64,000 nt of DNA from contig NC_015391.1 in the NCBI RefSeq assembly GCF_000195575.1, positions 1,046,501-1,110,500 on the forward strand, read 5' to 3'. Positions 1 through 64,000 of this stretch are shown piece after piece; the first letter of the stretch is position 1; each line of letters opens with the position of its first letter. Position numbers and translations under genes: made by a program. Below the pieces are notes generated by a model that ran no database searches, was not told where the DNA came from, and worked only from the letters and a program-made list of their open reading frames with translations. This stretch comes from Carnobacterium sp. 17-4. GTDB taxonomy: Bacteria > Bacillota > Bacilli > Lactobacillales > Carnobacteriaceae.

Positions 1-1
1 T

Positions 2-229
2 GTATGGAAAAACTTGAAAATAATCGTAAAAAAAGCTGGAATAGAAAAAGAAGTGACACCTCATACGTTGCGTCATTCGTTTGCGACACATTTATTAGAA
101 AATGGAGCTGATTTAAGAGTGGTGCAAGAGTTGTTAGGTCATTCAGATATCTCCACAACTCAAATATATACTCATATTACTAAAAAAAGGATGTCAAGCG
201 TTTACAAAACCTATCATCCCAGAGCTTGA
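2..229 (+). CDS. xerD: Site-specific tyrosine recombinase XerD, C-terminal fragment
   Basis: The reading frame is already open at the window edge, so only the last ~75 residues are present. They carry the end of a tyrosine recombinase catalytic domain: the [10 protein letters not shown] box with its Arg and His, the [10 protein letters not shown] segment, and the nucleophile Tyr in QIYTH. XerC/XerD pairs resolve chromosome dimers at dif near the terminus. XerD is preferred over XerC or a phage integrase because the motifs are very canonical and deoB-punA follows, as in Bacillus-type genomes where xerD (ripX) precedes the same genes. A TTG at 14 is internal, not the true start. Confidence 0.8.
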
Positions 230-321
230 AAAATAAAGTATTCAGAATTTTGCTCGCTTTATTGTGTACTTTTTACTATAATGAGAATGTAGAAACCTAT
301 TATTAGGAGGATGAAGATCGA

Positions 322-1491
322 ATGTCATACAAAAGAGTGCATTTAATCGTTATGGATTCAGTTGGTATTGGTGAAGCACCTGATGCTGATAAATTTAATG
401 ATTTAGGAAGCGATACTTTAGGTCACATTGCGCAAGAAGCTGGCCTGACAATACCTCATCTAGAACAATTAGGACTTGGAAACATTAAACAGTTGAAAGG
501 TGTTCGCAGTGTTGCAGATAGTTTAGGGTATTATACTAAATTAGAAGAAGTGTCAGTAGGTAAAGATACTATGACTGGACATTGGGAAATTATGGGGCTG
601 AATATTCAAACTCCATTTCGTGTTTTTCCGGAAGGTTTTCCAGATGATTTATTAAAAAAAATTGAAGATTTTTCAGGTCGTAAAATTGTTGGGAACAAGC
701 CAGCAAGTGGGACAGCTATCCTTGATGAATATGGACAGCACCAATTAGAAACAGGAGATTTGATTATCTATACTTCAGCAGACCCTGTGCTACAAATTGC
801 AGCTCATGAAGAGGTTATTCCCTTAGAAGAGTTATACCGTATATGTCAATTTGTAAGAGATATTACAAAAGAGGATCCTTACATGATTGGTAGAATTATT
901 GCTCGCCCATACATTGGGGAACCGGGTAATTTCTCAAGAACAAGCGGACGTCATGACTATGCGTTAGATCCTTTTGGCAAAACCGTCTTAAATCATTTAA
1001 GCGAAGCTGGAAAAGAAGTAATCGCAATTGGTAAAATCAATGACATTTATAATGGAAAAGGTATTACGGATTCTGTACGTACGGAAGACAATATGGATGG
1101 TGTAGACAAATTATTGACCGTTATGGACAAAGATTTTGAAGGCCTTAGCTTCTTAAATCTTGTTGATTTTGATGCCAAGTTTGGGCATCGTCGCGATGTT
1201 GCAGGCTATGGTCAAGCGATAGATGAATTTGATGATCGAATTGATGAAATTGTTGGAAAATTAAAAGAAGACGATTTATTGTTGATTACAGCTGACCACG
1301 GAAATGATCCGACAGCTCCTGGAACAGACCATACAAGAGAATATGTTCCTTTACTAGCGTATTCCCCATCTATGAAAGGGCATGGCGAAATTCCTCAAGG
1401 ACACTTTGCTGATATTGGAGCAACTATTGCAGAGAACTTCCATGTTCAAGATACTGGTTTTGGGAAAAGTTTCTTAAAGGAATTAAAATAA
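322..1491 (+). CDS. deoB: Phosphopentomutase DeoB
   Basis: This enzyme interconverts ribose-1-phosphate and ribose-5-phosphate (and the deoxy forms), linking nucleoside breakdown to the pentose phosphate pathway. The 389 residues have the alkaline-phosphatase-superfamily layout: metal-binding Asp in [12 protein letters not shown] at the N-terminus, [10 protein letters not shown] around residues 80-89 with the Thr that is phosphorylated in the Bacillus cereus enzyme (Thr85), and the metal ligands of TADHGND and GTDHTREY in the C-terminal third. An AGGAGG at 305-310 fits the ATG at 322. punA follows after 24 bp, so the two form a purine nucleoside salvage operon: PunA releases the sugar phosphate that DeoB isomerises. 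A TATAAT at 277-282 may be the -10 box; no good -35 was seen. Confidence 0.96.
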
Positions 1492-1515
1492 AAAAAGAAT
1501 TATTGGAGGACGGTT

Positions 1516-2337
1516 ATGACTACCGCAATTTTAAATAAAATAAATGAAGCAAAAAATTACATCCTAGAAAAAGGCGTTCAAAATATCGAAATTGGCTTAA
1601 TTTTAGGATCAGGATTAGGTGAGTTGGGCGACGAAGTTGAAAATGCAATTGCAATTTCTTACAGTGAAATTCCTCATTTTCCTGTTTCAACTGTAGAAGG
1701 TCATGCTGGACAATTAGTATATGGAACTCTTGGTGGTAAAAAAGTACTAGCTATGCAAGGTCGTTTTCATTTTTATGAAGGCTACTCTTTAGAAGAAGTA
1801 ACTTTTCCAATCCGTGTAATGAAAGCCTTAGGTATTCATTCACTAATCGTTACAAATGCTGCTGGTGGAGTCAACGCTGACTTCACACCGGGGGAATTGA
1901 TGATGATTACAGATCAAATTAACTATACAGGTGTAAATCCTTTGATTGGACCAAATGATGCCTCTATGGGGCCACGCTTTACGGATATGAGCCATGCTTA
2001 CGATTTAGCGTATCAAGAAACTGTCCGTTCTGTAGCGAAAGACATGAATATCGACCTGAAAGAAGGCGTTTATATCGGGTTTTCTGGACCTACTTACGAA
2101 ACACCTGCAGAGATAAAAATGGTTCGTCTTTTCGGAGCAGATGCAGTAGGGATGTCAACCGTTCCTGAAGTCATAGTAGCAAAACATGCTGATATGAGAG
2201 TAATCGGTATTTCATGTATCACTAATTTAGCAGCAGGTATGCAAGCTCAATTAAATCATGAAGAAGTTGTTGAAACTACTCAACGTGTTAAACATACGTT
2301 TAAAGCATTTGTAAAAAATATCCTTTCAGAAATGTAA
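1516..2337 (+). CDS. punA: Purine nucleoside phosphorylase I (PunA/PupG, trimeric class)
   Basis: Cleaves inosine and guanosine with phosphate to free base plus ribose-1-phosphate. At 273 residues it is the usual length of the low-molecular-mass, homotrimeric class. Visible motifs are the phosphate-binding LILGSGLGEL near residue 30, VEGHAGQLVYG near 65, TNAAGGV near 117, and YIGFSGPTYETPAEI, which binds the base. A GGAGG lies just upstream of the ATG. It is cotranscribed behind deoB and ends before a terminator hairpin. A second, unrelated-fold-class phosphorylase (deoD) lies at about 46.9 kb, giving the cell both substrate ranges. Confidence 0.95.
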   Translation: MTTAILNKINEAKNYILEKGVQNIEIGLILGSGLGELGDEVENAIAISYSEIPHFPVSTVEGHAGQLVYGTLGGKKVLAMQGRFHFYEGYSLEEVTFPIRVMKALGIHSLIVTNAAGGVNADFTPGELMMITDQINYTGVNPLIGPNDASMGPRFTDMSHAYDLAYQETVRSVAKDMNIDLKEGVYIGFSGPTYETPAEIKMVRLFGADAVGMSTVPEVIVAKHADMRVIGISCITNLAAGMQAQLNHEEVVETTQRVKHTFKAFVKNILSEM

Positions 2338-2350
2338 TCAGACAATACAA

Positions 2351-2407
2351 AGAGAAACTGTGAAAAGCTATGGTTTATTAGCCGTAACTTAATCAGTTTC
2401 TCTTTTG
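2351..2407 (+). terminator. Terminator after deoB-punA
   Basis: Ten-base arms AGAGAAACTG and CAGTTTCTCT at 2351-2360 and 2394-2403 face each other across a 33-nt loop and lead into a short T-rich stretch. The loop is long, so strength is uncertain. Confidence 0.6.
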
Positions 2408-2466
2408 TTCATCTCTGGATCAAGTTTAAAAAATGTGACATTATAGGTTTATTAAAGGTATAGGCC

Positions 2467-2490
2467 TGCATTGAGAAATGCTTTTTTTTG
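2467..2490 (+). terminator. Small hairpin with eight-T tract ahead of lysA
   Basis: Arms GCATT and AATGC flank a GAGA tetraloop at 2468-2481 and are followed by eight T residues. The five-base stem is short. It could be a backup terminator for punA or a weak attenuator in the lysA leader. The 140-bp leader does not show the conserved core of a lysine riboswitch. Confidence 0.4.
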
Positions 2491-2545
2491 TGTTAAAGTA
2501 AGTAAAGCAAAAAACAAGAGAAATTGAAATGAGGATAGTCGATTA

Positions 2546-3862
2546 ATGGATGAAAGATTACTAACGGGCACAATGAGAATGAATGAAGCTAATCATTTAG
2601 AAATTGGCGGCGTAGATACAGTTTCATTGGTTGAAAAATATGGAACACCAGTCTACGTATACGATATTTCTCAAATAAAATACAAAGCACGTACATTCAA
2701 AAAGGCTTTTCAAGATCGTAACATCAAAGCTCAAGTTGCTTATGCCAGTAAAGCATTTTCTTGTTTGGCAGTCTATCAGTTAATGGCAAAAGAAGAAATG
2801 TCATTAGATGTTGTTTCTGGTGGAGAGTTATTTACAGCTATCCAAGCAGAATACCCAAATAAAAAGATCCATTTTCATGGGAACAATAAATCAGATTCAG
2901 AAATTATTGCAGCTTTGGATTATGACATTGGTTGCTTTGTTGTCGATAATTTTTATGAATTAAGTAAATTGAATGAATATACTAAACAACGCCAACAAAA
3001 AGTGTCTGTTCTATTAAGGGTAACTCCTGGAGTTGAAGCTCATACTCATGAATACATCACTACTGGACAGACCGATTCTAAATTTGGGTTTGATCTAGAA
3101 AATGGCCAAGCACAGCAAGCCTTAGAAATGTCTTTGGAAATGCCTTATATTGATGTAATGGGTTTGCATTGTCATATTGGTTCACAGATTTTTGAAACAG
3201 ACGGTTTTAGTCTAGCGATTGATAAACTAATGATACAGTCAAAAGAATGGCAAGTATTGTTTGATTTTCAATTGCGCGTTTTAAACGTTGGTGGAGGTTT
3301 TGGTATTAGATATACTTCTGAAGATGAGCCGTTGCCAATTGAAGACTATGTAAATAACTTAATTGATGAAGTTCAGTCTGTTTCAGAAAAAATACAATTG
3401 CCAATGCCTGAAATCTGGATTGAACCAGGTCGTAGTCTAGTAGGAGATGCAGGGATCACTTTATATCAAGTCGGTTCGCAAAAATTGATACCGGATGTTC
3501 GAAACTATTTAGCCATTGATGGCGGTATGACGGATAACATCAGACCAGCCTTATACGATGCGAAATATACAGGAGTTTTGGCTAATCGTGTAGCAGATGC
3601 AGTAGAAGAAACTTACTCTATAGCTGGGAAATGTTGTGAGTCTGGAGATATGTTAATTTGGGATTTGCCACTGCCAAAAGCAGATGCCACTGACATTTTA
3701 GCTGTATTTAGTACTGGTGCTTATGGTTATGCAATGGCAAGCAATTACAACCGCATTCCAAGACCACCAGTAGTTTTTGTTGAAAATGGAAAAGATTTTT
3801 TGGCTATTAAGCGAGAAAGTTATGCAGACTTAATGAGATTAGATTGCTCTCTGTATCAATAG
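2546..3862 (+). CDS. lysA: Diaminopimelate decarboxylase
   Basis: Last step of lysine synthesis: meso-diaminopimelate to L-lysine and CO2, PLP-dependent. The 438 residues have the fold-III decarboxylase signature: Schiff-base Lys in VAYASKAFSC (residue 69), HCHIGSQ near 210, the glycine-rich phosphate loop LNVGGGFGIRY, EPGRSLVGDAG, the catalytic CCESGD motif and the closing GAYGYAMASNYN. The ATG follows GAGGATAG. It stands alone here; dapB of the same pathway is 20 kb away. Because meso-diaminopimelate is also the peptidoglycan cross-linking residue in many relatives, LysA competes with wall synthesis for it. Confidence 0.97.
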   Translation: MDERLLTGTMRMNEANHLEIGGVDTVSLVEKYGTPVYVYDISQIKYKARTFKKAFQDRNIKAQVAYASKAFSCLAVYQLMAKEEMSLDVVSGGELFTAIQAEYPNKKIHFHGNNKSDSEIIAALDYDIGCFVVDNFYELSKLNEYTKQRQQKVSVLLRVTPGVEAHTHEYITTGQTDSKFGFDLENGQAQQALEMSLEMPYIDVMGLHCHIGSQIFETDGFSLAIDKLMIQSKEWQVLFDFQLRVLNVGGGFGIRYTSEDEPLPIEDYVNNLIDEVQSVSEKIQLPMPEIWIEPGRSLVGDAGITLYQVGSQKLIPDVRNYLAIDGGMTDNIRPALYDAKYTGVLANRVADAVEETYSIAGKCCESGDMLIWDLPLPKADATDILAVFSTGAYGYAMASNYNRIPRPPVVFVENGKDFLAIKRESYADLMRLDCSLYQ

Positions 3863-3911
3863 ATAGGCACTAATCGGTAGTACTGCAAGCTTAAAGCGCT
3901 AGGAGGAAATT

Positions 3912-4319
3912 ATGTTACTCGATTACAAAAATGACTATGAAAAAATTTCAATGGGATTACTCTCATTCGTTCCAGATTTAAAAGACGTTTCACGTTTGCA
4001 AGATGAAATGGATTGGTATCAAAGTAAAGAAGATCGTAAACTTTATTTATGGAAAAGTGAGGACACTCAGGATATCATAGGTGTAATAGGCGTAGAAATT
4101 GGGAATGACATGATACTGTTAAGGCATATTTCAATCAATCCTTCATTTAGAAATGAAGGCATTAGTTATAAAATGTTAGAAGCTTTAGAACGTCGTTTTC
4201 CACAAAAAAAAATAATGGGAACATTAGAAACGTCCGCTTTGGTTGCTAAGTGGGAACAAGAAAAAAGTAAACAAAACCAACAGCAGATCTTAGTAACTGA
4301 TGAAAAAGGCGAGGGTTAG
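3912..4319 (+). CDS. ribT: GNAT-family acetyltransferase, RibT-like
   Basis: A 135-residue protein with a single GNAT fold. The N-terminal stretch KISMGLLSFVPDLKD and the segment IGVIGVEIGNDMILLRHISINPSFRNEGI match RibT of Bacillus subtilis as I remember it; NEGI occupies the acetyl-CoA pyrophosphate-binding position. RibT sits at the end of the riboflavin operon in Bacillus, just upstream of scpAB, and its substrate is not firmly established. Here rib genes are absent and it directly abuts scpA: its stop codon is adjacent to the scpA ATG, so translation is probably coupled. AGGAGG lies at 3901-3906. Confidence 0.75.
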   Translation: MLLDYKNDYEKISMGLLSFVPDLKDVSRLQDEMDWYQSKEDRKLYLWKSEDTQDIIGVIGVEIGNDMILLRHISINPSFRNEGISYKMLEALERRFPQKKIMGTLETSALVAKWEQEKSKQNQQQILVTDEKGEG

Positions 4320-5093
4320 ATGTCATCTGATATAACTATAAAGATTGATGCATTTGAAGGGCCGTTAGACTTATTGCTACACTTAATTAAACATTTAGAA
4401 ATCGATATTTACGATATCCCAATTGCTGATGTAACGTCACAATATTTAAATTACATTCGAGCAATGAAAGTATTGCAACTAGATGTTGCAGGCGATTATT
4501 TAGTTATGGCTGCTACGTTAATGGCCATTAAAAGCAAACTTCTATTGCCTAAACAGGAGATCGATGCAGATCAAGAAGATGAAGGTTTTTATGATTCTGG
4601 CGAAGATCCCCGAGATGCCTTAGTAGAACAATTGTTAGAATACAAAAAATTTAAATCAGCTGCCGCTTTACTAAAAGTAAAAGAAGAAGAACGAAGTCAG
4701 TATTTTTCTAAGGAGCCAGCTAATTTAGAGCTGTTACAAGAAAAAGTTCCTCTTGAACCTCTTCAAATCAGTACATTTGATTTAGTAGCTGCTTTTCAAG
4801 AAATGTTTAATAAGAAAATGAAAAAGGTTCCTTTACAAACAAAAATTAAAGCTGAAGAGACTTCTATTAATGAAAAAATGGATTTTATCATGGGGAAACT
4901 AAGAAATGTAAAAGCCAATCAAGGAGTTTTGTTTGCAGGTTTTTTTGAAGAGCCAACAAAAAATGAAATGGTAACGACCTTTATGGCTTTACTTGAACTC
5001 ATTAAGGAGAAAGATATTTACATTCAACAAGAAATAACCTATGGAGATATTATTGTCTATCCATCAGAAACAGAAGAAATAGGTGATGAGTAG
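4320..5093 (+). CDS. scpA: Segregation and condensation protein A (kleisin)
   Basis: ScpA is the kleisin subunit of the bacterial SMC-ScpA-ScpB condensin that compacts and segregates the chromosome. At 257 residues it is a normal length. The N-terminal FEGPLDLLLHLIKHLEIDIYDIPI is the diagnostic helical domain that binds the SMC neck, and the C-terminal winged helix (roughly residues 170-250) binds the SMC head. The acidic linker DADQEDEGFYDSGEDP around residues 81-100 is typical. Its start follows the ribT stop without a gap, and scpB starts one base after its own stop. Confidence 0.97.
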   Translation: MSSDITIKIDAFEGPLDLLLHLIKHLEIDIYDIPIADVTSQYLNYIRAMKVLQLDVAGDYLVMAATLMAIKSKLLLPKQEIDADQEDEGFYDSGEDPRDALVEQLLEYKKFKSAAALLKVKEEERSQYFSKEPANLELLQEKVPLEPLQISTFDLVAAFQEMFNKKMKKVPLQTKIKAEETSINEKMDFIMGKLRNVKANQGVLFAGFFEEPTKNEMVTTFMALLELIKEKDIYIQQEITYGDIIVYPSETEEIGDE

Positions 5094-5094
5094 T

Positions 5095-5667
5095 ATGGAT
5101 GAATTAGCAGCAATTGAAGCACTGCTCTTTGTAGCTGGAGATGAAGGGATGACACTAGAGGAAATTTCGAGTCTTTTAGAGTGTTCAACTCAACAAGCGT
5201 ATCAATTTTTAATGCGACTTCAAAAAGAGTATGAAACGATGACTGCCAGAGGGCTGATGTTGCTTGAAGTAGGAAATCAGTATCAACTAGCGACTAAAAA
5301 AGAGTATGCAGATGTCATAAAAAAATATGCTATCTCACCTTTAACCACTAACCTTTCACAGGCAGCATTAGAAACACTTGCTATTATAGCCTATAAGCAG
5401 CCTTTGACTCGTATGGAGATTGATGAGATACGAGGAGTACAAACAAGCGGAGCACTACAAAAACTCACTCTTAGAGGATTGATTGAACCAAAAGGACGAG
5501 CAGAAGGTCCTGGAAGAGCTATTTTATATGGGACTTCGGACTATTTTATGGATTACTTTGGTCTTAAAGATTTAAATGAATTACCTAAGATAACTGAATT
5601 AGAAACTGAAGCTAGCGAAAAAGAATCAGATTTATTTTTTGAACGTTTTAACCAGCAGTTTGAATAA
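5095..5667 (+). CDS. scpB: Segregation and condensation protein B
   Basis: ScpB forms a dimer of tandem winged-helix domains on the ScpA kleisin. It is recognised from MDELAAIEALLFVAGDEGMT at the start and from LETLAIIAYKQPLTRMEI plus EIRGVQTSGALQKL in the second winged helix. I chose ATG 5095 because AGGTGA at 5081-5086 sits 8 bases upstream; earlier in-frame GTG/ATG codons at 5083 and 5086 lie inside this Shine-Dalgarno and within scpA. That leaves one base between the scpA stop and the scpB start, so translation is coupled. The acidic C-terminal tail after about residue 165 is usual. Confidence 0.95.
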   Translation: MDELAAIEALLFVAGDEGMTLEEISSLLECSTQQAYQFLMRLQKEYETMTARGLMLLEVGNQYQLATKKEYADVIKKYAISPLTTNLSQAALETLAIIAYKQPLTRMEIDEIRGVQTSGALQKLTLRGLIEPKGRAEGPGRAILYGTSDYFMDYFGLKDLNELPKITELETEASEKESDLFFERFNQQFE

Positions 5668-5700
5668 GAATAAAAAATAGAGTTGTACGAAGGAGAAATT

Positions 5701-6438
5701 ATGGAAAGATTGCAAAAAGTTTTAGCTCATGCGGGGGTTGCCTCGCGTCGTAAATCAGAGGAACTTATTTCTAAGGGACATGTTAAAGTAAATGGAAAAG
5801 TTGTTAAAGAAATGGGAATTCAAATTGGGAATTCTGATGTAGTAGAAGTAGATGGAGTTCCAATTTATAGAGAAGAACCGGTCTATTTTTTATTAAATAA
5901 ACCTAGAAATATGATTACAGCCGTTTCAGATGATAAGGGACGACCTGTAGTAACGGATTTATTTACTAATATAGAGCAACGAATTTACCCGGTAGGCCGA
6001 TTAGACTATGACACAACAGGAGCATTGATGTTAACAAATGACGGAGAACTTTCCCAATTATTGATGCATCCCAAGTATCAAATAGATAAAACGTATGTGG
6101 CTAAAGTAAAAGGTTTAGTCGATAGAAAGGCACTGAATAAGCTTGAAAAAGGGATCGTTATTGAAGGTAAAAAAACGGCACCAGCTAAAGCTAAAATCCT
6201 TTCGGCTGATCGAGCAAAAGATATTACTATGGTCGAATTAACCATACATGAAGGTCGCAATAGACAAGTGAAAAACATGTTTCAAGCTATTGGCCATCCA
6301 GTAGAAAAATTAAAAAGAGAATCTTATGGCACATTAACGTTGGACGGATTGCAAACAGGCGAATGGCGTGAATTAAAGACATTTGAAATCTATCAATTGC
6401 GTAATTCAGCAACTCAAGAAGAAAACAAAACAAAGTAA
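5701..6438 (+). CDS. rluB: 23S rRNA pseudouridine synthase RluB family
   Basis: Isomerises a uridine of 23S rRNA (position 2605 region in E. coli numbering) to pseudouridine. An S4 RNA-binding domain fills residues 2-60 (RLQKVLAHAGVASRRKSEELI). The RsuA-type catalytic domain follows, with the catalytic Asp102 in VGRLDYDTTGALMLTNDG and the TIHEGRNRQVKNMF motif near residue 185. The ATG at 5701 is preferred over an in-frame TTG at 5683 because GAAGGAG lies between them at the proper distance. It follows scpAB, as in Bacillus where rluB is also between scp and res genes. Confidence 0.92.
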   Translation: MERLQKVLAHAGVASRRKSEELISKGHVKVNGKVVKEMGIQIGNSDVVEVDGVPIYREEPVYFLLNKPRNMITAVSDDKGRPVVTDLFTNIEQRIYPVGRLDYDTTGALMLTNDGELSQLLMHPKYQIDKTYVAKVKGLVDRKALNKLEKGIVIEGKKTAPAKAKILSADRAKDITMVELTIHEGRNRQVKNMFQAIGHPVEKLKRESYGTLTLDGLQTGEWRELKTFEIYQLRNSATQEENKTK

Positions 6439-6448
6439 ATAAATGCGT

Positions 6449-6483
6449 AAAGAGCTTGGATAAAAAATCAAGCTCTTTTTTTA
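6449..6483 (+). terminator. Terminator after rluB
   Basis: Nine-base arms AAGAGCTTG and CAAGCTCTT (6450-6458, 6469-6477) with a 10-nt A-rich loop run straight into a T tract. It closes the ribT-scpA-scpB-rluB unit. Confidence 0.88.
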
Positions 6484-6528
6484 TAAACAAATAAATGAAG
6501 CAGTTTTTTTAGAGTACGTACTTCTTTT

Positions 6529-6600
6529 TGAGAACGTTTTAGTATTTCACCAAGGAATTATGTCAATTAGTTGAAAATTGCAACAAATGTTGTGTATACT
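6529..6600 (+). promoter_or_regulatory. Promoter of resDE-like operon, with a partial cre-like site
   Basis: TTGAAA at 6571-6576 and TATACT at 6595-6600 are separated by 18 bases and would start transcription about 50 bases before the ResD-like ATG. Upstream, TGAGAACGTTTTAG at 6529-6542 matches 12 of 14 positions of the CcpA consensus TGWNANCGNTNWCA but lacks the final CA. An AGTACGTACT palindrome lies at 6513-6522. CcpA control of res genes is known in Bacillus; here it is only a suggestion. Confidence 0.45.
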
Positions 6601-6659
6601 GATATTAGACTAAATTACTATAGGTAAGTGCTACAGGAAAATAATGAGGTGGAAATATA

Positions 6660-7385
6660 ATGGGAAATGATGCAATGCATCTATTAGTAGTAGATGACGA
6701 AGATCGTATTCGTAGACTATTAAAAATGTATTTAGAGAGAGAAAATTATGTTATTTCTGAAGCTGATAATGGAGAAGATGCTGTTAAGATGGCTTTAGAA
6801 AATGATTACGATTTAATCCTGCTAGATTTGATGCTTCCTAAAATGGATGGTATTCAAGCTGCTGAGAAAATAAGAGAAAGTAAAAATACTCCGATTATGA
6901 TGTTGACCGCTAAAGGGGAAGAAGTTAGTCGTATAGAGGGATTTGAAGTTGGTGCAGATGATTATATTGTTAAACCATTTAGTCCAAGAGAAGTTGTTTT
7001 AAGAGTATCGGCTATTCTAAAAAGAACCCAAAGCGGAAAACCAAAAGAAAAAGATAATCCTGATTTAATTAAAATGCCTCATTTTGAAATAGATGACCAA
7101 TCTCATCGTGTCTTGGCAGATGGAAACGCTGTTAACTTGACTCCAAAGGAATATGATTTATTATTGTATCTAGCACAATCTCCGGATCAAATTTTTGGAA
7201 GAGAACAACTCTTACGTGAAGTATGGAAGTATGAGTTTTTTGGCGATTTAAGAACGGTAGATACTCATGTTAAGCGCTTAAGAGAAAAATTAACGAAGCA
7301 TTCTGAACCGGCCGCAAAAATGATTGTGACCGTATGGGGTCTTGGTTATAAATTTAATTCTTTTCCAGAAGAATCTGAAAAGTAG
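6660..7385 (+). CDS. resD: ResD/SrrA-type response regulator
   Basis: A 241-residue OmpR-family regulator. The receiver domain (residues 7-120) has the acidic pocket VVDDEDR, the phospho-acceptor Asp56 in LLDLMLPKMDG and the conserved Lys in IVKPFSPRE. The C-terminal winged helix (about 135-235) includes LTPKEYDLLLYLA and VDTHVKRLREKL and binds DNA. ResD/SrrA controls respiration and low-oxygen responses in Bacillus and Staphylococcus. Assignment rests on similarity and on the position after rluB, the same place resD occupies in Bacillus. GAGGTGG precedes the ATG, and the kinase gene starts 8 bases after its stop. What it controls here is unknown because no cytochrome genes are nearby. Confidence 0.8.
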   Translation: MGNDAMHLLVVDDEDRIRRLLKMYLERENYVISEADNGEDAVKMALENDYDLILLDLMLPKMDGIQAAEKIRESKNTPIMMLTAKGEEVSRIEGFEVGADDYIVKPFSPREVVLRVSAILKRTQSGKPKEKDNPDLIKMPHFEIDDQSHRVLADGNAVNLTPKEYDLLLYLAQSPDQIFGREQLLREVWKYEFFGDLRTVDTHVKRLREKLTKHSEPAAKMIVTVWGLGYKFNSFPEESEK

Positions 7386-7393
7386 GTTGGGAT

Positions 7394-9190
7394 ATGTTTA
7401 GACTAAATAGCCTAGTAACCCGTACTTGGGTAGTAACCATGTTAGCTATAGGTTTTTGTTTTTTTACCTCAACTCAAGTATATGGAATGATTTATAAAAA
7501 AAATATTGAAGAAAATTATATAAAAGATTTTGAAAGTTCAATGGATACTATTGCAGCCATGTCTGAAGAAAATCCAAATTTTTTAATAGATAATTTAGAT
7601 AAAATAAGAGCTTTTAATTCACATCTTTTTTTAAGTATCCAACAAGGAGATGAACCTATAGTTTATTCTTCAAACATTGATTTGGATAAACAATTAAAAG
7701 CTATAGAAAAAGTTAAAGCTACCACTCAAGTGAACGCAGCATTAAATAGTGGAAAAGACGCTTTAGTTAAAGATGAAGTTAAATTTGATGGAAAATCAAA
7801 AACACCTTTCATCATGAAGATTAAGCATTTTAACCTTAATAATCAAGAGGGTAAACTGTACATCTATGGAGATTTATCATTTTTAAATAAAACCCATAGT
7901 AGAATGGCGATGTGGTCAATTGCGAATTTGATTCTTTATATCATAATAGGAATTTTATTGTTTTATTATTTCCAACGTAGACTAGGCCATCCTTTAACTC
8001 AATTGAGAGATATTGCTTACGATTATGCTAAAAATGATTTCTCAAAACAAACGCATTCGAATTACAAAGATGAGTTAGCTCAATTAGCGCTGGCTATGAA
8101 TAAGATGGGTAAATCATTGGAAGTAACAGGAGCAGCAACTAGACAAGAAAAAGAATTATTAGAAAATATTGTGACGTCCATCTCGACTGGAGTATTGTAT
8201 TACAATCAAGATAAAACATTGTTGATGTCTAATCCACTTGGAGATGAATACTTACAACACTTGTATCGATCAGATCAAGTGATGAAAACAATCATACCTG
8301 AAGTGTTAGAATATCGAATTGATTCTGTTATCAAATTTCCAGAAAAAGTAAGTTACGAAAACAATATCGATGATTATTATTACAATATAACGTTGATCCC
8401 ACTTTTTGATGAAAATTTAGAAAGTGTTCGTGGTGTATTGGTTTCTATTCAGGACATTACTAAAGAAAAACGACTTGATATTATGAGAAATGATTTTATC
8501 AACAATATATCTCATGAATTAAGAACACCGTTAGTTATGATTCAAGGATACAGTGAAGCTATTTTGGATGATGTAGCTGAAACACAAGAAGAAAAAAAAG
8601 AAATGGCTAAGATAATCGGTGAAGAATCTATTCGAATGAACCGTATGGTCAACGAAATGCTCGATAGTTCTAGAATGGAAGCGGGCTTTATTAATTTGAT
8701 TAAACTGGATGTACAGTTAGACGACTTTTTCAATAAGTTATTTACGCGATTTGCTACTATGTCTGAAAAAAATAATATTGAGATGAAATTGACGATTGAT
8801 CCTAATTTAGACTCTTATTATATGGATGAAGACAAAATGAACCAAGTATTTGTAAACTTGATAAATAATGCGATCAGACATACTAGTTTGTCAAATAAAG
8901 AAAATAAGAAAGTAGAAATTTGGGTTCATTTAGAAAAAATAATGGATGAAATTTTGATTGAAGTAAGGGATAACGGAACAGGAATTTCTGAAGAAGATGT
9001 TCCTTATGTTTTCGATCGATTTTATAAAGCTGATAAATCGCGTACTGTGATGAAAGGCAATAAAACAGGAACAGGAATCGGTTTATCCATTGTTAAAAAT
9101 ATTATAGAAGCACATGGCGGCTTTGTCGAAGTAAAAAGCGTTATAAATGAGCATACTACTTTTGTTGTTCATTTACCGTATATCGATTGA
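7394..9190 (+). CDS. resE: ResE/SrrB-type membrane sensor histidine kinase
   Basis: A 598-residue kinase with the full modular order: first membrane helix ~12-32, an extracytoplasmic sensor of ~135 residues, second helix ~174-192, HAMP ~193-245, a PAS domain ~258-355, HisKA with the phospho-acceptor His374 in NISHELRTPL, then the ATPase domain with N box NLINNAIRHTS, G1 VRDNGTGISEED, F box YVFDRFYKAD and G2 GTGIGLSIV. HAMP plus PAS matches ResE/SrrB/WalK-type kinases; the upstream partner and locus favour ResE. The Shine-Dalgarno (GTTGGG) is weak, suggesting coupling to resD translation. Confidence 0.8.
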   Translation: MFRLNSLVTRTWVVTMLAIGFCFFTSTQVYGMIYKKNIEENYIKDFESSMDTIAAMSEENPNFLIDNLDKIRAFNSHLFLSIQQGDEPIVYSSNIDLDKQLKAIEKVKATTQVNAALNSGKDALVKDEVKFDGKSKTPFIMKIKHFNLNNQEGKLYIYGDLSFLNKTHSRMAMWSIANLILYIIIGILLFYYFQRRLGHPLTQLRDIAYDYAKNDFSKQTHSNYKDELAQLALAMNKMGKSLEVTGAATRQEKELLENIVTSISTGVLYYNQDKTLLMSNPLGDEYLQHLYRSDQVMKTIIPEVLEYRIDSVIKFPEKVSYENNIDDYYYNITLIPLFDENLESVRGVLVSIQDITKEKRLDIMRNDFINNISHELRTPLVMIQGYSEAILDDVAETQEEKKEMAKIIGEESIRMNRMVNEMLDSSRMEAGFINLIKLDVQLDDFFNKLFTRFATMSEKNNIEMKLTIDPNLDSYYMDEDKMNQVFVNLINNAIRHTSLSNKENKKVEIWVHLEKIMDEILIEVRDNGTGISEEDVPYVFDRFYKADKSRTVMKGNKTGTGIGLSIVKNIIEAHGGFVEVKSVINEHTTFVVHLPYID

Positions 9191-9215
9191 TTCATTAATA
9201 AAAAGTAAGTAACTA

Positions 9216-9244
9216 TTGATTTTTCTTTTATTATGATATACAAT
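9216..9244 (+). promoter_or_regulatory. Promoter of ribU riboswitch transcript
   Basis: TTGATT at 9216-9221 and TACAAT at 9239-9244 have a 17-base spacer and lie about 25 bases ahead of the FMN riboswitch. Confidence 0.6.
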
Positions 9245-9269
9245 TAAAATGTTAAAAAAAATATAAAGA

Positions 9270-9390
9270 TTCGTCTTCAGGGGCAGGGTGAAATTCCCGA
9301 CCGGTGGTATAGTCCACGAGCTAAATAGCATTATTTAGTTGAACTGGTTAAATTCCAGTACCGACAGTAAAGTCTGAATAAAGAAGATGG
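9270..9390 (+). ncRNA. FMN riboswitch (RFN element)
   Basis: The conserved RFN core is visible: AGGGGCAGGGTGAAATTCCC, then GACCGGTGGTATAGTCCACGAG, and after a variable stem TAAATTCCAGTACCGACAG and AGTCTGAATA. The closing P1 helix pairs CGTCTTC (9272-9278) with GAAGATG (9383-9389). FMN binding lowers expression of riboflavin genes. Here it governs the riboflavin transporter gene ribU, with a terminator hairpin 30 bases downstream. Confidence 0.96.
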
Positions 9391-9418
9391 AGTTTATTTG
9401 AATATGCATCATTGTTCA

Positions 9419-9468
9419 AGTGCTCTGTTTAATTATCTATCTGAAGATAATTTGGACGAGCATTTTTA
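9419..9468 (+). terminator. Riboswitch-controlled terminator (expression platform)
   Basis: A hairpin pairs TGCTC (9421-9425) with GAGCA (9458-9462) and AATTATCT (9431-9438) with AGATAATT (9445-9452), followed by TTTTTATATT. Its position between the aptamer and ribU makes it the likely off-state terminator. Confidence 0.75.
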
Positions 9469-9532
9469 TATTGCTTTTATTTAAATAGACTCAGTAATGC
9501 CTACGCTGATGAATCCTTTTAGGAGGATTTTT

Positions 9533-10114
9533 ATGCAAACTAGTAACACGAAAAAAATGGTGGGAATCTCCATGTTGGCTGCTTTTGCAACCATTTTGAT
9601 TTCATTTGGCTTTCCAATAATTCCAGGAGTTACTTTTCTTAAAGTAGACTTTAGTGATATTCCTGTTTTGATTGGAATGTTCTTATACGGTCCGGTTGGA
9701 GGCGTGATGGTTGCGTTCATACGTTCATTACTGCATTACATTCAAACGGGTGGTGACGCAGGATATCCCATTGGGGATACTGCAAGTTTTATAGCTTCTG
9801 TCGCGTATACATTGCCAATCTATTTAATCATGAAGACTAAAGTTCATGATATGAAAAATATTGTTTTTGCAAATGTGATTGGAACTGTATCTTTAACAGT
9901 TGTTCTATCATTTGTAAATTATTTATTCTTACTTCCTTTATACTTAAAAGTATTAAACTTTAGTGTAGGACCTATTAGAGAGTATCTTTTAATGGGTGTT
10001 ATACCATTTAATATAATAAAAGGAGCAATAGTAAGCACAGTATTTATCTTAATCTTTGCAAAATTAAAAAATTGGTTGTTTCGTAACCAAATGACAAAAA
10101 TTAGTTTTAAATAA
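9533..10114 (+). CDS. ribU: Riboflavin ECF transporter substrate-binding protein RibU
   Basis: The S-component of an energy-coupling-factor transporter, which binds riboflavin in the membrane and associates with the shared EcfAA'T module encoded elsewhere. It has about six hydrophobic helices in 193 residues, normal for RibU. Segments such as KKMVGISMLAAFATILISF, FLKVDFSDIPVLIGMFLYGP and RSLLHYIQTGGDAGYPIGD are characteristic. The ATG at 9533 is chosen over one at 9497 because AGGAGG at 9521-9526 is ideally placed. Regulation by the FMN riboswitch upstream is direct support. No riboflavin biosynthesis genes are in view. Confidence 0.95.
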   Translation: MQTSNTKKMVGISMLAAFATILISFGFPIIPGVTFLKVDFSDIPVLIGMFLYGPVGGVMVAFIRSLLHYIQTGGDAGYPIGDTASFIASVAYTLPIYLIMKTKVHDMKNIVFANVIGTVSLTVVLSFVNYLFLLPLYLKVLNFSVGPIREYLLMGVIPFNIIKGAIVSTVFILIFAKLKNWLFRNQMTKISFK

Positions 10115-10119
10115 ATGAG

Positions 10120-10153
10120 AGAAATCGCAATTTTATTGCGGTTTCTTTTTTTA
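10120..10153 (+). terminator. Terminator after ribU
   Basis: Arms AGAAATCGCAA (10120-10130) and TTGCGGTTTCT (10136-10146), pairing with one G-U, are followed by a T tract. Confidence 0.88.
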
Positions 10154-10303
10154 TCTCTAAAATCATGCATTCGCTCCTGATTAATATTTATTAAAATTTA
10201 TAAAAGAATACCCTAAAATTAGTTATTTTTGGTATATTAGATTTAACGATCTATCAGCGTTGCTGTTACGGTTGTTAAAGTATCTGAAATGAGGGTGAAT
10301 GTC

Positions 10304-11374
10304 TTGGAGCAATCGTTATACAGTCAGATTTTCTGTCTTTCATTATATTCTAAAGACTACCCAATTAAACCTTCAACGCTATACCATATTCTAATAGGAA
10401 AAAGAACTGCTTCGATTTTGTTCAAAGCGCATACTTACCAAATGATCAAGTTTTTTTCAATTTTCCCCAATCTAAAACGAGAACAGTATAACCAGATGAT
10501 TCAAGGTTTCGTTGCCAAAGGTTGGATCAAAGCAAACGATGCGAATGAAGAGTTTTATCTTTCTGAACAAGGGAAGGCAGAAGTAGAAGTCTATTTTTCT
10601 GAACATTTTTACCCCACAAATTTAAATCAATTATTAAATGGAAAAGCTACTAAGGAATTTTGGGAAAAAATTGTGTTTTTGACCCAAGTTCTTTCAGAAT
10701 TACGGTACCAAAATAAGCGTTATTTACCTGTTAATAAAGAATGGAAAAACCAACTTTGGGTAAAAAATTGGTTGAAAAATAATCCATTGGATAAACAAGA
10801 TCTCGCTCAATCTTTTGGAAAAGAATGGATTCATGTATTAAAAAACTTGGATTCATTTGCTGCAGAAATAGTGGTGTCACAATTGACAGGATATGAAAAA
10901 TTTGGGAAAACAATTACTCAATTAGCTTCGATGCATAAAATTGAAGCGTTAGAAATGGCTTTTTTACTTCAAAATGCTATTATTCAAGTAATGGATCAAG
11001 TTGTTCGAAAAAAAGAAAACTATCCTCTATTTTATTTGATTTATCAAGAATGTATCAGAGATCCCTACAGTAATCTAAGCCAAAGTACAAGATTGACCGC
11101 AAACTATTTAGATAAAGGACTTTCTATTGAAAATATTGCACTTAAGAGGAAATTAAAGGCAAATACTATTTCAGAACACATCATTGAATTGGCTATTATT
11201 TTTCCGGATTTCGATATTTCTAGTGTAATACCGGATAGCGATTACCAACATTTAGTTACGGCATTTCAATCTAATGAAAAGATTAGCTATGAGGAATTAG
11301 AAAAAGATATGCCTCAGGTCCCATTTTCATGGTACAGATTGATCCAAGTTGAAAGGAGTCGTACCGATGAATAA
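10304..11374 (+). CDS. ypbB: YpbB-like helix-turn-helix protein
   Basis: About 356 residues, matching the YpbB family that precedes recS/recQ in Bacillus and many Lactobacillales. The middle is alpha-helical without catalytic motifs. Residues ~270-320 (ANYLDKGLSIENIALKRKLK then ISEHIIELA) form a helix-turn-helix like the accessory C-terminal domain of some RecQ helicases. The start is uncertain: an ATG at 10289 has no Shine-Dalgarno, while GAGGGTGA at 10291-10298 fits TTG 10304, used here. The 3' end overlaps recQ by 8 bases, whose Shine-Dalgarno lies inside this gene, so the two are translationally linked. It probably modulates the helicase; no activity is established from sequence. Confidence 0.75.
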   Translation: MEQSLYSQIFCLSLYSKDYPIKPSTLYHILIGKRTASILFKAHTYQMIKFFSIFPNLKREQYNQMIQGFVAKGWIKANDANEEFYLSEQGKAEVEVYFSEHFYPTNLNQLLNGKATKEFWEKIVFLTQVLSELRYQNKRYLPVNKEWKNQLWVKNWLKNNPLDKQDLAQSFGKEWIHVLKNLDSFAAEIVVSQLTGYEKFGKTITQLASMHKIEALEMAFLLQNAIIQVMDQVVRKKENYPLFYLIYQECIRDPYSNLSQSTRLTANYLDKGLSIENIALKRKLKANTISEHIIELAIIFPDFDISSVIPDSDYQHLVTAFQSNEKISYEELEKDMPQVPFSWYRLIQVERSRTDE

Positions 11375-12812
11375 TAGAGAGCTCATCAAACAAAATTTAG
11401 AGGAATATTTTGGGTATACCTCTTTTAGAAATGGGCAAGAGGAAGCGGTTTTAGCAGCTTTGGAAGGTCGACACACCTTAGTTATGCTGCCAACTGGCAC
11501 AGGAAAATCAATTTGTTATCAATTAACAGGTTATTGTTTGAATGGTCTTGTAGTGATTGTTTCACCTCTATTGTCTTTAATGCAAGACCAAGTAGAACAG
11601 TTAAAGCTTAACGGTGAAAAAAGAGTCGCAGCTATCAACAGTTTGATGAATGCACAGGAAAAAGAATGGGTTTTAAAGCATTTATCTCAATATAAATTTA
11701 TTTTTCTTTCGCCTGAGATGCTTCACCAAGAATATGTGATGGCGTATTTAAAAAAAGTTCCAATTGGTCTTTTTGCCATTGACGAAGCCCATTGTATCTC
11801 TCAGTGGGGACTGGATTTCAGACCTGATTACTTAGATTTAGGATTGGTTCGTAAAGAACTAAACTTCCCGTTAACCATGGCATTGACCGCTACAGCTACA
11901 AAACGTGTACGAGAAGAAATTTTAACGTCATTGCATATTGACGATGGAAATACAAAGGAGATTGTTTATTCAGTCGACCGTTCAAACATTGCTTTTTCTA
12001 CAATTATCTGTGACCGAGACAAGAATCAGCACTTAATGAATCAAATTGAAAAATTGAAGAAACCAGGAATTATTTATTTTTCTAGTAAGAAAACTGCCGA
12101 TGAAATTGCTGAAATGATTCGTGCAAAAACAACCATTATTGCAGAAAGTTACCACTCCGATATAGAATCAGAAGACAAAATTAAAATACAACAGCAATTT
12201 GTTCATAATGAAATTGATATTATTTGTGCGACGAGCGCATTTGGAATGGGCATCAATAAAAGTAATATTCGATTTGTTATTCACTATCATCTTCCGGGAA
12301 GTCCTGAAGCGTATTTGCAAGAAGTCGGAAGATGCGGCAGAGATGGAGAACCAAGCTTGGCTCTATTGCTGTATGAACAAGGAGATAGTATGATTCAATT
12401 TCGTTTGCAAGAATACACATTACCGACAGTTGAGATGTTAGAATATGGGTATAAAAAAGGTGTGATCCCAGAAGGTAGTTGCAGTCCTTCCCAAAAGCAA
12501 CTAATAGAAAATTATTTAAAATCCAATCTATCTATTGAAACAGCCAAGCAGCAAGTAAAAAGTAGAATTGTTTACAAACAACAACAATTGTATTACATGA
12601 TGGATTATGCTGAAACATCAAGTTGCAAAAGAAGCTTTCTCTTGCATTATTTTGATGAAAAATTAGAAGGCAAACCAGATCGTTGCTGTAATAATTGCAG
12701 TCTTGAAATCGCTGATTTTTACGGCGAATCTGATTTAAAACAAAAAATAGGTTCTCGAAATGAAAAAAGTTGGGAAGAAACTATAAAGGAATTATTTTTA
12801 ATAGGAAATTAA
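11367..12812 (+). CDS. recQ: RecQ-family ATP-dependent DNA helicase, short RecS type
   Basis: A 3'-5' superfamily-2 helicase for recombination and fork repair. Helicase domains fill residues ~20-340: Walker A LPTGTGKSICYQ near 40, DEAH box IDEAHCISQWG near 140, ALTATAT, and motif VI QEVGRCGRDG. The zinc-binding Cys cluster appears as CKRSFLLHYF...CCNNC near residues 415-442. The protein stops at 481 residues, without the HRDC domain of full-length RecQ, like Bacillus RecS. AAGGAG ahead of ATG 11367 decides the start over a TTG at 11349. It is coupled to ypbB. Confidence 0.92.
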   Translation: MNNRELIKQNLEEYFGYTSFRNGQEEAVLAALEGRHTLVMLPTGTGKSICYQLTGYCLNGLVVIVSPLLSLMQDQVEQLKLNGEKRVAAINSLMNAQEKEWVLKHLSQYKFIFLSPEMLHQEYVMAYLKKVPIGLFAIDEAHCISQWGLDFRPDYLDLGLVRKELNFPLTMALTATATKRVREEILTSLHIDDGNTKEIVYSVDRSNIAFSTIICDRDKNQHLMNQIEKLKKPGIIYFSSKKTADEIAEMIRAKTTIIAESYHSDIESEDKIKIQQQFVHNEIDIICATSAFGMGINKSNIRFVIHYHLPGSPEAYLQEVGRCGRDGEPSLALLLYEQGDSMIQFRLQEYTLPTVEMLEYGYKKGVIPEGSCSPSQKQLIENYLKSNLSIETAKQQVKSRIVYKQQQLYYMMDYAETSSCKRSFLLHYFDEKLEGKPDRCCNNCSLEIADFYGESDLKQKIGSRNEKSWEETIKELFLIGN

Positions 12813-12876
12813 TAAGACAATTCTATGTAAAAATGATACAATAATACAGAGTTTAGCCTAGGAGGAGTACTAAAAG

Positions 12877-13494
12877 ATGAGTAAAAAAAATTCGAAAAAT
12901 AACCCAAAAAAAGAAAAAGCATGGAATCGTAAATTTGATGATGACGATAGTTTAGTGGATGATAAATATTCTAGAACAGCAAGGAAAAAAGCGAAGAAAA
13001 GTGTACACCCTGTTATAACATCTTTGTTTATTTTCTTACTATTGATTATTATCTTGCCAAGTGTTGCTTATCTTTGGTGGTCTAATGCAGACTCCGATAG
13101 TAGTAAAAACCAGAATGAAACGGAAGAAAGAATGACAATAACACAAAATAGCAGTAGTGAATCAAGCAGCTCAGAAGAATCGGTTTCTGAGTCGGAACCC
13201 GAATCAGAAGTTTCATCTGAAAGTATAGAAGAAGAGTCATCTGAAAGTGAAGCTGTACAACCAGAAGAGCCTGAATCACAAGTGGCAGAACAGCCTGTGA
13301 TCGAAGAGCCTGAAAGTGTTGAAGAACCAGAGTCTGAAGTGGTAGAAGAAGCAACAAATACTTATACTGTTCAAGCAGGAGACAATCTGTATCGTATTGC
13401 TGTAAATCATGGTATGTCGACAGATGAATTGAAAGCATTAAATGGTATAGCAGGCGATTCAGTTAGTGTAGGAATGGTTTTGAAAGTTAAATAA
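12877..13494 (+). CDS. Single-pass membrane protein with Ser/Glu-rich linker and C-terminal LysM
   Basis: A 205-residue protein. A basic, charged cytoplasmic N-terminus (residues 1-45) precedes one membrane helix (~46-68), then about 90 residues of SSE/PES low-complexity linker, then a LysM domain from ~162 to the end (YTVQAGDNLYRIAVNHGMS). LysM binds N-acetylglucosamine of peptidoglycan, so this is a type-II membrane protein reaching into the wall. It resembles YpbE of Bacillus, which also follows recS. There is no catalytic domain. TAGGAGG precedes the ATG; AAGACA-17-TACAAT just upstream may be its promoter. Confidence 0.8.
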   Translation: MSKKNSKNNPKKEKAWNRKFDDDDSLVDDKYSRTARKKAKKSVHPVITSLFIFLLLIIILPSVAYLWWSNADSDSSKNQNETEERMTITQNSSSESSSSEESVSESEPESEVSSESIEEESSESEAVQPEEPESQVAEQPVIEEPESVEEPESEVVEEATNTYTVQAGDNLYRIAVNHGMSTDELKALNGIAGDSVSVGMVLKVK

Positions 13495-13529
13495 ATGTTC
13501 TTTAGAGTTGGATTTTTATAATCGGCAGA

Positions 13530-13555
13530 AGGCTAGGGTTAACCTAGCCTTTTTA
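13530..13555 (+). terminator. Terminator after the LysM gene
   Basis: Arms AGGCTAGG and CCTAGCCT around a GTTAA loop, followed by five T residues. Confidence 0.88.
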
Positions 13556-13582
13556 ATATGAAAAAAGAAAGTAGGAAAAAAT

Positions 13583-14260
13583 TTGAAAAAAACAATACAA
13601 GTTGCCATTGACGGTCCGGCATCAGCTGGAAAAAGCACAGTCGCTAAGATATTAGCGAAAGAATTAGGTTACATTTATTGCGATACTGGAGCAATGTATC
13701 GTGCTCTAACATATCAAGCAATCAAAAATAAAATCGAAGTAACAGATGAAAAACAATTAGTTCGCTTATTAAAAGAAATGGTTATTTCTTTTGAACCAAA
13801 TAAAGGCAATCAAAAAGTATTTATTAATGGTGAGGAAGTCACCGATGCTATTCGTTTAACAGATGTAACAAATGCCGTTTCAGCCGTTTCAGCGCATGGC
13901 GAAGTTAGAAAAGAATTAGTAAAAAGGCAACAAGAAATAGCTTCACACGGTGGAGTAGTTATGGACGGTCGTGATATTGGTACAGCCGTTTTGCCAACAG
14001 CAGAAGTGAAAATATTTCTTATTGCTAGTGTTGACGAACGAGCAGAAAGACGCTATAAAGAAAATTTAAGTAAAGGTATACCTACTTCACTAGAAGTATT
14101 GAAGCAAGAAATTGCGGATCGAGATTACAAAGATTCACATCGTGAAGTTTCTCCGCTTACACAAGCTGAAGATGCTATTCTCTTAGATACAACTAGCTTG
14201 TCTATTGAACAGGTTGTTGAAAGAATCAGAGAATTAATTCAAATCAAACTTACTAATTGA
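13583..14260 (+). CDS. cmk: Cytidylate kinase
   Basis: Phosphorylates CMP and dCMP using ATP. The 225 residues start with [13 protein letters not shown], the P-loop of the family, then [27 protein letters not shown] (NMP-binding), and the lid region [10 protein letters not shown]. The start is a TTG with a modest GTAGGA upstream; no better start is available before the P-loop. It lies just upstream of the S1 gene, the same pairing as in Bacillus (cmk-ypfD), though here a separate leader of ~100 bp intervenes. Confidence 0.96.
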
Positions 14261-14363
14261 GGATTCTTTTATTTTTTCAATCGTTATGGTGGCAATAATT
14301 TGAAAAATTGGTTAAAATATAGAGAGAAAGTATTTAATTGGCTAGCTATAGGAGGGCAAACAG

Positions 14364-15584
14364 ATGACGGAAAATGAAAAAAACCAAGAGGTCAACGAAC
14401 AAGAATCAATGATGGACGCAATGAATAGTGTTCAAGAAATTAATATTGGCGATATTGTTAAAGGTGAAATTTTAACGATTCAAGATAATAAGCAAGCTAT
14501 AGTTGGCATCATTGGTGGCGGAGTTGAAGGTGTTATTCCGAACAATGAATTATCAGCTGCTCCATTTGAAAACGTTACAGATATTGTAAATGTTGGAGAT
14601 ATCGTAGATTTAGTTGTTATCAAAGAGATTAAAGAAAAAGAAAATGGTAGCTATTTGCTATCAAAGCGTCGTATTGATGCTAAACAAGTCTGGGAAAAAG
14701 TTCAAAAAGAATTTGATGAAGGTACCATTATTGAAGCACCTGTTAAAGAAGTAGTAAAAGGTGGTTTAGTTGTAGATGTGGGCGTCAGAGGATTTGTACC
14801 TGCTTCTATGGTAGATGTTCATTTTGTAGAAGATTTTTCTAGTTATAAAGGACAGACGTTGAAATTTAAAATTGTTGAAATCGAACCTAGTGAGAACCGC
14901 TTAATTCTTTCTCATAAGGCTGTTGTTGAAGCAGAAAATGAAGAAAAGAAAAAAGACTTACTTAATCATTTGGTTGAAGGCGATATTGTAAAAGGAAAAA
15001 TCGCTCGTCTAACAAATTTTGGAGCTTTTATTGATCTTGGCGGTGTAGATGGTCTTGTTCACATCTCACAAATTGCTTATGAGCATGTAAAAGATCCTGC
15101 AGATGTCTTAACAGTCGGAGAAGAAGTTAATGTGAAGATTCTTTCTGTAAATGAAGAAGAAGGCCGTATTTCTCTTTCTATTAAAGAAACTTTGCCTGGA
15201 CCATGGGATGATATTGAAGAGCGCGCAGCAGTAGGGTCTGTTCTGGATGGTCTAGTTAAACGTTTAACAAGTTTTGGAGCGTTTGTTGAAGTCTTCCCAG
15301 GAGTTGAAGGACTTGTTCATATCTCGCAAATTTCGCACAATCATATTGCAACTCCACATGAAGTTTTAAATGAGGGCGACGAAATTAAAGTGAAAGTATT
15401 AGAAGTTAATCCAACAGATCAAAGACTTTCTTTAAGTATTAAGGCATTAGAAGAGAAACCGAATCAGCCAAAAGCAAGTCAAAAAGAAACCAATTACGAC
15501 TTGCCTGAAGAAGATACAGGTTTTACGTTAGGTGATATTTTAGGCGATCAATTGTCTGATATTACAACAGATGATGATAATTAA
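14364..15584 (+). CDS. rpsA: S1-domain RNA-binding protein (ribosomal protein S1 homologue)
   Basis: Four OB-fold S1 repeats span roughly residues 26-95, 112-180, 198-268 and 285-355, each with a GDIVKG/GAFVEV/GLVHISQI pattern; the last two are the best conserved. Flanks are acidic. At 406 residues it is the four-domain Firmicute form (YpfD-like), shorter than the six-domain E. coli S1. It likely binds mRNA and may aid translation initiation; in Bacillus the homologue is not an essential ribosome component. TAGGAGG sits 9 bases before the ATG. Confidence 0.92.
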   Translation: MTENEKNQEVNEQESMMDAMNSVQEINIGDIVKGEILTIQDNKQAIVGIIGGGVEGVIPNNELSAAPFENVTDIVNVGDIVDLVVIKEIKEKENGSYLLSKRRIDAKQVWEKVQKEFDEGTIIEAPVKEVVKGGLVVDVGVRGFVPASMVDVHFVEDFSSYKGQTLKFKIVEIEPSENRLILSHKAVVEAENEEKKKDLLNHLVEGDIVKGKIARLTNFGAFIDLGGVDGLVHISQIAYEHVKDPADVLTVGEEVNVKILSVNEEEGRISLSIKETLPGPWDDIEERAAVGSVLDGLVKRLTSFGAFVEVFPGVEGLVHISQISHNHIATPHEVLNEGDEIKVKVLEVNPTDQRLSLSIKALEEKPNQPKASQKETNYDLPEEDTGFTLGDILGDQLSDITTDDDN

Positions 15585-15603
15585 TTAAACCGTTAAAAAG
15601 GAT

Positions 15604-15637
15604 ATGTGAGCATTTTTTGTTCACATGTTCTTTTTTT
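15604..15637 (+). terminator. Terminator after rpsA
   Basis: Stem ATGTGAGC/GTTCACAT (one G-U) with an 8-base loop, followed after four bases by eight T residues. Confidence 0.78.
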
Positions 15638-15771
15638 TGCATTTATTAAGTAAAATATAACGAAAAAATAAAGTATTTATGAGAGTTTGCCTTATTCCTT
15701 AAGCAAAAGCTTGCATGTTTTGAGGTATTTCTATAAACTTACAAGAGAATATAAAAAAGGAGGCAAAAACA

Positions 15772-17085
15772 ATGGCAAAACCAGTTGTAGCCATCGTTGG
15801 TCGCCCTAACGTAGGAAAATCAACTATTTTTAATCGTATTGTTGGAGAGCGTATCTCAATTGTAGAAGACGTATCAGGAGTAACCCGTGATCGTATTTAT
15901 GCACCAGCAGAATGGCTAGGAAAAGAATTTAATGTGATTGATACAGGCGGGATCGATTTAGGTGATGAACCATTTTTAGAACAGATTAAATACCAAGCTG
16001 AAATAGCTATGGATGAAGCAGATGTGATTATTTTTATCACAAGTGTAAAAGAACACATAACAGATGCAGATGAGAATGTAGCAAAAATTCTTTATCGTAC
16101 AAACAAACCAGTCTTATTAGCTGTTAACAAAGTAGATAATCCTGAAATGCGTAACGATATTTTTGACTTTTATTCTTTAGGATTAGGGGAACCTTTCCCA
16201 ATATCAGGAAGTCATGGTTTAGGAATTGGTGATTTGTTGGATGCAGCAATCAGCCACTTCCCAGAAGAGCAAGAAGAAGAGTATGATGATTCCGTTATAA
16301 AATTCAGCTTGATTGGTAGACCAAATGTTGGGAAATCATCACTTGTAAATGCTATATTAGGAGAAGATCGAGTGATTGTTTCGAGTATTGCAGGAACGAC
16401 TCGTGATGCTATCGATACAGCTTTTGTAGGCGAAGACGGAACTGAATTTGTGATGATTGATACTGCTGGAATGCGTAAAAAAGGGAAAGTTTATGAAAAT
16501 ACTGAAAGATATAGTGTTTTAAGAGCCCTAAGAGCAATCGAACGTTCTGATGTTGTTTTATGTGTATTGAATGCTGAAGAAGGTATTAGAGAGCAAGATA
16601 AAAAAGTTGCTGGATATGCTCATGAAGCCGGAAAAGGAATCATCATTGTTGTAAATAAATGGGATACTCTTGAAAAAGATAACCACACAATGAAAGCATT
16701 TGAAGAACAAATTAGAAGTGAATTTTTGTATCTAAGCTATGCACCAATCATATTTGTGTCAGCTTTAACGAAACAACGTCTAAATAAACTTCCTGAAATT
16801 ATCGAGCGAGTAAGTATGAATCAAAACTTACGCATTCAATCAGCTACCTTGAATGAAGTCATATTAGATGCAGTGGCTATGAATCCAACTCCAACGGATA
16901 AAGGAAAACGATTGCGTATTTATTATGCTACTCAAGTAGCCGTTAAACCGCCAACGTTTGTAGTGTTTGTGAATGAACCCGAAATGATGCATTTCTCTTA
17001 TGCTCGTTTCTTAGAAAATCGCATTCGTGATGCCTTTACTTTTGAAGGAACACCGATTCATTTGATCGTAAGAAGAAGGAAATAA
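15772..17085 (+). CDS. der: Ribosome assembly GTPase Der (EngA)
   Basis: A double-GTPase needed for 50S subunit maturation. The two G domains are plain: G1 GRPNVGKST near residue 9 and GRPNVGKSS near 183, G3 DTGG and DTAG, G4 NKVD and NKWD. A C-terminal KH-like domain follows (about 355-437, with [18 protein letters not shown]). Length 437 is standard. AGGAGG at ~15759 precedes the ATG. It is monocistronic by appearance, with hup about 270 bp downstream. Confidence 0.98.
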
Positions 17086-17186
17086 AAAATTAAATTGGTA
17101 TTTTAACATAACTCTTAAGGGGTTTCAAATAATTTAATCATTATTTATAAAATGCATAAGAAAATTTCCTGAAACGCTAAAAATCA

Positions 17187-17215
17187 TTGCAGTATCAGTA
17201 TTTATATGATATCTT
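17187..17215 (+). promoter_or_regulatory. Putative hup promoter
   Basis: TTGCAG (17187-17192), 17 bases, then TATCTT (17210-17215), giving a ~130-nt leader before hup. Apart from this, the 270-bp der-hup gap holds nothing I recognise. Confidence 0.4.
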
Positions 17216-17355
17216 TTTAAATGAAATGTCATTTAGAAATACTAATTTTACATTTCGCATTGATTCATTTTTGGGCCACTCAAAAATGTCTAAATGATGT
17301 TTATTTGCTAAAAAATAAAGCATCAATTCTTCTTTCCGAGGGAGGTGAAATACAC

Positions 17356-17631
17356 ATGGCTAACAAAGCAGAATTAATCGAAAACGTTGCGACTTCAACA
17401 GGACTTACTAAAAAAGATGCAACTTCAGCAGTAGATGCTGTTTTTGAATCAATTCAAACTTCATTAAGTGAAGGTGAAAAAGTTCAAATTATTGGTTTTG
17501 GTAACTTTGAAGTTCGCGATCGTGCTGCACGTAAAGGTCGTAACCCTCAAACAGGGGAAGAAATCCAAATTGCTGCAAGCAAAGTACCTGCATTTAAACC
17601 AGGTAAAGCTCTTAAAGACGCAGTTAAATAA
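17356..17631 (+). CDS. hup: DNA-binding protein HU
   Basis: The 91-residue histone-like HU protein bends and compacts [23 protein letters not shown] begins the helical dimer body, and the DNA-embracing arms carry [20 protein letters not shown] with the Pro that intercalates. A near-perfect GAGGGAGGTGA at 17338-17348 sets the start; the frame is open upstream to 17221 but that part has no HU similarity. The last codons (from 17617) belong to a 52-bp segment repeated near 18.6 kb, which marks hup's 3' end as the former insertion point of a mobile element. Confidence 0.97.
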
Positions 17632-17668
17632 TACAGTACTTAAAACCCCTGAGAAATCAGGGGTTTTT
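17617..17668 (+). repeat. Direct repeat copy 1 (att-like), 3' end of hup plus terminator
   Basis: Matches 43 of 52 positions of the segment at 18632-18683, in the same orientation with no gaps. It covers the last four hup codons, the stop codon and the terminator. Interpreted as one attachment-site remnant flanking the integrase relic. Confidence 0.7.
17642..17668 (+). terminator. Terminator after hup
   Basis: Perfect arms AACCCCTGA and TCAGGGGTT with a GAAA loop, followed by a T tract. Confidence 0.92.
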
Positions 17669-17720
17669 GCTGTTTTATAGGGATAGATGTTTCCAAAACT
17701 AGCAAAAAACTAGTAGAAAT

Positions 17721-18200
17721 TTATAATCCGCTAGCTTCAAGCTTAGCAATTACGTTTGTTTTCATTGAACTAGTGACGTGAGTATAAAGATGATCTGTAA
17801 TATCTGCGTCCATATGATCAACTCTTTCTATGATTTACTTTAAAGGCACGTTCTTTCCGGCTAATTAGGAGTTGTAAGAGTGTCTGGATATGTGATAAGT
17901 AGATTGCCTTGCTTTTAGTCTAACGCGCTGCACTGCCCTTTCTAAGGCTATATGAAGGAGTTGTTTTGAATTGGCGTTCAGTTAGGTACATAAATTCAGC
18001 CAGCTGCTCTAAACGATAAATAGATTCTTCAGTAAAGTTCAACCTATAAAGCTTCATCTTCATAGCTCTAAAAATTCAATTTCAATTCGTTTTATATCTT
18101 GGAATGTTTTAGTATGTCTGCCTAAAGTGACGTTGTCTAGAGGGTTTTCCTCAACATATTTCATATAAGTAGATTTAAAAGAGGGGATGTATTACTGTGA
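17721..18200 (-). pseudogene. Decayed phage/ICE-type tyrosine integrase
   Basis: Read on the minus strand, fragments of one integrase appear in successive frames. At 18060-18179 there is MKYVEENPLDNVTLGRH then KTFQDIKRIEIEFLEL, like the domain junction of phage integrases, ended by a stop. At ~17840-17910 TKSKAIYLSHIQTLLQLL resembles the segment preceding the catalytic loop. At 17721-17825 the C-terminus ERVDHMDADITDHLYTHVT keeps the catalytic Tyr and ends at a normal stop. The Arg/His box expected before it is missing, and several stops and frame changes intervene, so it cannot be functional. It is flanked by direct repeats. Confidence 0.72.
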
Positions 18201-18249
18201 CTAGTCTAATTGAATTGGTTGGAAAAATTTTCTAAGCTACTGAAACTAT

Positions 18250-18282
18250 AAAAAAAGCCACTTCTTGAATGAGGTGGCTTTT
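18250..18282 (-). terminator. Terminator of the glycine-zipper gene
   Basis: On the minus strand, AAAGCCAC and GTGGCTTT arms are followed by a run of T residues just after the gene's stop codon. Confidence 0.8.
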
Positions 18283-18502
18283 ATTTTGATTTATTTTTTG
18301 ATTTTTGACTGCCCATAGCTGCACCAACTGCAACTCCGAGAGTAATACCTATAGCGATTCCTATAGCCAAATTATCAAATACTAGTCCTAAAGCAGCACC
18401 AAACGCAAGACCATAAGACATACCTAAAGCAATGTAAGATGCTTGATCTGTGTTCTTTCCATTATTTTCCTTTTCACTATCTTTATTATCTAATTCTCCC
18501 AT
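18281..18502 (-). CDS. Small glycine-zipper-like membrane protein
   Basis: A 73-residue protein: a charged N-terminus (MGELDNKDSEKENNGKNTDQ), then about 45 residues of alternating small/hydrophobic residues with repeated GxxxG spacing (YGLAFGAALGLVF, AIGIAIGITLGVAVGAAMG), then a lysine-rich tail. This fits one or two membrane-embedded glycine-zipper helices. AAGGAGGAG lies 8 bases before its ATG and a terminator follows, so it looks expressed. It lies between the integrase relic and the second direct repeat, so it may be a passenger of the lost element. Function unknown. Confidence 0.65.
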   Translation of the reverse strand: MGELDNKDSEKENNGKNTDQASYIALGMSYGLAFGAALGLVFDNLAIGIAIGITLGVAVGAAMGSQKSKNKSK

Positions 18503-18580
18503 AAGTAACTCCTCCTTGTATTTTTATTTTAGCATATTAGTTAAGATAATCTATTAATTGAAATTAAACATCCCATTCTA

Positions 18581-18623
18581 ATACCGGAATTCAATATTCA
18601 CACTTGTGATGATGTTCCGGTAT
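18581..18623. repeat. Inverted repeat ATACCGGAA / TTCCGGTAT
   Basis: Nine-base perfect arms at 18581-18589 and 18615-18623 enclose 25 bases. No T tract follows, so it does not look like a terminator. It lies next to the second direct repeat and could be a protein-binding site of the former element, or chance. Confidence 0.5.
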
Positions 18624-18631
18624 ATCCAATG

Positions 18632-18683
18632 GACGCATTTAATTAATACAGTATTTAAAATCCTTGAGAAGTCAGTAGTTTTA
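18632..18683 (+). repeat. Direct repeat copy 2 (att-like), displaced hup 3' end
   Basis: Aligned with copy 1 it still reads as the end of hup (Asp-Ala-Phe-Asn-stop against Asp-Ala-Val-Lys-stop) followed by a degenerated version of the hup terminator. This is what a displaced gene end looks like after site-specific integration. Confidence 0.65.
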
Positions 18684-18695
18684 TTGATTAAAGTA

Positions 18696-18740
18696 ATAAA
18701 AAGTCTTATTTCGTAAATTAATTTACGAAATAAGACTTAA
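18696..18740 (-). terminator. Terminator made of a 38-bp perfect palindrome
   Basis: Positions 18701-18738 form two 19-base arms with no spacer (AAGTCTTATTTCGTAAATT and its complement). On the minus strand five T residues follow, and the PAS-GGDEF gene ends 5 bases upstream, so it should stop that transcript. Confidence 0.8.
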
Positions 18741-18742
18741 TT

Positions 18743-19720
18743 TTACATGATAATTTGGTTTCCACCATTTTTAACGGCGGTTACTAATTTTTTTGATACA
18801 TTATTAACTAACTCACTGATTGTTTCTTCTTTATTGAATTCGGATATACCAACACTTACGCTTACATGCTTTGGAACATCGAAAAGGGTTTCTAAAACAG
18901 TCTGTCTTATTGTGTCAGCAAGGATATAAGCTTCTTCTTTTTGAGTATCATTTAATAAAATCAAAAATACGGATTCTCTGTATCGACCAGCAACGTGTCT
19001 ATTTTCTTGAATGGCTACTTGTATGATTTGACCAGTAACTTTTAGTATCTCTTCACTTAGGACCACTCCAAACAGTTCCTCATATTCGGAATACTTATCA
19101 ATTTTCAAAAACATTACCGATAAAGGAAGGTCAGTTTTTTTTGAATGGTTTGCATGTTTTGCTAGCTCCACTGTAACAGCTGTTCTGTTATATAGAGAAG
19201 TGAGAGTATCTTTTTTCATTTGATTAGATAAATTTTGATTTCTGACCATTAGTTGATCTCGTTCTTGTTCTTCTTGTGTAATGTCAAATACAATTCCTTT
19301 AAGAAATAGTGGAGCTCCTTGTTCATTTCGCTCTGTTACTTTTCCGAAATCGCGGTACACTTTCCATGAACCATCTTTGGCTTGAATACGGTATTTTGTA
19401 TTCCAAGCAGGTATTTCTCCCTTAAGATGATCTGTCATTAATTGCATCACTTCATCTATGTCATCAGGGTGAATTTTATCTGTAAAAAAATGATAGGGAA
19501 CTTTTTCCGGAAGGTCTTCTTTTAAGTATCCGATGGCTTCTGCTTTTAGCGGATTAAAGGTGACTTCATTCAATGTAAAATCCCAGAACCATTGCCCTAA
19601 ATTTTGTGTCCATTCAAATTCTAGACGTTCTGTTTCTTGAAGAGCTACCAATAGTTCTTTATTCAATCTTTTCAAAGAAGTCATTTGTAAGATGAGCTCT
19701 TCATTAGTATATTCTTGCAA
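18743..19720 (-). CDS. PAS domain plus degenerate GGDEF domain protein
   Basis: A soluble 325-residue protein without membrane segments. Residues ~40-155 form a PAS fold of the PAS_3 type (WFWDFTLNEVTFNPLKAEAIGY ends with FLKGIVFDITQEEQERDQ). Residues ~165-325 form a GGDEF fold (KDTLTSLYNRTA, FLKIDKYSEYEELFG, SVSVGISEF). The signature is not GGDEF but RYRES in VAGRYRESVFLILL, so the Gly-Gly and metal-binding acids needed for cyclic-di-GMP synthesis are largely lost. It may bind nucleotide or act as a sensor/scaffold. The start is a TTG with AAGGGG about 9 bases upstream; no ATG comes before the PAS domain without truncating the helix. Confidence 0.8.
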   Translation of the reverse strand: MQEYTNEELILQMTSLKRLNKELLVALQETERLEFEWTQNLGQWFWDFTLNEVTFNPLKAEAIGYLKEDLPEKVPYHFFTDKIHPDDIDEVMQLMTDHLKGEIPAWNTKYRIQAKDGSWKVYRDFGKVTERNEQGAPLFLKGIVFDITQEEQERDQLMVRNQNLSNQMKKDTLTSLYNRTAVTVELAKHANHSKKTDLPLSVMFLKIDKYSEYEELFGVVLSEEILKVTGQIIQVAIQENRHVAGRYRESVFLILLNDTQKEEAYILADTIRQTVLETLFDVPKHVSVSVGISEFNKEETISELVNNVSKKLVTAVKNGGNQIIM

Positions 19721-19908
19721 AGTACTAGCCCCTTTGTTAAAAATTTAGTTGACTGAAAATATTAACCTTTTAAGCTTACTTTAAATTAGAGTTGAGTTCA
19801 ATAATTTTTGTACACTTTAATAAATAGAAAAGTGTAAGACCCTAGTTGTTCTAATTTATGTTAAAATAGAAGATATAGAAGATTGTAAAATGAAAGAGGT
19901 TTTTTGAC

Positions 19909-21174
19909 ATGTCATATGGACAAATGATGATTGACACGCTTCAAAATAATCAATTAGAAGAAGCGATGGATTATTTTGAACAGGCTTTAAAACAAGATAC
20001 AGATGAAGAACTGTATAATCTTGCAGATTCTCTTTATCACCTTGGTTTTTTAAATGAAGTAAAAAAAATAAACCTGTACCTGCTGGAACGTTATCCTGAA
20101 GACGATGAATTAAGAATAGGTTTAGCAGAAATAGCTATTGAAGCAAATGAATTAGATACAGCAATGGATTGGTTACTAGAAGTCACAGAAGACAGTGCTG
20201 TTTATCCCCAAACGTTGCTTGTTTTAGCCGACTTATACCAAGTTCAAGGTCTTTATGAAGTGAGTGAGCAAAAGCTGCTCAAAGCGAAGGAAATCTTATC
20301 TGACGAACCAGTTATAGATTTCGCCTTAGCAGAATTACATTTTTCTATGGGGAAATACGCTCAAGCGATTCATGGCTATGAAGAATTGATGAGCCAAGGT
20401 CTATCTGATTTTTCAGGCATTAACCTTGCTGCACGATGCGGAAGCTCATACAGTGCTTTAGGTGATCTGGAGCAAGCTATCCTATATCTAGAGCAAAGTT
20501 TGGAAGAAAAAGAGAATGTTGACACGTTATTCCAATTGGGCTTCTCTTATTTACAAGACAAACAATACCGTCGTTCAATTGAAACCTTGAATAAATTAAA
20601 AGACTTAGATCCGAACTACACAACTTTGTACCCATATTTAGCTAAAGGGCTTGAAGAAGAAAATGAACTGGACAAGGCTCTAGAAACCATCAAAGAAGGA
20701 TTAAGAGTTGATGAATACAATTATGAACTTTTCTATTATGGTGCTGATATAGCCATCAAGTTAGAAGATGAACCTTTAGCAGAAGCTTATTATTTAAAGG
20801 CCGTTCAACTTGTTCCAGAAAATTCAACTGTGCAGTTAGCGTATACAAATTTATTGCTGAAACAAGAACGTTTCGATGAAACTGTCGAATGGATTCAAAA
20901 AATGCTCGTGCAAAATGAAGTCGATCCTCAGTTTTATTGGAATTTAGCCTTAGCCAATGAAGGTTTGGAAGAATATTCAGCAGCAAGTACAGCTTATCAA
21001 AAAGCATATCCGTCACTTCGTCAAAATAAGGATTTTTTGAAATCGTATATCTATTTTCTGCGGGAAGAAGGAGAACGTACCGTTATTAAAGATGTCATAA
21101 ACGATTATTTACTTCTTGAGCCAACAGATGCAGAAATATTAGAAATACTAGAAGAAATAAATAGCAACTATTAA
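19909..21174 (+). CDS. ypiA: Tetratricopeptide repeat protein, YpiA-like
   Basis: A 421-residue cytoplasmic protein made almost entirely of about a dozen 34-residue TPR helical hairpins (recurring patterns such as DFALAELHFSMGKYAQAIHGY and TLFQLGFSYLQDKQYRRSIE). TPR arrays bind protein partners; no enzyme motif is seen. It precedes ypiB/reoY exactly as ypiA does in Bacillus and Listeria-type genomes. GAAAGAGG lies about 14 bases before the ATG. The gap to reoY is 48 bp, so the two probably form an operon. Confidence 0.85.
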   Translation: MSYGQMMIDTLQNNQLEEAMDYFEQALKQDTDEELYNLADSLYHLGFLNEVKKINLYLLERYPEDDELRIGLAEIAIEANELDTAMDWLLEVTEDSAVYPQTLLVLADLYQVQGLYEVSEQKLLKAKEILSDEPVIDFALAELHFSMGKYAQAIHGYEELMSQGLSDFSGINLAARCGSSYSALGDLEQAILYLEQSLEEKENVDTLFQLGFSYLQDKQYRRSIETLNKLKDLDPNYTTLYPYLAKGLEEENELDKALETIKEGLRVDEYNYELFYYGADIAIKLEDEPLAEAYYLKAVQLVPENSTVQLAYTNLLLKQERFDETVEWIQKMLVQNEVDPQFYWNLALANEGLEEYSAASTAYQKAYPSLRQNKDFLKSYIYFLREEGERTVIKDVINDYLLLEPTDAEILEILEEINSNY

Positions 21175-21222
21175 TTGATTAAGTTATAATGAGAAAAAGG
21201 GTAAGATAGGGAGGTTTTTTAC

Positions 21223-21798
21223 ATGAACATCCAAATTTCTTTAGAAGCTAAAAAGATTTTTCTTGGCTGGTTTTTAGACCGATACCAATTGAAAAGAAGA
21301 GAATCCATGTGGATCCTAAACTACTTACTAAATCATGATATAGTATTAAATAAAGTCCATTTTGTAGAGGCTGTAGATAAAACTCCACGTGGAATGATGA
21401 TATCTACAACGGAAATGAATAATGAGCCATTTCTATTTTATAAGAATGGGACAGTGTTTAGTGATCCGGAACAGGCTTTCCATGAAGTTCGATTAAATTG
21501 GCAAGAAGAAATGTATATTGAGCTTGTCTTTTTAAATCCATGGAAGTCTGCCGAATATGTGACTGTATTAGAAGATAATCCCTATTACAAATGGAATGAA
21601 ACCATTAGCATAAAACTTGTTGAAGAAGTCGAACTTGCACTTGAGACGTTGTCATTAACTGAGCGGAAACAAAATACATTACATCAAATTGATTTGTCTT
21701 TAGAAAAGGACGATCGAGAAAGATTTATACAATTGTCAAAACAATTGAAAGAAATTGAAGAGGATTTAAAGAATGAACAAAAAAAGCCCAACCATTAA
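21223..21798 (+). CDS. reoY: ReoY (YpiB, UPF0302) proteolysis adaptor
   Basis: A 191-residue protein. The N-terminal UPF0302 domain (residues 1-130) contains FLGWFLDRYQLKRRESMWILNYL and the WLNPW-like VFLNPWKSAEY. An IDEAL-type C-terminal motif covers roughly 155-185 (LHQIDLSLEKDDRERFIQLSKQL). In Listeria the homologue ReoY helps ClpCP degrade MurA, the first enzyme of peptidoglycan synthesis, under control of the kinase PrkA. That role is inferred here. GGGAGG precedes the ATG. Its stop codon overlaps the stop of yitT on the other strand, inside a shared terminator. Confidence 0.88.
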   Translation: MNIQISLEAKKIFLGWFLDRYQLKRRESMWILNYLLNHDIVLNKVHFVEAVDKTPRGMMISTTEMNNEPFLFYKNGTVFSDPEQAFHEVRLNWQEEMYIELVFLNPWKSAEYVTVLEDNPYYKWNETISIKLVEEVELALETLSLTERKQNTLHQIDLSLEKDDRERFIQLSKQLKEIEEDLKNEQKKPNH

Positions 21799-21814
21799 GG
21801 TTGGGCTTTTTTTT
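21778..21814. terminator. Bidirectional terminator formed by the overlapping 3' ends of reoY and yitT
   Basis: Arms AAAAGCCCAACC (21782-21793) and GGTTGGGCTTTT (21799-21810) surround a 5-base loop that contains both stop codons (TTA/TAA). T tracts are present on each strand. Confidence 0.9.
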
Positions 21815-22685
21815 TGAACATTGGTTGCTTAGGTTTAGGGTCGAATGAAAAACCTTCTCCTAAAACTTCATGTACCGTTAGAAGAGAATAAAAGGCTTTT
21901 GGATCAATTTCATGAATGATTCGTTTAGCCATGACGATTTCATGACTGCCTAAAACGCAATACAATACTTTCTTTTCTTCTTTTGAATAAGCACCTTCAG
22001 CTTTGAAGAACGTTACGCCACGTTCCATCTCTGACATAATCGTTTCAGCGATACGATCATTTTTCTCTGAGATAATGAGCAGTCCTCTTGCTGCATAAGA
22101 ACCATCTTGCATGAAGTCAACAATTTTAGAAAATACATATGAAGCAAGTAACGTATACATCATGTGAGGCAAGTCTATGTAAGTTAACGATAACGTTAAA
22201 ATGAAAACATCAAAAATCAATAATGTTTTCCCCATAGAAATACCTTTTTTCTTTTCTAAAATACGAGCAAGAATATCACTGCCACCAGTTGTTCCGCCCG
22301 AACGGTAGATCATACCGCTACCTACTCCGCCACATAAGCCAGCTAAGATACCAGCTATAAAAAGGTCGTTTTCTAAATCAATAGCAATTGAAGTTCTTTG
22401 CCATATGTATAAGAAGAAGGACAACATAGCTGTTCCGTATATGGTGTAAACTAAAGAACGGTTGCCTAACATTTTCCATCCGATTAATATCGTTGGGATG
22501 TTTAGGAGTAAAGTAGAAAGAGCTGGATCAATTTGAAACCAGTAGCGTAACAATAAAGAAACGCCTGTCATTCCACCTTCAGCTAATTCGTTTGCAATGT
22601 TAATATACACTAGTCCAAATGCATAAAGTGCACAGCCAATTGTGATGATCAGTAAATCTTTTACAGCTAATTTTTCGTTTAACAT
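21795..22685 (-). CDS. YitT family membrane protein (DUF161/DUF2179)
   Basis: A 296-residue protein with five to six membrane helices in residues ~1-195 (e.g. LLIITIGCALYAFGLVYI, GILAGLCGGVGSGMIYRSGG) and a soluble C-terminal DUF2179 domain (~215-280, SEKNDRIAETIMSEMERGVT, VLGSHEIVMAKRIIHEIDP) with a ferredoxin-like fold thought to sense ligands. Transport substrate is unknown for the family. I use the ATG at 22685 because AGGAGTG precedes it; the frame is open 27 codons further but without ribosome site or similarity. It converges with reoY. Confidence 0.88.
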   Translation of the reverse strand: MLNEKLAVKDLLIITIGCALYAFGLVYINIANELAEGGMTGVSLLLRYWFQIDPALSTLLLNIPTILIGWKMLGNRSLVYTIYGTAMLSFFLYIWQRTSIAIDLENDLFIAGILAGLCGGVGSGMIYRSGGTTGGSDILARILEKKKGISMGKTLLIFDVFILTLSLTYIDLPHMMYTLLASYVFSKIVDFMQDGSYAARGLLIISEKNDRIAETIMSEMERGVTFFKAEGAYSKEEKKVLYCVLGSHEIVMAKRIIHEIDPKAFYSLLTVHEVLGEGFSFDPKPKQPMFKKKAQP

Positions 22686-22893
22686 ACCTTCACTCCTGAC
22701 TTGATTTATCTTATAAATAATACATTTTTTTTTAAAAACAAGCAACAAGTCTTGCAACCTTCTCACTTTTTGGTAGACTTAAAGAGTAGTAGACTATGAA
22801 ATGAATAGTGCAATAGTCATTTGGCATAGATAAAATAGATAATGTGAAAAAAGAAGTTACGGTGGAAAAGCCGATTGAGAGGGAAGATTAAAA

Positions 22894-23685
22894 ATGATTA
22901 AAATTGTAGTTGCAGGCTTTAAAGGTAAGATGGGATTAACGGCCACAAAAATGGTACTAGAAAACGAAAAGTTCTCATTAGTAGGCGTACTTGATCCTCA
23001 TTCTTCTGAAAAAAATCTAAGTGAGTTAACCGAATTTTCAAATATAGATGTACCTGTGTTTCAAGACAAAGAACTAATGGTGAAAGAAGTCCAAGCAGAT
23101 GTGTGGATCGACTTTACAATTCCCGCTGTTGCTTTCAAAAATACGTGTTTTGCTTTAGAAAAAGGGATTCGCCCCGTAGTGGGGACAACTGGTTTTACAG
23201 AAAGTGAAGTTAAAGAAGTCCAACAATTAGCTAAAGATAAAAATATTGGGGGATTAATTGCGCCTAATTTTGCTATTGGAGCAGTTCTCATGATGGAGTT
23301 TGCTGCTAAAGCTTCTAAGTATTTCCCAGATGTTGAAATAACTGAGATGCATCATGATAATAAATTAGATGCACCAAGCGGTACAGCAATTAAAACAGCT
23401 GAAATGATCTTTGCTGCACGTGGACATCATGAACAAGGAAACCCTGAGGAAAAAGAGCTGATTAAAGGAGCACGTGGAGCTGATTATGAAGGCATGAAAA
23501 TTCACAGTGTGCGTTTACCCGGTCTGGTGGCTCATCAACAAGTGCAATTTGGAAGTGTTGGCGAAGGACTAGTAATCCGCCATGATTCATTTGATCGCTC
23601 TTCGTTTATGACAGGTGTGGCTTTAGGCTGTGAAAAGGTAATGTCATTAAATGAATTAGCCTATGGATTGGAAAATATTTTATGA
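22894..23685 (+). CDS. dapB: 4-hydroxy-tetrahydrodipicolinate reductase
   Basis: NAD(P)H-dependent reductase of the diaminopimelate/lysine pathway, upstream of LysA. The 263 residues show the Rossmann start [32 protein letters not shown], the catalytic [13 protein letters not shown] and the C-terminal [20 protein letters not shown] precedes the ATG. The cca gene starts within its last codon (ATGA overlap), a coupling also seen as gene neighbourhood in Bacillus, although the mgsA and bshBA genes between them there are absent here. Confidence 0.97.
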
Positions 23686-24887
23686 TTTTGTTCGATCATC
23701 AGTTTAAACAGGCATTGCCAATTATTGATAAAATAGAAGAAGCTGGTTTTAAAGCTTATTTTGTGGGTGGAAGTGTCAGAGATACCCTTTTAAATAAGCC
23801 AATCAATGACGTGGATATCGCCACAAGTGCAAAACCAAATGAGATCAAAGGAATTTTCCCGAAAACAATTGATGTAGGCATCGAACATGGTACTGTAATG
23901 GTGTTATGGAAAGATGCAAGCTATGAAATCACTACATTCAGAACGGAATCAACGTATCAAGATTTTAGACGTCCTGATACTGTTGAATTTGTTCGTTCCT
24001 TAAAAGAAGATTTAAAACGACGTGATTTTACAATTAATGCATTAGCAATGAACCGAGATGGAGAAATCATTGACTATTTCAATGGTCAAAAAGATCTAGA
24101 AAATAAATTGATCAAAGCAGTCGGTATTCCAGAAGAACGTTTTTTCGAGGATGCTTTACGTATGATGCGTGGAGTAAGATTTGTTAGCCAACTAAATTTT
24201 AATATGGATAGCGAAACAGAAGCAGCGATTCAAAAAAACCATCCTTTGCTTAAAAAAATAGCAATCGAACGCATTCAAGTAGAATTTGTTAAACTTCTTT
24301 TAGGAAGTGGAAGAAAACAAGGGCTTGGGTTATTTATCCGAACGAATCTCTTTTATTATTGTCCAGGACTGAAGGGCTCCAAAAAAGAGTTAGAAGCCTT
24401 CGCTAAACTAGAGTGTGTGATTGAGAATCGAATCGTTGCGTGGACGTTGTTAATTCATCATCTTAAAAAAACGAGTGATGATGTTGAGCCATTTTTAAGA
24501 GCTTGGAAATGTTCAAAAAAAGAAATTAATCAGGTGAAATTAGCAATGATTGCTTTAGAGCATCGCTTGAAAGATGATTTTAATCGTCAAGTCCTTTATC
24601 AAGTTGGACTTCAAATTGCGTTAGATGTTGAAACAGTTATGGATTGTTTAGGATATCCGATTAATTTTGAGTCCGTTCAGATGATGTACCAAGAGTTGCC
24701 AATTTATAGTAAGCATGACCTGGAAGTAGATGGCGATGATCTACAAGTAGTATTGAATCGAAAGCCTGGCAAATGGTTAGGGAATTTGATAACAGAAATA
24801 GAGACCACTATTTTATCAGGTGAATTGGCTAATGAAAAATCGGTCATAGTTGAATGGATTTCAAATCATTATACTAAAGATGCTTGA
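23682..24887 (+). CDS. cca: CCA-adding tRNA nucleotidyltransferase
   Basis: Adds or repairs the 3' CCA of tRNA without a nucleic acid template. At 401 residues it is the class-II Firmicute length. The nucleotidyltransferase head shows [16 protein letters not shown] and the metal Asp pair in DVDIATSA, then [11 protein letters not shown] and the RMMRGVRF region that selects C or A; the tail is helical. It overlaps dapB by 4 bases and is followed by a strong terminator. Confidence 0.97.
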
Positions 24888-24913
24888 AAAAGCTGCTATA
24901 GCGTTATCTAAGT

Positions 24914-24955
24914 AAAAAGATAGTCATCTATAAAAAACGATGACTATCTTTTTCT
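24914..24955 (+). terminator. Terminator after dapB-cca
   Basis: Arms AAAAAGATAGTCATC and GATGACTATCTTTTT around a 10-base A-rich loop; the T tract is shared with the next inverted repeat. Confidence 0.9.
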
Positions 24956-24992
24956 TACTTTTTGTAACTAATTATACAAAAAGTAAGAAAAA
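24949..24992. repeat. 18-bp perfect inverted repeat just upstream of a promoter
   Basis: TTTTTCTTACTTTTTGTA (24949-24966) and its complement (24975-24992) enclose eight bases, ACTAATTA. Each arm contains TAC-N5-GTA. The right arm ends two bases before the -35 hexamer of the nitroreductase promoter. No T tract follows on the plus strand, so an operator is more likely than a second terminator. Confidence 0.7.
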
Positions 24993-24994
24993 GG

Positions 24995-25023
24995 TTTACG
25001 CACTAAAAATAAGTTGTTATACT
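24995..25023 (+). promoter_or_regulatory. Promoter of the nitroreductase gene
   Basis: TTTACG (24995-25000) and TATACT (25018-25023) with a 17-base spacer, about 37 bases before the start codon. Confidence 0.65.
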
Positions 25024-25060
25024 AATATTGTAAGTTAATTAAAGGAGGAATTTTTAAATT

Positions 25061-25663
25061 ATGGAAAACCAATTCACAAAATTATTAGAAGAACGTCGTT
25101 CAATTTATTCTTTAGGAAAAAATGTTTCTTTACCTGAATCAGAAATCGTTGGATTAGTTGCAAAAGCGATTAAAGAAAGCCCATCTTCATTCAATTCACA
25201 AACTTCACGTGCAGTAGTATTATTTGGAGCTGCTCACAACAAACTTTGGGATATTACTGAAGAAGCTTTACTTAAAGCTATTCCAGAAGGACAAGATGTT
25301 ACTCCAACTAAAGAAAAATTAAATAGCTTCCGTGCAGCATTCGGAACAATTTTATTCTTTGAAGATACAAGTATCGTTAAAGCTTTACAAGAACAATTTG
25401 CATTATACGCAGATAACTTCCCTATCTGGTCTGAACAATCTACTGGGATTGCACAAAACTCTGTATGGACAGCATTAGCTGTTGAAAATATTGGAGGAAG
25501 TTTACAACACTACAACCCATTAATTGACGATGCTGTTAAAAAAGAATGGAATCTTTCTGCAGACTGGAAATTAACAGGACAAATGCCGATTGGTTCTATT
25601 GAAGCTCCAGCTGGTGAAAAAGAATACATGGACGATTCTGCTAGAGTTCTTGTATTTGACTAA
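25061..25663 (+). CDS. Nitroreductase family flavoprotein (Frm2/Hbn1-like)
   Basis: A 200-residue FMN-dependent oxidoreductase. ERRSIYSLGKNVSLPE and KESPSSFNSQTSRAVVLFG are the N-terminal FMN-binding motifs; EQSTGIAQNSVWTALAVENIGGSLQHYNP contains the second flavin contact. The truncated family form without the usual long central insert fits the Frm2-type oxidoreductases linked to quinone, nitroaromatic or lipid stress. AAAGGAGG lies about 14 bases upstream of the ATG. It is a single-gene unit between strong terminators. A large palindrome directly at its promoter suggests tight control by a redox or electrophile-sensing repressor, which is inference. Confidence 0.85.
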   Translation: MENQFTKLLEERRSIYSLGKNVSLPESEIVGLVAKAIKESPSSFNSQTSRAVVLFGAAHNKLWDITEEALLKAIPEGQDVTPTKEKLNSFRAAFGTILFFEDTSIVKALQEQFALYADNFPIWSEQSTGIAQNSVWTALAVENIGGSLQHYNPLIDDAVKKEWNLSADWKLTGQMPIGSIEAPAGEKEYMDDSARVLVFD

Positions 25664-25705
25664 TCATTAATGAACTAAACGAACGGTCTATTAAGAAATA
25701 GATGA

Positions 25706-25745
25706 AGGCATAGGAAATTGGTGAACTTCCTATGCCTTTTTTTGT
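25706..25745 (+). terminator. Terminator after the nitroreductase gene
   Basis: Arms GGCATAGGAA and TTCCTATGCC with a 10-base loop and seven T residues. Confidence 0.92.
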
Positions 25746-25786
25746 TTTTGTCTTGTTAAAAAAATCACAATTTCTAATCTTTTTTA

Positions 25787-25814
25787 TTTACATCTAGTTA
25801 TTTTATGGTAGAAT
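25787..25814 (+). promoter_or_regulatory. Promoter of the 158-residue protein gene
   Basis: TTTACA (25787-25792), 16 bases, TAGAAT (25809-25814); the gene's ATG is at 25872. Confidence 0.55.
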
Positions 25815-25871
25815 GAAACTAGTAAAAGAATCACAAACTTTTTAAATAATAAAAAAAAGGGAGCGAAAATA

Positions 25872-26348
25872 ATGAAAAAAGAAGTTAAGGCATTAAAAAT
25901 GACGTTTAAAAATAAAGAAACTTGGACAATCGATAAAGAATTTATTGGAGATTTATGGATTAAACACATTTCAAAAAGCTTTGGACGCATTGGTGATAGC
26001 GAACTTCAAGAAATTTTCCCGTGTGAATCTTTAAAAATCGAAATTTTTCCAGAGGCTGATGAAGTGAATTCAAGCGACATTAATCTTGGCGGTTTAGAAA
26101 TGGGTATGTTTGATCGTGCAGTAAAAGATCCAGATATTGAAAAAATGGATATCCTGTATAGAGATAGTGAAAACTCAGATTCTGTAGAAATTATTGCTAA
26201 AGAGACCGTTTATTTCCCTTATGAAGCAATTGATTCTGATCGAATTGACAACGCTTATCAAAGTTCATTTGTTTCTCAAGATAATGTGTTGTACATTGTC
26301 ATTGATAAAGAAAAAACAGTAAATGATATCTATAAAGATAAATTTTAA
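25872..26348 (+). CDS. Protein of unknown function, acidic, 158 residues
   Basis: I do not recognise a family. It is soluble and acidic with no signal peptide, membrane helix or obvious catalytic motif. The pattern is beta-rich: VKALKMTFKNKETWTIDKEF, then SLKIEIFPEADEV, VEIIAKETVYFPYE and NVLYIVIDKEK, with a Trp pair near residues 19 and 30. It has its own promoter, a good ribosome site (AAAGGGAGCG) and a strong terminator, so it is probably a real, independently controlled gene. It does not belong to the neighbouring dinG or nitroreductase units. Confidence 0.7.
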   Translation: MKKEVKALKMTFKNKETWTIDKEFIGDLWIKHISKSFGRIGDSELQEIFPCESLKIEIFPEADEVNSSDINLGGLEMGMFDRAVKDPDIEKMDILYRDSENSDSVEIIAKETVYFPYEAIDSDRIDNAYQSSFVSQDNVLYIVIDKEKTVNDIYKDKF

Positions 26349-26372
26349 AAAGAAATAGTTGGTACTTAAATG

Positions 26373-26420
26373 ACTCAAGAAAAAATGGCTGAATTCCCAT
26401 TTTTTCTTGAGCTTTTTTTG
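26373..26420 (+). terminator. Terminator after the 158-residue protein gene
   Basis: Fifteen-base arms CTCAAGAAAAAATGG and its complement (26374-26388, 26397-26411) followed by seven T residues. Confidence 0.92.
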
Positions 26421-26464
26421 TTTTTTTTAAAGCTTCATAGTATGATGGTAAAGAAAATACTATG
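26418..26464 (+). promoter_or_regulatory. dinG promoter overlapped by an inverted repeat
   Basis: TTGTTT (26418-26423), 17 bases, TATGAT (26441-26446). CATAGTAT (26436-26443) and ATACTATG (26457-26464) form 8-base arms straddling the -10 box and the likely start site. No LexA-type box is seen. Confidence 0.5.
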
Positions 26465-26486
26465 TCTAAAGAATTAGGTGAATAAA

Positions 26487-29300
26487 TTGAACCATAAAGA
26501 TACATATGCTGTAGTGGATATTGAAACAACAGGCGGTAATGTAACCAGTGGGGACCGTATGATTCAATTTGGTTGTGTCTTAATAGAAGACGATAAAATT
26601 GTTCATCGTTTCGCAACAACGGTTAACCCTTTAACAAGTATCCCAAAACAAATAGAGCATTTGACGGGTCTTTCGAATAAATCAGTTGCCTTAGCACCAT
26701 ATTTTGAAGATGTTGCAGCAACCATTTATAATTTATTGGAAGATTGCATTATCGTCGCACACAATATTCAATTTGATTATATTTTTCTTTCAGGAGAATT
26801 GCAGCGTTGTGGAATGCCAGCGTTGAAGAATAAAGGAATAGATACTGTTGAACTAGCACAAATTCTATTGCCTACTGAATCAAGTTACCGGCTAAATGAT
26901 TTAGTCAGCAAATTTAATATTGAACACACTAATCCGCATCAAGCAGATAGCGATGCAGCAGTTACTGCAGAACTTTTTCTTGAATTAAAAAATAAACTAA
27001 AAGAATTGCCTTTAGTTACTGTAGAAAAAATGGTTGAAATTTCTGAGCACCTTACTATGGAAACATCTTATTTCTTTGAAAATTTCTTAGCTGAAATGAA
27101 GCAGGAGCGATTACCGCTCTCTGAATCTATTATGATTAAAAATGGGTTAGCAATAAAGATAAAGAAACCTATTTTTGAACAAAAAACTTACCGTGAAGAG
27201 GTAAGTTACCCAACAACTGTAGCGAAGAAGGAACAGTTATTTCAGACGAAGTTGACAACCAGAAACCAACAAATCAAAATGATGGATGCTGTGTTTAATT
27301 ATTTTACTACTAATGAAAAGGGTCATTTTGCAATTGAAGCTGCTACAGGAGTAGGTAAGACTCTGGGTTATTTATTGCCGTTAGCTTATATTGCAACGGT
27401 TGAAGAACCAGTAGTCATCAGTACGTATACTACATTATTACAAAAACAACTATTAGAAAAAGATATTGTTCAATTAAATACGATTTTGCCTTTTATGGTA
27501 CAAGCGGCCATTTTAAAAAGCAAAAATCATTACATTCACTTAACGAAGTTTCAAGAAGTATTAAGAGACCCTATAGAGCAAAAAGTGGAAGCTATTTATA
27601 AAATGAAGCTATTGACTTGGTTGACTGAAACAGAGACCGGAGACTTGGATGAGTTGAATTTAACCAATTACAATCATATATTTTGGAGTAAAATTCGTCA
27701 TCGTGGTTGGTTGACGAAACCTGAAGAAGATTTGTGGCATAATGAAGATTTTTATTTGCATGCCCAACAAAAAATCAAGCATGCCAGTGTGATTATTACG
27801 AACCATTCTTTTTTATGTCATGATTTAAACCGTAAAGAAAAAGAGTTGCCAACGATTGGCAAACTGATTGTTGATGAAGCCCAACATTTGCCAGATGTAG
27901 CAACAGAAGCTTCTAGCGAAATTTTTGGTTATTACGGTATACAGCAATTAATAAAACTCATCGGTCGTAAATCTGATGAGAAGAGTTTTTTAGGTAGGCT
28001 AAGTCAACTCACACAACAGCTTCCTGAAATGGACCGTTCTCATATAGAAAATATGGAGTTGAACCTACTTTCATTAGAGGATGAATTATCCGATTTTATT
28101 CACCAACTGCTTATGTACTGTAAAAACACTACAGCCAACAAGCTTTACGAACAAGAACAAATAGATATTCAATTTAACAGAGAAACCAGCTGGAATTTGG
28201 CGTTAAAAAAAGCGTCAAAGAATGTTTTGACATTGATGAATGAAATCAATTATTTAGGGCTTGAATTAGTCAACCATGGATTAAATGAAAAACATCAATT
28301 AACCCAAAGAGAACGCTATTTACTTGAAGATTTTTTTGATGTATTGACGAAATTTGAAAATCAAAAAGATATTTTTTATGCTGTTTTTCAAAAAAATGAA
28401 GATAATGAAGTGACTTGGTTTTCATATAAAGAAAAAAGTCCTAAGAACACTTTCACTATTAAGCGTTCAAAAGTAGACAGCAGTAAGTTTTTAAAAGAAA
28501 AATTACTAGACCATACGCCCTTTATTTTGTACACAGGTGCCACATTAGAAATTAGCGGTTCGTTCAGTTATTTTGAAGCGCAGCTAGGAGAATCACAGTT
28601 AAGGGAATTAGTTATTGATTCGCCATATGATTACAAGGAACAAGCCAGACTGTGGATTCCTAAAGAGCTTAAACCCATAAAGGCATTATCGAAGAAAGAT
28701 TATGTCCAAATGATCGTAGAACAAGTAGAAAACATTATTGAACATTCCATTGAAAATACGATGGTTTTATTTAATTCTTACGAGATGTTACAAGAAGTAT
28801 ATTTTTCACTTCAACAAAAACCTTCAGTTTCTGGACGAGAGTTATTAGCACAAGGTTTTTCCGGCAGTCGGGAACGTATGTTAAAACGTTTCTTTAGGTC
28901 TACAGGAGGCATCCTCTTAGGAGCAGACAGTTTTTGGGAAGGCGTTGATTTGCCTGGAAAATCGTTAAGTGTGATTGTCATTACTCGATTGCCTTTTGAA
29001 TCTCCAGACAGACCCTTTGTTAAAGCCAAACATCGCTATTTAGAACAAAAACATTTAAATCCATTTACCATCGATTCACTGCCAAAAGCAACCTTGCGTT
29101 TAAAACAAGGTTTGGGAAGACTCATTCGTTCTGAGAATGATAAAGGTATTATGATTGTACTGGATAATCGTTTGATCCAAACAAGCTATGGCAAACAGAT
29201 TTTAGCTGCACTACCTAAAGAATTACCTATCGAAGAAGTACCAACAAAAAATATCGGTGAAAAATTGCGTCATTTTTTAAATGTAGAAGAAAAAAAATGA
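26487..29300 (+). CDS. dinG: DinG-family helicase with N-terminal DEDD 3'-5' exonuclease
   Basis: About 937 residues. The N-terminal exonuclease (1-165) has AVVDIETTGG, AHNIQFDYIFLSGEL and HQADSDAAVTAELF. The XPD-like helicase follows with Walker A AATGVGKTLGYLLP near 288, a VDEAQHLPD box near 462, and motifs V/VI LGADSFWEGVDLPG and GLGRLIRSEND. The Fe-S domain cysteines of E. coli DinG are absent, as reported for Staphylococcus aureus DinG, which acts as a nuclease. The start is taken as TTG 26487 because AGGTGA at 26476-26481 serves it; an upstream GTG at 26478 lies inside that site. It precedes ypmB/tseB, as in Bacillus, but ypmA is missing. Confidence 0.93.
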   Translation: MNHKDTYAVVDIETTGGNVTSGDRMIQFGCVLIEDDKIVHRFATTVNPLTSIPKQIEHLTGLSNKSVALAPYFEDVAATIYNLLEDCIIVAHNIQFDYIFLSGELQRCGMPALKNKGIDTVELAQILLPTESSYRLNDLVSKFNIEHTNPHQADSDAAVTAELFLELKNKLKELPLVTVEKMVEISEHLTMETSYFFENFLAEMKQERLPLSESIMIKNGLAIKIKKPIFEQKTYREEVSYPTTVAKKEQLFQTKLTTRNQQIKMMDAVFNYFTTNEKGHFAIEAATGVGKTLGYLLPLAYIATVEEPVVISTYTTLLQKQLLEKDIVQLNTILPFMVQAAILKSKNHYIHLTKFQEVLRDPIEQKVEAIYKMKLLTWLTETETGDLDELNLTNYNHIFWSKIRHRGWLTKPEEDLWHNEDFYLHAQQKIKHASVIITNHSFLCHDLNRKEKELPTIGKLIVDEAQHLPDVATEASSEIFGYYGIQQLIKLIGRKSDEKSFLGRLSQLTQQLPEMDRSHIENMELNLLSLEDELSDFIHQLLMYCKNTTANKLYEQEQIDIQFNRETSWNLALKKASKNVLTLMNEINYLGLELVNHGLNEKHQLTQRERYLLEDFFDVLTKFENQKDIFYAVFQKNEDNEVTWFSYKEKSPKNTFTIKRSKVDSSKFLKEKLLDHTPFILYTGATLEISGSFSYFEAQLGESQLRELVIDSPYDYKEQARLWIPKELKPIKALSKKDYVQMIVEQVENIIEHSIENTMVLFNSYEMLQEVYFSLQQKPSVSGRELLAQGFSGSRERMLKRFFRSTGGILLGADSFWEGVDLPGKSLSVIVITRLPFESPDRPFVKAKHRYLEQKHLNPFTIDSLPKATLRLKQGLGRLIRSENDKGIMIVLDNRLIQTSYGKQILAALPKELPIEEVPTKNIGEKLRHFLNVEEKK

Positions 29301-29421
29301 ACTAAACGGCCAAATTTTATAATAGAATGTTCAGTAAAAATAATGGTTTTCTGTTATAATAAACTATTAAAAGCAATAGATGAAAGAAGAAAAAAAGAAT
29401 AAACTAAAAGTAGGGATACTT

Positions 29422-29898
29422 ATGAAAAAAGGAATAATAATCACTTCAGCAATTGTCATGAGTGTGATACTTGTCTGCTCAATTACTCTTTTATTGATTA
29501 GTCAAGATCCAATAAAAAAAGCAGAAAAAGAGACGATTGCCATTGCAAAAGAATCTGCTGGTCTAGTGAAAGCAACTGATTTTTATTGGTACAATCGTGA
29601 TAAGACCTATTTTTCAGTTTCGGGATTGAACGAATCTGATGAAGAAATTATGGTAATAGTAGCTAAAGATGGTGGAGCCACAACGGTTTTGAATCAAGAT
29701 GAATTTATTACCGAACAACAAGCTAAAGCATTAACACGCGAAGATAAAGGCGCAGTTGACATTCTTGAAGCTCGTATCGGCCTTGATGGTGAAACACCTA
29801 TTTGGGAGATTTCTTACAAACAAGAGAACGGAAGACTAGGTTATTATGTTTTGACCGCTAAATCTGGCAAATGGGTAAGCGATATTGAAAATATTTAA
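29422..29898 (+). CDS. tseB: TseB/YpmB-like membrane-anchored cell-wall elongation factor (DUF5590)
   Basis: A 158-residue protein with one N-terminal membrane helix (residues ~3-25, [21 protein letters not shown]) and an extracytoplasmic region made of two PepSY-like/cystatin-fold units ([21 protein letters not shown] and the second half ending [16 protein letters not shown]). In Bacillus YpmB (TseB) influences penicillin-binding-protein-driven elongation. AGGGA at 29412-29416 supports ATG 29422; the frame is open from ATG 29380 without a ribosome site. The position between dinG and asnS is the same as in Bacillus, although aspB is missing. Confidence 0.82.
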
Positions 29899-29999
29899 AG
29901 TTTCTTAAAAAAGACCGTTATAGAGTACGTTTTTCTTGTATAATAATCAAGGCAGTAAAAATAAGTAACCATCAAAATTTATTTAAAGGAGTTTTAACT

Positions 30000-31298
30000 G
30001 TGGAACATATTACAATTATAGAATCCAAAAATCATGTTGGAGAAGAAGTAGAGATCGGAGCTTGGGTAGCGAATAAACGTTCAAGTGGTAAGATCGCATT
30101 TTTACAATTACGTGATGGTTCTGGATTTTTTCAAGGAATCGTAGTAAAAAGTGAAGTTGAAGAAGAAGTTTTCCAATTAGCGAAATCATTGAATCAAGAA
30201 ACTTCTATTCTATTAACCGGTGTTATTCAAGAAGATGCACGTTCAAAATTCGGTTATGAAATTGCCGTGAAATCAATCAAAGTAATCGGTGAAAGCCATG
30301 ATTATCCCATTACTCCAAAAGAACATGGGACAGAATTTTTAATGGATCACCGTCATTTATGGCTACGTTCTTCAAAACAACATGCGATTATGCGTATTCG
30401 TAATGAGATTATCCGTGCTACTTATAATTTCTTCAATGAAGAAGGATTCATCAAGGTCGATCCACCAATCTTAACAGCAAATGCTGCGGAAGATTCAACA
30501 GAATTATTCCATACAGAATATTTTGATCAAGAAGCTTTCCTTTCACAAAGTGGTCAATTATATATGGAAGCAGCTGCAATGGCATTTGGGAAAGTCTTTT
30601 CTTTTGGTCCTACTTTTAGAGCAGAAAAATCGAAGACGCGTCGTCATTTAATTGAATTTTGGATGATTGAACCTGAGATGGCTTTTATGGATCATGAGCA
30701 AAGTTTAGAAGTACAAGAAAAATATGTTGCTTATTTGATTCAAAGTGTTCTTGATAATTGTGATGATGCATTAAATACATTAGAACGCGACAAAGAAGTG
30801 TTGAAAAAATACACAGAATTGCCTTATCCAAGAATTTCATATGATGATGCAGTAACCTTATTAAATGAAAATGGGTTTGACGATATTACTTGGGGAGATG
30901 ATTTTGGATCACCTCATGAAACCTTTATTGCAAATCAATACGACAAACCTGTCTTTATTTTAAATTATCCTAAAGCTATAAAAGCTTTCTATATGAAGCC
31001 ACATCCTGAAAGAGAAGATGTTGTGTTGTGTGCTGATTTAATTGCTCCTGAAGGGTATGGAGAAATAGTTGGTGGAAGTGAACGTGAAGTTGATTTCGAC
31101 GCATTATCTCAACGAATTAAAGATTTTGGTCTAAAAGAAGAAGATTACGCATGGTACATGGATTTACGTAAATACGGCAGTGTTCCTCATTCAGGATTTG
31201 GATTAGGATTAGAACGTACAGTAACATGGATCTGTGGAACAGAGCATATTCGTGAGTCTATTCCGTTCCCTCGCTTAATAAATCGTATCTACCCATAA
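30000..31298 (+). CDS. asnS: Asparaginyl-tRNA synthetase
   Basis: A class-II aminoacyl-tRNA synthetase of 432 residues. An N-terminal OB anticodon-binding domain (~10-100, [27 protein letters not shown]) precedes the catalytic core with motif 1 [15 protein letters not shown], motif 2 [20 protein letters not shown] and motif 3 [25 protein letters not shown] is typical of AsnRS. The start is GTG with AAGGAG about 9 bases upstream. The 101-bp upstream gap is too short for a T-box riboswitch. Confidence 0.97.
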
Positions 31299-31306
31299 AA
31301 ACGAGT

Positions 31307-31341
31307 ACAGCAACTTGAGTCTTTCTAAGTTGCTGTTTTTT
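31307..31341 (+). terminator. Terminator after asnS
   Basis: CAGCAACTT (31308-31316) pairs with AAGTTGCTG (31327-31335), followed by six T residues. Confidence 0.88.
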
Positions 31342-31400
31342 AATCGTATAAGACAAAGAAAGATCCCTTTAATTGAGAACAACAAGGAGGATAGAACTCA

Positions 31401-32117
31401 ATGAATAATCACTTATTACAGAAATGGCTGAAAGCAGGAAATACGACGATATCAAATGTCTTGTTAACCCATTATAAAGATCTTGGTTTAAGTAGTGAAC
31501 AATTGATTTTAGTCTTGCAGTTAAAATCATTTATTGACGCTGGAAATGATTTTCCGGATACAGAAGTTATTTCAAAACGAATGCAAATTTCTTCTTCAGA
31601 TGTCTTTCAAATGATTCATGAATTAATCAATAAAAAATTGATCATCATTGAAACAGAAAAAAATAATGAAGGAAAAACACGTGATAGCTACCGGTTGGAT
31701 TTATTATGGGATAAACTGGCAATGGCTATTTCCCAACAAGAAAACCAACAGCGTTTTGAAAAACAGCATTTATCTGAACAAGATCTATTTCAATTATTTG
31801 AAGCGGAATTCGGTAGGCCTTTGTCTCCAATAGAAATGCAGACAATAGGGATGTGGTTGGATGAAGATCATTATGCCATTGAGCTAATTGAATTAGCGTT
31901 AAGAGAAGCTGTTTTGAATCAAGTATACAGTTTGAAATATGTAGATCGTATCTTACTGAATTGGGAAAGAAAAAATATCCGAACCAAAGATCAAGTTGAA
32001 AAAGAAGCGAGTCGTCGCAGAAAAGCAGGCACTAAAACGCAAAATTATTCAGTGTCTAAGGAACCGACTACTAAAGTGCCATTGCACAATTGGTTAAATA
32101 ATAACGAAAATCCTTAA
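31401..32117 (+). CDS. dnaD: DNA replication initiation/primosome protein DnaD
   Basis: Helps load the replicative helicase at oriC and at restarted forks in Firmicutes. The 238 residues contain the N-terminal winged-helix oligomerisation domain (~20-105, LSSEQLILVLQLKSFIDAGND, ISKRMQISSSDVFQMIHEL) and the C-terminal DnaD/DnaB2 DNA-binding domain (~125-200, LFQLFEAEFGRPLSPIEMQT, LREAVLNQVYSLKYVDRILLNW). AAGGAGG is upstream. nth follows after 14 bp; the asnS-dnaD-nth order matches Bacillus. Confidence 0.95.
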   Translation: MNNHLLQKWLKAGNTTISNVLLTHYKDLGLSSEQLILVLQLKSFIDAGNDFPDTEVISKRMQISSSDVFQMIHELINKKLIIIETEKNNEGKTRDSYRLDLLWDKLAMAISQQENQQRFEKQHLSEQDLFQLFEAEFGRPLSPIEMQTIGMWLDEDHYAIELIELALREAVLNQVYSLKYVDRILLNWERKNIRTKDQVEKEASRRRKAGTKTQNYSVSKEPTTKVPLHNWLNNNENP

Positions 32118-32131
32118 CAAGGGGTGAAAAG

Positions 32132-32770
32132 ATGCTACCTAAAACGCAAACAATTCAAATGATTGAGGCAATGGGAAATTTGTTTCCTCATGCAACTTGC
32201 GAACTTGTTCATAAAAATGCTTTTGAATTATTGATTGCTGTTATGTTAAGTGCACAGACCACAGATGTTTCTGTAAATAAAATTACACCAGAACTGTTTC
32301 GTAAATACCCTACACCGGAAGCCTTTTTAGATGCGCCTGTAGAAGACATTATGGAACAGTTAAAAACGATTGGTTTATACCGTAATAAAGCAAAATTTAT
32401 TAAAGGCTGTTGCCGTAAGTTGATTGATGAGTTTAATGGAATGGTCCCAAATAAAAGAAGCGAATTAGAATCTTTACCAGGTGTGGGTAGAAAAACAGCG
32501 AACGTTGTCCTGAGTGTGGCATTTAATCTCCCGGCGATTGCTGTGGATACACATGTAGAAAGGGTGACGAAGAGATTGGGTATCTGCCCTCCAAAAGCTA
32601 CTGTTCGTGAAGTGGAAGAGATCTTGATGCAACAACTACCAAAAGAACTTTGGAGCATTGCGCATCATAGACTAATCTTTTTTGGGCGCTATCAGTGTAC
32701 GGCAAGAAACCACGATCATGATATTTGTATTCAATTGTTGAAAGAAAATAGCCCTGCAAAAGTACAATAA
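32132..32770 (+). CDS. nth: Endonuclease III homologue with incomplete Fe-S ligand set
   Basis: A base-excision DNA glycosylase/AP lyase for oxidised pyrimidines; 212 residues, near the 211 of E. coli. The helix-hairpin-helix LESLPGVGRKTANVV carries the catalytic Lys, and AVDTHVERVTKRLG holds the catalytic Asp. The C-terminal cluster loop reads CTARNHDHDICIQLLKE. Against the canonical C-X6-C-X2-C-X5-C it has Cys, His, Cys, Glu, so two of four ligands are replaced and a normal [4Fe-4S] cluster is unlikely. GGGGTG precedes the ATG. It shares a bidirectional terminator with PBP1A. Confidence 0.93.
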   Translation: MLPKTQTIQMIEAMGNLFPHATCELVHKNAFELLIAVMLSAQTTDVSVNKITPELFRKYPTPEAFLDAPVEDIMEQLKTIGLYRNKAKFIKGCCRKLIDEFNGMVPNKRSELESLPGVGRKTANVVLSVAFNLPAIAVDTHVERVTKRLGICPPKATVREVEEILMQQLPKELWSIAHHRLIFFGRYQCTARNHDHDICIQLLKENSPAKVQ

Positions 32771-32771
32771 A

Positions 32772-32820
32772 AAAACAAGAAGAAGTGTATCGCTTTAGAT
32801 ACGCCTCTTCTTGTTTTTTT
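32772..32820. terminator. Bidirectional terminator between nth and PBP1A
   Basis: A long stem, AACAAGAAGA then GTGTATC pairing with GATACGC and TCTTCTTGTT, has A/T tracts on both sides. Confidence 0.9.
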
Positions 32821-32844
32821 TATAAATTTTAAGATAGAAGGAAC

Positions 32845-35454
32845 TTATTCTTCTGGAGCACTGCTACTTGATTCAGAACTACTGCTCGATTCAGAGCTTA
32901 CAGGTGGAGCACTGCTACTTGATTCAGAACTACTGCTCGATTCAGAACTTTCAGGTGGAGCGCTGCTGCTCGATTCAGAACTACTGCTTGATTCAGAACT
33001 TTCGCTGCTTTCTGCCTCAGGTTCTTCCTCAGGTTCCTCCTCTTCAGGTTCCTCTTCTTTAGGTGGGATAAGAACACTCGTTGAAGCCGCAGGGCCTGTT
33101 TTATCGCCAGCCTGAACCGCAAGTGTAATAGAGATTTCACCTTCAGGAGGATTTTGTAAAATATAAGAAAGATCATTAGTCGAATACGATTCAGATCCTA
33201 TTGTTAACAGATAGGATATATCTTTTTCGGAATAAGCATTCCATTTAATCGATAGAGCATCTGCTTCTTCGTCATAGGTAGCAGCTAAGCCTTCCGGTGC
33301 ATTTAATTCGATTTCTTCACTTTCATCTTCTTCACTTTCTTCTTCAGAGCTGTCAACGGCTACTGCAGTTGGCTCAGTTCCTTTAACAAACAATTCTGTA
33401 ACAATTTTGTCTGAAGGAGTTTTAGGTCCAGCAAGTTTTGCAGGCATTGAACCTTTTTCAACGGCTACTTCAACAACTGAACTTGGTTTTTCCCAGTCGC
33501 TAGATTCAACTGACTCTGAAACATATGACATCAAAGCTTGATAGATTTGCTGAGGTAATAAACGTTCACTGCCTTTATTATCGATTGAGTCAAAGTAATT
33601 ATCTTTTCCGACCCAAACAGATAATGCATAATTTGTTGTGTAACCTGTATACCATTTATCAGGCACGCCATTTTCTTGGATACCATGTTCAATTTTTTCA
33701 TCTGGAGTATAGTTTGTCGTACCGGTTTTCCCAGCTTGAGGAATACCGTTCAATCCTACTCTAGAAGAGTTATTACTAGCGACATCTTTTAACATATCTG
33801 TGATCATGTAAGCTGTTGATTCTTCCATAGCCTTATTCGATTCAGGTTTCAAACTGATTTCTTCGCCATCGTCTAAAATGATTTTTGAAACCGTGTAAGG
33901 TTCAGTGTACGTTCCACCGTTTGCGAACGCAGCATAGGCCGCCGATAAATCAACTGGAGTAATATCTCCAGTAAAAGCATTTGACTCAACTAAAGTCTTT
34001 TCTTTAGTATTTAAAGTGGAGGTATCAATGCCAATATTTGTTAAAAACTCATTTGCTTTCTCTCTAGGGACGTCATTGTAAATCTTAGTAGTAGGCACGT
34101 TACGTGAATCAACTAGAGCTCTGCGCATACTAATTTGACCTTCATAGTTATTGTCGTAGTTGTTGATAGGAGTCCCATCTTTAAATGTATAGGGTTCATC
34201 TACTACTTGTTCATAAGTAGAGTAGTTTAAATACTCTATAGCGGGACCATAAGCTGACAAAGGTTTGATATTCGATCCAACACTTCGTTTTAACTCTGTA
34301 GCATAATTGGTTCCTAATTGAACTTCTTGATCACGTGCGCCACCTAGAGCTTTTAATTGCCCAGTGTTGACATCGACTAAAGAAATACCGGTTTGAATGT
34401 CTTCATCTTCAATTTGGACGTATTCATCGGAATTCACAATATCGTAAAGACGTTGTTGTGCATCCATATCCAAATTCGTGTGTATGGTCAATCCAGAGGT
34501 GTAAGGATCTAAATTGGTTTTTCTCTCAACTTCAGCAAGAACTTCTTTGACATATGGGTCGAACACAAGGTTATTTGTTTCTTCTCCAGAATGGTCGATT
34601 AAACCTTCTGAAACATCAACTGATTTAGCTTCTTGGGCTTCTGCAGCCGTAATAGCTTCATTTTCCACCATCATATCTAATACTAAGTTGCGTCGTTTTG
34701 TGGCATCGTCTGGATTGGTAAGTGGATTATATGCATTTGGAGCTTGTGGCATTCCAGCAAGTAATGCTGCTTCTGGCAAAGTCAATTCAGCCAACGGTTT
34801 ACCAAAATAATAATCACTAGCTGTTCCCATTCCATATTGATTGTCGGACATATAGACCTTATTGATATAAAAAGTTAAAATTTGTTCTTTTGAATACTTT
34901 TGTTCTAACTGCAAGGATAACCAAGCTTCTTGTGCTTTTCGTTTTAACGTTTGATCTTCCGAGCCTGTTGAGAAAACAGAAAGCTTGATCAACTGTTGTG
35001 TAATCGTGCTTCCACCTTCTGAAGCGAAACCATCCGTAATGTTCGCTACCACTGCTCCTGCAATACGGATAGGATCAATACCGATATGGGTATAAAAACG
35101 TTGATCCTCAATAGCAACGATTGCATCTTTTAGCACTTGGGGGACATCATTTTCTGATACCAGTTCGCGACTTTCTCCTCCAAGAGTTAAAAATTCATTT
35201 CCTTCTGAATCTAGTAATGTTGAGGAAACCGTATCGGTTAAACTGTTTTCTGTGACATCAGGTGCAGAGGATACGTAATAAGCAAATAATCCCATACCGC
35301 CAATTACCACTGCTGCTATTAAGGCTAGAATTCCAATAAGAATTTTTTTCCAAAGGGGAGAAGAGGATTTTTTGCTCTTTTTACCTTTTTTTGTATGTTT
35401 TGATTTTTGTGCTTGTTTCTTTGACACGCGTGACATTTCTTTTTTTTCTGACAT
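32845..35454 (-). CDS. ponA: Bifunctional class A penicillin-binding protein 1A
   Basis: Polymerises and cross-links peptidoglycan. The 869 residues comprise a Lys-rich cytoplasmic tail, one membrane helix (~37-61), a GT51 glycosyltransferase with catalytic Glu116 in AIEDQRFYTH and EGGSTITQQL, then a transpeptidase with SxxK in VGSNIKPL, SRN in VDSRNVPT and KTG in AGKTGTTN. A fibronectin-III-like segment (~715-800) and a Glu-Pro then Ser-Glu-rich tail end the protein. The tail is encoded by 51-bp tandem repeats. AAGGAG supports the ATG. recU lies just upstream in the same orientation, as in the Bacillus recU-ponA operon. Confidence 0.96.
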   Translation of the reverse strand: MSEKKEMSRVSKKQAQKSKHTKKGKKSKKSSSPLWKKILIGILALIAAVVIGGMGLFAYYVSSAPDVTENSLTDTVSSTLLDSEGNEFLTLGGESRELVSENDVPQVLKDAIVAIEDQRFYTHIGIDPIRIAGAVVANITDGFASEGGSTITQQLIKLSVFSTGSEDQTLKRKAQEAWLSLQLEQKYSKEQILTFYINKVYMSDNQYGMGTASDYYFGKPLAELTLPEAALLAGMPQAPNAYNPLTNPDDATKRRNLVLDMMVENEAITAAEAQEAKSVDVSEGLIDHSGEETNNLVFDPYVKEVLAEVERKTNLDPYTSGLTIHTNLDMDAQQRLYDIVNSDEYVQIEDEDIQTGISLVDVNTGQLKALGGARDQEVQLGTNYATELKRSVGSNIKPLSAYGPAIEYLNYSTYEQVVDEPYTFKDGTPINNYDNNYEGQISMRRALVDSRNVPTTKIYNDVPREKANEFLTNIGIDTSTLNTKEKTLVESNAFTGDITPVDLSAAYAAFANGGTYTEPYTVSKIILDDGEEISLKPESNKAMEESTAYMITDMLKDVASNNSSRVGLNGIPQAGKTGTTNYTPDEKIEHGIQENGVPDKWYTGYTTNYALSVWVGKDNYFDSIDNKGSERLLPQQIYQALMSYVSESVESSDWEKPSSVVEVAVEKGSMPAKLAGPKTPSDKIVTELFVKGTEPTAVAVDSSEEESEEDESEEIELNAPEGLAATYDEEADALSIKWNAYSEKDISYLLTIGSESYSTNDLSYILQNPPEGEISITLAVQAGDKTGPAASTSVLIPPKEEEPEEEEPEEEPEAESSESSESSSSSESSSSAPPESSESSSSSESSSSAPPVSSESSSSSESSSSAPEE
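32855..33003 (-). repeat. Three tandem 51-bp repeats in the PBP1A tail
   Basis: Units at 32855-32905 and 32906-32956 differ at few positions, and a third partial, more diverged unit runs to about 33003. Each encodes 17 residues (APP then a Ser/Glu run). Within each unit a shorter GATTCAGAAC-containing repeat of about 24 bases recurs. Confidence 0.88.
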
Positions 35455-35524
35455 GTTAAATCTACTCCTTAATTCTCAAATTTAATAAGAGAACAAACTA
35501 TTTCTTTCTTACATGAACGACTAT

Positions 35525-36166
35525 TTATTCTATTGCTAATGTGTTCACATTTTCTAGCTTAGCAATTAGCTGATCCACGACTTTTAAATAGGGAATGCGC
35601 GGCGATAGTTCATAATACATTTCATATCCACTCTTTTCAAGTTCTTTTAATGGAATCGATTTTCTCCCATCTTGGTATTGGTTGTTCCAATACTCAATTA
35701 AATGACTTGCTTCCAATAAAAAAAGACGCTCACTTGTAGTAAAACGCATGATGACAAAACAAATAGCATGTTGTTCGATGCATTGCTGCATATGAACGAT
35801 TTGATGGTCATGAAAATTTTTCAAAGGAAAAGAAAGTTTGTTTTTTGTTTCTTTTGCTTCGAAATCCAAATAATAACCTTTATAAACTCCATTGTAGTCG
35901 GTTGTAGATGCCTGTCTAAAGTAAGCTTCTTTAATGACAGCTGCACTTCTCTTAGGGTAATCTACTTTTACAATCTGAATAGGGGTAGGCTTTTTATGAA
36001 TAACAGCATTTCCTTTTGCTAAATAATATTGATTGCTTGCATTAATATCATCTTCTAAGGACATACCTCGCTTACTGAATGAAGTCATCTGTTTGTTTAG
36101 TTGCTTTTTTGGTGGAACTTTGTCACTATGGATATAGGTTTTACCATTAGGATATCGTATAGCCAA
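35525..36166 (-). CDS. recU: Holliday junction resolvase RecU
   Basis: Cleaves four-way recombination junctions and also modulates RecA in Firmicutes. The 213 residues show the restriction-nuclease-like core: TDYNGVYKGYYLDFEAKET with the metal-binding Asp and Glu/Lys, followed by FPLKNFHDHQIVHM. The N-terminal MAIRYPNGKTY is typical. TAGGAGTG precedes the ATG. PBP1A follows after 70 bp on the same strand, so the pair is likely cotranscribed. Confidence 0.95.
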   Translation of the reverse strand: MAIRYPNGKTYIHSDKVPPKKQLNKQMTSFSKRGMSLEDDINASNQYYLAKGNAVIHKKPTPIQIVKVDYPKRSAAVIKEAYFRQASTTDYNGVYKGYYLDFEAKETKNKLSFPLKNFHDHQIVHMQQCIEQHAICFVIMRFTTSERLFLLEASHLIEYWNNQYQDGRKSIPLKELEKSGYEMYYELSPRIPYLKVVDQLIAKLENVNTLAIE

Positions 36167-36237
36167 ATGAAATCACACTCCTAAGGTTCATTATATCAAA
36201 GAACGGCCTTTAAAGAAAAGGAGAATCAAATGAGTTT

Positions 36238-36780
36238 ATGAGAAACTTATATATTAGCGGATATCGGACATTTGAACTTGGTGTATTTAAGGATGATGAT
36301 CCGAAAGTAGCAGTAATAAAGAAATGTTTGAAACAAGAAATTAGTCAGTTTATTGAAGAAGGAATTGAATGGGTTCTAACAAGTGCGCAGTTTGGCACAG
36401 AACAATGGGCTATTGAAGTTGTAAATGATTTGAAAAAAGAGTACCCAAACATTAAAGTGGGCATTATTTTTCCATTTTTAGAGTTTGGTTCAAATTGGAA
36501 CGAAAAGAACCAAAGTAAGTTGATGGAGTTGAAAAAATTAGCAGACTATGTTGAGGCAACTTCTCACCAAACGTATCAAGATCCATCCCAACTAAAGAAC
36601 CATCAAGCGTTTCTATTAGATCATTGTCAAGCAGCACTATTGGTATATGACCCTGAATTTGAAGGGAAAACTAAGTTTGTTTATCAAGCAATAAAAAAGA
36701 AACAAGAAACATCGGAATTCGAATTGCGATTGATAGATGTTGACCAATTACAAAATAGTAGTATAGAAGAAGAGTACTAA
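36238..36780 (+). CDS. ypsA: YpsA-like protein (DUF1273, SLOG superfamily)
   Basis: A 180-residue Rossmann-like protein. RNLYISGYRTFELGVFKDDDP, EEGIEWVLTSAQFGTEQWAIEV and LLVYDPEFEGKTKFVYQA are the family landmarks; SLOG proteins bind nucleotide-like ligands. In Bacillus YpsA affects cell division and neighbours gpsB, as here. The start region is odd: AAGGAG at 36218-36223 is ideally spaced for ATG 36230, which opens only Met-Ser-Leu-stop, and that TGA overlaps the real ATG at 36238. Reinitiation after a 3-codon ORF, or a start-region indel, would explain this. Confidence 0.88.
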   Translation: MRNLYISGYRTFELGVFKDDDPKVAVIKKCLKQEISQFIEEGIEWVLTSAQFGTEQWAIEVVNDLKKEYPNIKVGIIFPFLEFGSNWNEKNQSKLMELKKLADYVEATSHQTYQDPSQLKNHQAFLLDHCQAALLVYDPEFEGKTKFVYQAIKKKQETSEFELRLIDVDQLQNSSIEEEY

Positions 36781-36857
36781 TTGAGTGATTTAATTTTATG
36801 AAAATAGTTCTTTTATGTAGTTTATTTTTGCAAGAGCAATATAAATGTAAAAATAAG

Positions 36858-36886
36858 TTTTTATTTCTCATAATCTTTGTTATAAT
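36858..36886 (+). promoter_or_regulatory. gpsB promoter with extended -10
   Basis: TGT-TATAAT at 36878-36886 is a consensus -10 with TG extension; the -35 position holds only TTTTTA. Arms TCTCAT and ATGAGA flank the -10 region at 36865-36890. Confidence 0.55.
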
Positions 36887-36940
36887 GAGAAATAAGAACA
36901 ATGTTTTGTTAGAAGATGAAGCAAACAAAGAGGTGTAAAC

Positions 36941-37273
36941 ATGGCAAATAGAGCATTAACAACAAAAGACATTCTTCAAAAAGAATTTAAAACAAATATG
37001 CGCGGTTACAGCCCAACTGAGGTAGATGAATACTTAGATGAAGTGATTCGTGATTATGAATCCTACAATAAAGAGATCACTCAATTAAAAGCTGAAAATG
37101 ATCGTTTATTAAGTAAAATTGATGAGTTAACAAAACAAGCTTCAATTGGTAAACCTAGCTATTCTTCTCAACCAAATAGTACAGTGACTAATTTTGATAT
37201 CCTAAAACGTCTATCTAATTTAGAACGTCATGTCTTTGGATCAAAATTAGATGAAACAGAAGATGAACTTTAA
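36941..37273 (+). CDS. gpsB: Cell division/growth regulator GpsB
   Basis: A DivIVA-family coiled-coil adaptor of 110 residues that docks penicillin-binding proteins at the division site. [20 protein letters not shown] then [14 protein letters not shown] form the N-terminal membrane/PBP-binding domain and start of the coiled coil; [15 protein letters not shown] continues it; a Ser-rich linker leads to the C-terminal trimerisation helix [23 protein letters not shown] precedes the ATG. PBP1A, a likely class of partner, is encoded 1.5 kb away on the other strand. Confidence 0.96.
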
Positions 37274-37321
37274 TCAGTATATTCTTAAAATGAATCAAAA
37301 ATGATTCGCACATAAAACACA

Positions 37322-37712
37322 TTTGTAAATTTCGGGTAATTGCGGTTTAGCTTGACTAAACTGAGGAAAGTCCATGCTCGCACAAGCTGCGATGCTTGTA
37401 GTGTTCGTGCCTGGCGAAATCATAAGCCAGGGCCTCTATTTAAGTATAGAGAGACGGCAGAAAAAAGAGCTAAGGTTGTAAAACTATGCTTGAGTATTCT
37501 TGAAAGTGCCACAGTGACGAAGCAATACGGGAAACGGTATTGGTGGAACGCGGTAAACCCCTCGAGCGAGCAACCCAAACTTTGGTAGGGGCACTTTTCC
37601 TAGGGAATTGAACCGATGGAAGAGGCAGTAATTGCAGACAGATAATTACCTCCGGATAAAACAGACCTGACTTTTTATCTGAGACAGAACATGGCTTACA
37701 GAAATTTACAAA
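37322..37712 (+). ncRNA. rnpB: RNase P RNA, Bacillus type (class B)
   Basis: The catalytic RNA that matures tRNA 5' ends. The P1 helix pairs TTTGTAAATTTC (37322-37333) with GAAATTTACAAA (37701-37712). The universal GAGGAAAGTCCATGCTCGCA lies at ~37361 (P4 5' side) and ACAGAACATGGCTTACA near 37685 (P4 3' side); GGTAAACCCCTCGAGCGAG in the middle is also conserved. At about 390 nt it is normal for Firmicutes. It follows gpsB, as in Bacillus. Confidence 0.97.
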
Positions 37713-37722
37713 TTCAGGTATA

Positions 37723-37747
37723 GAACCCTCCTTTTTGGAGGGTTTTA
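37723..37747 (+). terminator. Terminator of RNase P RNA
   Basis: Arms ACCCTCC and GGAGGGT around a five-T loop, then a short T tract. Confidence 0.88.
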
Positions 37748-37790
37748 TATTTATGTAAAGAAATTGAAAAGAATTGGAGAAATTAATTAT

Positions 37791-38936
37791 ATGAAAACAT
37801 TTCAACTTGTTGCAACGGCAGCCAGCGGAATAGAAGCATTGGTAGGAAAAGAAATCAAAGCATTAGGCTATGATTGCCAAGTAGAGAACGGTAAAGTCTT
37901 TTTTGAAGGAACTGAAAAAGATATAGCTAAAACAAATCTTTGGTTAAGAACGGCTGATCGTGTCAAAATTATCGTTGGCGAATTTGATGCATATGAATTT
38001 GATGAGTTATTTGAAAAAACAAAAGCATTGCCTTGGGAAGATTTATTGCCAATGGATGCTAATTTTCCTGTAGCTGGAAAATCTATAAAATCAAAGTTGT
38101 ACAGTGTGTCGGATTGTCAAGCGATTGTAAAAAAAGCAATTGTTAATCGTTTGAGCGAAGTTTATCATCGTAATACACGTTTACCTGAAACAGGTGCTTT
38201 GTATCAACTTGAAGTAGCTTTATTGAAAGATAAAGTTACTCTAACACTAGATACTACAGGGCCAAGTTTATTCAAACGTGGATACCGTTCTGCTAAAGGT
38301 GGGGCACCGTTAAAAGAAAATATGGCTGCTGCGCTGGTTCAACTGACTAATTGGCGTAAAGACCGTCCTTTCTATGATCCAGTTTGTGGGTCAGGAACGA
38401 TCGTCATTGAAGCAGCACTGATTGGACATAATATTGCACCTGGTTCTAATCGATCATTTAGCTGCGAAGAGTGGGAATGGTTTGATCAAAGCGTTTTTGA
38501 AGAAGTTCGCACTGAAGCAGAAGCTGCAGTAGATCATGATATCGAACTGGATATTATGGGCTCAGATATTGATGGCACTATGATTGAAATTGCGAAAGAA
38601 AATGCGAATGAAGCTGGAGTAGGAAGCAGTATTACCTTCAAACAAATGCAAGTAGCTGATTTTACGACGGAAAAAGAATACGGTGTAATCTTGGCTAATC
38701 CTCCATATGGAGAACGATTAGGTGAAGAAAATGAAGTTCACTACTTGTACAAACAAATGGGACAAGTTTATCGTCCGCTAAAAACATGGAGCAAATACAT
38801 CATTACAAGTGATTTAGCTTTTGAAACCTTCTATGGTGAAAGAGCTACTAAGAAGCGTAAATTGTATAATGGAGCTTTAAGAACGGACTTATTCCAATTT
38901 TGGGGCGAACGTCCTCCTAGAGCACCTCGCGCATAA
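37791..38936 (+). CDS. ypsC: THUMP-domain class I RNA methyltransferase (YpsC/RlmL N-terminal type)
   Basis: About 381 residues. An N-terminal ferredoxin-like/THUMP RNA-binding region (1-155, LVATAASGIEALVGKEIKAL) precedes a SAM-dependent methyltransferase with FYDPVCGSGTIVIEAAL (SAM motif I) near residue 200, GSDIDGTMIEIAKENA, and the catalytic NPPYGERLG that marks N2-guanine methylation. The nearest characterised relative is the m2G2445 domain of E. coli RlmL. ATG 37791 is chosen because TTGGAGA precedes it; a TTG at 37764 has no support. The locus downstream of rnpB matches Bacillus. Confidence 0.9.
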   Translation: MKTFQLVATAASGIEALVGKEIKALGYDCQVENGKVFFEGTEKDIAKTNLWLRTADRVKIIVGEFDAYEFDELFEKTKALPWEDLLPMDANFPVAGKSIKSKLYSVSDCQAIVKKAIVNRLSEVYHRNTRLPETGALYQLEVALLKDKVTLTLDTTGPSLFKRGYRSAKGGAPLKENMAAALVQLTNWRKDRPFYDPVCGSGTIVIEAALIGHNIAPGSNRSFSCEEWEWFDQSVFEEVRTEAEAAVDHDIELDIMGSDIDGTMIEIAKENANEAGVGSSITFKQMQVADFTTEKEYGVILANPPYGERLGEENEVHYLYKQMGQVYRPLKTWSKYIITSDLAFETFYGERATKKRKLYNGALRTDLFQFWGERPPRAPRA

Positions 38937-38951
38937 ATAAAATAAGAAATA

Positions 38952-39002
38952 AAAAAACTAACCCTCATAAGAAAAGTTTTTTTCTTATGAGGGTTAGTTT
39001 TT
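38952..39002. terminator. Bidirectional terminator between ypsC and the RNase HI gene
   Basis: A long near-perfect stem (ACTAACCCTCATAAGAAAA with its complement) is flanked by A and T runs. It includes the stop codon of the minus-strand gene. Confidence 0.92.
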
Positions 39003-39401
39003 TAAAAGTAATTTCTGCAAGGCTTGTCTCGCTAACTGATCGGCTCCTTTATTTTGAGATTGCGGAATCCACTGAACAAAAAATAAAGGAAAGTGACGGA
39101 GTTTTTCTTTAATAAGGACGAGATAGACTTGGAACATATCTTTTTTCACGTAATTCTTTTTAATTGCAGATGCTACTAATTTACTATCCATATACATCAT
39201 TAAAGTCTCATCTGTTAGTTGATGATCAATTAAGTAATCAAGTCCCTTTATAACTGCTTCAAATTCAGCTTCGTGGTTACTCATTTCTTTATCAAGTGGA
39301 ATAGATAATTGTTCATATCTGTTTTCGGCACTGACAACAATCCCTACACCGCTAGGTCCAGGATTGTTTTTTGTAGAAGCGTCTGTGTATATTTTTATCA
39401 T
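38994..39401 (-). CDS. Ribonuclease HI family protein
   Basis: A 135-residue RNase H fold with all four acidic catalytic residues: IYTDAST, NHEAEFEAV, MYMDSKLV and NKGADQLAR. NNPGPSGVGIVVS is the usual first strand-loop. It lacks the basic handle of E. coli RNase HI and resembles the short YpeP/reverse-transcriptase-like group of Firmicutes, whose activity varies. AAAGGAAATG lies upstream of the ATG. A separate RNase HII (rnhB) is encoded at 51.5 kb. Confidence 0.88.
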   Translation of the reverse strand: MIKIYTDASTKNNPGPSGVGIVVSAENRYEQLSIPLDKEMSNHEAEFEAVIKGLDYLIDHQLTDETLMMYMDSKLVASAIKKNYVKKDMFQVYLVLIKEKLRHFPLFFVQWIPQSQNKGADQLARQALQKLLLKN

Positions 39402-39487
39402 ATTCCGTTCATTTCCTTTCGTTTAAATGGGTTTTTAAGTTGGGGTATGTTAGACTAACATTACTTTCGTATAAGGAGCGCAACGTA

Positions 39488-39936
39488 TTGGATGAGAATT
39501 CTAGAGTAAAATTTTCCCTTTCATTAGAACCAGCTTTTCAAGTTATTTATTGGTCAATTTGCTGGTTACTATTTTTTTCGCTACTTATTGTAGCTTTGGA
39601 AACACAAACGTTTAATTTAATACTGATTTTCTTGGCGATCCTTGTTGGAATACTTATATTTTATGGCTTAGGTTCTACTCTACGGATAAAAAACAACAGT
39701 TTGAAAGTTAGTTATTATAGAGGAATCCGCAACAAGTGTATTCCAATAAATGAAATAAAAAAAATAACCTTTTCTGCTAAAAGAGAAGTTAGTTTATTTT
39801 TAAATCAAGATAAAGTAGTTCATATTTATTTAAACAAAAAAACAAAATGAAATTTTATGAGTATCTAAAAAAGAATGCACCTTTGATTTTTTTAGAAGAG
39901 AAAAATCAGTGGGACGAGTTCTCTAAATTTGAATAA
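39488..39936 (+). CDS. ebsA: EbsA-like two-helix membrane protein, reading frame broken near its 3' end
   Basis: From TTG 39488 (AAGGAG 39473-39478 upstream) the frame gives 120 residues to a TGA at 39848-39850: a short cytoplasmic start, two membrane helices (VIYWSICWLLFFSLLIVAL and ILIFLAILVGILIFYGLG), then a small PH-like beta domain. It recalls EbsA of Enterococcus, which I assign from memory. Immediately after an A-rich run (39836-39847) the -1 frame continues for 29 codons (KFYEYLKKNAPLIFLEEKNQ) to TAA 39934-39936, which reads like the natural C-terminus. A terminator directly follows. So either an indel truncated it or a frameshift joins the parts. Confidence 0.55.
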
Positions 39937-39937
39937 G

Positions 39938-39973
39938 AAAAACGATACGCCTAAAGGTGTATCGTTTTTTTAG
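39938..39973 (+). terminator. Terminator after the EbsA-like gene
   Basis: Arms AAACGATACGCC and GGTGTATCGTTT around TAAA, followed by T residues. It sits just after the -1 frame stop, supporting that frame as the original gene end. Confidence 0.9.
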
Positions 39974-40010
39974 GTGTTTTTAAAAAATCACTCTAATTAA
40001 AAGGGTGCGG

Positions 40011-40217
40011 TTAGTCAACAACGATAACCTTAGTTGCTTGAGGGCCTCTTGCACCTTCTAAAATTTCAAAAGAAACATGTTGTCCGCTGCTTAACGATTT
40101 AAAGTCTTCTCCATTATCGATTCCTGTAAAGTGAATAAAAATGTCTTCAGTTTCGTTGTATTCAATGAATCCGTAACCCTTTTCATTACTGAACCATTTG
40201 ACTGTTCCTTGTTCCAT
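40011..40217 (-). CDS. Cold-shock domain protein
   Basis: A 68-residue single-stranded nucleic acid binding OB fold. [17 protein letters not shown] contains RNP-1 and DIFIHFTGI contains RNP-2; the C-terminus [13 protein letters not shown] is typical. It is rather acidic and somewhat divergent from the main CspA/B group. GGGAGGGTG is upstream of the ATG. A consensus promoter with a leader of about 75 nt precedes it, as expected for cold-shock genes whose leaders control translation. Confidence 0.95.
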
Positions 40218-40299
40218 CTACGACACCCTCCCCTAATAAGCTGTTCAAGTAGAATCGAGTCAATTTTCTTAACAGAAATATAAGAAAGGACCTAATGCT

Positions 40300-40328
40300 A
40301 TTATAGGAATAAACGCTACATTCGTCAA
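40300..40328 (-). promoter_or_regulatory. Strong promoter of the cold-shock gene
   Basis: On the minus strand, TTGACG (40328-40323), 17 bases, TATAAT (40305-40300), close to the sigma-A consensus. Confidence 0.85.
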
Positions 40329-40413
40329 TGATGTATGGTTCAAAAATAGAGTACGCAAATAGTTCACTTATTTGGATAAAATACGCTAAACTACAGGCAG
40401 GAGGTTGATTGAT

Positions 40414-41064
40414 TTGAATACGGTGTTAACAAGTCATTTAGTTGAACTGGCTAAGAAACGGTCGCAGGAGTTTAGTGTTGAGGGCTTTGTTTATGGGCAA
40501 GGACCTATTAATCCTAAGTTTTTATTAGTAGGAGAGGCTCCAGGAGAGACAGAAGCAGTGAACGGTATTCCTTTTTCTGGAAGGGCGGGCAAGGAACTTA
40601 TGCGCTTTTTTGAACTATTAGAAGTTGATCGCACAGAAGTTTATATCACAAGTGCTTTTAGAAGTCGTCCTTACCGTTATAAAGAAAAAATGGATCGTAA
40701 AACCAAGCAACTTGTGTATCGAAAATACAATCGCCCACCAACTAAACAAGAACTGATTGCTCATGCTCCCTTACTAGATTATGAAGTAGAAACAATCCAG
40801 ACACCTTATATTTTGACAATGGGAAATATTGGATTACAAAGGTTGCTTGGTCCAAAAATGAAAGTTTCTGAGCAGCATGGAAAACTGTATCATGGGCCAG
40901 TAATGTGTTTAGCTTCTTCGGAAGACGATACGTATACTTGGACTGAAAAACACTATGCCGTTTTTCCAACGTTTCATCCGGCGTCCATTTTCTATAATCG
41001 AGGATTAGTCGAAACCATTCATGAGGATTTAGCACAATTTAAAAAACTGATTAATAAAACTTAA
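40414..41064 (+). CDS. Uracil-DNA glycosylase superfamily protein, family-4-like without Fe-S cysteines
   Basis: About 216 residues. VGEAPGETEAVNGIPFSGRAGKE is the family 4/5 water-activating loop with the flipped-base pocket, and PTFHPASIFYN is the DNA-intercalating HPA motif. Family-4 enzymes carry a [4Fe-4S] cluster on four Cys; this protein has one Cys in all, lacks the N-terminal CxxC, and shows RSRP where KCRP is usual. Uracil removal is likely but not certain. TTG 40414 is chosen because AGGAGG at 40399-40404 fits it; an in-frame TTG at 40405 overlaps that site. Confidence 0.82.
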   Translation: MNTVLTSHLVELAKKRSQEFSVEGFVYGQGPINPKFLLVGEAPGETEAVNGIPFSGRAGKELMRFFELLEVDRTEVYITSAFRSRPYRYKEKMDRKTKQLVYRKYNRPPTKQELIAHAPLLDYEVETIQTPYILTMGNIGLQRLLGPKMKVSEQHGKLYHGPVMCLASSEDDTYTWTEKHYAVFPTFHPASIFYNRGLVETIHEDLAQFKKLINKT

Positions 41065-41153
41065 TTAGAGTAACTTAAAGATATTATGAATAAAAAATGG
41101 TAGAATGTTAGAGATGGATGAAAATGTTTGATAGAGGAAAGTGGAGATAAAAG

Positions 41154-43055
41154 ATGAAAGAATTAAAAGTACAGAATTTAACAAAAACCTATGGGGAAAA
41201 AGTATTATTCGATGGAATCAATTTTTCAATAATGGAAGGTGAAAGAATTGGTCTGATCGGTGTAAATGGTTCTGGTAAAACGAACCTACTGAATGTGATT
41301 ACTGGAAATGATAGTGCTGAAAAAGGCAGTATCCAAAAACCAAAAGATTATACCATCAGTTATTTGATGCAAGAACCAGATTTGAACCTTGAAAAATCCG
41401 TTTTTGATGCTGTTTTTGAGGGAGATACACCTATCTTAGCAGCCGTTAGAAACTACGAAAGAGCCTTAGATTTGTTAACAGAAGATCCAATGGATGAAAA
41501 AAACCAAAATAGATATTCAAGAGCTGAACAGGCAATGAATGATGAAAATGCTTGGATAGCTGATACAAACGCAAAAATGATTTTGAATAAACTTGGAGTC
41601 ATTGATTTAGAGCAATTGGTAGGAACGCTATCCGGTGGACAGAAGAAACGTGTCGGCTTAGCGCAAGTGTTGATTCAAGAACCGGATTTGCTCGTTTTAG
41701 ATGAACCAACAAACCATCTAGACTTTGAAACAATTACTTGGTTAGAAAGCTATTTAAGTTCGTATAGAGGAGCTCTATTGCTAGTAACTCATGACCGTTA
41801 TTTCTTGGACCGGATCGTTAATCGAATGATTGAATTGTTCCATGGAAATGCTACTTTTTATACAGGGAATTATGAACAATATGTAGTTGAAAGAGCTCAA
41901 AGACAAGAAGCAGCTGTAGTAGCAGATCATAAAAGAAAACAAATGTATACGAAAGAGTTAGCTTGGATGCGTACCGGAGCAAAAGCACGTTCAACAAAAC
42001 AACAAGCTAGGATCGGTCGATTTAAAGACCTAGAAGACAATTTAAATCAATCTAATGTAGACGAATCAGTTGAAATGAATTTAGAAGGTTCTCGTTTAGG
42101 GAAAAGAGTATTCGAGTTAAAAGATGCATCGCTTAATTTAGGTGGAAAAGTAATTTTAGATCACTTCAATATGTTGATTCAAACGAAAGATCGAATTGGG
42201 ATCAGCGGTGAAAATGGAGCAGGTAAATCAACTTTCTTAAATGCTTTAGCTGGTAAATTCCCATTAGATTCAGGAGAAATAGTTGTCGGCGAAACTGTAA
42301 AAATCGCTTATTTTACGCAAGTAATTGAAGAAATGAATCCTAACAAACGTGTGATCTCTTATTTACAAGAAGTTGGAGAAGAAGTGGAAACAACCAATGG
42401 TGAGAGAATCAGCGTAACTAATCTATTGGAACAATTCTTATTCGAGCGCCATACGCATGGTACACTTATCGGTAAATTATCAGGTGGAGAAAAAAGACGA
42501 CTGTATCTATTGAAGTTATTGATGCAACAACCAAATGTATTGTTGCTTGATGAACCAACAAATGATTTAGATATCGCAACTTTAACGGTCTTAGAAGACT
42601 ACATTGAAACATTCCCTGGAGCAGTTATTTCAGTTTCACATGACCGTTACTTCTTAGATAAGACAGTAGAGAAATTGCTGATATTTGATGGCAATGGAAA
42701 AATCAGACCATTTTATGGAAGTATTACAGATTATATAGAAGAAGAGCAAGAGAAAAAACAAGGACGCTCTGTTCAAAATAGTGGTTCAGTTGCAAAAGTT
42801 GCTACAGAACCTGAACCAATTAATGTTGATGAGAAAGTGAAGTTAACATTTACAGAACAAAAAGAGTGGAGCACGATTGAAGAAGAGATGCTTAATCTTG
42901 AAAAAAAAATAGAAACCCTTAAAGAAGAAATGTTAGAAGCGGGCAGTAATTTCAGTTTATTACAAGAACAACAAGAACAAGTAGCCACTTTAGAAAAAGA
43001 GTTAGAAGAAAAAATGAATCGTTGGGAATATTTAAGCCAATATGCGAATGATTAA
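41154..43055 (+). CDS. ABC-F family ribosome-associated ATPase (YfmR/Uup-like)
   Basis: A 633-residue soluble twin-ATPase. Walker A motifs GVNGSGKTNLLN and GENGAGKSTFLN, signatures LSGGQKKRVGLA and LSGGEKRRLYLL, and Walker B LLVLDEPTNHLDFE and LLLDEPTNDLDIA are intact. The P-site tRNA-interaction linker lies between (WMRTGAKARSTKQQARIGRF). A C-terminal coiled coil (~560-630) is typical of Uup/YfmR. These factors rescue stalled or structurally strained ribosomes; no membrane domain is present. The long linker of the antibiotic-resistance members is not obvious. thyA follows after 15 bp. Confidence 0.93.
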   Translation: MKELKVQNLTKTYGEKVLFDGINFSIMEGERIGLIGVNGSGKTNLLNVITGNDSAEKGSIQKPKDYTISYLMQEPDLNLEKSVFDAVFEGDTPILAAVRNYERALDLLTEDPMDEKNQNRYSRAEQAMNDENAWIADTNAKMILNKLGVIDLEQLVGTLSGGQKKRVGLAQVLIQEPDLLVLDEPTNHLDFETITWLESYLSSYRGALLLVTHDRYFLDRIVNRMIELFHGNATFYTGNYEQYVVERAQRQEAAVVADHKRKQMYTKELAWMRTGAKARSTKQQARIGRFKDLEDNLNQSNVDESVEMNLEGSRLGKRVFELKDASLNLGGKVILDHFNMLIQTKDRIGISGENGAGKSTFLNALAGKFPLDSGEIVVGETVKIAYFTQVIEEMNPNKRVISYLQEVGEEVETTNGERISVTNLLEQFLFERHTHGTLIGKLSGGEKRRLYLLKLLMQQPNVLLLDEPTNDLDIATLTVLEDYIETFPGAVISVSHDRYFLDKTVEKLLIFDGNGKIRPFYGSITDYIEEEQEKKQGRSVQNSGSVAKVATEPEPINVDEKVKLTFTEQKEWSTIEEEMLNLEKKIETLKEEMLEAGSNFSLLQEQQEQVATLEKELEEKMNRWEYLSQYAND

Positions 43056-43070
43056 TTTATAGGAGGTAAA

Positions 43071-44021
43071 ATGGTGGAATCAGAATATTTAAATTTAGGA
43101 AAAAAAGTCTTGGAAGATGGTCATGTAAAGACAGATCGGACAGGAACAGGAACTAAAAGTCTTTTTGGTTATCAAATGCGTTATGATTTACAAAAAGGTT
43201 TCCCATTATTAACAACGAAAAGAGTCCCCTTTGGTTTAATTAAAAGTGAATTGCTTTGGTTTATTAAAGGCAATACGAATATTCGTTATTTATTGCAGCA
43301 CAATAACCATATTTGGGATGAATGGGCTTTTGAACGTTTTGTCAAAAGTGAAGAATATGTGGGACCTGATATGACTGATTTCGGCAGAAGAGCCTTAGTT
43401 GACGAAGAATTTAAAGCTGTTTATGATGTTGAAAAAGAAGCCTTTTGTACTCGTATTTTAGAAGATGATGCATTTGCTGCTAAATACGGTGAACTGGGAA
43501 ATGTATATGGGGCTCAATGGAGAAGATGGAAAACGACCCAAGGAGAGACCATAGATCAACTGAAAGATGTCATTCAACAAATCAAAACAACACCAGATTC
43601 AAGGCGTATGCTTGTTTCAGCATGGAATCCAGAAGACGTTCCTAATATGGCTTTACCTCCTTGTCATACGTTATTTCAATTTTATGTTGCTGATGGAAAA
43701 TTAAGTTGCCAATTGTATCAACGAAGTGCAGACATCTTTTTAGGTGTGCCATTTAATATTGCGAGCTATGCTTTGTTAACACATTTAATAGCGCATGAGG
43801 TTGGTTTAGAGGTTGGAGAATTTGTTCATACGTTAGGTGATGCACATTTGTATTCAAATCATTTTGAACAAATGAAAAAACAATTAGCAAGAGAACCTAG
43901 GGACTTTCCGACGATCGCATTGAATGAATCAAAGAATAGTATCTTTGATTTTGAGATGGAGGACATACAAATCGAAGGATATGATCCTCATCCAGGAATA
44001 AAAGCTCCAATAGCTGTTTAA
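43071..44021 (+). CDS. thyA: Thymidylate synthase ThyA
   Basis: Converts dUMP to dTMP with methylene-tetrahydrofolate. The 316 residues equal the Lactobacillus casei enzyme and include its extra ~50-residue insert (around 90-140) absent from E. coli ThyA. The catalytic Cys198 lies in [12 protein letters not shown], preceded by [28 protein letters not shown] is the N-terminal phosphate loop. AGGAGG lies close to the ATG (4 bases) and 7 bases from a GTG at 43074, so either may be used. dfrA, which regenerates the folate, follows in the same unit. Confidence 0.98.
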
Positions 44022-44045
44022 TCTGAAGAGAAAGTAGGAAACGAA

Positions 44046-44537
44046 ATGATTGCTTTTTTATGGGCTCAAGATAAAAATGGTGCAATTGGGTATAAAGGTA
44101 CTTTGCCTTGGTATCTGCCAAATGATTTAAAGTTTTTCAAACAAATGACTATAAATAACGCTGTAGTGATGGGAAGAAAAACGTTTGAAGGAATGAACAA
44201 ACGTCCTTTACCAGACCGTATCAATATTATTTTAACTACTGATCTTAATTATCAGGCTGAAGGGGTCAAAATCATGCACAGCCGAGAAGAAGTGTTGGAT
44301 TTTGCAAAAGACTACTCTGGAGATACGTTTATTACTGGGGGAGCGAAAGTGTTTAGCTTCTTTATGGATGACGTGGATGTATTGCACCGCACAATGATCG
44401 AAGGCGAGTTTGAAGGAGATACCTTTATTCCAGAAATAGATTGGACGAAATGGAAACTTGAGAAAATAGAAGAGGGCGTTTTAGATGAACGCAATAAGTA
44501 CCCTCACGTTTTTGAAACATATGCACGGAAAAAGTAA
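44046..44537 (+). CDS. folA: Dihydrofolate reductase
   Basis: NADPH-dependent reduction of dihydrofolate; the trimethoprim target. The 163 residues show IAFLWAQDKNGAIGYKGTLPW, LPNDLKFFKQMT with the catalytic Asp, VVMGRKTFEGM and FITGGAKVF (NADPH loop). It follows thyA by 24 bp: ThyA oxidises the folate cofactor and this enzyme restores it, a classic pair. Confidence 0.98.
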   Translation: MIAFLWAQDKNGAIGYKGTLPWYLPNDLKFFKQMTINNAVVMGRKTFEGMNKRPLPDRINIILTTDLNYQAEGVKIMHSREEVLDFAKDYSGDTFITGGAKVFSFFMDDVDVLHRTMIEGEFEGDTFIPEIDWTKWKLEKIEEGVLDERNKYPHVFETYARKK

Positions 44538-44554
44538 ACTCATTCTCCCTTCAC

Positions 44555-44593
44555 AAATAGTATACGAAGAATAAAGAATCTGGTATACTATTT
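44555..44593 (+). promoter_or_regulatory. Promoter embedded in an 11-bp inverted repeat
   Basis: AAATAGTATAC (44555-44565) and GTATACTATTT (44583-44593) are perfect complements separated by 17 bases. The right arm contains TGG-TATACT (44581-44589), an extended -10. A dimeric regulator bound here would block the SGNH gene's promoter. Confidence 0.6.
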
Positions 44594-44624
44594 CCATATA
44601 TTTACAAGTAAAGGAGTTTTTCTT

Positions 44625-45461
44625 ATGAAAAAAGGAAAATCAATTCTCAAAAGCTTCCTTTTTTTAATTATTGGAATTGTTTTAGTGGTGGGTACTCTGA
44701 CAGTCTTATTCCGAACTCGTTCAAATGATGATCAAGAGACAACAGAAACAAAGAAAGAACCGCTTCACATTGTTGCTATAGGTGATTCATTAACTGAAGG
44801 TGTTGGAGATTCTGCTAACAGCGGAGGATATGTTTCAATTGTCGATGAATTACTAGAAGAAACTCAAAATTATCAAGAGGTGACTACTAGTAATTATGGA
44901 AAAAGTGGGGATCGAAGTGACCAAATATTAAACCGATTTTACGAAGATGAAATGATGCAAGAAGACATCAAAACTGCTGATATGGTCGTTTTAACCATTG
45001 GTGGAAATGATATTATCCAAACATTTAAAAAAGATTTTTTAACTATCGACGAGCAAAAATTTATTGCTCCAGAAAAAACATACCAACAAAACTTGAAGAG
45101 TCTTCTAACGGAGTTTAAAGCATTAAATCCTAAGATAGAAATCTATGTCTTTGGTATCTATAATCCCTATTATGTTTATTTTCCTGAAATTACTGAAATG
45201 CAAACAATAGTAGATGAATGGAATGAAAAAACGCAAGCAATCGTAAGTGAAACAGATAATGCTGCTTTTCTTTCTATATCTAGCTTATTTAATCAATCCT
45301 CGGAGTCAGAAGGAAAAGAAAATCAGCTATTGGATGAGCAAACCATTGATGCAACAGAAGTTGTCAATCCGTATTTATATGAAGAAGATTTGTTTCATCC
45401 TAATAGAGCCGGTTATAGATTGATGGGCGAGGAATTGTTCCAGGCTATCGTAAATAACTAA
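44625..45461 (+). CDS. ypmR: SGNH/GDSL-family extracytoplasmic lipase/esterase (YpmR-like)
   Basis: A 278-residue hydrolase with an N-terminal membrane anchor (~10-30, FLFLIIGIVLVVGTLTVLF). The SGNH blocks are IVAIGDSLTEGVGDS (catalytic Ser), Gly block NYGKSGDRS, VVLTIGGNDI (Asn) and DLFHPNRAGY (catalytic Asp/His). Likely acts on envelope lipids or wall esters; the substrate is unknown. AAGGAG precedes the ATG. ypmS-like and msrA genes follow closely, as in Bacillus. Confidence 0.9.
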   Translation: MKKGKSILKSFLFLIIGIVLVVGTLTVLFRTRSNDDQETTETKKEPLHIVAIGDSLTEGVGDSANSGGYVSIVDELLEETQNYQEVTTSNYGKSGDRSDQILNRFYEDEMMQEDIKTADMVVLTIGGNDIIQTFKKDFLTIDEQKFIAPEKTYQQNLKSLLTEFKALNPKIEIYVFGIYNPYYVYFPEITEMQTIVDEWNEKTQAIVSETDNAAFLSISSLFNQSSESEGKENQLLDEQTIDATEVVNPYLYEEDLFHPNRAGYRLMGEELFQAIVNN

Positions 45462-45492
45462 AAAGAATTTTTTTGAAAGTAAAAGGTGTATT

Positions 45493-46101
45493 ATGGATAA
45501 AAAAAGAGATCAGCAAAAGAATAAAGTAAATAGTTGGAAGTGGGCTTTTCTAGGGTTGCTTTCAGTGGTATTAGGTATTATCATATGGGCCTTTACTCAA
45601 ATGACTCCTATTATTATAGGAGAACCAAATCTTGAGACTAGAGACACTAAAGATGAAGTCATGTTTCAAATATCAACGAAAAAAGATGACGTTAATCAAT
45701 TGGTAGCTTCATACCTTAAAGATGAAAAAATTGTAAAAGGTCCCGTTAATTATCAGTTCAGATTGGAAGAGCAGGCACAATTAGTGGGTACTTTTCAATT
45801 GTTTGGTCATGATATCCAATTCCAGTTATTTTTAGAACCATTTGTTATGGAAAATGGTAATTTACAATTTAAAGCAACTGGTCTTTCAATTGGGAGATTT
45901 AACGTTCCTATTACTTTTGCAATGAATCAAATTGAAAATCAATTGAATATTCCGGATTGGGTAGCGATTGATAGTGAACAAGAAACGATTGTTTTTAATT
46001 TAAATGAATTCACTTTAGATAGCGGTATTCATTTTTCAGTTGACAAGATTAATTTAGCTGAAAATGATATTCGAGTGAACGTTTTCGTTCCGGCTGATTA
46101 G
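45493..46101 (+). CDS. ypmS: YpmS family membrane-anchored protein (DUF2140)
   Basis: A 202-residue protein with an N-terminal membrane helix (~15-36, WAFLGLLSVVLGIIIWAFT) and an external beta-rich domain (FQISTKKDDVNQLVASYL, FQLFGHDIQFQLFLEP, FKATGLSIGRFNVP). DUF2140 proteins lie next to ypmR in many Bacilli and are thought to handle lipids at the envelope; this is a context inference. AAAGGTG lies upstream. The gene sits 31 bp after the SGNH gene. Confidence 0.88.
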   Translation: MDKKRDQQKNKVNSWKWAFLGLLSVVLGIIIWAFTQMTPIIIGEPNLETRDTKDEVMFQISTKKDDVNQLVASYLKDEKIVKGPVNYQFRLEEQAQLVGTFQLFGHDIQFQLFLEPFVMENGNLQFKATGLSIGRFNVPITFAMNQIENQLNIPDWVAIDSEQETIVFNLNEFTLDSGIHFSVDKINLAENDIRVNVFVPAD

Positions 46102-46131
46102 AGTTAGAAGAAGTAGGAAAGGATGAGGCGA

Positions 46132-46647
46132 GTGAAAGAGACTGCTATATTTGCAGGAGGGTGCTTTTGGTGTATGGTTTCGCCTTTCGACGAACAACCT
46201 GGAATTGAAAGAGTTGTATCAGGCTACACTGGAGGCCATACCATCAATCCTACTTACGAAGAAGTGCTGACCCAAACAACTGGACACACTGAAGCTGTTG
46301 AAATAACCTTTGATCCTTCAGTTATTTCATATGAGGAATTGGTAGATATCTATTGGAATCAAACGGATCCCACAGATGCAATGGGTCAATTTCAAGATAG
46401 GGGCGACAACTACCGTCCCGTCATTTTTGTTCTCAATGAGAACCAAAGAAATATTGCGGAGAAATCTAGACAACTGTTAAGCGAAAGTGGAAAGTATAAA
46501 AATCCTATTGTAACAGTAATTGAAGAGGTTCAACCTTTTTATCCAGCTGAAGAACAGCATCAAGAGTTTTATCAAAAAAATCCAGAAAAGTATGCTCAAG
46601 AAAAAGAAGAGCGTTTGCACTATCAGCAAAGTAAAGAAAGGAATTAG
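46132..46647 (+). CDS. msrA: Peptide methionine sulfoxide reductase MsrA
   Basis: Repairs methionine-S-sulfoxide. The catalytic motif [16 protein letters not shown] is at the N-terminus, followed by [29 protein letters not shown] and [22 protein letters not shown]. About 171 residues, the short MsrA form, with no MsrB fused or adjacent. The start is either ATG 46123 or GTG 46132. AAAGGA at 46118-46123 overlaps the ATG and is 8 bases from the GTG, so I use the GTG. Confidence 0.94.
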
Positions 46648-46651
46648 TTCA

Positions 46652-46873
46652 ATGCAACGTCCGTTTTATCACTATTTAATGACTGAAAGAGATCCACATA
46701 AAAAAGATGTTGTTACCTTATTTGCAAATGCTGTTTATTTAGATGATGGTTTCCCAAAACAGTCAGAAGATTATCATGAAGTTAGCCATTATTTAGAATT
46801 AAATGGCACATACTTAGAAGAAATGACAACTTTTGATAAAGCTTGGGAAATCTATTTGGACAAAGATAATTAA
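46652..46873 (+). CDS. yozE: YozE family SAM-like protein (UPF0346)
   Basis: A 73-residue helical protein: FYHYLMTERDPHKKDVVTLFANAVYLDDGFPKQSEDYHEVSHYLE is the family signature. The fold resembles sterile-alpha-motif domains; function unknown. The frame is open back into msrA, but ATG 46652 with AAAGGA 9 bases upstream and family similarity fix the start. It lies 4 bases after the msrA stop. Confidence 0.9.
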   Translation: MQRPFYHYLMTERDPHKKDVVTLFANAVYLDDGFPKQSEDYHEVSHYLELNGTYLEEMTTFDKAWEIYLDKDN

Positions 46874-46907
46874 AAACAAACTACCATACAATTAGGAGGA
46901 AATAATC

Positions 46908-47618
46908 ATGAGTGTACACATTGAAGCTAAAGAAGGCCAAATCGCAGAAACGGTATTGTTACCAGGAGATCCATTAAGAGCAAAATATATTGCTGAAACC
47001 TTTTTAACAGATGTAGAACAATACAATCGAGTGAGAAATATGTTCGGCTACACAGGAACGTACAAAGGTCACCGAGTATCCGTTCAAGGAACCGGTATGG
47101 GAATTCCATCTATGATGATTTACGCTGAAGAATTGATCACAGGATACAACGTGAAGAACTTAATACGTGTAGGAACTGCTGGTGGAATGCAAAAAGACGT
47201 TAAAGTACGTGATGTAATCTTAGCTCAAGGTGCAACAACAGATTCTGCTGTTGTTAAAAATACATTTAATGATCAAGTTCAATTTGCACCTATCGCTGAT
47301 TTCGACTTATTGAGAACAGCTTATGAAATTGCTGTCGAACAAGGAATGGATGTTAAGGTAGGAAATATCTTGTCTGCTGACCGCTTTTATAATGAAGAGC
47401 TCGACAAAAAGAAACTTGCAGATTATGGTGTATTGGCTACTGAAATGGAAGCAGCTGGTCTTTACACATTAGCAGCTAAACACAATCGTCGCGCCTTAGC
47501 TATTTTAACCATAAGTGACCATCTGATTACTGGGGAAGAAACGTCCTCAGATGAGCGTGAAACAACATTTAATGATATGATGATCGTAGCATTAGAAACT
47601 GCTTTAAAATTTAAATAA
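46908..47618 (+). CDS. deoD: Purine nucleoside phosphorylase DeoD (hexameric class)
   Basis: A 236-residue phosphorylase. [71 protein letters not shown] and the catalytic Asp in [10 protein letters not shown] define the family. It accepts 6-amino and 6-oxo purine nucleosides including adenosine, complementing PunA at 1.5 kb. AGGAGGA precedes the ATG. Confidence 0.97.
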
Positions 47619-47703
47619 GTGGGTAGTATTTAAAAATAACTTCAGCAGTAAAATCAACTAACCGCATCCTATAATTAATTGAAACTAGAGAGGAAGCTTA
47701 CAC

Positions 47704-49197
47704 ATGGAGAATGAACCAAACGAAGAAAAGAATAAAAAAGGCATTAAGCCTTGGGCATATGGAGCTTCTCTCATAGTAGTTGCTGCACTTTCAATTGGTG
47801 GAACCGTGGCTGTCACAAATGCAAATAATGATGATGAATCACCTAGTAAAAATCAATTAAGTTCATCAGAAGTAAGCGTAGAAATGAATGCAGATGAATT
47901 TGCAAAAATCCAAGAGGTATATGATGCGTTAATGTCGGATTACTACCAAGGGATTGAAGGAGAAACGTTGATTGAAGGTGCCATTACTGGTATGACGGAA
48001 TCTGTTAAAGATCCTTATACACAATACCTTGATGTAGAAGAGTCTACTTCTTTAAATGAAAGTATTTCTGCTTCCTTTGAAGGAATTGGTGCTGAAGTAA
48101 TGAAACAAGGGGACAATGTCATGATCGTGTCTCCTATTGCAGGTTCTCCAGCTGAAAAAGCAGGATTGCTGCCAAATGATATTATTTTAAAAGCAGATGA
48201 TCAAGAATTAACAGGCTTAAACTTAAATGAAGCTGTTTCTTATATTCGAGGTGAAAAAGGCTCAGAAGTGGTGCTAACTATTAAACGTGGCGATTCTACT
48301 TTTGAAGTGACTGTTGTGCGGGATACCATACCTGTTGAGACAGTAGTTTACCAGTTAGATGAAAAAGATCCAACGATTGGGTATATTGCCATCACAAGTT
48401 TTTCTACACCAACTTATGATGACTTAGTAGCTGCGATTGAAGATCTAAGAGAACAGGGTGCTGAATCCTTTGTCTTTGATGTTCGTCAAAATCCTGGTGG
48501 GTTATTAAATGCCGGGTTGAGTATTTCTAATTTATTTTTAGAAAATGGCGATACTATTTTACAAACACAGGAGAAAGATCAAGAACCGATTCCAATCGTT
48601 TCAGATGATGCGACAATGGGTGACTTTAAAGTGACTGAACCTTCTGTTTTATTAATAGATGAAGGAAGTGCCAGTGCCTCTGAAATATTAGCGGGTGCAG
48701 TTAGCGAGTCTGGTAATGTCAAACTGATCGGTACTCAGACATTTGGAAAAGGAACTGTTCAAAATGTAGCTACATTTGATGATAGTAGTGAATTGAAAAT
48801 GACAGTTGCGAAATGGTTAACGCCAAGCGGCAAGTGGATTAATGAAGAAGGAATTAAACCTACTATTGAAGTACCATTACCAGATTACGCCAATTTATTG
48901 ATAATTGATGGTTCAAAAACGTATCAACTAAAAGATGTATCCGCAGAAGTTGAGAATTTAGAAAAAGTATTAGAAGCGTTAGGTTATCCTGTAGAATCAG
49001 TAGATGGATATTTTGATGAATCTACTGAAGAAGCCGTTAAACAATTTCAAACAGATAAAAAATTACCTGTTGATGGTATTGTAACAGGCGAAACGGCTAC
49101 TCAACTCATTGAATCATTAAGGACCTTAATAGATGAAAATGATACTCAATATGAGGCAGCTATCAAAGAATTGCAATCTAGTAAAACTGCTGAATAA
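47704..49197 (+). CDS. ctpA: C-terminal processing peptidase, S41 family (CtpA-like)
   Basis: A 497-residue membrane-anchored serine protease: cytoplasmic start, one membrane helix (~17-39), a PDZ domain (~100-185, FEGIGAEVMKQGDNVMIVSP), the S41 core with catalytic Ser in EGSASASEILAGA near residue 324 and Lys in GTQTFGKGTVQ, and a C-terminal peptidoglycan-binding domain (~415-480, VLEALGYPVESVDGYFDEST). It trims exported proteins at the wall. GAGGAAG precedes the ATG. Two signal peptidase genes follow, so export and processing functions cluster here. Confidence 0.94.
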   Translation: MENEPNEEKNKKGIKPWAYGASLIVVAALSIGGTVAVTNANNDDESPSKNQLSSSEVSVEMNADEFAKIQEVYDALMSDYYQGIEGETLIEGAITGMTESVKDPYTQYLDVEESTSLNESISASFEGIGAEVMKQGDNVMIVSPIAGSPAEKAGLLPNDIILKADDQELTGLNLNEAVSYIRGEKGSEVVLTIKRGDSTFEVTVVRDTIPVETVVYQLDEKDPTIGYIAITSFSTPTYDDLVAAIEDLREQGAESFVFDVRQNPGGLLNAGLSISNLFLENGDTILQTQEKDQEPIPIVSDDATMGDFKVTEPSVLLIDEGSASASEILAGAVSESGNVKLIGTQTFGKGTVQNVATFDDSSELKMTVAKWLTPSGKWINEEGIKPTIEVPLPDYANLLIIDGSKTYQLKDVSAEVENLEKVLEALGYPVESVDGYFDESTEEAVKQFQTDKKLPVDGIVTGETATQLIESLRTLIDENDTQYEAAIKELQSSKTAE

Positions 49198-49237
49198 ATA
49201 GGGATAGCTAGGAAATAGGATTGTTAATAACTTGATG

Positions 49238-49275
49238 CCAAAAGAGAGATAGGAATTTGCTATCTCTCTTTTGGT
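49238..49275 (+). terminator. Hairpin after ctpA
   Basis: Perfect 15-base arms CCAAAAGAGAGATAG and its complement around a 7-base loop. No clear T run follows beyond the stem's own TTTT, so termination strength is uncertain. Confidence 0.65.
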
Positions 49276-49356
49276 TAAATCATTGTTCTAAATAAATAGT
49301 TATTTTCTGGATTTTCTTGTATGATAGAATAAATAGATTGATTTGGAGCGAATGTA

Positions 49357-49905
49357 ATGAGGCAAAAGTCTTGGAAGGAATTTTCATGGGAATGGTTTAA
49401 GGCGTTTTTATTAGCTGGATCAATCACTGTTTTACTGCGAAATTTTATATTTATTCCTATGACTATTGAAGGTTCTTCTATGATACCAACTTTTCAACAG
49501 GACGATCAGATCATAGTTAGAACCATCTATAATAATATAGAAAGATTTGATCTAGTTGTATTTCATGATTCGTCAAATCGAACACTTGTGAAAAGAGTCA
49601 TTGGGTTACCGGGAGAGGAAATTCGCTACGAAAATGATCAGTTGTATATAGATGATCAAAAAATAGAGGAAAAATTTCTTGATAATAATTTAGTTAATCA
49701 TGCTGGTGGGGTATGGACATCCGATTTCACTTTAGAAGAGTTAACTGGAACTCAAATAGTTCCAGAAGATGAGTATTTTGTATTAGGAGATAATCGCAGA
49801 TCAAGTAATGATAGTCGATATTTTGGGAGTGTTCCAGTAGATTCGATTATTGGCGAAACGTCTATTACTTACTATCCATTTAATCGTATTAAGTTTATTC
49901 CATAA
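49357..49905 (+). CDS. lepB: Signal peptidase I (first of two)
   Basis: A type I signal peptidase of 182 residues with one N-terminal membrane helix (~15-35). Box B has the nucleophile Ser41 in IEGSSMIPTF, box D the general base Lys79 in LVKRVIGLPGEE, and box E is LGDNRRSSNDSRYFG. Normal length for the Gram-positive P-type enzymes. The second paralogue begins 27 bp after its stop. Confidence 0.95.
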   Translation: MRQKSWKEFSWEWFKAFLLAGSITVLLRNFIFIPMTIEGSSMIPTFQQDDQIIVRTIYNNIERFDLVVFHDSSNRTLVKRVIGLPGEEIRYENDQLYIDDQKIEEKFLDNNLVNHAGGVWTSDFTLEELTGTQIVPEDEYFVLGDNRRSSNDSRYFGSVPVDSIIGETSITYYPFNRIKFIP

Positions 49906-49932
49906 ATAGCATAAGAAGGTAGGGAGATGCAA

Positions 49933-50592
49933 TTGAGTAAAATTAATTTTTCTGATAATCAACACAAGAATGAAGATACTTTCGAGCCCAGAAACACGCG
50001 TCATCTTTCTCCAAGTCAAAAACGCAAAGAAAATAAAGGTCGCGGCAGTGAATTTCTAAGCACCTTACTATATTGTGTTGTAGCACTGATTATTTTTCTA
50101 CTAATCCGACACTTTCTTTTTGCTCCGGTAAGTGTAGATGGGGAATCAATGGCACCTACTTTAGAAGATCAAGATCGTTTGATTTTAAATAAAATTGACA
50201 AAATAGACCGTTTTGATGTGATTGTATTCCCAGCTCCAGATGAGCCGGATAAACAGTATATCAAACGGGTTATCGGTCTGCCCGGAGATACGATTCAGTA
50301 TCAAGATGATGTATTGTATGTCAATGGAGAACCGGTTGAAGAAGAGTATTTAGAAGATTCCATCGAAAATATGACACCAGGAGATAATTTCACAGAAGAC
50401 TTCTTATTAGCTGCTAAAACAGGTGAAGAAACTGTTCCCGAGGGTACTTATTTTGTAATGGGAGACAATCGTCAAAATTCAAAAGATAGCCGGTTTAGTG
50501 AAGTAGGGTTTATAGATGCGTCCACTGTTAGTGGAACAACGAATCTTCGTATTTGGCCACTTAAAGAATTTGGTGCAATTGACGAGGATTAA
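49933..50592 (+). CDS. lepB: Signal peptidase I (second of two)
   Basis: A longer paralogue of ~219 residues. A charged cytoplasmic N-terminus of about 40 residues (KRKENKGRGSE) precedes the membrane helix (~42-62). Nucleophile Ser72 is in VDGESMAPTL, Lys111 in YIKRVIGLPGDT, and box E in MGDNRQNSKDSRFSEVG. GGGAG at 49922-49926 suits TTG 49933; an ATG at 49927 touches it. Two adjacent but divergent copies suggest substrate division or dosage. Confidence 0.94.
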   Translation: MSKINFSDNQHKNEDTFEPRNTRHLSPSQKRKENKGRGSEFLSTLLYCVVALIIFLLIRHFLFAPVSVDGESMAPTLEDQDRLILNKIDKIDRFDVIVFPAPDEPDKQYIKRVIGLPGDTIQYQDDVLYVNGEPVEEEYLEDSIENMTPGDNFTEDFLLAAKTGEETVPEGTYFVMGDNRQNSKDSRFSEVGFIDASTVSGTTNLRIWPLKEFGAIDED

Positions 50593-50602
50593 CAAATGAA
50601 AT

Positions 50603-50638
50603 AAAAAAAAGAATACCATAATGTGGTTCTTTTTTTTG
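50603..50638 (+). terminator. Terminator after the signal peptidase pair
   Basis: AAAAGAA and ACCA pair with TGGT and TTCTTTT with a two-base bulge, then a T tract. Confidence 0.65.
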
Positions 50639-50662
50639 TGTAAATAGAAAGGTGAAAATTAA

Positions 50663-51526
50663 ATGACCATTCAATGGTTTCCAGGACATATGGCAAAAGC
50701 AAGACGCCAAGTAACAGAAAAAATTAAACTAGTAGACATTGTTTTTGAACTAGTAGATGCAAGACTACCATTATCAAGCCGTAATCCAATATTAGATGAA
50801 ATAATTGGAGAAAAACCAAGAATCATCATTTTAAATAAAAGTGATTTAGCGGACCCACTAGAAACAAAAAAATGGGTAGCCTATTTTAATGATCAAGGAA
50901 TTGCGGCTGTCCCAATTGTTGCTCAAGAAGGACACGGTATGAAACAATTGATGGCAAAAGCAAAAGAGCTTTTACAACCAAAATTTGATAGAAGAGCCGC
51001 TAAAGGTATAAAACCTCGTGCAATTCGAGCAATGAGTATTGGAATTCCTAACGTTGGAAAATCAACATTGATCAATCGTTTTGTAAAGAAAAATATTGCT
51101 CAAACAGGAAATAAACCTGGTGTGACAAAGGCACAACAATGGCTGAAGTTAGGTAAAGAATTGGAATTGCTTGATACGCCAGGAATTCTTTGGCCGAAGT
51201 TTGAAGATCCTGAAATTGGAAAGAAATTGGCTTTAACTGGAGCAATTAAAGACACTATTTTACAGCTAGATGAAATTGCAATGTATGGATTGGAAGAAAT
51301 GAAAATTCGAAATCCAGAAATGCTTGCTAAACGATACAGATTAACTGAAGAAGAATTGGATCTTGAATCGCCAGAATTGCTTATGTTGATCAGCGAACGT
51401 AAAGGGTATAAAGAAGACTATACTCGTGCAGCTGAATTGATTGTTTTTGAAATTAGAAGCGGTAAAATTGGGAAATACACATTAGATATAGCGCCGATTT
51501 CTTTACCAAAAAGGCAGGATAGCTAA
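50663..51526 (+). CDS. rbgA: Ribosome biogenesis GTPase RbgA (YlqF)
   Basis: A circularly permuted GTPase of 287 residues required for late 50S assembly. The motif order is permuted: G4 [10 protein letters not shown] near residue 57 comes before G1 GIPNVGKST near 129 and G3 DTPGILWP near 175. [17 protein letters not shown] is the diagnostic N-terminus, and a C-terminal ANTAR-like domain binds rRNA. AAAGGTGA precedes the ATG. rnhB starts 1 base after its stop, so the two are coupled, the same pair as in Bacillus. Confidence 0.97.
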
Positions 51527-51527
51527 A

Positions 51528-52301
51528 ATGGAAAAACCGTTGACCATTACGGCAATAAAGGAACTACTAACGACCATTACCCATACGGATGATGAACGAT
51601 TGGTTTTTATCAAGAGCGATTCACGTAAAGGTGTATTAAATGCGTATAAATCTTGGGAAAATCAAATGAGAAAACAACAATTGATTCTCGAAAAACAACA
51701 AGAAATGCTGCAAATAGAGCAATTTTTTTGGGAACAAGGAACACAATTTGTTGCTGGAATCGATGAGGTAGGAAGAGGTCCATTAGCTGGCCCTGTTGTT
51801 GCAGCTGCGGTCATATTGCCGCAAGATTTTAATGTACTGGAAATCAATGACTCTAAACAATTATCAAGTGCAAAAAGAGAAGTGTTATTTGACCAAATTC
51901 AAGAATCTGCATTAGCTATTGGGATTGGTATAAAAGACCATCAAGTAATTGATAAAGTCAATATTTACCAAGCAACTAAGCTGGCTATGATTGAAGCTGT
52001 TGAGCAACTACCTCAACAGCCAGAACAATTGCTTATTGATGCAATGCATCTACCAATCACTATTCCCCAAGAAAGCTTCATCAAGGGAGATTCAAAAAGT
52101 TTGTCTATAGCTGCTGCTAGTATTATTGCGAAAGTAACAAGAGACAGAATGATGGCCGAATATGATACGTTATATCCGGGATATGGTTTTTCTAAGAATG
52201 CGGGTTATGGAACAAAAATCCATTTAGAAGGATTAGAAAAACACGGAATATGTCCTATTCATCGAAAAACTTTTGCTCCTGTAAAAAATTTATTAGGTTA
52301 A
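51528..52301 (+). CDS. rnhB: Ribonuclease HII
   Basis: Removes ribonucleotides and RNA primers from DNA. The core begins VAGIDEVGRGPLAGPVVAAAV (Asp-Glu-Asp metal site with the GRG motif), with DAMHL and KGDSKSLSIAAASIIAKVTRD further on and YPGYGFSKNAGYGTKIH near the end. 257 residues include the ~70-residue N-terminal extension usual in Firmicute RNase HII. Coupled to rbgA. Confidence 0.97.
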   Translation: MEKPLTITAIKELLTTITHTDDERLVFIKSDSRKGVLNAYKSWENQMRKQQLILEKQQEMLQIEQFFWEQGTQFVAGIDEVGRGPLAGPVVAAAVILPQDFNVLEINDSKQLSSAKREVLFDQIQESALAIGIGIKDHQVIDKVNIYQATKLAMIEAVEQLPQQPEQLLIDAMHLPITIPQESFIKGDSKSLSIAAASIIAKVTRDRMMAEYDTLYPGYGFSKNAGYGTKIHLEGLEKHGICPIHRKTFAPVKNLLG

Positions 52302-52356
52302 AAAGGTTTATAGTGCAACCACAAGATAAATTGTTGTGCACTTAAAACGATAAAAT

Positions 52357-52398
52357 AAAAAACGAAGGACCGGATAAAACCCGGTTCTTCGTTTTTTT
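52357..52398. terminator. Bidirectional terminator between rnhB and lexA
   Basis: AAAAAACGAAGGACCGG pairs with CCGGTTCTTCGTTTTTT (one G-U) around a 7-base loop. Confidence 0.92.
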
Positions 52399-53020
52399 AT
52401 TGAATATGACTACGATACAATCCGATTACTTTGCCTAAAATCGTTAATTCATTAAGTAGAATAGGACTCATAGTGTCATTTTCTGGTTCTAATCGGTAAT
52501 GATCTTCTTCCTTATAAAATCTTTTACAAGTTGCTTCATCTTCTACGGTCATAGCAATGACAATATCGCCATTATTTGCTGTGCTTTGTTTACGAATGAT
52601 CACTTCATCACCATCAAAAATACCAGCATTGATCATGCTTTCTCCACGTATGGTTAACATAAAAAGAGAGTCGTTTTCAAATTGCAAGTTTGGAGGTAGT
52701 GGAAAATAATCTGTCGCTTCTTCTACAGCTAAGATTGGTTCACCAGCTGTTACAGTTCCCAATAAAGGTATTTTATCAAGTGCAATGCCTAATTTTGATA
52801 ATCCTAGTTGTGTTAGTTCTATTGCTCTTGGTTTGCTGGGATCTCTTTGGATATAACCATTTTTTTCTAAACGAGAAAGGTGACCATGAACGGTTGAGGT
52901 AGAAGATAAAGAAACAGCCGTTCCAATTTCTCTTACAGTTGGAGGGTATCCTTTCAATTTAACTTGACTGTATATATATTGTAGAACTTCAACTTGTCTT
53001 GATTCGGGATTTTTACTCAT
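52397..53020 (-). CDS. lexA: SOS repressor LexA
   Basis: The SOS master repressor, 207 residues. The N-terminal winged helix (1-68) includes [13 protein letters not shown] and [18 protein letters not shown]. The self-cleavage bond is Ala92-Gly93 in TVTAGEPI, the nucleophile Ser128 in [10 protein letters not shown] and the base Lys166 in ATCKRFY. ATG 53020 is used; a GTG at 53035 lies within the Shine-Dalgarno AGGTG. A LexA-type box lies about 70 bases upstream, so autoregulation is expected. Confidence 0.96.
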
Positions 53021-53087
53021 AATATATATAAACACCTCGTTTCTATTATTTTATCATTTTAAGATTACCATATATGATAGAACAAAT

Positions 53088-53101
53088 CAAACAAACGTTC
53101 G
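53088..53101 (-). promoter_or_regulatory. LexA-binding (SOS) box
   Basis: On the minus strand this reads CGAACGTTTGTTTG, near the Gram-positive consensus CGAAC-N4-GTTCG with differences only in the last bases. It lies in the lexA-ynzC intergenic region and could serve both directions. Confidence 0.7.
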
Positions 53102-53181
53102 TAGATTTAGAGGATTAAAAGGTGTTTTTTTCAAAGAAATTTGTTATAGTTGAATAATAAATAAAAAAGTGGAGTGATTAG

Positions 53182-53421
53182 ATGTTGCCAAAAGATCAAA
53201 TAGAACGAATAAATGAATTAGCAAATAAATCAAAAAACAAAGGATTGACTATTCAAGAACAAATTGAACAAAAAAAATTAAGAGATGATTATATAACAGC
53301 TTTTCGAGGCGGAATGAGAAATACCATTGAGGGTGTAAAAATTGTAGATGAAGAAGGCAATGACGTAACCCCCGATAAATTGAAAGACATACAAAAAGAT
53401 AAAGGTCTTCACGGGAGATAA
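53182..53421 (+). CDS. ynzC: YnzC family protein (DUF896)
   Basis: A 79-residue helical protein. [30 protein letters not shown] is the two-helix signature. In Bacillus it sits in the lexA-yneA-yneB-ynzC-tkt region and its function is unclear. Here the cell-division inhibitor gene yneA between lexA and ynzC is missing. TGGAGTG precedes the ATG. The C-terminal part is partly disordered. Confidence 0.92.
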
Positions 53422-53483
53422 TAGAGTGTTTGTTCATTAATGTGATAATCATGAAGTTCTCCCATTTAATAACATTCTAACCG

Positions 53484-53520
53484 TGAAAGCGTTGCACTTG
53501 AAGTGAAATAATAGTAAACT
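53484..53520 (+). promoter_or_regulatory. tkt promoter overlapping a cre-like half site
   Basis: TTGCAC (53492-53497), 17 bases, TAAACT (53515-53520). TGAAAGCGTTGCA (53484-53496) resembles a CcpA cre site in its first eleven positions and overlaps the -35 box. Confidence 0.5.
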
Positions 53521-53563
53521 AATAGAGTACGATAAGAGAGTTAAAATCGAAAGGATGATTTTT

Positions 53564-55558
53564 TTGTTTGATAACACAGACCAATTAGCAGTAAATACAA
53601 TAAGAACACTAAGTATGGATGGTATACAAAAAGCCAATTCTGGACACCCAGGATTACCTATGGGGGCTGCTCCAATGGCTTACACATTGTGGACTAAACA
53701 ATTAAAAGTAAATCCAAAAAACTCGAAATGGTTTGACCGTGACCGTTTTGTATTATCAGCTGGACATGGATCAATGTTATTATACAGCTTGCTGCATTTA
53801 GCTGGATATGATGTTAAAATTGATGATTTAAAACAGTTCCGTCAATGGGACAGTAAAACACCTGGACATCCAGAAGTGAACCATACTGATGGAGTAGAAG
53901 CAACAACTGGCCCATTAGGTCAAGGAATTGCAAATGCTGTTGGAATGGCGATGACAGAAGCTCATTTAGCTGCAGTGTACAACAAAAAGGGTCATGCTAT
54001 TGTAGATCACTTTACTTATTCTTTATGTGGAGACGGCGACTTAATGGAAGGTATTTCAGCTGAAGCTGCTAGTTTAGCTGCTCATTTGGAACTTGGAAAA
54101 TTAGTTGTTCTTTATGATTCAAACGATATATCTTTGGATGGACCGACATCTAAAGCCTTTACTGAAAATGTTGGACAACGTTTTGAAGCTTATGGATGGC
54201 AACATATTCTTGTAAAAGATGGAAATGATTTAGAAGAAATTAATGCAGCAATTGAAGCTGCAAAAGCTGAAACAAAAAAACCTACTCTAATTGAAGTGAA
54301 AACGATTATTGGATTTGGTGCTCCGAATGCTGGAACACATAAAGTCCATGGTGCACCACTTGGAGCTGAAGGAATTGAAGCTGCTAAAAAAGCATATGGC
54401 TGGGAAGGCGAAGACTTCTTTGTTCCTGCTGAAGTAGCGGAACGCTTTAAAGAAACAATGGTTGATCAAGGAGCTAAAGTGGAAGAAGAATGGAAGGCAT
54501 CATTTGAAGCTTACCGTACGGAATATCCAGAGTTAGCTGAACAATTCGAGTTATCTTTAAAAAATGAATTGCCACAAAACTGGGATGCTGAATTACCAAC
54601 ATATGAAGTTGGAGACAATGCATTGGCCTCTCGTGTTACAAGTAGCCAAGTGTTAAATGCTATTGCAAAAAAAGTTCCTTATTTATGGGGTGGTTCTGCG
54701 GATCTGTCTTCCTCTAATAATACGATGATAGCAGATGTAAAAGATTTCCAAGCTGGTCAATATGATGGAAGAAACATTTGGTATGGTGTTCGTGAATTTG
54801 CGATGACAGCTGCAATGAACGGAATCGTCTTGCACGGTGGAACTAGAACTTACGGCGGAACATTCTTTGTCTTTACAGATTACTTGCGTGCGGCTGTTCG
54901 TTTAGCGGCTATATCTAAGTTACCTGTAACATACGTGTTCACACATGATTCAGTAGCTGTTGGAGAAGATGGACCAACACATGAACCGGTGGAACAATTA
55001 TCTAGCTTACGCAGTATGCCTAACCTATCTATTCTTCGTCCAGCAGATGGAAATGAAGTTGTAGCTGCTTGGGAATTAGCGATCACTTCAGTTGATCACC
55101 CAACAATGTTGGTCTTATCTCGTCAAAATTTACCTGTATTGCCAGGAACTAAAGAAGGCGCGCGTACAAATGTTGCCAAGGGAGCTTATGTTATTTCTCC
55201 TCAAGTTGGCGAAAAACCAGAAGGAATTCTTTTGGCATCCGGTTCTGAAGTAGCGTTAGCTATTGAAGCTCAAAAAGCTTTGAAAGAAAGCGGACAAGAT
55301 GTTTCCGTTGTTTCTGTTCCAAGTTTTGATTTATTCGACAAACAAGATGCAGCATACAAAGAAACAGTCTTACCAAATGAAGTACGCAAACGTGTATCTA
55401 TTGAAATGGGTGCCACATTTGGTTGGGAACGGTATGTCGGCCTAGATGGTGCTTCAGTAGGTATAGATAAATACGGTGCAAGTGCTCCAGGAGCAACAGT
55501 TATTGAAAACTATGGCTTTACAGTTGAAAATGTTGTAAAAACATACAACAACTTATAA
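53564..55558 (+). CDS. tkt: Transketolase
   Basis: A thiamine-diphosphate enzyme of the pentose phosphate pathway, 664 residues. [20 protein letters not shown] and [19 protein letters not shown] are the cofactor and metal motifs of the first domain. [19 protein letters not shown] in the second domain is the transketolase signature, and the C-terminal domain is complete. AAAGGA supports TTG 53564 (8-base spacing) over ATG 53555, which overlaps it. DeoB upstream in the window feeds ribose-5-phosphate into the same pathway. Confidence 0.97.
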
Positions 55559-55562
55559 AAAA

Positions 55563-55605
55563 ATGGCCATGTAAGTTGAAATTTTAACTTACATGGCTTT
55601 CTTTT
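55563..55605 (+). terminator. Terminator after tkt
   Basis: Perfect arms GCCATGTAAGTT and AACTTACATGGC (55566-55577, 55586-55597), then TTTCTTTT. Confidence 0.92.
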
Positions 55606-55721
55606 GTGAGTAATTGGGATGAATTGCGACTTTTTAGCGTAAGAAGTGGAATTTTAGTTTATTTTTCTATTAATATTTAGTACAATTAAGTCTTGAGAGG
55701 TTCGAAAGGAGTGAATCAAAA

Positions 55722-55958
55722 ATGAATTTAGGTCTTGCTATTTTTTTAATTATTTTAGCCTTAGTTGGTGGAGCAGTCGGTGGTTTCTTTCTTGCTAGAA
55801 AATACATGATGGATTATTTCAAAAAAAATCCGCCAGTCGACGAAAATATGTTGCGTATGTTAATGATGCAAATGGGACAAAAACCATCAGAAAAGAAAAT
55901 TAAACAAATGATGTCGTCAATGAAAACACAAACAACAAAAACGACTAAAAAAAAATAA
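55722..55958 (+). CDS. yneF: YneF family small membrane protein (UPF0154)
   Basis: A 78-residue protein with one N-terminal membrane helix ([24 protein letters not shown]) and a basic cytoplasmic part containing [20 protein letters not shown], the family signature, ending in a Lys/Thr-rich tail. AAAGGAGTG precedes the ATG. It follows tkt as in Bacillus; function unknown. Own terminator downstream. Confidence 0.92.
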
Positions 55959-55986
55959 GGGCACATAATGCCTTATAATACTAACT

Positions 55987-56019
55987 TGCGAACAGATACT
56001 TATCTGTTCGCGTTTTTTG
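55987..56019 (+). terminator. Terminator after yneF
   Basis: Perfect GCGAACAGAT / ATCTGTTCGC with an ACTT loop and six T residues. Confidence 0.93.
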
Positions 56020-56056
56020 ATTAAAATGAACATTAGTACAGAGGTGAGGGAAGAAA

Positions 56057-57808
56057 ATGGGAATTTATAAAAAATTAGGTTGGTTTTTTAAACAAGAAAA
56101 AAAGGCATATATTACGGGTGTGATATTTTTGTTTCTTGTAGCGATTATTCAATTAATTCCTCCTAGGATAGTGGGAATTATTGTAGATGAAGTTGGTCAA
56201 GGAACGTTAACGCCTAAAAAGCTGATCCAATGGTTAAGTTTTTTAGTAGTGGCGGCAATTGCGAGTTATCTGTTTCGTTACATTTGGCGTGTAAATATTT
56301 GGGGAACATCTGCTAAATTGGAACGGATACTTAGAACACGGTTATTTAATCACTTTACTGAAATGGACAATAGTTTTTTTCAAAAATATCGTACTGGGGA
56401 TTTAATGGCACATGCAACAAATGATTTAACAGCAGTTCGAAATGTAGCAGGTGGTGGGATATTGACCTTAGCTGATTCAATTATTACGGGGGGTACAACG
56501 ATCATTGCCATGGCTCTAGTAGTTGACTGGAGATTAACGTTGATTGCGTTGATACCACTCCCATTGCTTGCTATAGCCTCACGTGTTTTGGGTTCAAAAC
56601 TCCATGAGCGATTTAGAGGAGCGCAAGCGGCTTTTTCTAATATGAATGATAAAGCGCAAGAGAGTATATCAGGAATGAAAGTCTTAAAAACATTCGGTCA
56701 AGAAGATGAAGACGTAGAAGAATTCAGACAAAAAACGGAACAAGTAGTTGCTGAAAATAGAAAAGTCTATAAAATTGATTCATTATTTGACCCTACGATT
56801 ACTTTTATCATGGGGATTTCATATGTACTGACCATCGTAATGGGTGGGAGATATATAAACTCAGGCACCATAACTATTGGTGACTTAATTTCTTTTATCA
56901 ACTATATAGCTATGCTTGTATGGCCTATGTTTGCCATCGGTCGTTTATTTAATATCTTGGAGCGTGGAAGTGCAAGCTATAATCGAGTTGAGAAACTGCT
57001 TTTAGAACGTTCAAAAATTATTGAAAAACCCTCAGCATTAACAAAAGAAATAAGAGGAGATATTCACTATTCCATTGATAAATTTTCTTACCCTAAATCC
57101 GATGTTCCGGCGCTAAAAGAGGTTCATTTTGAATTGAAACGTGGACAAACACTTGGTGTAGTAGGGAAAACAGGAGCTGGGAAAACCAGTATTTTTAAAT
57201 TGCTTTTAAGAGAATACGATCGTTATCGTGGACGTATTTTATATGGGAATGAAGATATCAGAGACTACACATTAGATGCTTTGCTACAGCAAATTGGTTA
57301 TGTGCCACAAGACCAATTTTTGTTCTCAACGAGTATCAAAGAAAACATTCGCTTTGCTAATCCAGAACTATCACAAGAAGAAGTTGAAAAAGCTGCAGAG
57401 TTAACGGCCATTCATTCTGATATCATGGAAATGCCTAATGGGTATGATACGGTAGTCGGAGAACGGGGAGTTTCATTATCGGGAGGTCAAAAACAACGGA
57501 TCTCAATTGCTCGTGCGCTAATCATTAAACCAGAGCTGTTAATTCTAGACGATGCTTTATCAGCAGTGGATGCTAAAACTGAAGAGAGAATATTATCTGC
57601 TTTGAAAAAAGAACGTTCGGAACAAACAACGATTATAGCTGCTCATCGAATCAGCAGTGTTATGCATGCAGATGAAATTATTGTTATCGACAATGGTGAG
57701 GTTATTGAACGAGGAACACATGCTGATTTACTCATTCAAAATGGATGGTATAAAGAGATGTTTGATAGTCAGCAGCTTGAACAAAAAATTGAAGGAGGTG
57801 CAGACTAG
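56057..57808 (+). CDS. Heterodimeric ABC exporter subunit, YheI/BmrC-like (degenerate Walker B)
   Basis: A 583-residue half-transporter: six membrane helices in ~18-310, then an ATPase domain with Walker A GKTGAGKTS near 370, intact signature SLSGGQKQRI near 475 and Walker B LLILDDALSAVD near 495. The residue after Walker B, normally catalytic Glu, is Asp, the hallmark of the non-catalytic site in BmrCD/LmrCD/TM287-288 exporters. The next gene supplies the partner and overlaps by one base. Likely a multidrug or lipid/peptide exporter; the substrate cannot be read from sequence. Confidence 0.92.
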   Translation: MGIYKKLGWFFKQEKKAYITGVIFLFLVAIIQLIPPRIVGIIVDEVGQGTLTPKKLIQWLSFLVVAAIASYLFRYIWRVNIWGTSAKLERILRTRLFNHFTEMDNSFFQKYRTGDLMAHATNDLTAVRNVAGGGILTLADSIITGGTTIIAMALVVDWRLTLIALIPLPLLAIASRVLGSKLHERFRGAQAAFSNMNDKAQESISGMKVLKTFGQEDEDVEEFRQKTEQVVAENRKVYKIDSLFDPTITFIMGISYVLTIVMGGRYINSGTITIGDLISFINYIAMLVWPMFAIGRLFNILERGSASYNRVEKLLLERSKIIEKPSALTKEIRGDIHYSIDKFSYPKSDVPALKEVHFELKRGQTLGVVGKTGAGKTSIFKLLLREYDRYRGRILYGNEDIRDYTLDALLQQIGYVPQDQFLFSTSIKENIRFANPELSQEEVEKAAELTAIHSDIMEMPNGYDTVVGERGVSLSGGQKQRISIARALIIKPELLILDDALSAVDAKTEERILSALKKERSEQTTIIAAHRISSVMHADEIIVIDNGEVIERGTHADLLIQNGWYKEMFDSQQLEQKIEGGAD

Positions 57809-59616
57809 TGGAACAAGAATCAGTTTGGTCAAAATCATTTACCACTAAAGAACAAGTGACTATTTTAAGACGGATCATTACGTTTGCCTCACCCTTCAAA
57901 TTTCAATTCACAGCTGGTATCTTATTTGGTGTTTTGTTAGCTATCACAAATATTATTTTGCCAAGGATCCTTCAGGTGTTTATTGACAATTATTTATCAA
58001 AAGGGACGGCAACAAATCAAATTATTGGAATGTTTGCTTTAATTTATTTTGGTATGACGATGGTAAAAATTGTTTTTTGGTACCTGAATCTTTATTTATA
58101 TAATATGGCTTCTGAACAAACAGTAGAAAATATCCGTAATGCAATTTTTAAAAAACTGCACACTTTAGGTATGCGTTTTTTTGATCAAACTCCTGCTGGT
58201 TCAATTGTTACAAGAGTGACAAATGATACAGAAACCATTAAAGAATTTTGGTCGGTATTCCTGACGATCATACAAGGGATGCTGGGCGTTATCACATCTC
58301 TTATTGCTATGATGCTTTTGAATGTTCAGATTTCTCTATGGATCGTTGCGTTGATCCCGATATTAGGAGTGGTCATATGGTATTATCAAAAGTTTAGTTC
58401 AAGATTGTACCGAAATATGAGAGAAAAATTAAGTTTGTTAAATGCAAAATTAGCTGAATCAGTTAATGGAATGAGTATTATCCAGCAATTTCGTCAAGAA
58501 AAAAGATTACAAAAAGAGTTTGATGAAACGAATATGGATTATTATAAATTACGCTATGCAATGGTGAAGACAAATTCAATTTTATTAAGTCCAGTGATCG
58601 ATTTTCTATATACCCTTTCACTAATTCTTATTTTAGGTTTTTTTGGATATGATTCGTTAAACGGACCTGTAAGTGTAGGGGTGATTTATGCATTTACATC
58701 CTATGCGCGCAACTTCTTCAATCCTATGACGAGCATGATGGATAGCTTGAGCATCTTTCAAGATGGTATAGTTTCAAGCAGTCGAGTGTTGAATGTATTA
58801 GATAATGATGAATATACACCACAACAGCACAAAACAGCAGACGCTGAAATTCAGGCTGCTAAAATTGAATTTAAACATGTGAGTTTTTCTTATGATGGCA
58901 AACACAATGTATTAAACGATATTTCTTTTGTTGCTTTACCTGGACAAACGGTTGCCTTGGTAGGTCATACAGGGAGTGGTAAAAGTTCTATCATTAATGT
59001 TATGATGCGCTTTTATGAATTTTTTGAAGGTGAAATTTTGATTGATGATATTCCTATTAGAAATTATCCGATAAAGGAATTAAGGAAAAAAATGGGATTA
59101 GTTTTACAAGATTCCTTTTTATTTTACGGGACGATCAAAGACAACATCCGCTTGAAAAATCCATCTATAACAGATTTTCAAATAGAAGAAGCTGCTCAAT
59201 TTGTTCAAGCAGATACCTTTATTGAGAAATTGCCGAACCAATATGATTCTAAAGTCATTGAGCGGGGAGCCAGTTATTCAACAGGGCAAAAGCAATTGAT
59301 TTCTTTTGCCAGTACAATAGTTACTGATCCTAAAATTTTGATTTTGGATGAAGCAACGGCAAATATTGATACTGAAACCGAAGCACTGATTCAAGAAGGG
59401 CTCAGAAAAATGCGAAAAGGTCGTACAACGTTGGCTATTGCTCATCGTCTATCTACCATTCGTGATGCTGATTTAATTCTTGTCTTGGACCATGGAAGAA
59501 TTGTCGAGCGCGGCACCCATGATGAGTTGATTCAACAAAATGGCATCTATTATGATATGTATCGCTTGCAAAATAATGGTCTTCAGAACGAAGAAAGTGT
59601 GTCCGAAAGCATTTAG
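57808..59616 (+). CDS. Heterodimeric ABC exporter subunit, YheH/BmrD-like (degenerate signature)
   Basis: A 602-residue half-transporter with six membrane helices (~35-330) and an ATPase domain. Walker A VGHTGSGKSS (~388) and Walker B ILILDEATANID (~512) keep the catalytic Glu, while the signature reads SYSTGQKQLI instead of LSGGQ. Paired with the previous subunit this yields one competent site (its Walker motifs with the partner's LSGGQ) and one degenerate site. The start is GTG, sharing one base with the upstream TAG; GGAGGTG lies 9 bases before. Confidence 0.92.
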   Translation: MEQESVWSKSFTTKEQVTILRRIITFASPFKFQFTAGILFGVLLAITNIILPRILQVFIDNYLSKGTATNQIIGMFALIYFGMTMVKIVFWYLNLYLYNMASEQTVENIRNAIFKKLHTLGMRFFDQTPAGSIVTRVTNDTETIKEFWSVFLTIIQGMLGVITSLIAMMLLNVQISLWIVALIPILGVVIWYYQKFSSRLYRNMREKLSLLNAKLAESVNGMSIIQQFRQEKRLQKEFDETNMDYYKLRYAMVKTNSILLSPVIDFLYTLSLILILGFFGYDSLNGPVSVGVIYAFTSYARNFFNPMTSMMDSLSIFQDGIVSSSRVLNVLDNDEYTPQQHKTADAEIQAAKIEFKHVSFSYDGKHNVLNDISFVALPGQTVALVGHTGSGKSSIINVMMRFYEFFEGEILIDDIPIRNYPIKELRKKMGLVLQDSFLFYGTIKDNIRLKNPSITDFQIEEAAQFVQADTFIEKLPNQYDSKVIERGASYSTGQKQLISFASTIVTDPKILILDEATANIDTETEALIQEGLRKMRKGRTTLAIAHRLSTIRDADLILVLDHGRIVERGTHDELIQQNGIYYDMYRLQNNGLQNEESVSESI

Positions 59617-59669
59617 GCTCATACTAAATAAAATTTAGTGTAAGGTGACTACGACATATTATGTATACA

Positions 59670-59707
59670 AAAAAGGAGCTGAGACAAATTGTCCCAGCTC
59701 CTTTTTG
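59670..59707. terminator. Bidirectional terminator between the ABC operon and plsC
   Basis: AAAAAGGAGCTG-GAC pairs with GTC-CAGCTCCTTTTT around a short loop, with A/T runs on both sides. Confidence 0.92.
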
Positions 59708-60328
59708 TTATTTTGTAAAGTCGTATTTAAATGAAGGATCAATTTCCTTATCTAATTGGTCAAAGGCATGTTGAATTTGTTCATCGATTGCCTTTAAGTT
59801 ATCTTTTGAAAGTTTTACTGTGCGATCTATAGTGATTGGATCTCCAAAACGCACAGTCACTTTTTTCCTTGTTAACAGCCCGCTTAAAGTCATGGGTCCT
59901 TGATAAACAGCTGGAATGATTGGTACACCGCTTAATTTAGCAATTGTAGCAGCGCCACCTTTTATTTCATTTGAATGTCTTGTTCCTGTTGGGAAAATCA
60001 TTAAACTTAAATTGCCCTTTTTAAGGATCTTCACTGGCGTTTTAATAGCACTTGGACCTGGATTAGCCCGATCGACTGGAAAAGCATTTGCGTGTCTGAT
60101 GATCCAACTAAGGATAGGATTTTTGAACAATTCTTTTTTTGCCATAAATGTAAATGGTTTAGGGCTAGCAGCTATGGCTAAATAGACTGGGTCAATCCAG
60201 GTTCTATGGGGTGCCACTAATATATATGATGTATCTGTTGGAAGTTTGTCACGATTTTCATAATGGGCATTGCCATTTAAAATCGCTAACAAAAAGCGTA
60301 AAGTGCCGCGTAAAATTCTATAAAACAA
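59708..60328 (-). CDS. plsC: 1-acyl-sn-glycerol-3-phosphate acyltransferase (PlsC family)
   Basis: Acylates lysophosphatidic acid to phosphatidic acid in phospholipid synthesis. The 206 residues contain the HX4D motif in VAPHRTWIDPVYL, and motif III as FPTGTRHSNEIKGGA, where Thr replaces the usual Glu of FPEGTR. VPIIPAVYQGP is motif IV. An N-terminal amphipathic/hydrophobic helix associates with the membrane. The start is TTG with AGAGGTTGA about 8 bases upstream. It stands alone, convergent with the ABC exporter genes. Confidence 0.9.
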   Translation of the reverse strand: MFYRILRGTLRFLLAILNGNAHYENRDKLPTDTSYILVAPHRTWIDPVYLAIAASPKPFTFMAKKELFKNPILSWIIRHANAFPVDRANPGPSAIKTPVKILKKGNLSLMIFPTGTRHSNEIKGGAATIAKLSGVPIIPAVYQGPMTLSGLLTRKKVTVRFGDPITIDRTVKLSKDNLKAIDEQIQHAFDQLDKEIDPSFKYDFTK

Positions 60329-60596
60329 AATGATTCAACCTCTCATTAATTCAATTTTCTAGTACATTTTTATACTAATAGTATGATTCATAACCGGTAT
60401 TTTAGCAAGTTATTTTTAATTTATCCATTATAGGTTAGAAAATATAAAAAATTTGCAGAATGAAAACAGCAGAACCCTACAAATTTGAAAGAAAAAATTT
60501 TCTTTTTTACCCATAATGACGTACAATAGAGAGATAGAAAAAACGTGCTTGAAAAATAATTATTTTATGAAAAGCAAGAAAGTAGGGGAATGTTGA

Positions 60597-63500
60597 ATGA
60601 AATGGAGTATACCAGAACGCGTGATTGAGCAAGGAAGACAATACGTTGCAGAAAAACGCGTCCTTTCAGTCAACTCAATATTAGATAAAAAAATATGGTC
60701 TGCCGAAGTCATGGGGAGCGACATATTTCATGTTGAATTAGATGGTTCAACCAAGGAAGATGATTTTTGTGAATGTCTTTATTGGAAAAATCATGGCTAT
60801 TGCAAACATACAGTTGCTGTTGAACTGGAATTGAGAGACAGAAAAATCAGCCGAGTAATGACAGCTGAGAATGCAAAAAAAGTCGCTATTGACTCACCTA
60901 ATCCAGGTCAAGAGTTAACGGAGTCTTTTACGCGTATATTTTTAAATGAAAATAGAAAAATGACTGCTTCTGCTAAACAAAAACAATCATTGAAAATAGA
61001 ATATAAAGTTGAAGTAAAACCAATGACTACTGCACTTATAAGAACCTCATTTGATGTACTAGCCTTAAGTTTTAAAGCTGGAACAGATAAAATGTATATT
61101 ATAAAAGATTTACCATTATTTTTAGAGAGTTTTATTAAAAAGGAAACGGTAGAGTTAAAAGCCGGTCAAGAAATTAATTTTAAAGATATTTCGATTAGAA
61201 AAGAAGACAATGAAATTTTAACAAATCTATATAAGCAACAGAAATCTATTCAATTGCTTTCTGGAGAAAATAAAGATGCAAAATCATTATTGTCAAACAG
61301 TCGTTATTTGATATTGATGACTGCCTTAGCGGAAGAAACACTTTTAGATTTACAAGATAGTGGGAATTTGCAGTTTGTTGCAGCAACTAGCACGCATAAA
61401 ACTATTATGTTTGTAGAAGATAAAATGCCATTTTCTTTTGATATTTCACAAAAAAATAATACGGTAATGTTGTCCATTACAAGTCTAGCAGACAGCCATC
61501 TAAAAGAATACGATTGGTTTGTTGCTGACAACATTGTATTCCAGCCAACATTAGAACAGATGCGTGCATATCGTCCGCTACAACAATTTTTACAACGGTA
61601 CGATAGCGACAATATTACAATAGAACCTACAGATATGCCAGATTTTACTGCCTATGTCATGCCGTTACTTATGAAAATAGGAAATGTCTCGATTGATGAT
61701 CAATTGAAAGATTCTTTTGTGCAAGAACCTTTAGCAACATCCGTTTATTTTGAATATCGGAATGAGGCAGTACATGCGACAGTAGAGTTTAATTATAAAC
61801 ACATGATTTTGTCTACTGACCCTTCTAAAAATCAATTACCAGAAGAAGGCGTACAAATTATTCGAGACAGTGAAAAAGAAATGAAAGTCATTAATCAGCT
61901 TATTGGATTTGATTACCACCGTACAGATACAAATTATACGAAACGTATGGTTCGTGATGATGATTTTTATACCTTATTTACAAAAGAGATTCCAACACTA
62001 GAATTAGATGCTACTGTTTATGTAGATGATTTGTTGGACAGTATGTTCTTGAATCAAATTGATCCTGAAACTATTATCGACTTGCAAAATGAAGGGTCAT
62101 TTCTGGATGTCCGTTTTGATATTAAAGGAATTACACCGGAAGAAGTAGATGATGTATTGAAAAGTTTAGTAGAAAAAAAAGCTTTTCATAAATTTGATAA
62201 TGGAACCATTCTTTCATTAGAATCAGAAAGCTTCAAGCAAGTCAGCGATGTATTAAACGAATTGCGCGTCACAAAGAAATTTCAAAATGGTGGGGTCCAA
62301 CTGCCAAGCTATCGTGGTTTAGAACTGAATGAAAAATTTTCACTGGATGAAAAAACCAAAGGAACCGTATCAAAGAAATTCAAAAACTTGATACGCGATT
62401 TAAACTTCCCAGAAGAATTTGAAGTTGACGTTCCTAAGTCTTTAAATGCTGAATTAAGACCTTACCAAAAAACAGGATTTCAGTGGTTAAAAATGTTGTC
62501 TCAATATGGATTTGGCGGTATCTTAGCGGACGATATGGGACTGGGGAAAACCATTCAAGTCATCACTTATATTTTATCTGAAATTGAGGAAAAGGGGGAA
62601 AATGATCCTTTCCTTATCGTTGCTCCAGCGTCGTTGATCTATAATTGGCATTTTGAAATTGAAAAATTTGCTCCTTCAGTTGAAAGTATCGTGATATCTG
62701 GTACAGCAGAAGAAAGAATGCAGTTGATTGAAAATGTTAAGCCAAATCAAGTTTTGATTACATCCTATCCTAGTTTTAGGCAAGATGTTGTTCATTATAA
62801 GAAAATGCCGTTTAGCACACTGATTTTAGACGAATCGCAAATGGTGAAAAATCATAACACGAAAACGTCTCAAGCGTTAAGAGACCTAACCATAAAAAAA
62901 CGTTTTGCATTAAGTGGAACACCTATTGAAAATAAAATTGAAGAATTATGGGCAATTTTCCAATTGATTATGCCAGGATTTTTTCCTTCAATCAAAAAAT
63001 TCAAAACTCTTTCAAATGAGCAGATTGCTAAAATGATTCGTCCTTTTGTATTAAGACGAATCAAAAAAGATGTGCTGAAAGAGTTACCAGATAAAATTGA
63101 AACCAACTTATACAGTCAAATGACAAAAGAACAAAAAACTGTCTACCTTGCATATTTACAACGAATCCAAGAAAGTGTAAATAGCATGAATGGAGCAGAA
63201 TTTAAAAAGAATCGTATCGAGATCTTGGCAGGATTAACACGTCTAAGACAAATTTGTTGTGATCCTAAATTATTCATTGATGATTACGAAGGCAGTTCCG
63301 GAAAATTGGAGCAACTTAAAGAAACGATTCAAACTGCAAGAGAGAATGGGAGACGTATTTTAATTTTTTCTCAATTTACTTCTATGCTGGCAATTATTGA
63401 AAAAGAATTAGATGAGCAAGAAGTTGAAACATTTTATTTAAGTGGTCAAACAAAACCAAAAGAACGAATTGAAATGGTTAATAAATTTAATGCTGGAGAA

Positions 63501-63824
63501 AAAGATGTATTCCTTATTTCCCTTAAAGCAGGTGGAACAGGATTGAATCTTACCGGTGCCGATATGGTTATTCTTTATGATCTATGGTGGAACCCAGCAG
63601 TTGAAGAACAGGCAGCAGGCCGTGCACATAGAATCGGACAGAAAAAAGTTGTCCAAGTGTTACGTCTAATTGCTGAAGGAACTATTGAGGAGAAAATCGA
63701 CCAATTGCAACAAGAGAAAAAGGCCTTGTTTGATCAAATTATTACAGAAGACGGAACGATACAAAAAGAAGGAAGTCAGTTAAGTGAAGATGACATTCGT
63801 GAAATTTTGAGTATCGGGATGTAA
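60597..63824 (+). CDS. SWIM-domain SNF2-family helicase
   Basis: A 1075-residue protein. A SWIM zinc finger (residues ~56-82, CECLYWKNHGYCKH) is followed by a large bacterial-SNF2 N-terminal region (~120-600) and a Swi2/Snf2 ATPase core: DDMGLGKTIQVI near 645, ILDESQMVKN near 743, LSGTPIENKIEELW, then helicase-C motifs FSQFTSML, SLKAGGTGLNL and QAAGRAHRIGQ. Such proteins move along double-stranded DNA and may displace bound proteins, acting like RapA in transcription recycling; the exact role is not set. AGGGGA lies 8 bases before the ATG. A hairpin-rich AT tract precedes it. Confidence 0.93.
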   Translation: MKWSIPERVIEQGRQYVAEKRVLSVNSILDKKIWSAEVMGSDIFHVELDGSTKEDDFCECLYWKNHGYCKHTVAVELELRDRKISRVMTAENAKKVAIDSPNPGQELTESFTRIFLNENRKMTASAKQKQSLKIEYKVEVKPMTTALIRTSFDVLALSFKAGTDKMYIIKDLPLFLESFIKKETVELKAGQEINFKDISIRKEDNEILTNLYKQQKSIQLLSGENKDAKSLLSNSRYLILMTALAEETLLDLQDSGNLQFVAATSTHKTIMFVEDKMPFSFDISQKNNTVMLSITSLADSHLKEYDWFVADNIVFQPTLEQMRAYRPLQQFLQRYDSDNITIEPTDMPDFTAYVMPLLMKIGNVSIDDQLKDSFVQEPLATSVYFEYRNEAVHATVEFNYKHMILSTDPSKNQLPEEGVQIIRDSEKEMKVINQLIGFDYHRTDTNYTKRMVRDDDFYTLFTKEIPTLELDATVYVDDLLDSMFLNQIDPETIIDLQNEGSFLDVRFDIKGITPEEVDDVLKSLVEKKAFHKFDNGTILSLESESFKQVSDVLNELRVTKKFQNGGVQLPSYRGLELNEKFSLDEKTKGTVSKKFKNLIRDLNFPEEFEVDVPKSLNAELRPYQKTGFQWLKMLSQYGFGGILADDMGLGKTIQVITYILSEIEEKGENDPFLIVAPASLIYNWHFEIEKFAPSVESIVISGTAEERMQLIENVKPNQVLITSYPSFRQDVVHYKKMPFSTLILDESQMVKNHNTKTSQALRDLTIKKRFALSGTPIENKIEELWAIFQLIMPGFFPSIKKFKTLSNEQIAKMIRPFVLRRIKKDVLKELPDKIETNLYSQMTKEQKTVYLAYLQRIQESVNSMNGAEFKKNRIEILAGLTRLRQICCDPKLFIDDYEGSSGKLEQLKETIQTARENGRRILIFSQFTSMLAIIEKELDEQEVETFYLSGQTKPKERIEMVNKFNAGEKDVFLISLKAGGTGLNLTGADMVILYDLWWNPAVEEQAAGRAHRIGQKKVVQVLRLIAEGTIEEKIDQLQQEKKALFDQIITEDGTIQKEGSQLSEDDIREILSIGM

Positions 63825-64000
63825 TAAGAAATAAAAAACGATAGTTAGGCTTGATTTTTTATTCTATATCCTATACAATTATTAACGGTGCTAAAAGCAC
63901 TGAAAATTATTTCACACTTCAAAGGATGTAAAGGACGGTGCTTGATTATTCAAGTCTCCTTACAGTTGAATTTGAAGGAGGAAAATAAAAAACCAATGGA
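63825..64000 (+). promoter_or_regulatory. Promoter and structured leader of the next, unseen gene
   Basis: TTGATT (63851-63856), 17 bases, TACAAT (63874-63879) form a good promoter. The ~120-nt leader has a small GGTGCT-AAA-AGCAC hairpin and a second hairpin in which AAGGA pairs with TCCTT and CTTGA with TCAAG. AAGGAGG is at 63975-63981. An ATG at 63996 is 14 bases from it, rather far, so the true start may lie just outside. The leader could be an autoregulatory element; I do not recognise its family. Confidence 0.45.

Follow-up and report, generated by a model that had tools for sequence, protein, structure and literature searches.

The endonuclease III gene (nth) of Carnobacterium sp. 17-4, situated in the window (i.e., the whole stretch of 64,000 nucleotides analysed here), encodes a protein in which the iron-sulphur loop, judging from sequence, is replaced and not merely broken, with an invariant Cys-His-His-Cys set (CHHC in the following) in place of the four cysteines of a [4Fe-4S] cluster. 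The reading that we favour, with a probability of roughly 0.6, is that CHHC endonucleases III carry a mononuclear Zn(Cys2His2) site instead of the cluster and are catalytically competent. In such a protein, cluster ligands 1 and 3 would have stayed cysteines (Cys189 and Cys199), ligand 2 would have become His196, ligand 4 would have been abandoned, and a former loop proline five residues past ligand 1 would have turned into an additional ligand, His194. One Zn2+, the usual ion for Cys2His2 sites, would then be bound by C189-x4-H194-x-H196-x2-C199 and would pin the DNA-contacting C-terminal loop onto the helical core, needing neither iron nor redox activity, while Lys121 and Asp139 would perform ordinary base excision. 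This is what we infer about the metal, its identity and structural role, and the activity of these enzymes. To our knowledge, there is no zinc motif that matches this spacing exactly.

That the open reading frame encodes Nth follows from its score on the equivalog model TIGR01083 (263.3 bits; cut-off, 211.7); it also contains an HhH-GPD domain (PF00730, 99.5 bits), and its score on the mutY model TIGR01084 (65.5 bits; cut-off, 286.5) places it outside the MutY family. The relative from Carnobacterium jeotgali (L005), another member of the Carnobacteriaceae, is 84% identical, and the window protein is an orthologue of the [4Fe-4S] endonucleases III of PDB entries 1orn and 2abk, which we take to be those of Geobacillus stearothermophilus and Escherichia coli, respectively. 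It has the same catalytic residues (the role of Lys121 and Asp139 is assumed from E. coli Nth) and the same fold, the overall fold being secure from the comparison of its AlphaFold model with 1orn (TMq of 0.91). The difference lies in the C-terminus, GRYQ-C-TARNHD-H-DI-C-IQLLK-E, where slots 2 and 4 of the cluster are replaced and His194 is gained. The protein retains the C-X6-C-X2-C-X5-C spacing but falls outside the four-Cys pattern itself, since its slots hold C189, H196, C199 and E205, exactly the Cys-His-Cys-Glu series that a preliminary description of this DNA had read there. The catalytic Lys and Asp, intact according to the same description, are indeed present as K121 and D139. That ligand substitution has cost the enzyme its [4Fe-4S] cluster, a possibility also raised there, is now strongly supported. 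PF10576, the model of the endonuclease III Fe-S motif, finds no match in the window protein, and the Cys-His-His-Cys set is carried by 52 surveyed Nth proteins, that of the window included. The coordinates of the gene, of the codons discussed and of the conserved neighbours are collected in Table 1.

Table 1. Features of the nth locus (positions within the window)
Feature	Position	Strand	Evidence
asnS, asparagine--tRNA ligase, conserved neighbour	30000..31298	+	NF003037, 629.8 bits (cut-off 414); synteny
DnaD-domain protein, conserved upstream neighbour	31401..32117	+	TIGR01446, 85.5 bits (cut-off 24.95); synteny
nth, endonuclease III (P0001), 212 aa, without the [4Fe-4S] ligand set	32132..32770	+	TIGR01083; PF10576 unmatched; model vs 1orn, TMq 0.91
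Catalytic Lys121 codon	32492..32494	+	Invariant, 52/52 CHHC rows
Catalytic Asp139 codon	32546..32548	+	Invariant, 52/52 CHHC rows
Cys189 codon, former cluster ligand 1 retained; proposed metal ligand 1	32696..32698	+	
His194 codon, new here where four-Cys relatives have Pro; candidate metal ligand 2	32711..32713	+	
His196 codon, at slot 2 of the cluster, where four-Cys relatives have Cys; candidate metal ligand 3	32717..32719	+	
Cys199 codon, former cluster ligand 3 retained; proposed metal ligand 4	32726..32728	+	
Glu205 codon, cluster slot 4, variable	32744..32746	+	E in 22/40 first copies and 9/12 others
PBP1A-family penicillin-binding protein, conserved downstream neighbour	32845..35454	-	TIGR02074, 526.4 bits (cut-off 508.75); synteny

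Nth proteins were collected by homology, among the matches listed, from 18 genomes of the window's family (f1) and from a sample of 295 genomes of the order, with some extra loci added. The alignment of Nth from the family and its neighbours, which the preliminary description had proposed as a check, thereby comprises 44 first copies from f1 and f6 among the matches listed: 40 are CHHC, 4 (from the f1 genera g2 and g5) have the four cysteines, and none is intermediate. Only these 44 homology-found copies provide a fair test of invariance, since the motif that defines the CHHC class itself fixes the residues. The 40 CHHC first copies share the pattern C-x2-[RK]-x-H-[DN]-H-x2-C and are invariant at 60 of 212 positions, C189, H194, H196 and C199 included; C189 and C199 are their only invariant cysteines, and most other tail positions vary. 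Another 12 CHHC proteins, situated on a distant branch and belonging to a motif-defined class, keep the same four residues without exception, bringing the surveyed carriers of the set to 52 with that of the window counted. Position 194 is His in all 52, as opposed to Pro in 35 out of 35 four-Cys proteins. The Nth loci of five genomes that fail the search motif were left out of the class counts (G194; G204, with four Cys; G208, with two Cys; and G142 and G270, with drifted loops).

At the DNA level, the codons for C189, H194, H196 and C199 show synonymous variation, both Cys and both His codons being used in the 51 motif matches listed; as this sample was found by motif, it demonstrates silent change but not the absence of replacement. 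A reversed-motif control gave no match across the 295 genomes of the order. Chance or a sequencing error, the latter foreseen by the preliminary description as a possible refutation, are ruled out by this control, by the synonymous variation and by the recurrence of the set in 52 Nth proteins. Pseudogene decay of the window gene was likewise discarded in view of its open frame, the invariance of the catalytic residues and the recurrence of the substitutions across families.

The conserved positions also bear on which residues could act as ligands. It is very improbable that a cluster or a metal is held in the old geometry by Cys189, His196, Cys199 and Glu205, the ligand set that the preliminary description had put forward. 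The slot spacing is retained in the window protein and Glu is the commonest residue at position 205 (31/52), but Q, L, A, S, D, V and K also occur there. Because of this variability Glu205 is unlikely to be a ligand, and the old set would leave unexplained the invariant H194, five residues after C189, which that description had overlooked. By contrast, C189, H194, H196 and C199 are a conserved foursome of Cys and His close together in sequence, as expected of a Zn(Cys2His2) site.

What the loss of the cofactor alone might look like can be judged from other Nth proteins with incomplete cluster sets. The loops of the f9 genera g14, g41 and g47 and of the f4 genus g74 have drifted, with no candidate ligands and with even the first Cys lost. 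Part of f3 (probably Streptococcus, by our inference) has a two-Cys Nth in which C-x6-C is followed by YPQLY. The window genome has two paralogues, L002 (1369-2010) and L003 (1354-2010), that resemble one another; both are Nth-like, end in a C-x6-C-x2-Y-PQLY tail and are relatives of the Nth of that part of f3. These two-Cys proteins resemble the window Nth in being Nth-like with an incomplete cluster set; unlike CHHC Nth, they have no His pair and form a separate branch of the tree. Cofactor loss alone would thus look like drift, whereas two invariant Cys and two invariant His would look like a retained ligand set and, given that the loops of other cluster-free Nth drift, their invariance points to a retained function. 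The preliminary description had left open whether the fold holds with no cluster or binds a different metal or cluster; a different metal is the better answer, while bare tolerance of cluster loss fits the drifted f9 and f4 g74 lineages and not the CHHC lineage. In addition, other Cys/His-rich loops occur in the Nth of the f4 genus g37 (C-x6-H-x-C-x2-C in L090 and C-x7-H-C-x-C-C in L134), and a second metal replacement is possible there.

The occurrence, within the same order, of cluster-free loops lacking any plausible ligand also lends some weight to a reading with no metal at all, in which the loop folds cofactor-free and C189, H194, H196 and C199 are kept for contact with the DNA backbone, for packing or for a C189-C199 disulphide. 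The invariant His and Cys could indeed serve in DNA contact or packing. In the same direction, the MutY of the window genome is cluster-free, the structure of a clusterless MutYX is in the PDB (8uuc, in excerpt) and AlphaFold gives no confident local structure at the loop. Against this, none of the 40 first copies departs from the four metal-type residues, in a tail that varies at most of its other positions, and the drifted loops elsewhere lose even their first Cys, so that we consider a metal-free loop unlikely, albeit the strongest of the competing readings.

As for the model itself, that of P0001 (based on an alignment of 23 rows with one other CHHC protein) contains no confident metal site, and the confidence in the ligand loop is low, with block means of 61 and 61 at residues 191-210; a four-Cys Vagococcus orthologue, modelled with the same rows as a control, reached 93 and 92 at the same residues. 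The window protein is predicted to have helices at 171-188 and 196-206. In this prediction C189 directly follows the first helix, H194 falls within the loop, and the second helix carries both H196 and C199, separated by one turn, an arrangement in which the four residues could meet on one ion.

Regarding its distribution, the CHHC motif, in its DNA form, has matches in 50 of the 295 genomes of the order. A match in genome G214 (f7) was discounted from all counts, since its contig differs from that of the listed Nth of this genome, and the DNA pattern misses the Nth of G008, with Lys for Arg, yet this protein is CHHC. CHHC Nth are found in 50 genomes of the order, distributed among f1 (14), f6 (26), f2 (4, from genus g52) and f4 (6). 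Beyond the order, 271 genomes of the class gave three motif matches, none of them in an Nth frame. In a tree of 130 Nth proteins built after removing the ligand loop, CHHC proteins fall on three branches, namely f1, f6 and a distant third one composed of the f2 and f4 members, one f6 first copy (G181) and both f6 second copies. Two f6 loci of genus g34, L186 and L187, represent genomes with two CHHC Nth each, one on the main f6 branch and the other on the third. On the Nth tree the CHHC state has to change three times, two or more of these changes being forced by strong branches, and on the AddB tree it changes six times, five or more being forced; neither tree establishes a single origin.

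The gene neighbourhood is informative in this respect. The four-Cys genes of Carnobacteriaceae and Vagococcus lie at a locus homologous to that of the window nth. In f1, taking both classes together, the nth loci have the DnaD neighbour in 18/18 cases, AsnS in 17/18 and PBP1A in 16/18, and AsnS and DnaD accompany nth in the 15 f6 loci checked. The presence of CHHC and four-Cys genes at one and the same asnS-dnaD-nth locus in f1 indicates that the Fe-S loop of this family was rebuilt in place, a conclusion drawn from the comparison of sequences and loci. AsnS, DnaD and PBP1A are all absent from the eight third-branch loci checked (G124, G275, G277, G192, G199, G048, G292 and G180), and this third branch looks like a separate copy, perhaps horizontally moved. 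The PBP1A-family protein of the window ends in a Ser/Glu/Pro-rich repeat tail (SSESSSSSESSSSAPP, positions 32860-33010).

Other Fe-S enzymes of the same genomes have changed too. PF00730 detects four HhH-GPD proteins in the window genome (this Nth, its two paralogues and MutY) and none of the four contains the full cluster motif, which discards among them a backup Nth copy with the full Cys set. The MutY (L004, 847-2061; G000:C2, near 1,444,000) is clusterless (CTPKNYHPELSP...FN) and has no obvious substitute ligands. Among the 18 f1 genomes, MutY has its four cysteines in the 4 with a four-Cys Nth and has lost them in the 14 with a CHHC Nth, and the canonical motif is missing from MutY in 41 of the 45 genomes examined, a count that includes the f6 genome G022, which gave no Nth match. 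In the f2 genus g52, whose genomes also have a CHHC Nth, MutY (L238-L241) displays a shifted S...C-x7-C-x2-C-x-H instead of the usual four Cys. The AddB of the window genome (L256, G000:C2:1216698-1220309) has lost all four Fe-S cysteines and, within f1, the cluster cysteines of AddB are found only in genera g2 and g5, being absent from the same 14 CHHC genomes. The motif used, which we take from B. subtilis AddB, combines a C-x2-C-x5-C close to the end of the protein with a further Cys upstream of it; over 62 genomes, its C-x2-C-x5-C part is present in 0/32 with CHHC, 17/24 with four-Cys and 0/6 with other Nth. Outside f1, hence, the link between Nth and AddB is loose, and the seven four-Cys genomes in which the AddB motif is missing raise the possibility that the loss of the cluster comes first in AddB and later in Nth. 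A test of independent pairs for the Nth and AddB clusters was not significant (about two pairs in the same direction, none in the opposite one and five with no difference; median p of 0.5), and few evolutionary events underlie the joint loss in Nth, MutY and AddB.

SufB scores over its cut-off in the 18 f1 genomes, which rules out an organism devoid of Fe-S assembly, and each of the 14 CHHC genomes has 1-2 radical-SAM matches, against 5-6 in each of the other 4. With SufB kept, the MutY and AddB clusters absent and fewer radical-SAM proteins, the use of Fe-S appears to shrink; the parallel changes in MutY, in AddB and among several radical-SAM proteins are consistent with a broad withdrawal from it. 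These data also have to be considered for a reading in which iron is retained at the site, either as a [2Fe-2S] cluster with two Cys and two His or as mononuclear iron. Rieske clusters do have two Cys and two His as ligands, and SufB is present in all 18 genomes; nonetheless, the Rieske motif is C-x-H ... C-x2-H, an order from which C-x4-H-x-H-x2-C departs, and the MutY and AddB of the same genomes have abandoned their clusters. Iron at this site is, in our opinion, improbable, more so than a loop with no metal.

Several known systems share some features with the window Nth. Clusterless MutYs have been described (PMC11078426, in excerpt, citing a title from FEBS J 2016). These, a kind to which the MutY of the window genome belongs, are, as far as the excerpts mentioned above describe them, HhH-GPD glycosylases lacking the full set of cluster cysteines, like the window Nth, although of a different family. 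The pairs of zinc and zincless fingers in Fpg/Nei and the zinc linchpin of MUTYH (PMC9266487, in excerpt) illustrate how glycosylases can acquire or shed a structural metal site and still perform base excision, as suggested here; Fpg/Nei, however, have another fold, and the linchpin, according to the same excerpt, belongs to another part of the protein (the linker), unlike the loop of the window Nth. For EndoIII2 of D. radiodurans, an excerpt of PMC9268735 reports that expression succeeded for just one of the Cys-to-Ser mutants, whose yield and stability were reduced. In the open-access library searched, which leaves most subscription papers outside, none of the matches listed describes an Nth carrying a substitute metal site or a joint loss of the Nth, MutY and AddB clusters.

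The role of the [4Fe-4S] cluster in endonuclease III is disputed between structure, DNA binding and charge signalling, and its removal in the laboratory tends to ruin the protein. CHHC Nth would offer a natural experiment on the function of the cluster: since close orthologues at one locus have either the four cysteines or the invariant Cys2His2 set, its role becomes testable with natural enzymes. On a broader scale, we suggest tentatively, at somewhat less than even odds, that an evolved exchange of Fe-S for zinc in a DNA glycosylase took place within a joint removal of the Nth, MutY and AddB clusters in Carnobacteriaceae and their relatives, the cluster-free Nth having also been passed between families. 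If this is true and the clusters signal to one another via DNA, the loss of a single one would relax the rest; with iron or peroxide behind the losses, all the clusters would go together, and the CHHC lineage could separate both causes. With the MutY and AddB clusters absent and SufB kept, the selective reason for having clusters in repair enzymes may thus be tested inside one bacterial family.
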